A stretch of DNA of 37,785 nt from Chloroflexota bacterium (lineage in GTDB: Bacteria; Chloroflexota; Chloroflexia; Chloroflexales; Roseiflexaceae), in assembly GCA_030550675.1 (NCBI GenBank), contig JAUQOW010000012.1:1-37785 (forward strand), written 5' to 3'. Below the pieces are notes generated by a model that had not been told where the DNA came from, did not search any database, and saw only the letters and a list, made by a program, of their open reading frames with translations. Shown here piece after piece: positions 1-37,785 of the stretch; the stretch's first letter is position 1; each line of letters opens with the position of its first letter. The position numbers and the translations under genes are program-made.

Positions 1-1
1 G

Positions 2-520
2 CCCGGTCTGGCGCCAGCCCTTGCCGCGTTCGGTCAGGCGCCCGCGCTGCCTGAGAATGCTGCGCGCCTGCTGGACGACGGGCAACTCGTCTGTGCATTT
101 CCAGAGGGTGCGCAGGGAGCGGGGAAGCTTTTCTGGAACCGCTACCGACTGACCGGATTCGATGCGCGCGAATACATCCGGGTTGCGCTGCGCGCTGGGG
201 CGCCGATCATTCCCGTCGCGGTCATTGGCGCGGAAGAGATTTACCCTATGCTGATCAACGTCCGCCCCGTCGCCCAACTGCTGAACCTGCCCTACTTCCC
301 GTTGACGCCGCTCTTCCCGTGGTTCGGTCTGCTGGGCATCACGCCGCTGCCAAGCAAATGGTCGATCATCTTCGATACGCCGATCGATCCATCCGCTTAC
401 GGCGCTGAGGCTGCCGACGATCCGGTAACGCTTGCGCAGCTCAACGATCTGGTGCAGCGCCGGATCCAGTCGTTGCTCGACGAACGCACCGCCGCGCGAC
501 GGTCGATATTCTTTGGGTGA
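2..520 (+). CDS. PlsC-type lysophospholipid acyltransferase, C-terminal part (5' end outside window)
   Basis: The frame is open from the left edge, so the start and the HX4D catalytic box lie outside the window. The visible part has the FPEG block (FPEGAQGAGK) followed by a tract ending PVAVIGAEEIYP, both typical of 1-acylglycerol-3-phosphate acyltransferase-like enzymes that transfer acyl chains to glycerolipids at the inner membrane. A hydrophobic loop (LLNLPYFPLTPLFPWFGLLG) fits interfacial binding. The protein ends with a basic, helical tail. An internal ATG at 248 is not the start, because the family motifs lie upstream of it. Which acyl acceptor is used cannot be told from this fragment. 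Confidence 0.8.
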   Translation, partial: PGLAPALAAFGQAPALPENAARLLDDGQLVCAFPEGAQGAGKLFWNRYRLTGFDAREYIRVALRAGAPIIPVAVIGAEEIYPMLINVRPVAQLLNLPYFPLTPLFPWFGLLGITPLPSKWSIIFDTPIDPSAYGAEAADDPVTLAQLNDLVQRRIQSLLDERTAARRSIFFG

Positions 521-525
521 GCAAG

Positions 526-563
526 AACGTTGAATGTTGAACGTTCAACGTTCAACGTTCAAC
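526..563. repeat. ACGTTCAAC-type short repeat array
   Basis: Overlapping copies of GTTGAA/ACGTTCAAC in both orientations fill the gap between two convergent genes and can fold on themselves. The same family recurs at 3250-3316, 15351-15362 and 19896-19931. The stop codon and last residues of the minus-strand glycosyltransferase lie inside this array. Confidence 0.8.
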
Positions 564-1609
564 CTGTCATCCTCCCCTGCTCTCGCCTCCTGGCTCTCCG
601 CCAGGCGCTGTTCGAGGCGATCCAGGCGCGCCTGCATTTCTCGGCGCCATGCCAGGTCGGCAATTTCCTGCGAGCGGACTCGGTAGAGCACTTCCTCGAT
701 CAGGCGCCGCGTTCCGCCGATTCGGTCCGCCAGGAGACCGATGAGGAAGATAATGAAGCCAAGAATGAGCGCCGTGCTGCCGACCGCCAGCGATTGGGCG
801 TTGTCCTGCGGGAAGTTATCGACCAGTCGGCGCATCAGGTAGACGTACAGCGCGCGTCCCAGAAAGAGAACTCCAGCTATCAGGAACGGCAGCGCAATGT
901 AGGTGAACGTCTTGAGCGGCTCGTATGCCGTGTAGGTGCGTACAATCGTGGACGCCTGCCGCTTGATGAAGTTCCAGTTGCCAGTGTGCAACCGCGATGC
1001 GCGGCGCACCGGATTGGTCGAAATCGGCACCGTCTGGATCGTCAGGCGCCGCTTGCCCGCCTGGATCAGGTTTTCCACCGTGTACGAAAAATCACTCGTG
1101 ACAAACGTGCGCAGCGCCGCCTCACGCGAGAGCGCGCGAAAGCCGCTTACCGTGTCTGGCACATTCGTGCCCGAAGCCCAGCGCACCACACTGCTGCCGA
1201 CCACCTGCAACACCTTTTTCAACGGCGAAAAATGCGCATTGCTCTCGATCTGACGGTCGCCGATCACCATATCCGCCTGCCCTGCCAGGATCGGCGCGAT
1301 CAGGCGGGGAATCTCATAACCCGGATACTGATTGTCTCCATCCGTATTGACAATAATATCGGCGCCGAGGCGCAGCGCCGTGTCGATGCCGGTCTGATAG
1401 GCGGTCGCCAGCCCTTTGCGACTGGTGTGGCGCACCACGTGGTCGGCGCCGTGCGCCAGCGCAACGGCAATGGTATCATCGGTGCACCCGTCGTCGATGA
1501 TCAGCACTTCAACGCTATCGATGCCGGGAATCTCGCGCGGAATATCGGCGAGGACGCGCGCAATCGACTCAGCCTCGTTGAGCACGGGGATCTGGACAAT
1601 CAGCTTCAT
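545..1609 (-). CDS. Family 2 glycosyltransferase (polyprenyl-phosphate sugar transferase-like) with two C-terminal membrane helices
   Basis: The N-terminal 220 residues are a GT-A domain: the start MKLIVQIPVLNEAES, the nucleotide-binding stretch VLIIDDGCTDDT near residue 35, and the metal-binding NTDGDNQYP near residue 90, all as in DPM1-like enzymes that move a sugar from a nucleotide donor to a lipid phosphate. Two hydrophobic helices follow (about 235-260 and 275-297), then a charged coiled-coil tail. This anchors the enzyme with a cytoplasmic catalytic domain. It faces an LCP gene across a 101-bp divergent gap and converges on an acyltransferase, so a cell-envelope glycan role is likely. 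The last residues (RLNVER) are encoded by intergenic repeat DNA, so the C-terminus was probably remodelled by the repeat. No strong ribosome-binding site is visible before the ATG. Confidence 0.85.
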   Translation of the reverse strand: MKLIVQIPVLNEAESIARVLADIPREIPGIDSVEVLIIDDGCTDDTIAVALAHGADHVVRHTSRKGLATAYQTGIDTALRLGADIIVNTDGDNQYPGYEIPRLIAPILAGQADMVIGDRQIESNAHFSPLKKVLQVVGSSVVRWASGTNVPDTVSGFRALSREAALRTFVTSDFSYTVENLIQAGKRRLTIQTVPISTNPVRRASRLHTGNWNFIKRQASTIVRTYTAYEPLKTFTYIALPFLIAGVLFLGRALYVYLMRRLVDNFPQDNAQSLAVGSTALILGFIIFLIGLLADRIGGTRRLIEEVLYRVRSQEIADLAWRREMQARLDRLEQRLAESQEARAGEDDRLNVER

Positions 1610-1710
1610 ATGTGTTACGAATATGTCATCAATTGTGCAGCGCGATTCTAGCCGAGCATGGCAGAATTGTAAAGCGCAGTCGCCTGATTGAACGATGATG
1701 CCGCGGTGGT

Positions 1711-3240
1711 ATGGAACATCGGATGCTGGACTGCAACGAAGCGCGGCGATTGATCAATCGCGGCATCACGCCGGGTTCTACGCGCTCTGACCGGCGCGCG
1801 CTGGGATTCCATCTTGCGCGCTGCCCTGCGTGTCGGGCATACCGCATGCACAGCAGCGACGAGATGCTCACCTCACTCCTGGAGACCCCGCTTGATGCGT
1901 CCACGCCTTCACCAGCGCGGCCCTCCCGGCGATCCCGGCAAACAGCGCATGCGATCCGGAACGTAAGTCTGGCGCTGGCAGGCATCGCCGCTGTCCTGGG
2001 GATTATCTTCGTCGGGCGGCTGGCGATAGCTTTCGCCTCCATCGCAGGCAGCATCGGCGCAATGGCAGGCAACGCTGATCATGCGCGGGTCGCGCCGCCT
2101 GCGACGATCCCGCCGGAACTGGCGACCCTCATACCGCCGACTGTACCGCCGCCAGCGTGGGCATACGCCCGTTCCACAACAACCGCATCGCCTCGTGAAA
2201 CCGAAGCGCTGACGCATCCCGCCGAACCCTCGGAGTCGCCGCGCCCGACCGCTGCAGCGGCGGAAGAGTCGCTCGCGCCAGTCGCTCCGGCGGCGCCATC
2301 GCCGACCATTGCGGCGCCATCACCGATCCCGCCGACCATCACACCCATTCCGCTGCGCCCCGATTATCGTCCGGGAGCGCCAACCCCGCCGCTCGTCCCG
2401 CTCCCGACGCTGGCGAACGCGCCTCAACGAGCGCCGCCGCCGGGTGCGGCAATCAATGTGCTGTTGCTGGGCATCGACCGACGACCGGGAGAAACGTTCC
2501 CGGCGCGCGCTGATGCAATCATCGTGGCGCGCATCGAACCAGAGCGTCGCCGGGTTGCGCTCCTCTCGCTGCCGCGCGACCTGGTGGCGCCGATTCCGGG
2601 ATGGGGTTGGGCGCGGATCAATGCTGCGACAGTTTACGGTGAACTGAACCCGGCGCTTGGCGGAGGGGTCGCGCTCACGCGGCGCACGATCAGCGAGTTT
2701 CTATCCATCCCAATCGATTACACCGTCACCATCGATTTCAACGGCTTCATTGGCGCAATCGACGCCATTGGCGGCGTGACGATTGATGTGCCGGCGGAAC
2801 TCTACGATCCGCTCTATCCGACGATGGACTACGGGTATACCGTTGCGCATTTCCGCCCTGGCGTTCAGCATATGGACGGCGCGCGCGCCTTGATGTACGC
2901 CCGTATCCGGCACATGGACAGCGATTGGGAACGGATGAAGCGCCAGCAGGCGGTTATTGTCGCGGCGCTCGCGCAGGTGCGTGAGCGCGATGTCGTCGGG
3001 CGCCTGGAAAGCATCGCCGCACTGATGACCGCGCTGCGCGGCTACGTGGTCACCGACATCCCGGAGACGCAACTCCTCGGTCTGGCATGGGCGTTCCGCG
3101 ACTTTACCCCCGATCAGATCGAACGTTACACGCTCGACGCCAGCTACGTCAGCGTTGGCGCGCCAGGCGACCCTTACGCGCAATACGCGCTGCCGGGCGC
3201 CGTTGACACCCTGCGCGCGCGTCTGTTGGGGATAAGATAA
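1711..3240 (+). CDS. LytR-CpsA-Psr (LCP) family protein with N-terminal zinc-finger anti-sigma-like head
   Basis: The protein has 509 residues. Residues 8-41 carry Cys8, His34, Cys38 and Cys41 (HLARCPAC), the HxxxCxxC pattern of zf-HC2/ZAS anti-sigma domains. A membrane helix follows (about 85-110), then a long Pro/Thr/Ala-rich linker (about 120-240). The LCP catalytic domain comes last, beginning INVLLLGIDRRPGE with the family's LSLPRDLVAPIPG and arginine-rich YARIRHMDSDWERMKRQQ. LCP enzymes transfer polyprenyl-linked glycans onto peptidoglycan or proteins outside the cell. The zinc head would be cytoplasmic. No sigma factor gene is next to it. A nearby alternative ATG at 1726 would keep Cys8. 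Divergent from the glycosyltransferase gene. Confidence 0.85.
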   Translation: MEHRMLDCNEARRLINRGITPGSTRSDRRALGFHLARCPACRAYRMHSSDEMLTSLLETPLDASTPSPARPSRRSRQTAHAIRNVSLALAGIAAVLGIIFVGRLAIAFASIAGSIGAMAGNADHARVAPPATIPPELATLIPPTVPPPAWAYARSTTTASPRETEALTHPAEPSESPRPTAAAAEESLAPVAPAAPSPTIAAPSPIPPTITPIPLRPDYRPGAPTPPLVPLPTLANAPQRAPPPGAAINVLLLGIDRRPGETFPARADAIIVARIEPERRRVALLSLPRDLVAPIPGWGWARINAATVYGELNPALGGGVALTRRTISEFLSIPIDYTVTIDFNGFIGAIDAIGGVTIDVPAELYDPLYPTMDYGYTVAHFRPGVQHMDGARALMYARIRHMDSDWERMKRQQAVIVAALAQVRERDVVGRLESIAALMTALRGYVVTDIPETQLLGLAWAFRDFTPDQIERYTLDASYVSVGAPGDPYAQYALPGAVDTLRARLLGIR

Positions 3241-3249
3241 CCAGGCTAA

Positions 3250-3316
3250 TGTTCAACGTTCAATGTCCTGACGCGCGTCTGTAACGTTCAACCTTCAACC
3301 TTCAACCTTCAACCTT
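3250..3316. repeat. TTCAACCTTCAACC / ACGTTCAAC repeat array
   Basis: Just after the LCP stop lie two GTTCAAC units, a spacer, then at least four tandem CTTCAAC units. It is the same dispersed family as at 526-563. It has no stable stem with a T-run, so it is not a convincing intrinsic terminator. Confidence 0.75.
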
Positions 3317-3353
3317 CCTCCCCCTTTACCGGCATGCTAACATACATATTTGA

Positions 3354-3367
3354 GGGTGTACACACCC
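3354..3367 (+). promoter_or_regulatory. Operator-like inverted repeat upstream of NTPase cluster gene A
   Basis: GGGTGT-AC-ACACCC is a perfect 6-2-6 inverted repeat 18 bp before the start codon of the membrane protein gene. An AT-rich stretch (CTAACATACATATTT) just upstream could hold a -10 element. The site would overlap the transcript start or leader. No regulator can be assigned. Confidence 0.4.
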
Positions 3368-3385
3368 GTAGAAGGGGGAGCGAAC

Positions 3386-5761
3386 ATGCTGCCAGCGCTC
3401 TGGGTATTGCCCGCAATCCTCATCGTTGTGATCAGCATCGTCATCTGGCTGCACATCCGAACGTATGCTGGCGCCGCGACGGCGCAGCGCTGGAAGGAAC
3501 GGTTGTGGCCCGTCGTGTTTCTGGGGGTGTCTATTTCTCTCGTGTTTTACGCCACCCTCGCCGGGATTGAGGAGGATATCGTCGAACGTCAGGCATCCGC
3601 CACTGTTTCGGCGCCGCTTACTGGACATTCCCTCTTCGTCCGTTACCCGCACACGCTGCGTTTTGAAACGCCAGAGACCGACCCCTTGACACTGACCGTC
3701 TGGCTCGAACGGGATGCCGGCGCTGCGCCGTTGACCTTCACCGTCGAACTGAGCAGCAGCGCCGTGTTGTTTGTCGATGCCGCCGGAATGCCGATTGCGC
3801 CGCAACTGACGTTGCGCGGCGATAGCGGATCGCTGCCGCAGTTAATGCGCATTCAACCGCTGGCATCGAACAAGAGCGAGCGGCTGATCGTTGATATGAT
3901 CGTCCGTGATGTTACCGGACAGGCGTTGCTGAACGAGCCTCTGAGGTTGACCCTCGCACGTGAATCGCAAACGGCGTTCTACTGGCGCGTATTCAGGCGC
4001 CGTTTCTTCGGCGACGCCGGGCTGGCGCTGGCAGTGGCGTCAGCCGTGCTCGGCATCGGCTGGCAACTGCTCAACGAAGGACGACAGACGCGCGTCAACC
4101 AGCAGCGCGATCGCATTCGCGAACTGCGCGACCTCTTTGATCGCGATTTGCTGGAATGGGCGCTTGCGTCCCGGGCGCTGGAACAGGAAGCAGAGCAGGG
4201 CTGGGAGGAGCAGGTGCGTCACGAATTGCGCGAAACGCTCAAAAAGCACGAACAGCAACTGACCAACAGGGCAACGCAGGAGCGTGTGAAACATCTGCTC
4301 CACGAAGCAGCGGAGTACTATCGCAACGGTGACATCCAGCGCTGCAATACCGCGCTCGACTTTGTCTTTCGGGCATATGCTTCGAACTATGAAGAACTCA
4401 AGAGTCTTCCGCGCCAGTTGCCTGATGCGCGCACGGCAGACCGGCAGCAGGTTGAAACCATCCTGCGCGTGTGTGGGGGGTTGCTTCAGCGCTTCCCGGA
4501 GGATGCACGTGAACTCGCAGCGGCTGCGCTCGAGATGCTGGCATCTCAACCTGATGGACATGAAGCGAAACAATGCCTGCTGCAGTTCATGCGTGCGCCT
4601 GGCAATGAACCTGGCGCTGCCGAACTCAGCGAACTGGCGACCGGCGATTTACGGATACGGGGGCGTCTGACGGATCATTTCCCGTGGGCGATCGCGTGGC
4701 CGCCGATCCCGCCTGCGCCTGGAACAGTCGCTCGACCGGAGCCGGTTGACGCCTGGCTGCACGCCAATGAGCTGAAGATACACCCGTTCGATGCGCGCGA
4801 GTTATTGAGCTGTCCGGGGTTTCTGAAGGGGGTCGATCTGCAACGATCACGGCAAGAGACTATAATACGAGCGGAGTCGCTCATCATCATCGATCACGGC
4901 TTTGATCGCTACTGCGCCGCAGTTGCGCTCTATAACGAACTGCGTAAATCAATCGAGCGACGGATGCCGGTCATGGTCAAACTGTCCGATCAGCATGCGA
5001 CCGGGCGCAGCGAGGCGATACACCATCTGGCGCAGTCGGCAGGAACGGCATGGCTTCGTTTGATCGCCGTTCAGCCAGAAGTGTTGCTGTGGCTGCCAGA
5101 CGATGAACAGGCGCTGCTGGCGGAATGGCTCGTGTGGATTAGCGGTTCGCCGAAGGCGTTGCGGCAGCGACTCCGGCGCGCCGGGTTGAAGAACGACTCT
5201 CAAGATCAGGTTGTCCTGCGACGACTCGACGACTTGTTGACCGGCATTGATAAAGCAGCGCTGCATCCCGGTATGTACCTCAACTGGCTGGCGATCCGTC
5301 CGCCAGGGGTCGATCACACGCGCCTGATTGTCGTTGATGATACCAGAAACCAACACGCCGGTCCGCTCGTCGATGTGCTGTTTGAAGTGCAGGATGCCGG
5401 AGTCACGTGGACCATCGTGACTTCGCCAGCGCACGGACCGATGTTCACCCCGGTTTGGACCATCGCTCTGCAATGGTCAGAACACGAATTGCTCGATCTG
5501 CTGAATGTCGCAGTTGCCAGCGCAGATGGACCCGCGCAAACCTTGATCGATCTGGTCGAAATGGAAGATATCGCATTGAAGGAAAAGGAAGAGGAGTTTC
5601 TGCTCGACACGCTCAAGTATGCGCACGGTTCGTTTGAACGTGCACTGGCGATCTGTCGGCGCGCGCTTGCGCATCATCTCGACAGTCATCCCGATCCGAA
5701 CGATCCGGACTATCTCTTCCTGAACGAGAGCGATTTCAAAGCCGCCCTGATGGATGCATAA
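3386..5761 (+). CDS. Cluster gene A: membrane protein with extracytoplasmic domain, coiled coil and degenerate P-loop ATPase domain
   Basis: The ATG at 3386 is preceded by GGGGGAG; a TTG at 3350 in the same frame would run through the inverted repeat and is less likely. The 791-residue protein has two N-terminal membrane helices (about 3-24 and 42-62), a beta-rich segment with no Cys pairs (about 75-195), a third helix (207-228), a charged coiled coil (230-300) and a soluble helical region. Residues 462-791 parallel the ATPases of genes B and C in block order: a Pro-Phe entry motif (IHPFDARELL), a hydrophobic strand where Walker A should be (SLIIIDHGFDRY, no GxxGxGKT), a Walker B-like strand (RLIVVDD, 646-652) and a final strand (WTIVTSP). 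I infer an inactive ATPase that acts as a scaffold or membrane sensor. Its stop codon overlaps the start of gene B. Confidence 0.75.
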   Translation: MLPALWVLPAILIVVISIVIWLHIRTYAGAATAQRWKERLWPVVFLGVSISLVFYATLAGIEEDIVERQASATVSAPLTGHSLFVRYPHTLRFETPETDPLTLTVWLERDAGAAPLTFTVELSSSAVLFVDAAGMPIAPQLTLRGDSGSLPQLMRIQPLASNKSERLIVDMIVRDVTGQALLNEPLRLTLARESQTAFYWRVFRRRFFGDAGLALAVASAVLGIGWQLLNEGRQTRVNQQRDRIRELRDLFDRDLLEWALASRALEQEAEQGWEEQVRHELRETLKKHEQQLTNRATQERVKHLLHEAAEYYRNGDIQRCNTALDFVFRAYASNYEELKSLPRQLPDARTADRQQVETILRVCGGLLQRFPEDARELAAAALEMLASQPDGHEAKQCLLQFMRAPGNEPGAAELSELATGDLRIRGRLTDHFPWAIAWPPIPPAPGTVARPEPVDAWLHANELKIHPFDARELLSCPGFLKGVDLQRSRQETIIRAESLIIIDHGFDRYCAAVALYNELRKSIERRMPVMVKLSDQHATGRSEAIHHLAQSAGTAWLRLIAVQPEVLLWLPDDEQALLAEWLVWISGSPKALRQRLRRAGLKNDSQDQVVLRRLDDLLTGIDKAALHPGMYLNWLAIRPPGVDHTRLIVVDDTRNQHAGPLVDVLFEVQDAGVTWTIVTSPAHGPMFTPVWTIALQWSEHELLDLLNVAVASADGPAQTLIDLVEMEDIALKEKEEEFLLDTLKYAHGSFERALAICRRALAHHLDSHPDPNDPDYLFLNESDFKAALMDA

Positions 5762-7146
5762 TGGAACCGGATCGCCACAGCATAGCCGCTGAAGCCTTCG
5801 ATGCCCTGTCAGCGGAGCGTGAACCGCGTCTGCAACCGGCGGTGTTCGTCGAGCCGCCGCAGTATGCGGCGTATGCCAGTATGCGCTCGTTTGTGGTATT
5901 CGGTGATGGCGGCTCAGGCAAGACAGCGCTGCGGTTGGCGCTGACACGCCAGGCGATGCCGGAACAGGCTCCGCCGACCATCCTGGTCGTTCACTGGCAG
6001 CCGGATCCATTCGAGGGGGTCCAGGGCAGCCCTGCCGTGCGCCTCTTCGTGCGTCAGGCGCTGGAAGCCTGCGCCGAGATGTTGCTCACGACATTCGCCC
6101 GCCACCCGCACCTGTTTCACGACGCGCCGCCGACGGCGCAAATGGCTGCGCACTGGTTTATCCAGACCTTCGCAGATCACGACCGGCGCCATCTGCTGGA
6201 GGTCATCGAAGAGGAGATCGAATCTGCAGAAGGACGATCCCTCTCCCGTCGCCTGGTCACCGATCCCGCGTCGCCGGTGTTGCACGCAGAGGTCGCCGAA
6301 CAACGCATCATCGCCCTTCTGACGACGACGCTCCAGCGGATGGGTCTGCGCGGGGTGTGGGTGATGGTCGATGGGTTTGAGCCGTGGCTGCACAGTGCAG
6401 AGTCTTCTCTGTCTGATCTGCTGCGCGCCATTCTTTCGACGCTCGAACTCTTCGATCTGAATGGCTTTGCAATCAAGATGTTCGCGCCGCGCGCGCTGGA
6501 ACCGGTCATTGCCAGCAGTTGGGGCGCCGTCAAAGGACGTGTCGATCTCTACACCCTCTCATGGACGCCAGACCAGTTGACTCTGATTACCGAACGTCAT
6601 ATCGCGGCGAAGATCGGCAGATCGCAAGCGACGCTTGGCGACCTGTGCGCTGCAGACGACGGGGTGCGCGCATGGCTGCAACGCTACGGCGGCGGCACGC
6701 CGCGCGGCTGGCTCAAACTCATCCGTCCGCTGGTCGACGCCTTTCTGACATCCGGCGCGTCCCAACCCCTTTCGCGCGACGCCTGGCGTGAGGTGCAGCG
6801 CACTCATCCTCCGCGCCTGTTTATCGACCTTGCCACTGACCGCGTGTTCATTGGCGATGCCGAGATCAGCGGATTGCAACCGCGCCCCTACCGTCTGCTC
6901 CGCTACCTGTACGAGAACCGCACGCGGCGCGTGCCGCGCAGTGAACTCTACTATCGCGCCTACCAGGGGCTTGCCGAAGAACCGCGCGCTCACCACGATC
7001 GCGGCTGGGAAGACCCTGCCGACTGGAACAATGTGCTCGATAATGCGCTGCTGCGTCTGCGCAAAATCATCGAACCCGATCCGCGCCACCCGGTCTATAT
7101 TCTGACTGACCGCGGCTGGGGCGTGAAGCTGGAGAATGCATTGTAG
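5761..7146 (+). CDS. Cluster gene B: P-loop ATPase fused to C-terminal OmpR/PhoB-type winged helix
   Basis: The start overlaps the stop of gene A (TAATG), so translation is probably coupled. The 461-residue protein has an entry motif AFDALSAEREPRL, Walker A GDGGSGKT (48-55), Walker B GVWVMVDGFEP (198-208) and a sensor-like strand FAIKMFAPRALEP (236-248) shared with gene C. GGTPRGWLK (311-319) closes the helical lid. Residues 352-458 look like a trans_reg_C winged helix: RPYRLLRYLYENR, then LRLRKIIEPDPRHPVYILTDRGWGVKLE. In classical SARP/AfsR-type regulators the DNA-binding domain is N-terminal; here it is at the C-terminus. I infer a nucleotide-gated DNA-binding protein, perhaps regulating this cluster. 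Target DNA is unknown. Confidence 0.8.
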   Translation: MEPDRHSIAAEAFDALSAEREPRLQPAVFVEPPQYAAYASMRSFVVFGDGGSGKTALRLALTRQAMPEQAPPTILVVHWQPDPFEGVQGSPAVRLFVRQALEACAEMLLTTFARHPHLFHDAPPTAQMAAHWFIQTFADHDRRHLLEVIEEEIESAEGRSLSRRLVTDPASPVLHAEVAEQRIIALLTTTLQRMGLRGVWVMVDGFEPWLHSAESSLSDLLRAILSTLELFDLNGFAIKMFAPRALEPVIASSWGAVKGRVDLYTLSWTPDQLTLITERHIAAKIGRSQATLGDLCAADDGVRAWLQRYGGGTPRGWLKLIRPLVDAFLTSGASQPLSRDAWREVQRTHPPRLFIDLATDRVFIGDAEISGLQPRPYRLLRYLYENRTRRVPRSELYYRAYQGLAEEPRAHHDRGWEDPADWNNVLDNALLRLRKIIEPDPRHPVYILTDRGWGVKLENAL

Positions 7147-7208
7147 TGCGCCACTCCACGTTCAAACAAGCGCTCACAAAGGCGCAAAGGCGCAAAGATG
7201 CCACAAGC

Positions 7209-7237
7209 GCCCCTCTCCCGCGCTGCGGGAGAGGGGC
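7209..7237. repeat. GC-rich REP-like hairpin (13-bp arms, 3-nt loop)
   Basis: GCCCCTCTCCCGC and GCGGGAGAGGGGC pair perfectly around a GCT loop. No U-run follows. Near-identical hairpins lie at 18020-18046 and 23195-23221, always between genes, so this is a dispersed element that may stall polymerase or stabilise mRNA ends. Confidence 0.8.
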
Positions 7238-7411
7238 AGGGGGTGAGGGCGAAAAAGGCATCCAGGCGAGTGGCCGCTTCCCTGCGTTCATGTGTAAAAA
7301 CATTTGTGCCACTCATAAGATCCGTGTCACTTCGTGTGAGGTTTCGGTGAGGATGGAGTGACGCATGTGACAGCCATGCGCCACAAAGATGCTCTGTGCG
7401 ACGCGCTATAC

Positions 7412-7428
7412 TGTGTAAGGTTTACACA
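7412..7428. promoter_or_regulatory. 17-bp inverted repeat, candidate operator upstream of cluster gene C
   Basis: TGTGTAA-GGT-TTACACA has perfect 7-bp arms and directly abuts, sharing one base with, a TATACT hexamer (7407-7412) that could be a -10 element. A second 17-bp site of similar form (TGTAAA...TTTACA) lies at 7539-7555. Confidence 0.45.
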
Positions 7429-7538
7429 CTGCACGGCGGACTGCGAACGAGCGTTCTATCGCATTCTGATGCCATAAGAAGAACATTGTTGCTATCAGCA
7501 AAGGTCCATGCCTGATCACTTTCATGACCGCTTTGGTT

Positions 7539-7555
7539 TGTAAAAATTCTTTACA
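7539..7555. promoter_or_regulatory. Second 17-bp inverted repeat, just upstream of cluster gene C
   Basis: TGTAAA-AATTC-TTTACA has perfect 6-bp arms and ends 14 bp before the ATG at 7570. It has the same overall length and the same TGT...ACA ends as the site at 7412-7428, suggesting one dimeric repressor or activator. No Shine-Dalgarno sequence is evident between it and the start codon. Confidence 0.4.
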
Positions 7556-7569
7556 CCTTTGGATTGGTT

Positions 7570-8769
7570 ATGGTTTCTCTGGCAGACAATTTTCCCGTAG
7601 ACCAGACCCTGCGCACCGACTGGTTTCAGCGCCTCGGTCTACGGTTCGATCCTTATGTTCATTTAGAAGCCTCGAGCGATCCGCACCTCTCTGAGTATAC
7701 GGTCAACCTCGCCATCTTCCGCACCGCCTGGGACGCCGCGCCAACGATCATTTTTGCGCCGCCGGGAGGCGGCAAAACCGCGACACGCGTCGCCGTCACC
7801 CGCACGTGCTGGTACGATATTGGCGGCGCGTATCCCTTCCCGCTGCCGTATAACCTGGGCGCGGCGCCGCTCACGGGCAAACCGCCAACCGCAGACCAGC
7901 ATCTGCGTCTGCTGCTCGAAGCCGGAACGTGCGCGTTGCTCACTGGTCTTGCATTTCGACCGGAGCGGTTATTGCGGGCGTCTTCCGCCGATATTCGCGC
8001 TATCGCCGGACTGTTGCGCGCCGGATTGCCCGGTCCGCTCAATTATTACCTGGACGTTTTACGCGAGACCGGTACGCCTGCCGGGTTGACCCCGCTGCTG
8101 GAGCGAACCTATGCGCTCACCGCGCCGCCACAGCCTGATGCGCTCCGCCATTTCTGCGATGTAATCGAGAAGACCGATGCCAATGCTGTTCGTGGTCAAC
8201 CGGAAGAACAGTTCAAATTATTCGTCGATCTGGTGACCAGTGCGCTTGGGTTCAGTCATGTTCTGCTTCTCATTGATGGTATTGATGCTATCTATGAAAA
8301 TCAGGCGGAAAGCCGACTGGCGCTGCAATGGGTCGCCGATCTTTTTGATTCTTCAAAAACATGGGCTGATTGGAGCGTTTTTATTAAGTTGTTTGCACCT
8401 GACATCATTGAACCGCATATTGCTGATTATCTCTCCACCCGCATCATGACCGCCTGTATTGCCCATATCGTCTGGAATGCCGATCTTCTGGTCGAACTGT
8501 TGCGCAAGCGTATATTTGCCGCCTCTGATGGACGATTCGAGTCGCTTGATGCGATCAGCACACCGGCGCTCACCGATGTGGAGCGGCAGATTGTCGATGC
8601 CATTGCGCCGCTGCCGCGCGCTGCGCTTCAGGTCACGCGGCGCGCGCTCCTGCACCATGCAGCACGCACAGACGGGGGACAGCTCGATGAAGACGATATA
8701 CGCCACGCGATCAACTGGTATCAACTCCACGCGGCGTCGCGCCTGCAAGGGTCGGCGTCGAGTGTTTAA
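7570..8769 (+). CDS. Cluster gene C: P-loop ATPase paralogous to gene B
   Basis: I chose the ATG at 7570; a TTG at 7564 would add two residues, and neither has a clear ribosome-binding site. The 399-residue protein opens with LGLRFDPYVHLEASSDPHL (22-40), an entry motif echoed in A and B. Walker A is APPGGGKT (63-70), Walker B VLLLIDGIDAIYE (231-243), and the strand FIKLFAPDIIEP (271-282) matches IKMFAPRALEP of B. The C-terminal 100 residues are a helical lid with PLPRAALQVTRRALLHHA, similar in position to GGTPRGWLK of B. It has no DNA-binding domain, so it looks like a partner subunit. The middle of the gene (8200-8470) is less GC-rich than its neighbours. Its 3' end is 88 bp before gene D. 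Confidence 0.78.
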   Translation: MVSLADNFPVDQTLRTDWFQRLGLRFDPYVHLEASSDPHLSEYTVNLAIFRTAWDAAPTIIFAPPGGGKTATRVAVTRTCWYDIGGAYPFPLPYNLGAAPLTGKPPTADQHLRLLLEAGTCALLTGLAFRPERLLRASSADIRAIAGLLRAGLPGPLNYYLDVLRETGTPAGLTPLLERTYALTAPPQPDALRHFCDVIEKTDANAVRGQPEEQFKLFVDLVTSALGFSHVLLLIDGIDAIYENQAESRLALQWVADLFDSSKTWADWSVFIKLFAPDIIEPHIADYLSTRIMTACIAHIVWNADLLVELLRKRIFAASDGRFESLDAISTPALTDVERQIVDAIAPLPRAALQVTRRALLHHAARTDGGQLDEDDIRHAINWYQLHAASRLQGSASSV

Positions 8770-8857
8770 GAGTCGTTGCAGTCAATCCCGTCCGGAAGCA
8801 AGCGTCCGCCTGCTCTTGCAGCAAATGCCGCTTCCGACTCAGGGAAGGGAGGATCGT

Positions 8858-10255
8858 ATGACTCTGCCCGAATCTCCGGCATACCGTCCGGAGCTGTTTG
8901 TCAATCGTGAAACTGAAATCAAACATGTAACGGATGCTCTTCGAGGAATTGCAGATGGAAAAACCGAACATGCGCGAACGATCATTTTTCGTGGCGAACG
9001 CGGTCTGGGTAAAAGCTGGCTGGCGTTCCACCTGCACCGACATGTGTTGAGCGAAGAAGCGCCACGCCTGTTGCCGCAGCGCCGCATTGTTTCGTTTCTG
9101 ATCAATCTGACCCCGCCTGTGAATGTTATTGGAGAAACTGCGCCAGCAGGAGAGTGGCATATCACTCGCGACGAAGTTGCACTTGTTGCTAATGGCGATG
9201 AGCAAAAGTTTGAACCGGTTTTGCGGCGCTTACTGAACTGGCTGACAGAACGGCTGGGCGTTGTCCGCGCTCCTTTCGCCCCTGTGCGTGATCTTTCCGC
9301 ATGGCTGGCGATGGATGTGAAGCAAAAACTGGAGAAGGAATCGAGCCTCTTGCTCTGTCTGCTTTTCGATTCGGTCTTTGAAGCGAACCATACGTTTCTC
9401 GACGCTCTGGAACGGCATGTACTGGCAACGCTGGCGGCGCTGCCGCGCGTGCTGATTGTCATGACCGGGCGCGGACGACCGTACCTCTGGAAGTCGCCCT
9501 ACCTGCGCACCGAGCACGAAGAACAACCGCTCCAACCCTTCCGCCTCGAACAGGTCGTCGATCAGATCCGCCGTTCATTGCGCGACGCCTCTGGTCTGCC
9601 AGCAACGGTCAATCAACTCTCCGACGATGCGCTCACACGGTTGGCGCAGCAAGTGATCGAGACGGGCGGCGGATACCCGCTGACCAATCATCTGCTCGCG
9701 CTTGCGCTTGTGCGCCGGGCGCTCGACAGGCTGCCGGACGATCAGCGCAATAACGCAGAACGCCTGGCGGACGCCCTTGATCAGACGCTGATCGATGTCG
9801 AGATTCTTGAACAGGTCGCCGACCGTCTGCTCGAAGTCGTTCCGGCGGACGACCGCCGCACCCTGCGCGAGGCGTTCGAGGCGCTGTGCGTGCTCAAAGA
9901 CGGATTCCGCGAGAATGAAATGCCCCATCTCCTGGCGGTGCGGCGCAACGGCAAGCCCGAAGGACCGGAATACGAACTGCCGGCAGTGCGCAAACTGCGG
10001 GATCGTTTGCTCGAAACCAACCTGGTGCGCTGGCAGGATAAACGCTACGCACTGGACGAAGCAGTGCGCGCAGTGCTCGAAACGTATCTGAAACTCGCCC
10101 ATCCCAATGTGTGGAAGCGTCTGCACGAACGCGCTGCGGCTCTGTATCAGGAATGGGGAGATAAGTACAAGAGTGCGCATTACCGTGATCGCGCTGCGTT
10201 TCACGCAGGGGTGCTGCGAGGCGCAACTGACGCGACCACCGTTGACGTGACGTGA
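8858..10255 (+). CDS. Cluster gene D: STAND-like ATPase
   Basis: ATG at 8858 follows GGGAAGGAGG at good spacing; the open frame continues upstream to 8459, but that part only overlaps gene C. The 465-residue protein starts with a GRE-type box (ELFVNRETEIKHV, 12-24) as in AAA/STAND ATPases, then Walker A GERGLGKS (46-53), a Walker B-like strand LLLCLLFDSVFE (164-175), a sensor strand RVLIVMTGRGRPY (197-209), and GGGYPLTNHLLALAL, a GLPL-like motif (from 270). A helical/winged-helix region follows (about 300-440). The GRE and GGYPL boxes group it with gene E rather than with A-C. Probably co-transcribed with E, whose start is 13 bp downstream. Ligand or effector is unknown. Confidence 0.8.
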   Translation: MTLPESPAYRPELFVNRETEIKHVTDALRGIADGKTEHARTIIFRGERGLGKSWLAFHLHRHVLSEEAPRLLPQRRIVSFLINLTPPVNVIGETAPAGEWHITRDEVALVANGDEQKFEPVLRRLLNWLTERLGVVRAPFAPVRDLSAWLAMDVKQKLEKESSLLLCLLFDSVFEANHTFLDALERHVLATLAALPRVLIVMTGRGRPYLWKSPYLRTEHEEQPLQPFRLEQVVDQIRRSLRDASGLPATVNQLSDDALTRLAQQVIETGGGYPLTNHLLALALVRRALDRLPDDQRNNAERLADALDQTLIDVEILEQVADRLLEVVPADDRRTLREAFEALCVLKDGFRENEMPHLLAVRRNGKPEGPEYELPAVRKLRDRLLETNLVRWQDKRYALDEAVRAVLETYLKLAHPNVWKRLHERAAALYQEWGDKYKSAHYRDRAAFHAGVLRGATDATTVDVT

Positions 10256-10268
10256 ACGGGAGGTTCCC

Positions 10269-13200
10269 ATGCCTGAAAGTGAACGCTACACCGGTGCGTG
10301 GGCAACGCCCAATCTGATCGGGCGCGAGACGATCCTCCAGCAGATTGATGCCGCAATCCGCACTGCTGCCGGTCCATCAGTTGTGGCGCTGTACGGACCC
10401 GGCGGCATTGGCAAGACGCGCATTCTGCGGGATGCGTTGACGCGGCCATCTGCTGGCGCCATGTATCCGGCACAGCGCCTGATCGATCTGTACGACATTC
10501 GCTACCATAGCAGTCTCGATCTGGCTGCCGCGATGTACGACTCGCTCGGTGTCGCAACGGGCGGGGATTTTCGCACGTTTGAGAAGGCGCGCGATGAGCA
10601 GCGCAAAGTGCAGGCTTCCGGCGATGTCAGGCAGATTGCGGCGCTCACCAGGGAGGCTTTGCAGGCATTCGTCGCCGACCTCAATCGCTTCTCGCAGAGC
10701 CAGCGCGTGGTGATCGCGCTCGATACGCTCGAGCGCGTCGCCTATGGCGCCAGCGACCAGCGTCCGCCCTTCCAGGTGGCGCCAGCGTGGGCGTGGCTGG
10801 TCGAGTCGCTGCCCAACTGGGGCAATGTCACCCTCCTGATCGCCGGACGCAATCAGATCAAGCATCTCTTTCCAGCGCTTCAGCGTCGACCCTCACTCCA
10901 TCTGACGCCGCTGGAAGTCGAGCCATTCACCGCAGATGAAACGAACGCCTATCTCGACGCAGTGGCGCAGGCAGCCGAAGACGCTGGCGAACAGGCGGTC
11001 GCCGACACGCTGCGCAGCCTGACGCCCGAGCGCAGACGCCAGGTGTATGAATATTCGGGCGGGTTGCCGATCCTGCTGGCGCTGCTGGCGGATTACATCA
11101 GCATCGCCGGATTTGGCAGGTTGCCAGGGATTTTCGAGACCGGGACCGATCCAGCGTATGCGCGTGCGCTGCTCGAAGAGCAACTGATTGCGCGCATGAT
11201 GGAGGCCGGACCGATCAAGGACACTCTCCAGATCCTGGGACGCGCGCCGAAAGGCGTGGATGCCGGATTGCTGGCGCATCTCCTTGGCATTTCACCTGAT
11301 GAGGCGCATAAACGTCTCGACGGAATCCAGCGACTGTCGTTCGTCAAGGTGCGCGGCGAGCGTTTCTTCCTGCACGACGAGATGTACGCCATCCTGCAGC
11401 GGCAGATCTACAGCGCGCCGGACGATGCCCCCGAAGCGGAGCGCGTCAACACTGCCATCATTCAGTGGTATGCGCAACAGATCAACGAGCGCCACGCAAA
11501 GCTCGACAACCTGTACGCGCCGATTGAACAACCGCAGCGCGCTGTCGGTGCTACGCTGCGCATCGATTATGATCGTATCGCAACCGTTCAGCAGGAGATC
11601 CAGCAACTGCTGATTGACCAGCTTTCTTACCATTTGCGCCTCAACCCGCTCGAAGGATTCCGTGAGTACTTCCGCGATACCTTCTATGCCGTGTTCACCG
11701 GCAATACCATGCTCGATATTCAGTTGCAGGCGGAGATCCTGGCGTTTCTCGATGAACGCGACCCTTCAGGAGAACAGGCGCACATCGACGGTCTGGAACG
11801 CGAAGTGGTGCAGGGCGTTGCTGCCATTCGCCCGGTTGCCCGTCTCTATGCCGAAAACGACTACGATGGCGTCGTGCAGAAAGCGCAGCGCCTGCGCCAG
11901 GAACATCCCGACCTCCTGGCAACCGCAGGACGCACGACTGAAGCGGCGCTCAATGTGTGGGAAGCGCTCGCGCGCACTGGCAGATCGAAGGAGGAATTCC
12001 AGGATAGCGCGGAGAGCGACCGATTGCTCGAGGCTGCCGAACAGATCCTGGTTCCTCTTGTTCGCTCAACTATGCCCGACATCTCTGAAGCGCGTCGCTG
12101 GCGCGCCCAAAGCCTGCTGGCGCTGATGTACCATGCTCGCGGGTTCAGCCTGCGCGCCCGCGGTCAGACGCGCCCGGCCATCGAGGCGTACCGCCGCGCC
12201 GCTGCGCTCTGGCGGCGGGTCGATATCCCGATCTGCCTGGCGTGGACGCTGAATAATCTCGGATTTGTTGAAGTCGAAGAGGGGAATAGCGCCAATGGAC
12301 TGGCGCTGATCGGGGAAGCGCTGGAGATCCGCAAACAACTGGGCGACCGCGCACTGACCGGCCTCAGCCACGCCACACATGCACTAGCGCTCGTCTACGC
12401 TGGTAAGTATACAGAGGCGAAAGAGAACGCCGAACGTGCGCTGCGCCTGCTTCAGGCAGTCGAGTATCGCCTGGGTGTGGGGCTGGCGCTGCGCAACCTT
12501 GCTGAAGCGTTGCGCCGATCAGTTCGCAAAGGTGACGACCCCAAGGATCGCATGGCAGTGCTCCGTGAAGCACGTCGTTATGCGCAAGAAGCTTACCGTC
12601 TCTTTGAAGATATAGGCGACCGGTTGCGCCAGATCGAATCGTTGATCGAGGAAGGGTGCGCTCTGCGTGATATGGCGGGCGTAATTTGCGATCATCCGAT
12701 GCCGGGAGAGGATCTCAAAGAACTGGTTCAGGAGAGCCTCGCGGCGCTGGAGCAAGCGGCAACTTTGGCACAGCAGACCGACAACGCGTTTCGTCATGTC
12801 GATGCGCTGGTCAACATTGCTTATCTCGGCTTCTACGCTAAACAGTGGGATCGTATTGTGCAAGGACTGGAACGCGCGAAAGAGGCGATCCCTGCCGGAT
12901 ACATGATTACTGAGCGCGGACGACCTGATGCAGAGGGTCCGGATATTCGCAACCGCCGCCTGTTCACGCAACTCGCCAGAATCCATATGTTGATTGGCGA
13001 CTGGCTGTTTGCAGTCGCGCAAGATCCGTCGTCGTCACGCCTTCAGGCGCTTAGTGGGGAATATGAGCGCCTTGCTGCATTGTTCGGCGCAGGAGCGCCT
13101 GCAGCAATCACATCCGCCGCTGATGCGCTCGATCTGACGACCCGCCATTACACGCTTGCCTTCGAGTACGACCGACTCTATAACCCGCTCGATGTCAGGG

Positions 13201-13370
13201 TGCAACGTGCGCAGAATACATTGTACAACGAGATGAAAGCGCTCAGCGCCGATCAACTTGCAGTCGTCGCACACGCTATTGAGTCCGTCGAGCGCGATTA
13301 TCGCCTGGGCAAATCCGCAATGCGCGACCTGCTCGAAAGCCGTGCGCTGTTGTTCGAGGAGGCGGTGTAA
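10269..13370 (+). CDS. Cluster gene E: large STAND ATPase with C-terminal TPR-like repeats
   Basis: ATG follows GGGAGG. The 1033-residue protein has a GRE box (NLIGRETILQQID, 15-27), Walker A GPGGIGKT (43-50), Walker B RVVIALDTLERV (146-157), a sensor-1-like arginine strand NVTLLIAGRNQIK (186-198) and the NB-ARC-type GLPL motif SGGLPILLALL (263-273). A winged-helix-like segment follows (about 310-390). Residues about 600-800 are helical repeats of TPR type, e.g. AIEAYRRAAALWRRVDI, TLNNLGFVEVEEGN and HALALVYAGKYTEAKENAERAL. STAND proteins use NTP-driven oligomerisation to signal after the repeat region binds a trigger; that role is inferred. No enzymatic effector domain is visible. Its last 73 bp overlap the convergent radical SAM gene. 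Confidence 0.82.
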   Translation: MPESERYTGAWATPNLIGRETILQQIDAAIRTAAGPSVVALYGPGGIGKTRILRDALTRPSAGAMYPAQRLIDLYDIRYHSSLDLAAAMYDSLGVATGGDFRTFEKARDEQRKVQASGDVRQIAALTREALQAFVADLNRFSQSQRVVIALDTLERVAYGASDQRPPFQVAPAWAWLVESLPNWGNVTLLIAGRNQIKHLFPALQRRPSLHLTPLEVEPFTADETNAYLDAVAQAAEDAGEQAVADTLRSLTPERRRQVYEYSGGLPILLALLADYISIAGFGRLPGIFETGTDPAYARALLEEQLIARMMEAGPIKDTLQILGRAPKGVDAGLLAHLLGISPDEAHKRLDGIQRLSFVKVRGERFFLHDEMYAILQRQIYSAPDDAPEAERVNTAIIQWYAQQINERHAKLDNLYAPIEQPQRAVGATLRIDYDRIATVQQEIQQLLIDQLSYHLRLNPLEGFREYFRDTFYAVFTGNTMLDIQLQAEILAFLDERDPSGEQAHIDGLEREVVQGVAAIRPVARLYAENDYDGVVQKAQRLRQEHPDLLATAGRTTEAALNVWEALARTGRSKEEFQDSAESDRLLEAAEQILVPLVRSTMPDISEARRWRAQSLLALMYHARGFSLRARGQTRPAIEAYRRAAALWRRVDIPICLAWTLNNLGFVEVEEGNSANGLALIGEALEIRKQLGDRALTGLSHATHALALVYAGKYTEAKENAERALRLLQAVEYRLGVGLALRNLAEALRRSVRKGDDPKDRMAVLREARRYAQEAYRLFEDIGDRLRQIESLIEEGCALRDMAGVICDHPMPGEDLKELVQESLAALEQAATLAQQTDNAFRHVDALVNIAYLGFYAKQWDRIVQGLERAKEAIPAGYMITERGRPDAEGPDIRNRRLFTQLARIHMLIGDWLFAVAQDPSSSRLQALSGEYERLAALFGAGAPAAITSAADALDLTTRHYTLAFEYDRLYNPLDVRVQRAQNTLYNEMKALSADQLAVVAHAIESVERDYRLGKSAMRDLLESRALLFEEAV

Positions 13371-14881
13371 CCGTAGTGTAGCAGTCGCATCCCTTCGAGT
13401 CGCAGCGCTTCGGGGAAGAGCGCCCGGTAGATACGGCAGTTCGGCGATTTCACATCGTACCGTCCGGTAACGCGGTACGTCAGCGCCGGGCATCCCCCCG
13501 CGCACCAGTAGCGCCACGTACACGTCCGGCACCCTTCCTTCTCATCAACCGGCACGTTCTGAATGCCAACGGCATCCTCGCGGATCAGGCGCAGCGGATC
13601 CGGCGCAGCCACGTCAGTAACGGTGCGCTCGATCTCCATGTGGCACTTCGCCACCCCGCCGCGATGGTCGATGACCAGGTACGCATGCCCGACGCCGCAG
13701 GGACGGTCGTGCGGCGTGTCGAGTCGCGCCAGGTCGATGAGCGCACCGAGCAGGCTGTAGGGCGGGAGGCGCCGGGCAATGACGGCGAACGCTTCGCGCA
13801 TCGCTGCAATGACCTGGTCGTCCTGGAAGGAGAGATCGGCGGCGCTGGCGGAACAGTCGTTCTCGCGGTAGAAGTTGAGCGCAAACGGCAACCCGCGATC
13901 CAGCACATACTCGACGGTCGCAGCCAGTCCGGCAAGGTTCCGGCGCGACAGCGTGATCGAAATCGAAGGGGTGACGCCATACTCCGCCAACCGGTCGAGC
14001 GTCCGCGCGACACAGGCGAACGAGCCGCGTCCGTTGACAAAGCGACGATGAGCATCATGCACATCGCCGATGCCGTCGAGCGAGATCATCAAGCGCAACC
14101 CGCTGTCGCGGATCTGGCGGATCAGGCGATTGCCGAGCGCCACGCCGTTACTGAGCAGCACCCCGTCGAGCGCCAGTCCATGTTTTCCTGCGCATTCGCG
14201 CGCATATTGGTGCGTTGCAAAGATAATCGAAGCATTCAGCGTCGCCTCGCCGCCAGCATACTTCAGCTTAATCCGCCGAAATCCGTGCGCCAGCGCAGAG
14301 CGAATCACTGCATCGACCGCCTGCCTGCCGCGCGCCATGTCCATAGCATCAGGGGTTTTGCTGACGTAACAGTAGTCGCAGCGCAGGTTGCACTCGTTGG
14401 TGATGTGCAGCCAGGCGGTGAGGGTCTGCGACGCTGCGCGCCGCGCGCCAGCCGGTCGGTCGAGGCGCTGAATCAACTCCAGTTCGGCGAGGCGCCGCGC
14501 CGCTCGATGCAGGTCATCATTTTCTCCAGCGTCCGCCAACCGTCGGGGTTGGCGAAACCGGTTGAGCAGCTCCCACGCCGCTCCATCGAGCACCACAACA
14601 CCTGCGCTGCCGAATGGATTGAACGCCAGAACGTAGCCGCCGGGAAGCGTATCGGTATGCAGTGCAGGCATATGGTACGCAACTGAGTCGTCTACAGCGC
14701 CGTCAGAAGGGGATTCGGGGCGTTCTGTCGGGCAGGCGCAGTCCGTCTCCGGCGGCGTAAAGCAGTCGGTCTCCGCTAATGAGAAGCCATTCGTCTCAGT
14801 AGCGTAACTGATGTGCTGCACCACATCTGCCGCACACAGGATAAGCGGCGTCGTTGCAGCGGGCGGATTCGCGTTGTTCAT
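13298..14881 (-). CDS. Radical SAM/SPASM protein with N-terminal PqqD-like segment
   Basis: I chose the ATG at 14881, preceded by AGGAGG; an upstream in-frame start at 14926 lacks this. The 527-residue protein carries the SAM iron-sulfur triad Cys164/Cys168/Cys171 (ECNLRCDYC), an AGGEATLN block, and a C-terminal SPASM region rich in Cys (CGVGHAYLVID, AKCHMEIE, GCRTCTWRYWCAGGCP, SPNCRIYR) for two auxiliary clusters. Residues about 75-140 resemble a PqqD-like peptide-binding fold (TLPGGYVLAFNP...LLNRFR). Members of this family modify ribosomal peptides or enzymes by radical chemistry. Residues 25-60 are acidic and contain three Cys. No precursor peptide gene was found nearby. It is convergent with gene E and overlaps it by 73 bp, so the two transcripts would be antisense at their ends. 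Confidence 0.85.
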   Translation of the reverse strand: MNNANPPAATTPLILCAADVVQHISYATETNGFSLAETDCFTPPETDCACPTERPESPSDGAVDDSVAYHMPALHTDTLPGGYVLAFNPFGSAGVVVLDGAAWELLNRFRQPRRLADAGENDDLHRAARRLAELELIQRLDRPAGARRAASQTLTAWLHITNECNLRCDYCYVSKTPDAMDMARGRQAVDAVIRSALAHGFRRIKLKYAGGEATLNASIIFATHQYARECAGKHGLALDGVLLSNGVALGNRLIRQIRDSGLRLMISLDGIGDVHDAHRRFVNGRGSFACVARTLDRLAEYGVTPSISITLSRRNLAGLAATVEYVLDRGLPFALNFYRENDCSASAADLSFQDDQVIAAMREAFAVIARRLPPYSLLGALIDLARLDTPHDRPCGVGHAYLVIDHRGGVAKCHMEIERTVTDVAAPDPLRLIREDAVGIQNVPVDEKEGCRTCTWRYWCAGGCPALTYRVTGRYDVKSPNCRIYRALFPEALRLEGMRLLHYGYTASSNNSARLSSRSRIADLPRR

Positions 14882-15017
14882 AAGAGCCTCCTGAATGCCG
14901 CGGCGCCCTATGACAGACTTATTCAAAACAGAGAGCGCATTCGAGCCATCGCCAGGGAGTTTGAATAACGATTCCGCTATCCGCCTTGTAGCCTGGCGGC
15001 GAAAGCCGCGGGGGTGC

Positions 15018-15240
15018 AGGCATGATGTGTCAGGAAGTTGTCAGCGATTAAAATCGCCCCTGACGGGCCTGCGGCCGACCGTCCGCCTGTGCGGACGGGA
15101 ACGGCGGCGTCCACCTTCGTGGGCGCCCGGCGGAACGCCTGCCCGGCGCATCCCCGTTTGCGGGGGGGGTGGGAGGCAGGCGCCAGCCCAGGCATAGCGC
15201 CGCAGGGACGCGCTCGCTTGTCGCCTGATCGTTCATGCCC
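15018..15240 (+). mobile_element. MITE-like element, copy 1
   Basis: Ends are inverted: AGGCATGATGTGTCAGG at the left, and at the right a sequence whose complement reads GGGCATGAACGATCAGGC. Inside, CCGTCCGC-ctgt-GCGGACGG (15079-15098) is a perfect hairpin conserved in all three copies. No transposase is encoded. GGTGC just before the left end is also shared, so borders are good to about 5 bp. Confidence 0.65.
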
Positions 15241-15273
15241 GAACTATCGCCGGAAAACTTGCTTTACAGACTA

Positions 15274-15631
15274 ATAAGCCCTGGCTGAGATCGGGCAAGC
15301 CCTGAAGGAGCTGCTATGTCCTGAGCGAGGGCTTTAGCCCGCAGCTCAGAGAACGTTCAACCTGGCGATGCACGTCTGCCGGATTCATTTCTTACATAAG
15401 CCCTGGCTGAGATCGAGCAAGCCACGCAGGGGCTTCAATGCACTCAGCAAGGGCTTTAGCCCGCAGCCCAAAGAACACGCCACCGGGCAGCGCAGGTCTA
15501 TCGGAATACATTCCTTCATCTCATAAGCTCCGGCTGCGATCGGGCAAACCCCGCAGGGGCTTCGATGTCCTGAGCGAGTGCTTTAGCCCGCAGCCCAAAG
15601 AACACGCCACCGGGCAGCATAGGTTTACCGA
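15274..15631. repeat. Three tandem imperfect repeats of about 122-127 bp containing GGGCTTTAGCCCGCAGC
   Basis: Units start with ATAAGCYCYGGCTG at 15274, 15396 and 15523 and each holds CTTTAGCCCGCAGC about 60 bp later. Units 2 and 3 share a further AAAGAACACGCCACCGGGCAGC tail split across two blocks. AAGCCCT at the start can pair with AGGGCTT further on. An ACGTTCAAC element (15353-15361) sits between units 1 and 2. No coding potential. Confidence 0.75.
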
Positions 15632-16086
15632 ACTTCTTCATCAGCCCGCAGCGATGCCCCAAGCAACCGATGCGACGCGGAATCGCTGAGAAAAACCCAC
15701 TTGCGTAAGATTTCCTCGCGCGAATGTCTGCGACCCGCCCCAATACCGCATATGTCTACTATACATCATTTCCGGCGATTGTCTATACGCCTCGCCGCGT
15801 AAAAGAGACAATGCCTATGCTGCGACGAAACCGGCTGGCGTTGCGTAGATCTGGTAGAACCACCCCCCGCCAGACATCCTGATCCATCGCTGCACCACGC
15901 CCCACCAGCGCGACGCTCCCGACGGCGGATCGGGAGAGCCTGCGGAGAGGCAGGCGCGAGGTTCGCACGAGGCGCACGGCGCCAGTGCGCGAGAGATCGC
16001 ACAGCCGCCTCGAAGGTTCCAGGACTACGGTTTGAGTATGCTACAGGTGAAAGGTGGAAGTAAAAGAGGGGAAGGAGGAACAACCG
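15632..16086. other. Intergenic stretch with no recognised gene
   Basis: I see no ORF with recognisable protein features on either strand, no RNA gene and no clear repeat. The last 20 bp hold GAAGGAGGAAC, the ribosome-binding site of the next small gene. Confidence 0.5.
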
Positions 16087-16275
16087 ATGTCAACGCTCGA
16101 CATGATCCTGGTAATTATCGTCCTGGCGCCCATCCTGTTCGGTGCAGCAATCTGGCTGTTCGATGCGCTGATCCGAGCGCTTCTCAGCCTGATCAGCGCT
16201 CTTTTCAGCGCGGCTGGCGCAGTTATGTTCGTCATCATTCTGGCCTGGCTGTTGACCAGCCTGCAGCATGGGTAG
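16087..16275 (+). CDS. Small two-helix membrane protein
   Basis: The ATG at 16087 follows GAAGGAGGAACAACC, an excellent Shine-Dalgarno, and gives 62 residues; an ATG at 16054 in frame only adds a charged leader with no such signal. Two hydrophobic helices (about 5-27 and 32-57: IVLAPILFGAAIWLFDALIRAL, split here by D22-R26, then AAGAVMFVIILAWLLTSL) fill the protein. Only a short tail remains. I do not recognise a family. It stands alone, convergent with the nuclease gene, in a repeat-rich region. Real translation is supported by the ribosome-binding site and strong hydrophobic pattern. Confidence 0.6.
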   Translation: MSTLDMILVIIVLAPILFGAAIWLFDALIRALLSLISALFSAAGAVMFVIILAWLLTSLQHG

Positions 16276-16418
16276 AAGGCGACCTTCCCCACGGGGTTGG
16301 CGGGGACAGGGGACCGGCGCCCGCAGGTGAACAGGCGCAGAGGACGGGGACTGCGCCACCGCCGGGCGCCGAGCGGACCGTCGAGTCGGCGAGCGCGGGT
16401 GACGGTCACTCTGGTGGA

Positions 16419-17504
16419 TTACCGGTCGGGCCAGTAGGAGACGAGCCGCCCCTGCGGGTCATACAATCCGCCCGGATCGCTCTCCCGATTGTTCCAGATC
16501 GATGAGCCTCCTGTGTGCGTGAAGGCGCGCGTTTCACCCGGCGCCAGCGTGCCGCCAACGCCCTGGTGGATCTGACTCCCCTTGAAACTGCACATGATCC
16601 AGCCGTCCAGATTGATCGGCTCGCTGCTGACGTTGCGCAGCGTCACTGTTTCGGCGCGCTTGTCAACGCTGACAATTGCGACCGGCGCATTTGGCGCTCT
16701 GGCGGCGTTGGGGTCTGCGCGACACCGGTTGTAAGATGGCGGCAGCGGCTGGTTTCCTCCGGTGGTCGGTGGAGCGGCAGGAGACGGCGCGGTAGTGGCG
16801 GGTGTGGCAGTGGCAGGCGTGCGTTCGCCGTTGCAGGCGTCTGGCGCCCAGAGCCCTGCCTGCACTTCGCGCGCCGCGCGTTGCGCTGCTTTGAACTGAT
16901 CCTGATAGGCATACGGCGCGTTGAAGGTGTACTCAAAGCCGTATCCCTGCGCGATGATCTCGTAATTGACCAATCGACCATCAGGCAGCCAGACGAAGCG
17001 CAGCAGCCGATTGTACCGGTCGCGATCTCCCTGACTGGGATCGGCTTCGAGGAATACCGTCTGACCGTTTACCAGTTCTGTGAGGAAGCGCGTCGCTTCA
17101 CGTCCGAAGCACTCCACTGGACGGGACGGATGGGTCGTTTCGGGCGTATCGACGCCGATCAACCGGACGCGCCGGGTGCGCCCCTTGAGCGTGACATCAA
17201 GCGTGTCGCCATCGACGATTGCCCTGACGACAGCGCGCTCAAGACCGCCCGTCGGCATTGAGGGCGCCTGGCTGTTTGCAGGCGTTGCCGTTGGGACTGG
17301 GGTTGCTGTGTCGGATGTGGAGGGGCGTTGTGCTGCGACTGTGGGCGCCGGGCGGGCGCCTGCTGCGACCGGGTTGAAGGTTGCGATGAACGCCAGCGCC
17401 GCCACGCACGCGATGATGAACCGGTGCGCGCCAGCCGCCGTCATCCTGCGCCTGATCGTTCCTCGTGACCCCAGAATGTGAATGAGTCGATTGAGCGTTT
17501 CCAT
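16419..17504 (-). CDS. Secreted thermonuclease (SNase-like) fused to a lamin-tail domain
   Basis: The ATG at 17504 is preceded by AAGGAG; upstream in-frame starts lack one. The 361-residue protein has an N-terminal export signal (basic residues to 28, hydrophobic core FIIACVAALAFIATF, Ala-rich end near 50) and a Thr/Pro linker. The nuclease domain spans about 88-222, with IVDGDTLDV, RLIGVDTPET (Arg114, Asp119, Glu122) and DRYNRLL (Arg166) matching the metal and catalytic positions of staphylococcal nuclease. A second Pro/Thr/Ala linker leads to a C-terminal lamin-tail-like beta domain (about 278-361: VAIVSVDKRAETVTLRNVSSEPINL, split by R288, then DGWIM). Such domains often bind DNA or the cell surface. 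Likely acts outside the cell on nucleic acid, for defence or nutrient release. Confidence 0.85.
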   Translation of the reverse strand: METLNRLIHILGSRGTIRRRMTAAGAHRFIIACVAALAFIATFNPVAAGARPAPTVAAQRPSTSDTATPVPTATPANSQAPSMPTGGLERAVVRAIVDGDTLDVTLKGRTRRVRLIGVDTPETTHPSRPVECFGREATRFLTELVNGQTVFLEADPSQGDRDRYNRLLRFVWLPDGRLVNYEIIAQGYGFEYTFNAPYAYQDQFKAAQRAAREVQAGLWAPDACNGERTPATATPATTAPSPAAPPTTGGNQPLPPSYNRCRADPNAARAPNAPVAIVSVDKRAETVTLRNVSSEPINLDGWIMCSFKGSQIHQGVGGTLAPGETRAFTHTGGSSIWNNRESDPGGLYDPQGRLVSYWPDR

Positions 17505-17650
17505 GGTTCTGAACTCCTTCATAGCGGTGTGACCTTTCTGAAGTTCAGATAAGAAGGAATGCGTCGCCGGATTTAGCGCGGTTTTCAGAAAGCGACGCAA
17601 AGACGCTCAGACGCACGGGTGTTTTGATTTACCAATACGCTGCTGATCTT

Positions 17651-17779
17651 GCGGACGCTGATCAGACGCAAAGGCGCAAAGACGCAAAGACATTTTGAGA
17701 GGAGGCGCTGCGCGTGCGCTCATCTCCAGCCATCCCATGGGCGGACGCTGATCAGACGCAAAGGCGCAAAGACGCAAAG
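17651..17779. repeat. Two exact 39-bp direct repeats, 90 bp apart
   Basis: Copies at 17651-17689 and 17741-17779 start GCGGACGCTGATCAGACGCA and end in AAGGCGCAAAGACGCAAAG. The CGCAAAG motif also appears near 17590 and near 7180-7197, so it belongs to a dispersed family. Confidence 0.85.
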
Positions 17780-17895
17780 GTGTTTTGATAGGAGACCCTG
17801 CGCCACTGCGTCGTGGCGGACGGTCGAGGGAATGGGTATGATCGTCTAAAAGGGGGCGCAGGGGTTGGAGCGCTCCGAGGTCATGTAGCATTAGT

Positions 17896-17984
17896 GTTTT
17901 TTCCAGGTGCAGAAGGCGTCTTCCCGCGCGATGTCGTTGACAATGCCGACGTTCACGTTTTTTCCAGGTGCAGAAGGCGTCTTC
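17896..17984. repeat. Two exact 28-bp direct repeats, 61 bp apart
   Basis: Copies at 17896-17923 and 17957-17984 read GTTTTTTCCAGGTGCAGAAG followed by GCGTCTTC. The region between them is not repeated. No function is evident. Confidence 0.85.
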
Positions 17985-18019
17985 TGCGTCCCGACGCCTG
18001 TTTTCGCCCTCACCCCCAA

Positions 18020-18046
18020 CCCCTCTCCCGCGCTGCGAGAGAGGGG
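18020..18046. repeat. GC-rich REP-like hairpin, second copy
   Basis: CCCCTCTCCCGC and GCGAGAGAGGGG pair around a GCT loop with one mismatch. Same family as 7209-7237, including the flanking CTCACCCCC. Confidence 0.75.
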
Positions 18047-18221
18047 AGCGTTTTGGCGTCCTGATGCTTGAAGCGGGCGATTTAGCACGACACTTGCGAG
18101 CGTGGGAGAAGGGAAGCAGGGATGATGAAGGAAGCCGGGCGTTGGACGCGGCAAACGTCCATCGCTCCAAAAACTCTGCACCTGAGAGAAAGATCGACTG
18201 TTGTTGGACAATCTCGTGGTC

Positions 18222-18277
18222 GGCGCTGGCTTCGACAGGCTCAGCCAGCGCAGGTTGAGCCTGTTGAAGCCAGCGCC
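18222..18277. repeat. Long hairpin with 22-bp arms downstream of enolase
   Basis: The left arm at 18222-18243 (GGCGCTGGCTTCGACAGGCT plus CA) pairs with 18256-18277 with a single mismatch around a 12-nt loop. TTCGACAGGCTCA is a widespread intergenic repeat core. It lies about 107 bp past the enolase stop and has no U-run. Confidence 0.75.
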
Positions 18278-18383
18278 AACCGCTCCACAGGTGCAAGGGT
18301 GATTGTCCAGGTTCAGGTTGATCTTCCAACGACAGGAAGAAGGCGCTGGAACGCCTGGCGCGCCACGCCCCCTTCCTCTCAGA

Positions 18384-19946
<1,563 letters not shown>

Positions 19947-21020
19947 TTATCGCCGCACCAGCCCCAACTCGTCGTACAGGCGGTCAAAATCGAATGATTC
20001 GTCAAGCATTTGGGTGAAACGGGCGATCTTCGATGCCTGTTTGAAGCGAATATGCCCGAAAACGCGCTCGCTCCGCTCAACCGTGGTCAGCGTGTCGTCC
20101 GAGACGATGATCACCGGCACCTGCTGCTCTTCCGCTCTGTCGAGCACGGTCGCTGGCGGGCGAATGTTGCCAGTCAGCACCAGCACCGAGGTCGAGGTTT
20201 CGAGCGCAGCCAGCTGCAGATCGGCGCGGTCGCCGCCGGTGATGACGGCTTTGTTGGGGCGACGACGGAAATGGGACAGCGCCGCGGCGCTGCCCATTGC
20301 GCCGATCACCAGGTGCTCCACCTGGCGCTCGCACCACTCCGGTCGCCCGATGATCTGCCCTCCCAGGAACTCGAACAGGTCGGCGACGGTGACGCTGGCG
20401 AGTTGCGGGTCTTGCGGCAGAACCGCGAACACCGGCACGCCGCGTTTTTCCAGGAACGGCGCCACCCGGCTCTTCACAAAATCCATCTTCGGCGCTTCGA
20501 CTTCGTTGATCAACACGCCGAGCAGTCGGTCGCCGAGGTAACGCTGCACCGCCAGCACGGCATCAAGCGAGAGCGGCGAACGGTAGAGCGTCACCAACAG
20601 CACCGGCGCTTCCAGCATATCGGATACCTGATCGGCGGAGAGATCCACGACCGATCCTTCAGCCCAGGTGTTGGCGCCTTCCACCACCAGCAGGTCGCGG
20701 TTGCGTGAGACGGCGAGGTACGCTTCGCGCAGGCGGCGCACAAAGTCAGTTGTCGCCTGCCCGCGCATGATCTGCTCAACCACCCCCTGCGTGACGAGCA
20801 CCGGCGCAACATGTTCCAGCGGATCAGGCAGGGCGAAGTGTTCGCGAATGAACGCTGCATCATCGTCATGCACGCTGGTTTCGGTGCGGGTCACCGAAAC
20901 GCTGACCGGCTTCATGTAGCCGATGCTGAAGCCGTCGCGTTGTGCACGCGTGAGCAGCCCCACGCATGTCGCGCTTTTGCCGACAAATGTTTCCGTCGAT
21001 GCAACGTAGAGGGTAGCCAT
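19947..21020 (-). CDS. BioD-like AAA_26 / DRTGG-domain protein (phosphotransacetylase N-terminal type)
   Basis: The 357-residue protein has an N-terminal dethiobiotin-synthetase-like P-loop domain (ASTETFVGKSATCVGLL, Lys at 15; DLLVVEGANTWAEGS near 110; VLGVLINEV-type strand near 165) and a C-terminal DRTGG domain (about 215-330, with RRPNKAVITGGDRADLQLAA). This pair of domains forms the regulatory N-terminus of long phosphotransacetylases; here the catalytic PTA domain is absent. RBS AAGGAG precedes the ATG. It is 51 bp downstream of an ADP-forming acyl-CoA synthetase gene, so a role in sensing or tuning acetyl-CoA/acetate flux is plausible but inferred. Confidence 0.85.
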   Translation of the reverse strand: MATLYVASTETFVGKSATCVGLLTRAQRDGFSIGYMKPVSVSVTRTETSVHDDDAAFIREHFALPDPLEHVAPVLVTQGVVEQIMRGQATTDFVRRLREAYLAVSRNRDLLVVEGANTWAEGSVVDLSADQVSDMLEAPVLLVTLYRSPLSLDAVLAVQRYLGDRLLGVLINEVEAPKMDFVKSRVAPFLEKRGVPVFAVLPQDPQLASVTVADLFEFLGGQIIGRPEWCERQVEHLVIGAMGSAAALSHFRRRPNKAVITGGDRADLQLAALETSTSVLVLTGNIRPPATVLDRAEEQQVPVIIVSDDTLTTVERSERVFGHIRFKQASKIARFTQMLDESFDFDRLYDELGLVRR

Positions 21021-21071
21021 CGCCTGTCTCCTTGCCGAACGAAATGAGCATGCGCCGTTTTCTGACGCTCG

Positions 21072-23168
21072 TCAACCGCGCAGGATAATCCGCGCGTCCA
21101 ACACTGTCGCGCCTTCGCCCCGGTTATACACCACCAGCGGGTTGATATCCATCTCAACAATTTCAGGAAAATCGGTCACCAACTGTGACACGCGCAGAAT
21201 GATCTCTTCGGCGGCGGCGATGTCGGCTGGCGGTTCGCCGCGCACGCCGCGCAACAGCGGGAAAGCGCGGATCGAGCGCACCTGCTCCGCTGCTTCCTGG
21301 CGCGACACCGGCGCCAGGCGAAAGGCGACATCTCTGATCGCTTCGACATAAATGCCGCCCAATCCAAAGGCGATCAGCGGACCGAACTGCGGGTCGCGGC
21401 TGACGCCAACCAGCACCTCGCGCCCTTTGCGCACCTGCTCCTGCACCAGCACTCCCCAGATGCGCGCCTCGCGGCTGTATTTGCGGGCGCGGTATTCGAT
21501 CAGTTCATAGGCGTCACGCGCGGCTGCAGGGTCGCTGATGCCGAGTTTGACGCCGCCGATGTCGCTTTTGTGCAGAATATCGGGCGACGAGATCTTCATC
21601 ACGACCGGGAAGCCAATGCGGGCGGCAATTTCCGCAGCCTCCTCCGGCGACTGCGCCAGAAACGATTTCGGCAAGCGCATCCCGTAGGCTTCGATCACCT
21701 CACGCGCTTCGAGTTCGCCGAGTTCGACCCGTCCTTCGCTGCGCACCCGCGCGAAGAGCGCGCGCACCCGTTCAGCATCGACATCGAACCGGACATACTC
21801 TCCCGGCGGGCGCTCGATCCAGCGCCGTTGCGCCACCATCGCCCCCAGCGCAGCGACGGCGCGTTCCGGGAAGGCGTAGTTCGGAATGCGATGCTCGTTC
21901 AGGATGCGCAACGCCTCTCCAATCGTCGCCGCTCCCATAAAGCTTGTCACGACCGGTTTGGCGCTCCCGGCGACCGTCTTCACAACGGTTTGCGCAATCT
22001 CCTCCGGTTTGCTGACCGCCTGCGGCGTAAACAGCACCAGCACCGCATCGACGTTTGGATCATCAAGCGCTGCGCGCAGCGCAACCCGATAACGGTCGGC
22101 GCGCGCATCGCCGATAATGTCGATTGGGTTATAGACGCTTGCCGTCGGCGGCAGCGCCGCGCGCAGCGCGGCAGTCGTCGCTGGCGTCAATTCCGCCAGT
22201 TTCAACCCGCTGCGCTCAGCGGCGTCGGTTGCGATGATCCCCGGACCGCCAGCATTCGTAACGATTGCCAGGCGGTCGCCCGGGATGAGCGGTTGATAGG
22301 CGAACGCCAGCGCAAAGTCAAACAGTTCCTGCATTGAGCGCGCGCGCAGCACGCCACTCTGGTCAAACGCCGCTTCGTAAGCATGCTCGGCGCCCGCCAG
22401 CGCTCCGGTGTGCGATGAGGCAGCGCGCGCGCCAGCCTGTGTTGCGCCGCTCTTGATAGCGATCACCGGAGTCTGTTTCGTCACCTGGCGCGCTACGGCG
22501 ACGAATTCATCGCCATTGCTGATCCCTTCCAGATACGCCAGAATGACCCGGTTGTTCGCTTTGTCGCACCCCCACGCCTCCAGCAGCGCCACCTCGTCCA
22601 CATCCGCCTTATTCCCCAGGCTGACGAAGCGCGAGAAGCCGATCCCCTGCGCTTTGCTCCAGTCCAGGATCGCCGTGCAGAGCGCTCCCGACTGCGACAT
22701 AAACGCGATCTGACCGGGATGCGGGTAGAGCGCAGCAAACGACGCATTCAGGCGGGTTGTCGTATCAATCACGCCCAGGCAGTTGGGACCGATCATGCGC
22801 ATCCCGTAGCGTTGCACAATCTCAAGCAGGCGCATTTCCAGCGCGCGCCCTTCCGGTCCGACCTCCTTGAATCCGGCGCTGATGACGACCAGTCCCTTGA
22901 CGCCAGCCCTGCCGCATGCCTCGGCGACATCCGGCACAACCGCCGCTGGCACGACGATCACCGCCAGATCGACCGGTTCTGGAACCTGTTCAACCGATGG
23001 ATACGCTGGAAGATTCAGGATGTGCGGCGCGCTTGGATGGATCGGGAAGACATGACCGGGATAGCCAGCGTCGAGGATGTTCTTGAGGATGCGGTGTCCC
23101 AGTTTCGATGGATCGGGTGATGCGCCGACGACGGCGATGGAACGTGGCGCGAAGATCGCTTCCAGCAT
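21072..23168 (-). CDS. Acetate-CoA ligase (ADP-forming), fused alpha and beta subunits
   Basis: These enzymes make ATP from ADP and phosphate while releasing acetate or another acid from its CoA ester. The 698-residue protein has a CoA-binding Rossmann domain (IFAPRSIAVVGASPDPSK), succinyl-CoA-ligase-like domains with the phospho-histidine motif SSHTGALAGAEHAYE, and a C-terminal ATP-grasp domain (GFPVVMKISSPDILHKSDIG). Both subunits are fused, the usual form in bacteria. I prefer the ATG at 23168; a GTG at 23189 is in frame but sits against a dispersed hairpin. Downstream is a BioD-like/DRTGG protein, upstream leuS (77-bp gap with the hairpin). The exact acyl group cannot be read from sequence; a protein acetyltransferase relative is excluded because no GNAT domain is present. 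Confidence 0.88.
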   Translation of the reverse strand: MLEAIFAPRSIAVVGASPDPSKLGHRILKNILDAGYPGHVFPIHPSAPHILNLPAYPSVEQVPEPVDLAVIVVPAAVVPDVAEACGRAGVKGLVVISAGFKEVGPEGRALEMRLLEIVQRYGMRMIGPNCLGVIDTTTRLNASFAALYPHPGQIAFMSQSGALCTAILDWSKAQGIGFSRFVSLGNKADVDEVALLEAWGCDKANNRVILAYLEGISNGDEFVAVARQVTKQTPVIAIKSGATQAGARAASSHTGALAGAEHAYEAAFDQSGVLRARSMQELFDFALAFAYQPLIPGDRLAIVTNAGGPGIIATDAAERSGLKLAELTPATTAALRAALPPTASVYNPIDIIGDARADRYRVALRAALDDPNVDAVLVLFTPQAVSKPEEIAQTVVKTVAGSAKPVVTSFMGAATIGEALRILNEHRIPNYAFPERAVAALGAMVAQRRWIERPPGEYVRFDVDAERVRALFARVRSEGRVELGELEAREVIEAYGMRLPKSFLAQSPEEAAEIAARIGFPVVMKISSPDILHKSDIGGVKLGISDPAAARDAYELIEYRARKYSREARIWGVLVQEQVRKGREVLVGVSRDPQFGPLIAFGLGGIYVEAIRDVAFRLAPVSRQEAAEQVRSIRAFPLLRGVRGEPPADIAAAEEIILRVSQLVTDFPEIVEMDINPLVVYNRGEGATVLDARIILRG

Positions 23169-23194
23169 ATCCTGCCTTTCCGCCTTCACCCCTG

Positions 23195-23221
23195 CCCCTC
23201 TCCCGCAACGCGGGAGAGGGG
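23195..23221. repeat. GC-rich REP-like hairpin, third copy
   Basis: CCCCTCTCCCGC and GCGGGAGAGGGG pair perfectly around AAC. It sits between leuS and the acyl-CoA synthetase gene, both minus strand, and could affect read-through or mRNA processing there. Confidence 0.8.
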
Positions 23222-23245
23222 AGACTTGCGGCTTCCTGAGGCGCG

Positions 23246-25960
<2,715 letters not shown>

Positions 25961-26008
25961 GGGTCCCTCCGCTGCACGAATGATTGCAGAAATGAGCACG
26001 AACAGATA

Positions 26009-26830
26009 TTACAACTGGTCGATTGTCGCACTATAGACCAGGCGTTCCGGCACGGGAGCGTCATCCGCCACGATCCTGCCGTCCGCTGTCAGGCGCTCGA
26101 CAAGCACAAGACTATTCGCGGCGAGCGCCTGTCGGATCGCCGCGTCGCTCCAGGCGCGTTCAATGTGCGTCTCCTCGCCACGCCGCCAGCGGTTGTCATC
26201 GCCGCGCGTCAGCCAGACGATCCTGCCCCGCCCGAGGCGCGTCGCCGGGTTGTAGGTCAACCGATGGTACACCAGGCAATCATCGCTCTCGTGGATCACA
26301 AGGTCGCGCTCGTCCCATCGCGCGAACGCTGCTTCGGTATTCACATCGAACAGCGCATATCCATCGGGTTCGAGCGCGCGCCGGATTCCAGCAAAGACGC
26401 GCGAGAGATCGCCGTCGTCGGTCAGATAGTTGATCGCATCGCCAAAGCACGTGACCATATCGAAGCGCCCGGAATGGTTGAGCGAGCGCTGCGCCGCGCC
26501 GCCTTGAAACGCGCCAGCCGCAACGAGATCCGCCAGATCGCGCATATCGGCTTCGATGAACGTCGCCGCCAGCCCCGCCCTGCGAGCGCGGTCGCGCGCG
26601 ATCTGCACCATCGCCGGCGAACGATCCAGCCCAACGGTCTCGATCCCGGCGACGGCGAATACCAGCGTCGCGCCGCCCGTGCCGCACGCCAGGTCGAGCG
26701 CGCGCTGCGGCATTTTCCCGCGTCTGCGAAGCCATGCCAGCGCCAGACCTGCCAGATGCGCGCCGAAGCGTTCCTGACCGGTGCGGTCGTAGATCGGCGC
26801 GTATGCGTTATATGCCTGGTCAGCGTCCAT
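26009..26830 (-). CDS. Class I SAM-dependent methyltransferase
   Basis: The 273-residue form starts MDADQAYNAYAPIYDRTG. Motif I is ALDLACGTGGATLVFA (about 43-58), followed by GLDRSPAMVQIARDRA and EADMRDL. These bind S-adenosylmethionine. GRFDMVTCFGDAINYL is the usual post-II/IV block. C-terminal residues form a beta-rich cap like Methyltransf_25/SmtA-type enzymes. The substrate is unknown. The open frame extends 59 residues upstream, but that stretch has a Ser run and no family similarity, and a TATACT hexamer lies in it, so I take the ATG at 26830 despite a weak ribosome-binding site. First gene of the leuS block. Confidence 0.8.
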   Translation of the reverse strand: MDADQAYNAYAPIYDRTGQERFGAHLAGLALAWLRRRGKMPQRALDLACGTGGATLVFAVAGIETVGLDRSPAMVQIARDRARRAGLAATFIEADMRDLADLVAAGAFQGGAAQRSLNHSGRFDMVTCFGDAINYLTDDGDLSRVFAGIRRALEPDGYALFDVNTEAAFARWDERDLVIHESDDCLVYHRLTYNPATRLGRGRIVWLTRGDDNRWRRGEETHIERAWSDAAIRQALAANSLVLVERLTADGRIVADDAPVPERLVYSATIDQL

Positions 26831-26880
26831 CGCGTGACTTGGCGCGCCCTGCGTCCGATTGCGCCATTGATACGGGATAA

Positions 26881-26911
26881 AGTATACCACACTTGAAGAG
26901 GAGGAGCTGAA
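26881..26911 (-). promoter_or_regulatory. Possible promoter for methyltransferase-leuS block
   Basis: On the minus strand TATACT (26881-26886) lies about 50 bp before the chosen start. The best -35 candidate, TTCAGC (26906-26911), is spaced 19 bp away, so the match is weak. Confidence 0.3.
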
Positions 26912-26915
26912 CGCC

Positions 26916-27085
26916 TTACCTGATCTGAGACAGAACGCCTGCAGCAAAGCGTATTCGTCGGACAATCCGCACTTCATCCGAAGGAGACGGCGCTGAACTC
27001 CAGACATACGCTACGCGCTGCGCGCGCGCAAAATCGAAAATAGCCTTCTGACCAGGGGTATAGGCGTCCGCCTGTAGCGGGGTGC
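26916..27085 (-). pseudogene. Possible 3' gene remnant cut off by MITE-like copy 2
   Basis: The minus-strand frame reads a protein-like C-terminus (YTPGQKAIFDFARAQRVAYV, then about 30 more residues ending SQIR and a stop). It becomes repeat sequence where the MITE-like element begins at 27086. No start codon or family match. It may simply be chance open frame in GC-rich DNA. Confidence 0.25.
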
Positions 27086-27315
27086 AGGCATGATTTGTCA
27101 GGAAACGACGCTCCGGTTGCCGACGATTGAAATCGCCCCTGATGGACCTGCGGCCGACCGTCCGCCTACGCGGACGGGAACGACGGCGTCCACGCGCGGT
27201 GAGCGTGCCGAACCGCGTATATGGACGCTTGGCGGAACGCCCGCCCGGCGCAACTTCAGTCGCCAGCCAGGGCGCGGCAGGGATGCGCTTGCTTGCCGCC
27301 TGACAATTCATGCCT
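27086..27315 (+). mobile_element. MITE-like element, copy 2
   Basis: The left end AGGCATGATTTGTCAGG and the right end, complement AGGCATGAATTGTCAGGC, are near-perfect inverted repeats. The internal hairpin CCGTCCGC-ctac-GCGGACGG is at 27158-27177. Same orientation as copy 1. It separates the methyltransferase region from the metal-resistance genes. Confidence 0.7.
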
Positions 27316-27413
27316 GGCCCCTCTGTGCCGGATAGAACCCGCGCTGCCGCATGACCGCGACAACAACGACAAAAACGCTGCAAATCGCTGCTGTGGCAAA
27401 AGCGATCAACATC

Positions 27414-27461
27414 TTGACAGATCCAACTAGTTATATATCATTGTATACTGATATAATGATA
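27414..27461 (+). promoter_or_regulatory. Promoter and ArsR-family operator of the metal-efflux operon
   Basis: TTGACA (27414-27419) and TATCAT (27436-27441, 16-bp spacing) form a likely promoter. An imperfect inverted repeat, TATCATT (27436-27442) to AATGATA (27455-27461), overlaps the -10 region. That is where an ArsR/SmtB repressor would block RNA polymerase until metal binds. The AT-rich tract contrasts with the surrounding GC-rich DNA. Confidence 0.7.
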
Positions 27462-27474
27462 CGTGGAGTAAACG

Positions 27475-27840
27475 ATGCTTATCTCCTCCGGTCTTACCAC
27501 CATCAACTTGCAAGCCAGACTCTTTCGCGGCTTTGCTGACCCGTCACGCCTTGCCATCTTGAAGGCATTGCAAGATGGGGCGCTCACCGTCAGCGAGATC
27601 GTGCAGGTCACAGGACTATCGCAGCCAAACGTATCGAACCATCTCAGTTGCTTACGTGATTGCGGACTCGTGACCGCAACACAGCACGGACGGTTTGTTC
27701 GCTACGCACTGAGCGACGTTCGCGTGAAGCAATTGCTTCGCCTTGCCGATGAACTGCTGGCTGACGTGGCGAAAGGCATTTACGAATGCACCCGCTATGC
27801 CGCAGAGGAGGTCAGGGATGGCTCAAACTCAACTCCTTGA
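27475..27840 (+). CDS. ArsR/SmtB-family metal sensor, CmtR-like
   Basis: The 121-residue winged-helix repressor has the ArsR core FRGFADPSRLAILKAL, recognition helix SQPNVSNHLSCLRDCGLV and wing GRFVRYALSD. Cys59, Cys63 and Cys105 match in position and spacing the Cd/Pb ligands Cys57, Cys61 and Cys102 of mycobacterial CmtR, and the recognition-helix block is close to it as I recall that protein. By family, metal binding releases DNA and allows transcription. GTGGAG precedes the ATG. An AT-rich inverted repeat upstream fits autoregulation. Its 3' end overlaps the metal ATPase start by 23 bp, so the pair is translationally linked. The true metal is inferred, not shown. Confidence 0.85.
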   Translation: MLISSGLTTINLQARLFRGFADPSRLAILKALQDGALTVSEIVQVTGLSQPNVSNHLSCLRDCGLVTATQHGRFVRYALSDVRVKQLLRLADELLADVAKGIYECTRYAAEEVRDGSNSTP

Positions 27841-29902
27841 AGTTCCGGTCAAAGGCATGGACTGCGCCGAATGCGCTCTGCACGTTCAACACGCCATCGA
27901 AAAACTGCCGGGCGTCGAGTCGGTCAATGTCCTTTTGTCTTCCGAAAAAGCCATTATCCGACTGGACCCCGCTCGCGTAGATGTGCCAGCCATTCGTAAG
28001 GCTGTGGAGAGCGCGGGGTATTCCGTCCCCGACGCTGTCACCCCGCCCTCCGCTTCTACAGTCCGCTTCTCTCGCCGGATAACGACCCTGCTCGCCGTTG
28101 TATTTAGCGTCGTCTTGAGCATCGTGGTCGCAGGGGAATGGCTTGGCATGTTTGATCACCTCAATGCACTCATTCCCCTGCCCATCGGCATCGCACTCGT
28201 CATCGCAGGCGGCTTTCCGGTCTTTCGGAATGTCATGCGGGCCACGCTCAGGCGGCAAATCACCTCACACACCCTGATGACCGTTGGCGCAATTGCTGCC
28301 CTCACCGTCGGCGAATGGGTCGCTGCGGCGATTGTCGTGGCATTTATGCGCATTGGCGATTATGTCGAACGCTTCACCACTGAAAGCGCCCGCCGGGCAG
28401 TGAAAGAACTCACTGCGATGGCGCCGCAAACCGCACGGGTGGAACGAGACGGCGTCGAAGCAGAAATACCGATAGCAGCAGTAAGAATCGGCGACACCGT
28501 GATCGTTCGTCCTGGCGAGAAGATTCCAGTGGACGGCGAAGTAATCGCTGGTCATGCCACGATTGACCAGTCAGCCATCACCGGCGAGTCGATGCCGGTG
28601 GATGTGGGTGTGGGTTCGCGCGTTTTCGCTGCCACTCTTGCGAAGCTGGGCAGCCTGCGCATCAAAACGCTCCGTGTTGGCGAGGATACAACATTTGGGC
28701 GCGTCATCAAGATGGTGGAAGAAGCTGAAACCCATCGCGCTGATGTCCAACGCCTCGCCGACAGGTTTAGCGCCTACTATCTGCCAGTTGTCGCGGGAAT
28801 TGCCGCTCTCACCTTTCTGATCAGTCGCAATCCGCTGGCCACAGCCGCTGTGCTGGTGGTGGCCTGTTCCTGTTCCTTCGCTTTAGCCACGCCTGTTGCA
28901 ATGCTGGCGTCGATCGGCGCCAGCGCCAGACGCGGCGTGCTGATCAAGGGCGGCAGGTATCTTGAAGCGCTGGCGCGTGCGGACGTCGTACTGGTGGATA
29001 AAACCGGTACGCTTACGCTCGGTCGACCGCAGATTACCGATGTCGTGGCGCTCAACGGCATGTCCTCGTCTGACGTTCTCGCTCTTGCGGCGTCTGCTGA
29101 ACGCTACTCGGAACACCCGCTCGCCGAAGCCGTGCGTGCCGCCGCTCGCGCGCACAACCTGTCACTTTTCGAGCCGGAGTATTTTGAAGCCATTCCTGGG
29201 ATGGGTGTTCGGGCAAAAGTGAACGGCAACCTGGTCGCTGTTGGCAGTCGCCGTCTGGCTCCGGCAATCGAGTCTTCTTTGCCAATAGCTGAACAGTTGG
29301 AAGCGCAGGGCAAGACGCTCCTGTTTGTTGCTATTGATGGCGAGCCTGCCGCCATTCTCGCCGCCGCCGATACGCTTCGTCCCGAAGCGCCTGCCGCCCT
29401 CGCCGAGCTGCGCAACCTCGGCGTCAGGCGCATCGAACTGCTTACAGGTGATAATGAGCGCACCGCTGCCGCGCTCGCAGAAGCGCTTGGCGTCCAGTAT
29501 CGCGCCAATCTTCTGCCTGAAGACAAGATCGAAGTCGTCAGGGAGTACCAGGCCAGAGGTCACACGGTTGTCATGATCGGGGACGGCGTGAACGATGCGC
29601 CTGCGCTGGCGCAGGCGAACGTCGGCGTCGCTATGGGCGCGGCAGGCGCAGACATTGCTATAGAAGCCGCCCATATCGCCCTGATGCGTGAAGACTGGGC
29701 GCTGATACCGGACGTTGTGCGAGTTGCTCGTCGCACGATGGGCGTTGTCAGAATGAATCTCGCGTTTACGGCGGTCTACAATCTGGTCGGTCTGACACTG
29801 GCCGCCCTGGGCGTCCTGCCGCCGACCCTTGCCGCCGCAGCCCAATCACTGCCGGATCTGGGCATCCTTGCCAATTCAGCGCGGCTGTTGCGACAGAGAT
29901 AA
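27818..29902 (+). CDS. P1B-type heavy-metal-transporting ATPase with CSC motif
   Basis: Start at 27818 is preceded by GAGGAGG, inside the end of the regulator gene. The 694-residue protein has an N-terminal HMA domain with GMDCAEC (Cys16, Cys19), actuator TGES (255-258), phosphorylation site DKTGTLT (Asp394), SEHPLAEAV and the hinge GDGVNDAPALAQ. It pumps metal out of the cytoplasm with ATP. The transmembrane metal site is CSC (350-352, ACSCSFALATP) where most P1B pumps have CPC or SPC. TM7 carries a Tyr-Asn pair (FTAVYNLVG) as in copper pumps, while TM8 carries DLG like the DxG of Zn/Cd pumps. The sensor suggests Cd/Pb, but selectivity is uncertain. Confidence 0.88.
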   Translation: MAQTQLLEVPVKGMDCAECALHVQHAIEKLPGVESVNVLLSSEKAIIRLDPARVDVPAIRKAVESAGYSVPDAVTPPSASTVRFSRRITTLLAVVFSVVLSIVVAGEWLGMFDHLNALIPLPIGIALVIAGGFPVFRNVMRATLRRQITSHTLMTVGAIAALTVGEWVAAAIVVAFMRIGDYVERFTTESARRAVKELTAMAPQTARVERDGVEAEIPIAAVRIGDTVIVRPGEKIPVDGEVIAGHATIDQSAITGESMPVDVGVGSRVFAATLAKLGSLRIKTLRVGEDTTFGRVIKMVEEAETHRADVQRLADRFSAYYLPVVAGIAALTFLISRNPLATAAVLVVACSCSFALATPVAMLASIGASARRGVLIKGGRYLEALARADVVLVDKTGTLTLGRPQITDVVALNGMSSSDVLALAASAERYSEHPLAEAVRAAARAHNLSLFEPEYFEAIPGMGVRAKVNGNLVAVGSRRLAPAIESSLPIAEQLEAQGKTLLFVAIDGEPAAILAAADTLRPEAPAALAELRNLGVRRIELLTGDNERTAAALAEALGVQYRANLLPEDKIEVVREYQARGHTVVMIGDGVNDAPALAQANVGVAMGAAGADIAIEAAHIALMREDWALIPDVVRVARRTMGVVRMNLAFTAVYNLVGLTLAALGVLPPTLAAAAQSLPDLGILANSARLLRQR

Positions 29903-29913
29903 TGACAGGGGAA

Positions 29914-30126
29914 GGCGTTCACTCCGCTCTCCCAGGTTCAAGCGACTGGATCTCCGCGCCCTTGCGCTTCTGTATAAGCTAAAGAAATACACGGTTTGGC
30001 GCGCCGTGCAGCCGCTCACCGCGCCAGCGCGCGCGGCGGGAAGATCGTATGCACCGAGACGCCGCTGTGGATGCGCTGAATGACTTCCGCCAGCATGGGC
30101 GCAACTGTCAGGATGCGCAGGCCGGG
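29914..30126. repeat. Direct repeat A: copy of the prs 3' region
   Basis: Matches 31003-31214 in the same orientation. From 29988 to 30126 it is 137/139 identical by eye to 31076-31214; the outer part, from GGCGTTC at 29914, is more diverged with small indels. It begins 11 bp after the ATPase stop. Confidence 0.85.
30016..30126 (-). pseudogene. Duplicated 3' end of the ribose-phosphate pyrophosphokinase gene
   Basis: Read on the minus strand it encodes PGLRILTVAPMLAEVIQRIH and on to the same last residue and stop codon as the intact gene at 31104. Only the last 36 codons are present, with no start. It is non-functional as a synthetase. Confidence 0.85.
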
Positions 30127-30139
30127 TGAGGGCTATCAT

Positions 30140-30475
30140 TTATTCAAACAACTCGAGCGTACCGATAGTCGGATCAGCAGCAAAGTCGGTAATTGCCACA
30201 TGCCCGTTTCGCAACGCCCGTTCGATATCACCAGTCGTGCAATTACCCAGGCGCAGCCAGAGAATCTTGGGCGGAAAGCCGAGCAACACGCTTATATCAC
30301 TGAAATCAGAGTCTTTGGTAACGATGATATAGTCGTGCGTCCGAGCATACTGCCAGACTGTTCTATCGTCGGCTGTAGCGAGACCAACTAAAGAAACATG
30401 GCTGGAGTCTGGATAGAGATCAGAAAGAGATCGCACTAGACGCGGCGAAATGTTGTGGTCGAAAAGCAACCTCAT
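30140..30475 (-). CDS. DUF5615-family PIN-like toxin
   Basis: The 111-residue protein starts MRLLFDHNISPRLVRSL and holds DYIIVTKDSDFSDI, the acidic pattern of DUF5615 (Mut7-C/PIN-like) proteins, predicted ribonucleases of toxin-antitoxin pairs. Likely active-site acids are Asp6 in FDHN and the Asp pair in TKDSDF. It overlaps the upstream partner gene by 4 bp (ATGA), as such pairs often do. It lies between two copies of the prs 3' end. RNA cleavage is inferred from the family. Confidence 0.8.
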   Translation of the reverse strand: MRLLFDHNISPRLVRSLSDLYPDSSHVSLVGLATADDRTVWQYARTHDYIIVTKDSDFSDISVLLGFPPKILWLRLGNCTTGDIERALRNGHVAITDFAADPTIGTLELFE

Positions 30476-30702
30476 ACATGCGCAACGAGCAATTGCCGTT
30501 CCCTATCGGCAGCGTAGCTCAGGCAAGCCTGAATATCCTCTTCCGTCAGGTAGGGGAAATCCGCAAGAATCTCCTGAGGCGTCATCCCGGCAGCAAGATA
30601 AGAGAGAACATCGTAGACAGTGATGCGCATGCCGCGGATCGTTGGCTTGCCGCTGCGTTTGCCCGGCTCAAGCGTGATAATTGTGCGATAGGATGCGCTC
30701 AT
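30472..30702 (-). CDS. DUF433-family antitoxin
   Basis: The ATG at 30702 follows GAGGAGG, giving 76 residues. The block GKPTIRGMRITVYDVLSYLA and the following MTPQEILADFPYLTEEDIQA are the DUF433 winged-helix signature. These proteins commonly precede DUF5615 genes, neutralise the toxin and repress their own operon. An in-frame start at 30732 lacks a ribosome-binding site. The stop codon overlaps the toxin start. Confidence 0.85.
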   Translation of the reverse strand: MSASYRTIITLEPGKRSGKPTIRGMRITVYDVLSYLAAGMTPQEILADFPYLTEEDIQACLSYAADRERQLLVAHV

Positions 30703-30750
30703 AACGACCTCCTCGCCTCGACCAATCCGCACCTCTGGTCACGTGAGTCC

Positions 30751-30977
30751 AGGCATGCATCGTCAGGCGACAAGCACGTGCGTCCCTGCCCCCCAACCCC
30801 CGCCCGGGGGGTTGAGGAGGAGGCATTCCGCCGGGCGCCCACCTGCGCGGATCGGCACGCTCACCGCGCGCGGACGCTGCCATTTCCGTCCGCGCAGGCG
30901 GACGGTCGGCCGTAGGCCCATCAGGGGCGATTTCAATCGCTGGCAACCAGAGCGTCGTTTCCTGACACATCATGCCT
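30751..30977 (-). mobile_element. MITE-like element, copy 3 (inverted orientation)
   Basis: The ends AGGCATGCATCGTCAGG and CCTGACACATCATGCCT are inverted repeats. The internal hairpin CCGTCCGC-gcag-GCGGACGG is at 30886-30905. Orientation is opposite to copies 1 and 2. GCACCTCTGGTC occurs at 30729-30740 and again at 30978-30989, directly at the right end and 10 bp outside the left end, and could be a target duplication. It lies upstream of the antitoxin start. Confidence 0.7.
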
Positions 30978-31002
30978 GCACCTCTGGTCGCGCTTCACAA
31001 CT

Positions 31003-31214
31003 GGCGTTCATTGTACCACGTTCCCAGGCTCAGTCGAGGGTGTTTCTCTTCGCCCTTGCGCCTCTGTAAAAGAGCTACACGGTCTGGCGCGCCGTGCAGC
31101 CGCTCACCGCGCCAGCGCGCGCGGCGGGAAGATCGTATGCACCGAGACGCCGCTGTGGATGCGCTGAATGACTTCCGCCAGCATAGGCGCAACTGTCAGG
31201 ATGCGCAGGCCGGG
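31003..31214. repeat. Direct repeat B: 3' region of the intact prs gene
   Basis: Partner of 29914-30126. It covers the last 37 codons of the intact gene plus about 100 bp past its stop. The 876 bp between the two copies hold the toxin-antitoxin pair and MITE-like copy 3. Confidence 0.85.
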
Positions 31215-32087
31215 CCACGACTTTTCTGCGGGCACGGGCAGCGTATCGGTTGTCACCAGTTCGCGGATGTTGCTGGCGCGCAGGCGTTCCGCCCCGTCGC
31301 CGCCAAGCACCGGATGCGCGACCGCCGCGTAGATCTCGCGCGCGCCGTGGCGCTCCAGCAGTTCGGCGGCGCTCACGAGCGAACGCCCGGTGTTCACCTC
31401 ATCGTCCACCAGGATGCAACGCCGACCGGCGACATCGCCGATCAGCGACATTGCTGCGATGCCGTTCTCGCTCTCGGCGTCGGCGCGCGCCGGGTGACGC
31501 TTTTCAACAATCGCTAGCGGCGCGCCGAGTTGCTCGGCGAAGTTGCGCGCCCGCTTGGCAAACCCGATGTCCGACGACACGACTGTGACATCGTCCCAAC
31601 CGCGCTCGCGGAAGTAGCGCACCAGCAACGGCATGCTGCTCAGCTCATCGACCGGGATGCTGAAGAACCCCTGGATCTGACCGGCGTGCAGGTCGATCGT
31701 CACGACCTGCTGTGCGCCAGCGACCTGAATCATATCGGCGAGCAGTCGCGCTGTGATCGGCACACGCGGCTGGTCGCGCTTGTCGGTGCGCCCGTAAGCG
31801 TAAAATGGCAACACTGCGGTTACCCGTCCGGCGGATGCGCGTTTGCAGGCGTCGAGCATGATCAGCAGTTCGAGAATACGGTCGCTCAGCGGCGACGCCA
31901 GCGATTGAATCACAAAGACATCCTTCTCGCGCACGCTTTCATTCAGGCGCACGAAGATGTTTTCGTTGGCGAAGCGGGTGATCGTCACATCTCCCAGGCG
32001 CACCCCCAGGCGACCGCAGATAGCCTGCGCCAGCGCCGGATTGCCGTTCCCCGAAAGAATGCGAAGCTCATCGAAGCGACTGCTCAT
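31104..32087 (-). CDS. prs: Ribose-phosphate pyrophosphokinase (PRPP synthetase)
   Basis: Makes PRPP from ribose 5-phosphate and ATP for nucleotide and amino acid synthesis. ATG at 32087 follows AGGAGG; an upstream in-frame ATG at 32114 lacks it. The 327-residue protein has ANENIFVRLNESVREKDVFV, PFYAYGRTDKRDQPRVPI, the metal site TIDLHAGQIQGFFSIPVDEL, and a PRPP loop ILVDDEVNTGRSL. The loop differs from the usual DDMIDTGGTL form and the flexible loop is EKRHP instead of KRRP, so this is a divergent member. A phosphoribosyltransferase-like regulatory paralogue is a less likely alternative. Its 3' end is duplicated at 30016-30126. Confidence 0.85.
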   Translation of the reverse strand: MSSRFDELRILSGNGNPALAQAICGRLGVRLGDVTITRFANENIFVRLNESVREKDVFVIQSLASPLSDRILELLIMLDACKRASAGRVTAVLPFYAYGRTDKRDQPRVPITARLLADMIQVAGAQQVVTIDLHAGQIQGFFSIPVDELSSMPLLVRYFRERGWDDVTVVSSDIGFAKRARNFAEQLGAPLAIVEKRHPARADAESENGIAAMSLIGDVAGRRCILVDDEVNTGRSLVSAAELLERHGAREIYAAVAHPVLGGDGAERLRASNIRELVTTDTLPVPAEKSWPGLRILTVAPMLAEVIQRIHSGVSVHTIFPPRALAR

Positions 32088-32350
32088 AAACCCTCCTGGC
32101 GCATCTATGTTCAATGAACGGTACAGCAGACTCCATTGACGACGGTTACATCGGGAGGCCCTGGAAGCAGGCGCCTACAGGGAAGCGCCCCTAATCGCAT
32201 TTCCGCGTTCCAGCGTTTCACGCGCCCGTTACCTGCAGCGACGGGCGTATTGTAGTCCAACCATCTCATGCGATCAACGTGGTACAATGGCAACGTTTCA
32301 TACACTGGCGCAGCGTGGCGGCGCCGCCGCGCGGCATAGGGAGGAGTGCA
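32088..32350. other. Divergent promoter region between prs and the aldo/keto reductase gene
   Basis: A TACAAT hexamer at 32283-32288 could be a -10 element for the plus-strand gene, 63 bp before its start. No convincing -35 is spaced from it. I found no gene in this gap. Confidence 0.4.
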
Positions 32351-33322
32351 ATGCAGTACACACGTCTTGGTCGCACCGGGCTCCGCGTCAGCCGACTCTG
32401 CCTCGGCACGATGAACTTCGGTCCGCTCACGAGTGAAGCCGACAGTTTCGCCATTATGGACCGGGCGCTGGAGTTGGGCATCAACTTTTTCGACACCGCC
32501 AACGTCTACGGCTGGAAGACCGGCGAAGGGATCACTGAGCAGATCATCGGGCGCTGGTTTGCCCAGGGCGGCGGTCGGCGCGAGAAGGTCATCATCGCCA
32601 CCAAGGTCTACGGCAAAATGGGCGACTGGCCCAATGAGTCGCGTCTCTCGGCGCTGCACATCAAACGCGCCTGCGAGGGAAGCCTGCGTCGCCTGAAGAC
32701 CGACTATATCGACCTGTACCAGATGCACCATATCGACCGCGACACGCCGTGGGAGGAGATCTGGCAGGCGATGGAGCAACTGGTGCGCGAAGGGAAGGTG
32801 TTGTACGTCGGCAGCAGCAACTTTGCCGGCTGGCATATCGCTCAGGCGAATGAGGAAGCGCGCCGGCGCAACTTCATGGGACTTGTTTCAGAACAGAGTC
32901 TGTACAACCTGTCGGCGCGCATGATCGAACTCGAAGTCATTCCCGCCTGCCAGAGCTACGGCGTCGGAATCATTCCGTGGAGTCCGCTGGGAGGCGGGCT
33001 GCTCGGCGGGGTATTGCAGAAGGCTGCCGAAGGACGGCGCGCCGACACGCGGATGCAGGAGCGCATTGAAAAACATCGTCCGCAGCTTGAAGCCTACGAG
33101 GGCTTCTGCCGTGAACTCGGCGAGCAGCCCGCCGACGTGGCGCTGGCATGGCTGCTCCGGCAACCCGCCGTCACTGCGCCGATCATCGGTCCGCGCACTG
33201 TCGAACAGTTGAACGGCAGCCTGCGCGCTCTGGAAATTTCGCTGAGCGATGAGGCGCTGGCGCGGCTTGACGCTATCTGGCCCGGTCCAGGCGGACCGGC
33301 GCCGGAAGCGTACGCCTGGTGA
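32351..33322 (+). CDS. Aldo/keto reductase
   Basis: NADPH-dependent oxidoreductase fold, cytoplasmic. ATG at 32351 follows GGAGGAG. The 323-residue protein begins MQYTRLGRTGLRVSRLCLGT and has the catalytic tetrad: Asp and Tyr in FFDTANVYG (about 48-56), Lys in IIATKVYG and His in YQMHHIDRDT. The cofactor-binding C-terminus is APIIGPRTVEQLNGSLRAL. It looks like the YajO/potassium-channel-beta type (LGTMNFG). The physiological substrate cannot be read from sequence. A PD-(D/E)XK-like gene follows after 19 bp, probably in the same transcript. Confidence 0.92.
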   Translation: MQYTRLGRTGLRVSRLCLGTMNFGPLTSEADSFAIMDRALELGINFFDTANVYGWKTGEGITEQIIGRWFAQGGGRREKVIIATKVYGKMGDWPNESRLSALHIKRACEGSLRRLKTDYIDLYQMHHIDRDTPWEEIWQAMEQLVREGKVLYVGSSNFAGWHIAQANEEARRRNFMGLVSEQSLYNLSARMIELEVIPACQSYGVGIIPWSPLGGGLLGGVLQKAAEGRRADTRMQERIEKHRPQLEAYEGFCRELGEQPADVALAWLLRQPAVTAPIIGPRTVEQLNGSLRALEISLSDEALARLDAIWPGPGGPAPEAYAW

Positions 33323-33341
33323 CAACCGTCAGGAGTAGTCT

Positions 33342-34157
33342 ATGAGCATCCGCTTCTCACGTCCTCGCCTGATCGACGAGACCGATCCGCGGTACCGCGC
33401 GCACGTCGAGCAGATGAAACTGCTGCGCAGCAATCAGCGCGCCATCCGCCCGCCGCGTGCGCGCGACCTGTTCGGCGGCGAGGCGGAAGCGGCGCTCCGC
33501 GACTGGCTGGCGCAGCAGGTCACGCTGTCCGAGCGGCGCATCGTCGAATACCTGGAGCATCGCGGACGGCAGGCAGTCACGAAGTACCGCGAACTCGACG
33601 CGGTCTGGATACCCGAACCCAAAACGATCCACGTCTTTGAGATCAAAGCCAGCATGAAGGCTGCCAGCCTGCGCCGCGCCATCCGTCAACTGCGCGACAC
33701 GCAGACCATACTGCGCATGCTGTTCCCTCGCGTCCACACGACGATCCTGCTGGTCGATACCGGTATTCCGCAGACGCCGGAAGAGGCGGCGGCGCAACTC
33801 GCCGAATGGATCGCCCGGCATCCAGAGCGCCAGCCGCCGACCGAACCGCCGCCGACGCTTGCTGAGGTCCTGGCGAGTCTGCCGCAGGTGCGCCAGGCGG
33901 ACTCGCTCGCAGCGCTGCCGGACAACCCCGACGTCGTCGGGTTAATCCGGTTTTCAGTGAATGACATCATCGCGCTGGCGGGGGCAGAGAACCTGCACCT
34001 CGACTGGGACGAGGACGAAGAAGAGGAAGAGGAAGCGGACGCCGAACCTGGCGAACCCGAACGGTACGTCTACTCCTCTGAGTCGGAAACGGACGAGGAC
34101 GACAACCCGCTTGCCGCGGCGCTGCGGAAGGCGATGCGGGATCGGGAGGGGGGATAA
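33342..34157 (+). CDS. PD-(D/E)XK nuclease-like protein with acidic C-terminus
   Basis: The 271-residue protein follows AGGAG. Residues 80-140 match a restriction-endonuclease-like core: Asp86 in YRELDAVWI, Glu100-Ile-Lys102 in HVFEIKAS, then helix RRAIRQLRDTQTILR with Gln116 and strand TTILLVDTG. Spacing fits the D-(X)n-EXK catalytic pattern. The N-terminal 75 residues are basic and helical. After residue 150 a Pro-rich linker leads to a very acidic run (about 223-255, including DEDEEEEEEADAEPGE). It lies 19 bp after an aldo/keto reductase. Nuclease activity is inferred. The family is not recognised beyond the fold, so it may be a scaffold of that fold. Confidence 0.65.
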   Translation: MSIRFSRPRLIDETDPRYRAHVEQMKLLRSNQRAIRPPRARDLFGGEAEAALRDWLAQQVTLSERRIVEYLEHRGRQAVTKYRELDAVWIPEPKTIHVFEIKASMKAASLRRAIRQLRDTQTILRMLFPRVHTTILLVDTGIPQTPEEAAAQLAEWIARHPERQPPTEPPPTLAEVLASLPQVRQADSLAALPDNPDVVGLIRFSVNDIIALAGAENLHLDWDEDEEEEEEADAEPGEPERYVYSSESETDEDDNPLAAALRKAMRDREGG

Positions 34158-34206
34158 TAAACCATCCCCCGTGCGGTAGAGCCGTTGCATTGCAACGCCT
34201 CATCGC

Positions 34207-34231
34207 AGAGCCGTTGCAATGCAACGGCTCT
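34207..34231. repeat. 25-bp palindrome between convergent genes
   Basis: AGAGCCGTTGCA and TGCAACGGCTCT are perfect 12-bp arms around one A. A partial copy lies at about 34174-34196, and a related core (ATTGCAACGGCG) at 19705-19717. It could act as a bidirectional terminator for the flanking convergent genes, but it lacks T-runs and looks more like a dispersed repeat. Confidence 0.6.
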
Positions 34232-34259
34232 ACGACGCCCGCGGGGGATCGTTGCGTGT

Positions 34260-36365
34260 TTAATGCCCGGAGCTGTGCTCCTTCTTCTGCGCCTCGATCA
34301 GCGCCTGCGCCAGGTGCGGCGGCACGTCCTCATAGTGGTCGAACGTCATCGAGAAGCGCCCGCGCCCCTGCGTCAGCGACCGCAGGTCGGTCGCGTAGCG
34401 CAGCACCTCGACCAGCGGCGCCTGCGCGGTGATCGTCGTGCGCCCGCCTTCTGCCGGCATCATGCCCAGCACACGCCCGCGACGGGTGTTCATATCGCTG
34501 ATCACATCGCCGGCATACTGCTCCGGCACCGTGATCTCCAGTTGGTAAATCGGCTCCATAATCGTCGGGTTGGCTTTTTGCGCCGCGATCTTGAACGCTT
34601 CATGCCCGGCGATCTGGAACGCAATGTCTTTGCTGTCCACCGGGTGCATCTTGCCGTCGAACAGTTCGACGCGCACGTCAACCATCGGGTTGCCGGAGAT
34701 GACCCCTTCCGCCATGGCGGCGCGCACTCCCTTCTCGACCGACGGAATGAACGCTTTGTCGATAACGCCGCCGACGATTGAGTTGACAAATTCGAGCGGA
34801 TCGGCGCGGTTCGGATCAGGCGGGAGCGGCTCGATCCGAATGCTCACGTCGGCGAACTGCCCGGCGCCGCCGGTCTGCTTCTTGTGGCGATACTGCGCCT
34901 CGGCTTTGCCGCGGATCGTTTCGCGGTAGGGCACGCGCGGCAGGTCGAGTTCGACGTCCACGCCGAATTTGCGTTTCATGCGCTCAACGATGATTTGCAG
35001 GTGCGACTCGCCCTGCCCCGACAGCAGACTTTCACCTGTGATTGGGTCGCGCGACACGCGCAGGCTTGGGTCTTCCTCGACGACGTTGTGCAGTGCATTG
35101 CCGAGTTTATCGAGATCGGCGCGCGTTTTGGGCTTGACCGTCGCCGTGAACGCTGGCGCCGGGAACACGATCGGCGCCAGTTGCAGCGGTCGGTCGCGCG
35201 AGCAGAGGGTGTCATTTGTGCTCACATCGCCGAGTTTGGCGGCCACGCCAATGTCGCCGGGACCGATCAACGCAATCGGGGTCTGTTCCTTGCCGCGCAC
35301 CATGTAGAGTTGCCCGATGCGCTCGTCTTTGCCTGTCCGCGGGTTGAAGACCGTCGAGTTGGCGCTCAATTCGCCGCTGAATACGCGGATGTACGACATC
35401 TTGCCATAGGGATCGACGATGGTCTTGAACACTAGCGCGCTGAGCGGTTCGGACGCCGCCGGTTTCAGGGTGACATCCTTGCCGGATATCAGGTCGCGCG
35501 CCTGCACCGGCTTGCGCGCCGCTGAGGGAATGCTGTCGAGAATGCCGTTGAGCAATTGCGCCATCCCCGCCACCTGCAACGCCGATCCGCAGAAGACCGG
35601 GACAATTGAGCCGTTGGCAATGCCAGCGCGAAGCCCCTGATTCAATTCTTCCTGCGTCAGCGCATCGGCGCCGCCTTCGAGATATTTCTCGATCAGGTCA
35701 TCGTTCGTGGCGGCGATCCGATCAACCAGTTTTTCGCGCCACTCCTGTTCCAGATCGATATATTCCGGCGGAATATCCGCTTCAATAAAACCGCCGTCGT
35801 GTTTCTCGGAGATCATCCAGGCGCGCTGACGGCGCAGCGAGATGATGCCGGCAAACTCGCGCTGCTCGCCAATCGGCAGTTGCATCGGCACAACGGCTTC
35901 ATCAAGGATCTGCCGCGCCTGCTCGATGCAGCGAAAGAAATTGGCGTTGTCGCGGTCGAGCTTGTTGATGAACAGCAGGATCGGCACGCCAGCCTTGCGC
36001 GCCATTTCCCACGCCAGTTCCGTGCCGACCTCGACGCCGCCAGCTGCGTCGATCACGATGATCGCGCCATCGATCACGCGCATTGCGGCGGCCATTTCGC
36101 CGACCAGGTCAGCGTAACCGGGAACGTCGATCAGATTGATCTTGTTATCGTGCCACTCGACCGGCGCAACCGCCAGGTTGATCGACATGCGGCGTCGCTG
36201 CTCTTCCGGGTCGTAGTCCGAAACGGTATTCCCGTCTTCGACGCGACCCGCGCGGGAAATCGCCCTGGCGGTGAGCAGCAACGCCTCGGTCAGCGTCGTT
36301 TTCCCGCAGCCGCCATGGCCGAAGAGACCGATGGTATGGATGTGTTCCGGTCCGTATGCTCGCAT
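34260..36365 (-). CDS. Elongation factor G-like GTPase (EF-G-2 type)
   Basis: The start follows GAGGAGG. The 701-residue protein has the EF-G layout. G1 is GHGGCGKT (16-23), G3 DVPGYADLVGE, G4 NKLD. Domain II begins after GKDVTLKPAASEPLSALVFK. Domains III-V end with TVPEQYAGDVISDMNTRRGRV (split as TVPEQYAGD and VISDMNTRRGRV) and MTFDHYEDVPPHLAQALIE. In canonical EF-G the G3 motif is DTPGH and its His drives GTP hydrolysis; here it is DVPGY. The switch region RRRMSINLA also differs from RGITI. These mark the EF-G-like branch that includes Thermus EF-G-2 as I recall it. A full translocase role is doubtful. It stands alone between convergent and divergent-like gaps. Confidence 0.88.
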   Translation of the reverse strand: MRAYGPEHIHTIGLFGHGGCGKTTLTEALLLTARAISRAGRVEDGNTVSDYDPEEQRRRMSINLAVAPVEWHDNKINLIDVPGYADLVGEMAAAMRVIDGAIIVIDAAGGVEVGTELAWEMARKAGVPILLFINKLDRDNANFFRCIEQARQILDEAVVPMQLPIGEQREFAGIISLRRQRAWMISEKHDGGFIEADIPPEYIDLEQEWREKLVDRIAATNDDLIEKYLEGGADALTQEELNQGLRAGIANGSIVPVFCGSALQVAGMAQLLNGILDSIPSAARKPVQARDLISGKDVTLKPAASEPLSALVFKTIVDPYGKMSYIRVFSGELSANSTVFNPRTGKDERIGQLYMVRGKEQTPIALIGPGDIGVAAKLGDVSTNDTLCSRDRPLQLAPIVFPAPAFTATVKPKTRADLDKLGNALHNVVEEDPSLRVSRDPITGESLLSGQGESHLQIIVERMKRKFGVDVELDLPRVPYRETIRGKAEAQYRHKKQTGGAGQFADVSIRIEPLPPDPNRADPLEFVNSIVGGVIDKAFIPSVEKGVRAAMAEGVISGNPMVDVRVELFDGKMHPVDSKDIAFQIAGHEAFKIAAQKANPTIMEPIYQLEITVPEQYAGDVISDMNTRRGRVLGMMPAEGGRTTITAQAPLVEVLRYATDLRSLTQGRGRFSMTFDHYEDVPPHLAQALIEAQKKEHSSGH

Positions 36366-36534
36366 GATGTCCTCCTCGACAGTCGTTGGACAGGAAGAGC
36401 GCCTGCTGGTGTGCAGCGCGCATCAGATGCTTGCGGGGCGGAAATGTTGCACAATGAGGATAACCCGCCTTTCCAGGGAATACGTAGAAGGTTAAGTGGC
36501 AATTATACGCATTTTCACGGGCGGGTCAACCGCT
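36366..36534. other. Short intergenic gap between the FolC-like gene and the EF-G-like gene
   Basis: Holds the GAGGAGG ribosome-binding site of the EF-G-like gene and no other recognised signal. Confidence 0.5.
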
Positions 36535-37785
36535 TCAGTCGCGCTCCCCGGCGAGGCCGAGCGCCTCGCGCGCGGCAGCGACGACGAAGAGCGACCCGGT
36601 GACGCAGATCAGGTCGTCGGGCGCGGCAAGGGCGTGAGCGTGCGCCAGCGCCTCCGCCGGATCGATCACGATGTCGATTGGCGCGTCGCTGCGCACCAGC
36701 GGCGCGAACTGCTGGCGCAACTCATGGAGCGCCACCAGCGCGCGTGGATGGCGCGAGGCGGTCAGCACCAGCGCATCGATCGCTGGCGCCAGCGCCGGGA
36801 TCATCCGCGCCAGGTCCTTGTCGCGCGAGGCGCCAAACACGATCACGCGCCTCCTGTCGGGGAACATGCGGTTGAGCGACGCAACCAACTGCTGGATCGA
36901 CTCGCCGTTGTGCGCGCCGTCGAGCACAATTGGCGGCGCCCCGTCGATGATTTCCATCCGTCCGGGCCAGCGCGCGCCCGCCAGACCAGCCGCAATCGCC
37001 GCGTCGGTCATCGGCAGCCCGGCGTCGCGCAGGAGCAGCGCCGCGCCGGTCGCCAGGCGCGCATTCACGATCTGGAAGGTTCCGGGAAGCGACGGCGCAA
37101 TGTCGCGTTGGAAACGCTGCTGCGGTTCGATCTCCAGATAGTGCTCGACCGGAATGCGCCACGCGCCGGGTTGAAACGGCTCAGCCGGAACAGTAGAGTC
37201 TGCGGCGCGCACTACATAGAGCGGTGCGCCGATCTCCGCAGCGCAGCGGATCAGCGCGCTGAGCGCCTCTGGATGCTGCGGTGCGCTGATTGCGGGGACG
37301 CCAGGCTTCATAATGCCCGCCTTTTCCCAGGCAATTTGAGTCAGCGTATCGCCGAGCAGGTCCATATGGTCATAACTGATCGGCGTAATGACGCTGAGGA
37401 TCGGCGTGACAACCGCCGCGCTGTCGAATCGACCGCCAACGCCGACTTCCAGGATCGCCAGATCAACGGTGCGCTCGGCGAAGTAGCGCAGCGCCAGCGC
37501 GAAACCAATCGCAAACGTCACCGGCGCGCCGACAGGTCCGCTTGCCATTGCTTCGACAATCGGCTGGATCGACTCGACGGCGCGCACCAGTTCGTCGCGG
37601 GTCATCGGTTGGCGGTTCACCTGAATGCGTTCGCGGTAGGTGTGCAGATGCGGCGATGTCCACAGACCGGTGCGCAATCCGGCGGCGCGCGCCATCGCCT
37701 CCAGAAACGCCGCCGTCGAACCCTTGCCCTTCGTTCCGGCGACGATCACCGACGGCATCGCGTGCTGCGGATTGCCAAGCGCAGC
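36535..37785 (-). CDS. folC: Folylpolyglutamate synthase / dihydrofolate synthase, 5' end outside window
   Basis: Adds glutamate to folates (and in many bacteria to dihydropteroate) using ATP. The frame is open to the right edge and reads LGNPQHAMPSVIVAGTKGKG, the family's N-terminal block, so the ATG at 37758 is internal, not the start. Further signatures: the P-loop GTKGKGST, EVGVGGRFDSAAVV, SYDHMDLLGDTLTQIAWEKA, GIMKPGVPAI and DGAHNGES in the C-terminal domain. About 417 residues are visible, and only a short N-terminal part is missing. The C-terminal end (ICVTGSLFVVAAAREAL) is intact. Confidence 0.93.
   Translation of the reverse strand, partial: AALGNPQHAMPSVIVAGTKGKGSTAAFLEAMARAAGLRTGLWTSPHLHTYRERIQVNRQPMTRDELVRAVESIQPIVEAMASGPVGAPVTFAIGFALALRYFAERTVDLAILEVGVGGRFDSAAVVTPILSVITPISYDHMDLLGDTLTQIAWEKAGIMKPGVPAISAPQHPEALSALIRCAAEIGAPLYVVRAADSTVPAEPFQPGAWRIPVEHYLEIEPQQRFQRDIAPSLPGTFQIVNARLATGAALLLRDAGLPMTDAAIAAGLAGARWPGRMEIIDGAPPIVLDGAHNGESIQQLVASLNRMFPDRRRVIVFGASRDKDLARMIPALAPAIDALVLTASRHPRALVALHELRQQFAPLVRSDAPIDIVIDPAEALAHAHALAAPDDLICVTGSLFVVAAAREALGLAGERD

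Follow-up and report, generated by a model that had tools for sequence, protein, structure and literature searches.

Dead ATPase subunits as such are already known, and clamp loaders and ORC carry one or more members that do not bind ATP within a multi-subunit set. The closest published thing, in kind, to the protein described here is the inactive STAND-type domain (iSTAND), a core subunit found beside active NTPases in vWA-MoxR conflict systems (Kaur et al. 2020, eLife, PMC7159879). Some of these systems are membrane-proximal, and they are enriched in multicellular bacteria. Published conflict systems (PMC7159879) include both iSTAND proteins and radical-SAM genes.

The locus analysed here lies in a stretch of 37,785 nucleotides from a Chloroflexota bacterium, hereafter the window. 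Some Chloroflexota are multicellular, and conflict systems based on STAND proteins are found in this phylum. As in the iSTAND systems, gene A of this locus encodes an apparently inactive STAND-type domain encoded beside ATPases, a likeness in kind. The partners differ, being four paralogues of the STAND/AAA+ type together with a radical-SAM/SPASM enzyme, and, unlike the iSTAND subunits, the gene A subunit is itself transmembrane and has live orthologues. Since no MoxR or vWA match to Pfam was found among genes A-F and nine neighbouring genes scanned, gene A is not filed as a vWA-MoxR iSTAND. The inactive AAA+ subunits of the clamp loader (delta and delta') and of ORC belong, by structure match, to the fold group of the gene A domain, but they have no membrane anchor and no sequence relation with them was found.

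Other partial likenesses concern the neighbours of gene A. The P-loop ATPase Sll1717 family (NF047389) and the DS41_1 anti-phage model (NF053860) align in part to B, C and one intact A protein. For Sll1717, B and C score 48.3 and 52.8 bits, both under the curated cut-off of 75, and for DS41_1 both are sub-threshold; the window A domain matches neither model. A distant B/C-type protein lies above the cut-off of the Pfam ORC-CDC6-like family (PF24389). Among open-licence papers, also when the subject was DS41, the operon in Roseiflexus or degenerate STAND proteins anchored in the membrane, no description was found of this conserved five-ATPase cassette with its putative transmembrane receptor subunit and radical-SAM enzyme.

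The A-F cassette and the layout of gene A

The cassette A-B-C-D-E-F includes five P-loop proteins and a radical-SAM/SPASM enzyme. Gene A (3386..5758, forward strand, with ATG at 3386 and stop at 5759-5761) encodes a membrane-anchored protein of 791 aa carrying a C-terminal putative pseudo-ATPase domain. On the same strand follow gene B (5761..7143), a P-loop ATPase with the Walker A motif GDGGSGKT and an OmpR-type C-terminal winged helix (Pfam Trans_reg_C, E 8e-8), the P-loop ATPase genes C (7564..8766, APPGGGKT) and D (8858..10252, GERGLGKS), and gene E (10269..13367), a STAND-type ATPase with GPGGIGKT and TPR repeats (Pfam AAA_16 and TPR_12 above cut-off). Gene F (13301..14926, reverse strand), convergent with E, encodes the radical SAM/SPASM enzyme (Pfam Radical_SAM, E 4e-13), whose N-terminal part carries a DCAC motif and whose NCBIfam relatives are peptide-maturase models. 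In the window, the cassette is flanked by housekeeping or cell-wall genes.

Using B and C as bait, the cassette was found at about 25 Chloroflexota loci. Within the window's genus, it occurs in five further genomes, of which one is a fragment. Outside the genus, it is present in a single Chloroflexus-like genome, in many members of a family referred to as f11 and in a few other places. Gene A stands beside B in nearly every cassette. The stop of A and the start of B share one base in the window, and the two genes overlap by 4 bases in L012, L031 and L032. The gap between B and C (7147-7563 in the window) is also recurrent, with a length of about 70-420 bp. A plasmid search with gene B gave no match, and peptide-pattern scans of genome contigs with A and B returned, among the matches listed, nothing beyond a Walker A hit of 36 residues in a contig from Planctomycetaceae, which was judged generic.

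Nearly every F protein includes one to four [DEN]DCAC-type motifs before the radical SAM domain, as ETDCFTPPETDCACP in the window (loci surveyed: L010-L014, L031-L036 and L090-L109, most of which carry the motif). As no convincing separate short DCAC precursor peptide was found near the cassettes, the F enzyme may contain a segment resembling a substrate within its own chain. Next to the cassette, many genomes of family f11 have a seventh gene coding for a membrane coiled-coil protein of 210-230 aa (L033:14173-14868 on the forward strand, L036:2836-3462 on the reverse strand and about 12 other loci), which is absent from the window's genus. A distant sister cassette includes a C-type protein (L035:2729-4069) with an N-terminal effector-associated domain, EAD7, above the Pfam cut-off and a lost Walker A.

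The protein encoded by gene A starts with two hydrophobic segments, predicted to be transmembrane at residues 4-22 (3395..3451, forward strand as for all gene A features; Kyte-Doolittle mean 2.84 in a 19-residue window) and 43-61 (3512..3568; 2.21). A third one is located at residues 207-225 (4004..4060; 1.74). The intervening residues 62-206 (3569..4003) form, according to the topology deduced from these segments, a predicted extracytoplasmic domain that is a candidate sensor. A helical middle part then leads to the putative pseudo-ATPase domain, an AAA+/STAND fold without Walker A at residues 440-791 (4703..5758). The transmembrane layout is common to most lysine-less and intact A proteins, and a spacing of about 145-160 aa between the hydrophobic segments recurs in most orthologues. 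In the gene A models of L097-L099, no transmembrane segment was detectable, and these ORFs are short or split. In the complete Chloroflexus-like genome (L014:4409-6851), gene A extends over three reading frames, the second break falling where the pseudo-ATPase domain begins. This may reflect a pseudogene, a sequencing error or a split protein, and gene A may be dispensable in this genome since B-F are intact there.

Descent and predicted fold of the gene A domain

Residues 440-791 of gene A are, by descent and predicted fold, a P-loop domain of the AAA+/STAND type. When 18 lysine-less A domains were compared by profile-profile alignment with C, a probability of 99.05% was obtained (E 2.2e-18, 331 columns), and the comparison with B gave 97% (E 8.6e-11). 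The controls, including a column-shuffled profile, the TPR part of E, gene F and the N-terminal part of A, remained at or below 0.4%. The significance of this homology came with the addition of divergent orthologues to the A profile (18 rows). With the six close orthologues alone, the comparison with B and C was not significant, and the homology is thus not demonstrable from the window alone. Among B-E, gene C is the one most closely related to the gene A domain. The block order shared with B and C, as claimed in the original prediction, is therefore borne out by the profiles.

AlphaFold2 modelling of the domain from a 27-row alignment gave a pLDDT of 87.6 and a pTM of 0.86, with a strand-loop-helix, a Walker B strand, a sensor strand and a helical lid. 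As 8 of these 27 rows are forms with GK or GR at the P-loop (GK/GR forms), they contribute in part to this model. A model built from the six close orthologues alone reached a pLDDT of 60 and was discarded. Structures proposed by Foldseek were aligned to the retained model with VIA-align, the best alignment being with archaeal ORC1/Cdc6 (Z 12.3, 232 residues, rmsd 5.3), followed at a Z of about 10 by MuB, p97, RFC and the NRC4 resistosome (10.4 for the latter). In Foldseek itself, HslU, clamp loader and CED-4 chains held the top ranks and ORC was also present, none of the matches having an E below 0.001. Scans of gene A with Pfam, PADLOC and NCBIfam gave no real match, and searching PDB sequences with the A profile returned chance hits only. 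A fold other than a P-loop was thus not what the modelling predicted, and the proposal of a degenerate P-loop domain in a membrane protein encoded beside intact paralogues is supported.

Loss of the Walker A motif

The pattern [AG]x4GK[ST] is absent throughout the 791 residues of gene A. The presumed dead P-loop site, SLIIIDHGFDRY (residues 498-509, 4877..4912, forward strand), aligns with the GxxGxGKT of intact A orthologues. Its assignment as the Walker A position holds, whereas the residue numbers given with it, counted from 3383, were one too high. A sequencing or frame error was ruled out as the origin of the degenerate site, as the frame is open across all 791 codons and the same state is common to 18 other loci.

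An intact Walker A is found in gene A of six divergent cassettes, reading GEAGIGKT in L036 and GETGSGKT, GGEGMGKT, GAAGSGKT, GAEGMGKT and GEPGSGKT in L101-L105. Gene A reads GRT in two further cassettes, L106 and L108. In all these GK/GR forms, the motif occupies the same alignment columns as DHGFDRYC in the window. Intact forms are therefore located at the same place in divergent orthologues rather than elsewhere in the region, which supports a common ancestry of the A forms. Outside the GK/GR forms, the Walker A is missing in all A proteins, including every orthologue of the window's clade, whereas B-E of the same cassettes retain GK[ST] with very few exceptions. In the gene A domain, none of the three glycines of the P-loop is left, and its lysine and Thr have likewise gone.

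On a concatenated B-F tree, all lysine-less A proteins belong to one clade whose neighbours are GK forms (UFBoot 93). This tree was rooted at the midpoint, and the grouping is independent of the root unless the P-loop was regained. The simplest reading, drawn from this single clade, is that the P-loop lysine of A was lost once, anciently. With orthologues still live at this locus, intermediates that read GRT and a loss mapped to a single event, gene A would provide a natural experiment on how a subunit of the switch-ATPase kind turns into a pseudo-enzyme.

The Walker B-like strand RLIVVDD (residues 646-652, 5321..5341, forward strand) had been described as remaining in gene A. This is right for the window's genus and the Chloroflexus-like genome (L014), in which the Asp is kept (6/6), but not for most other lysine-less A proteins, in which it is absent. 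By contrast, the Walker B Asp is present in all eight GK/GR forms. The window residue stands one column past that Asp, a shift within alignment error. A sensor-2-like Arg752 is also present in the window and nearly invariant in the lysine-less set.

Constraint on the domain and its proposed role

In the former P-loop, Asp507 (4904..4906, forward strand) is invariant in the lysine-less A proteins (19/19), and so are Trp584, Pro639, Ser749 and His764 in their A domains (19/19). The eight GK/GR forms differ at these five columns, their invariant residues being the P-loop glycines, the Thr and the Walker B Asp. The residues specific to the lysine-less clade remain invariant despite an identity of 15-20%. 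The dN/dS of the gene A domain is 0.29-0.37, that of B and C 0.13-0.21, so that gene A evolves about twice as fast by this measure. As judged from these sequences, the domain is clearly under purifying selection, weaker than that on B and C. The invariance of Asp507 and the dN/dS of the domain argue that the site is not the product of random decay. In the model, Asp507, whose column may be off by one, belongs to the initial turn of the helix following the former P-loop, and it therefore probably caps this helix where the phosphate once sat.

Nucleotide binding in spite of a missing lysine occurs in some P-loop proteins, and the label "dead" given to the gene A domain is thus a label based on sequence. 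With this qualification, gene A is rather likely to encode a membrane-anchored, nucleotide-independent subunit of a five-paralogue AAA+/STAND machine resembling ORC/Cdc6, and it probably acts as a membrane sensor or scaffold for B-E. The extracytoplasmic loop of A would sense a signal from the outside or from the envelope. The dead domain may pack against B and C, as suggested by the tight coupling of genes A and B and by its closest similarity to C. By analogy with the pseudo-ATPase subunits of clamp loaders and ORC, it would be a fixed subunit nucleating or gating the ATP-dependent assembly of B-E. The regulatory or nucleating role put forward in the original prediction is plausible. As output, B might regulate genes with its DNA-binding tail of the OmpR type, F might modify a peptide, or both. 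More tentatively, and with somewhat less than even confidence, A-F could be seen as a Chloroflexota machine, so far undescribed, for conflict or for signalling from membrane to DNA, in which A-E form one mixed complex. The receptor A would have been converted from a live ATPase to a permanently ATP-independent subunit when an invariant Asp took the place of the phosphate loop, and it would be coupled to the radical-SAM enzyme F, whose own chain bears Cys-rich, substrate-like DCAC motifs.

A version of the preferred explanation that names a purpose is that A is the membrane-linked sensor of a STAND-type anti-phage or self-nonself conflict system, the dead domain passing the signal to B-E while F makes the effector. 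The resemblance of B and C to the DS41_1 anti-phage and Sll1717 ATPases, although below cut-off, the EAD7 domain on the lysine-less ATPase of the distant sister cassette L035, and the iSTAND proteins and radical-SAM genes of published conflict systems (PMC7159879) point in this direction. Nevertheless, PADLOC gave nothing above chance on the cassette except viperin-like scores of the F radical SAM domain, no effector or effector-associated domain was matched by Pfam in A-F, EAD7 occurring solely at the sister locus, the plasmid search found nothing and the neighbours of the window cassette are housekeeping genes. A defence function is thus conceivable but rather doubtful.

It is quite improbable that the gene A domain is a non-canonical nucleotide binder using the Walker B-like Asp, Arg752 and a remodelled loop. 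The window and its genus do retain an Asp where the Walker B strand ends, Arg752 hardly varies among the lysine-less proteins and the dN/dS indicates a function. Nonetheless, the loop has lost its glycines, lysine and Thr and an acidic residue has been fixed in it, while the Walker B Asp, found in 8/8 GK/GR forms, is lost in most other lysine-less A proteins. Slightly less probable still is a degenerating relic under weak constraint beside B-E doing the work, as might be read from the twofold faster evolution of A and its frameshifts in L014, since purifying selection on A is still clear, the residues specific to the lysine-less clade stay fixed even at 15-20% identity and A is retained beside B in nearly every cassette.

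Changes of the Walker A motif are also observed in gene B of two cassettes. In L109 (4589-5968), this motif is damaged and reads TTPGCGMS, and in L104 (4527-5870), it lacks the first glycine and reads VKTGDGKT. These changes possibly represent a second, independent subunit loss, as read from the motif sequences.
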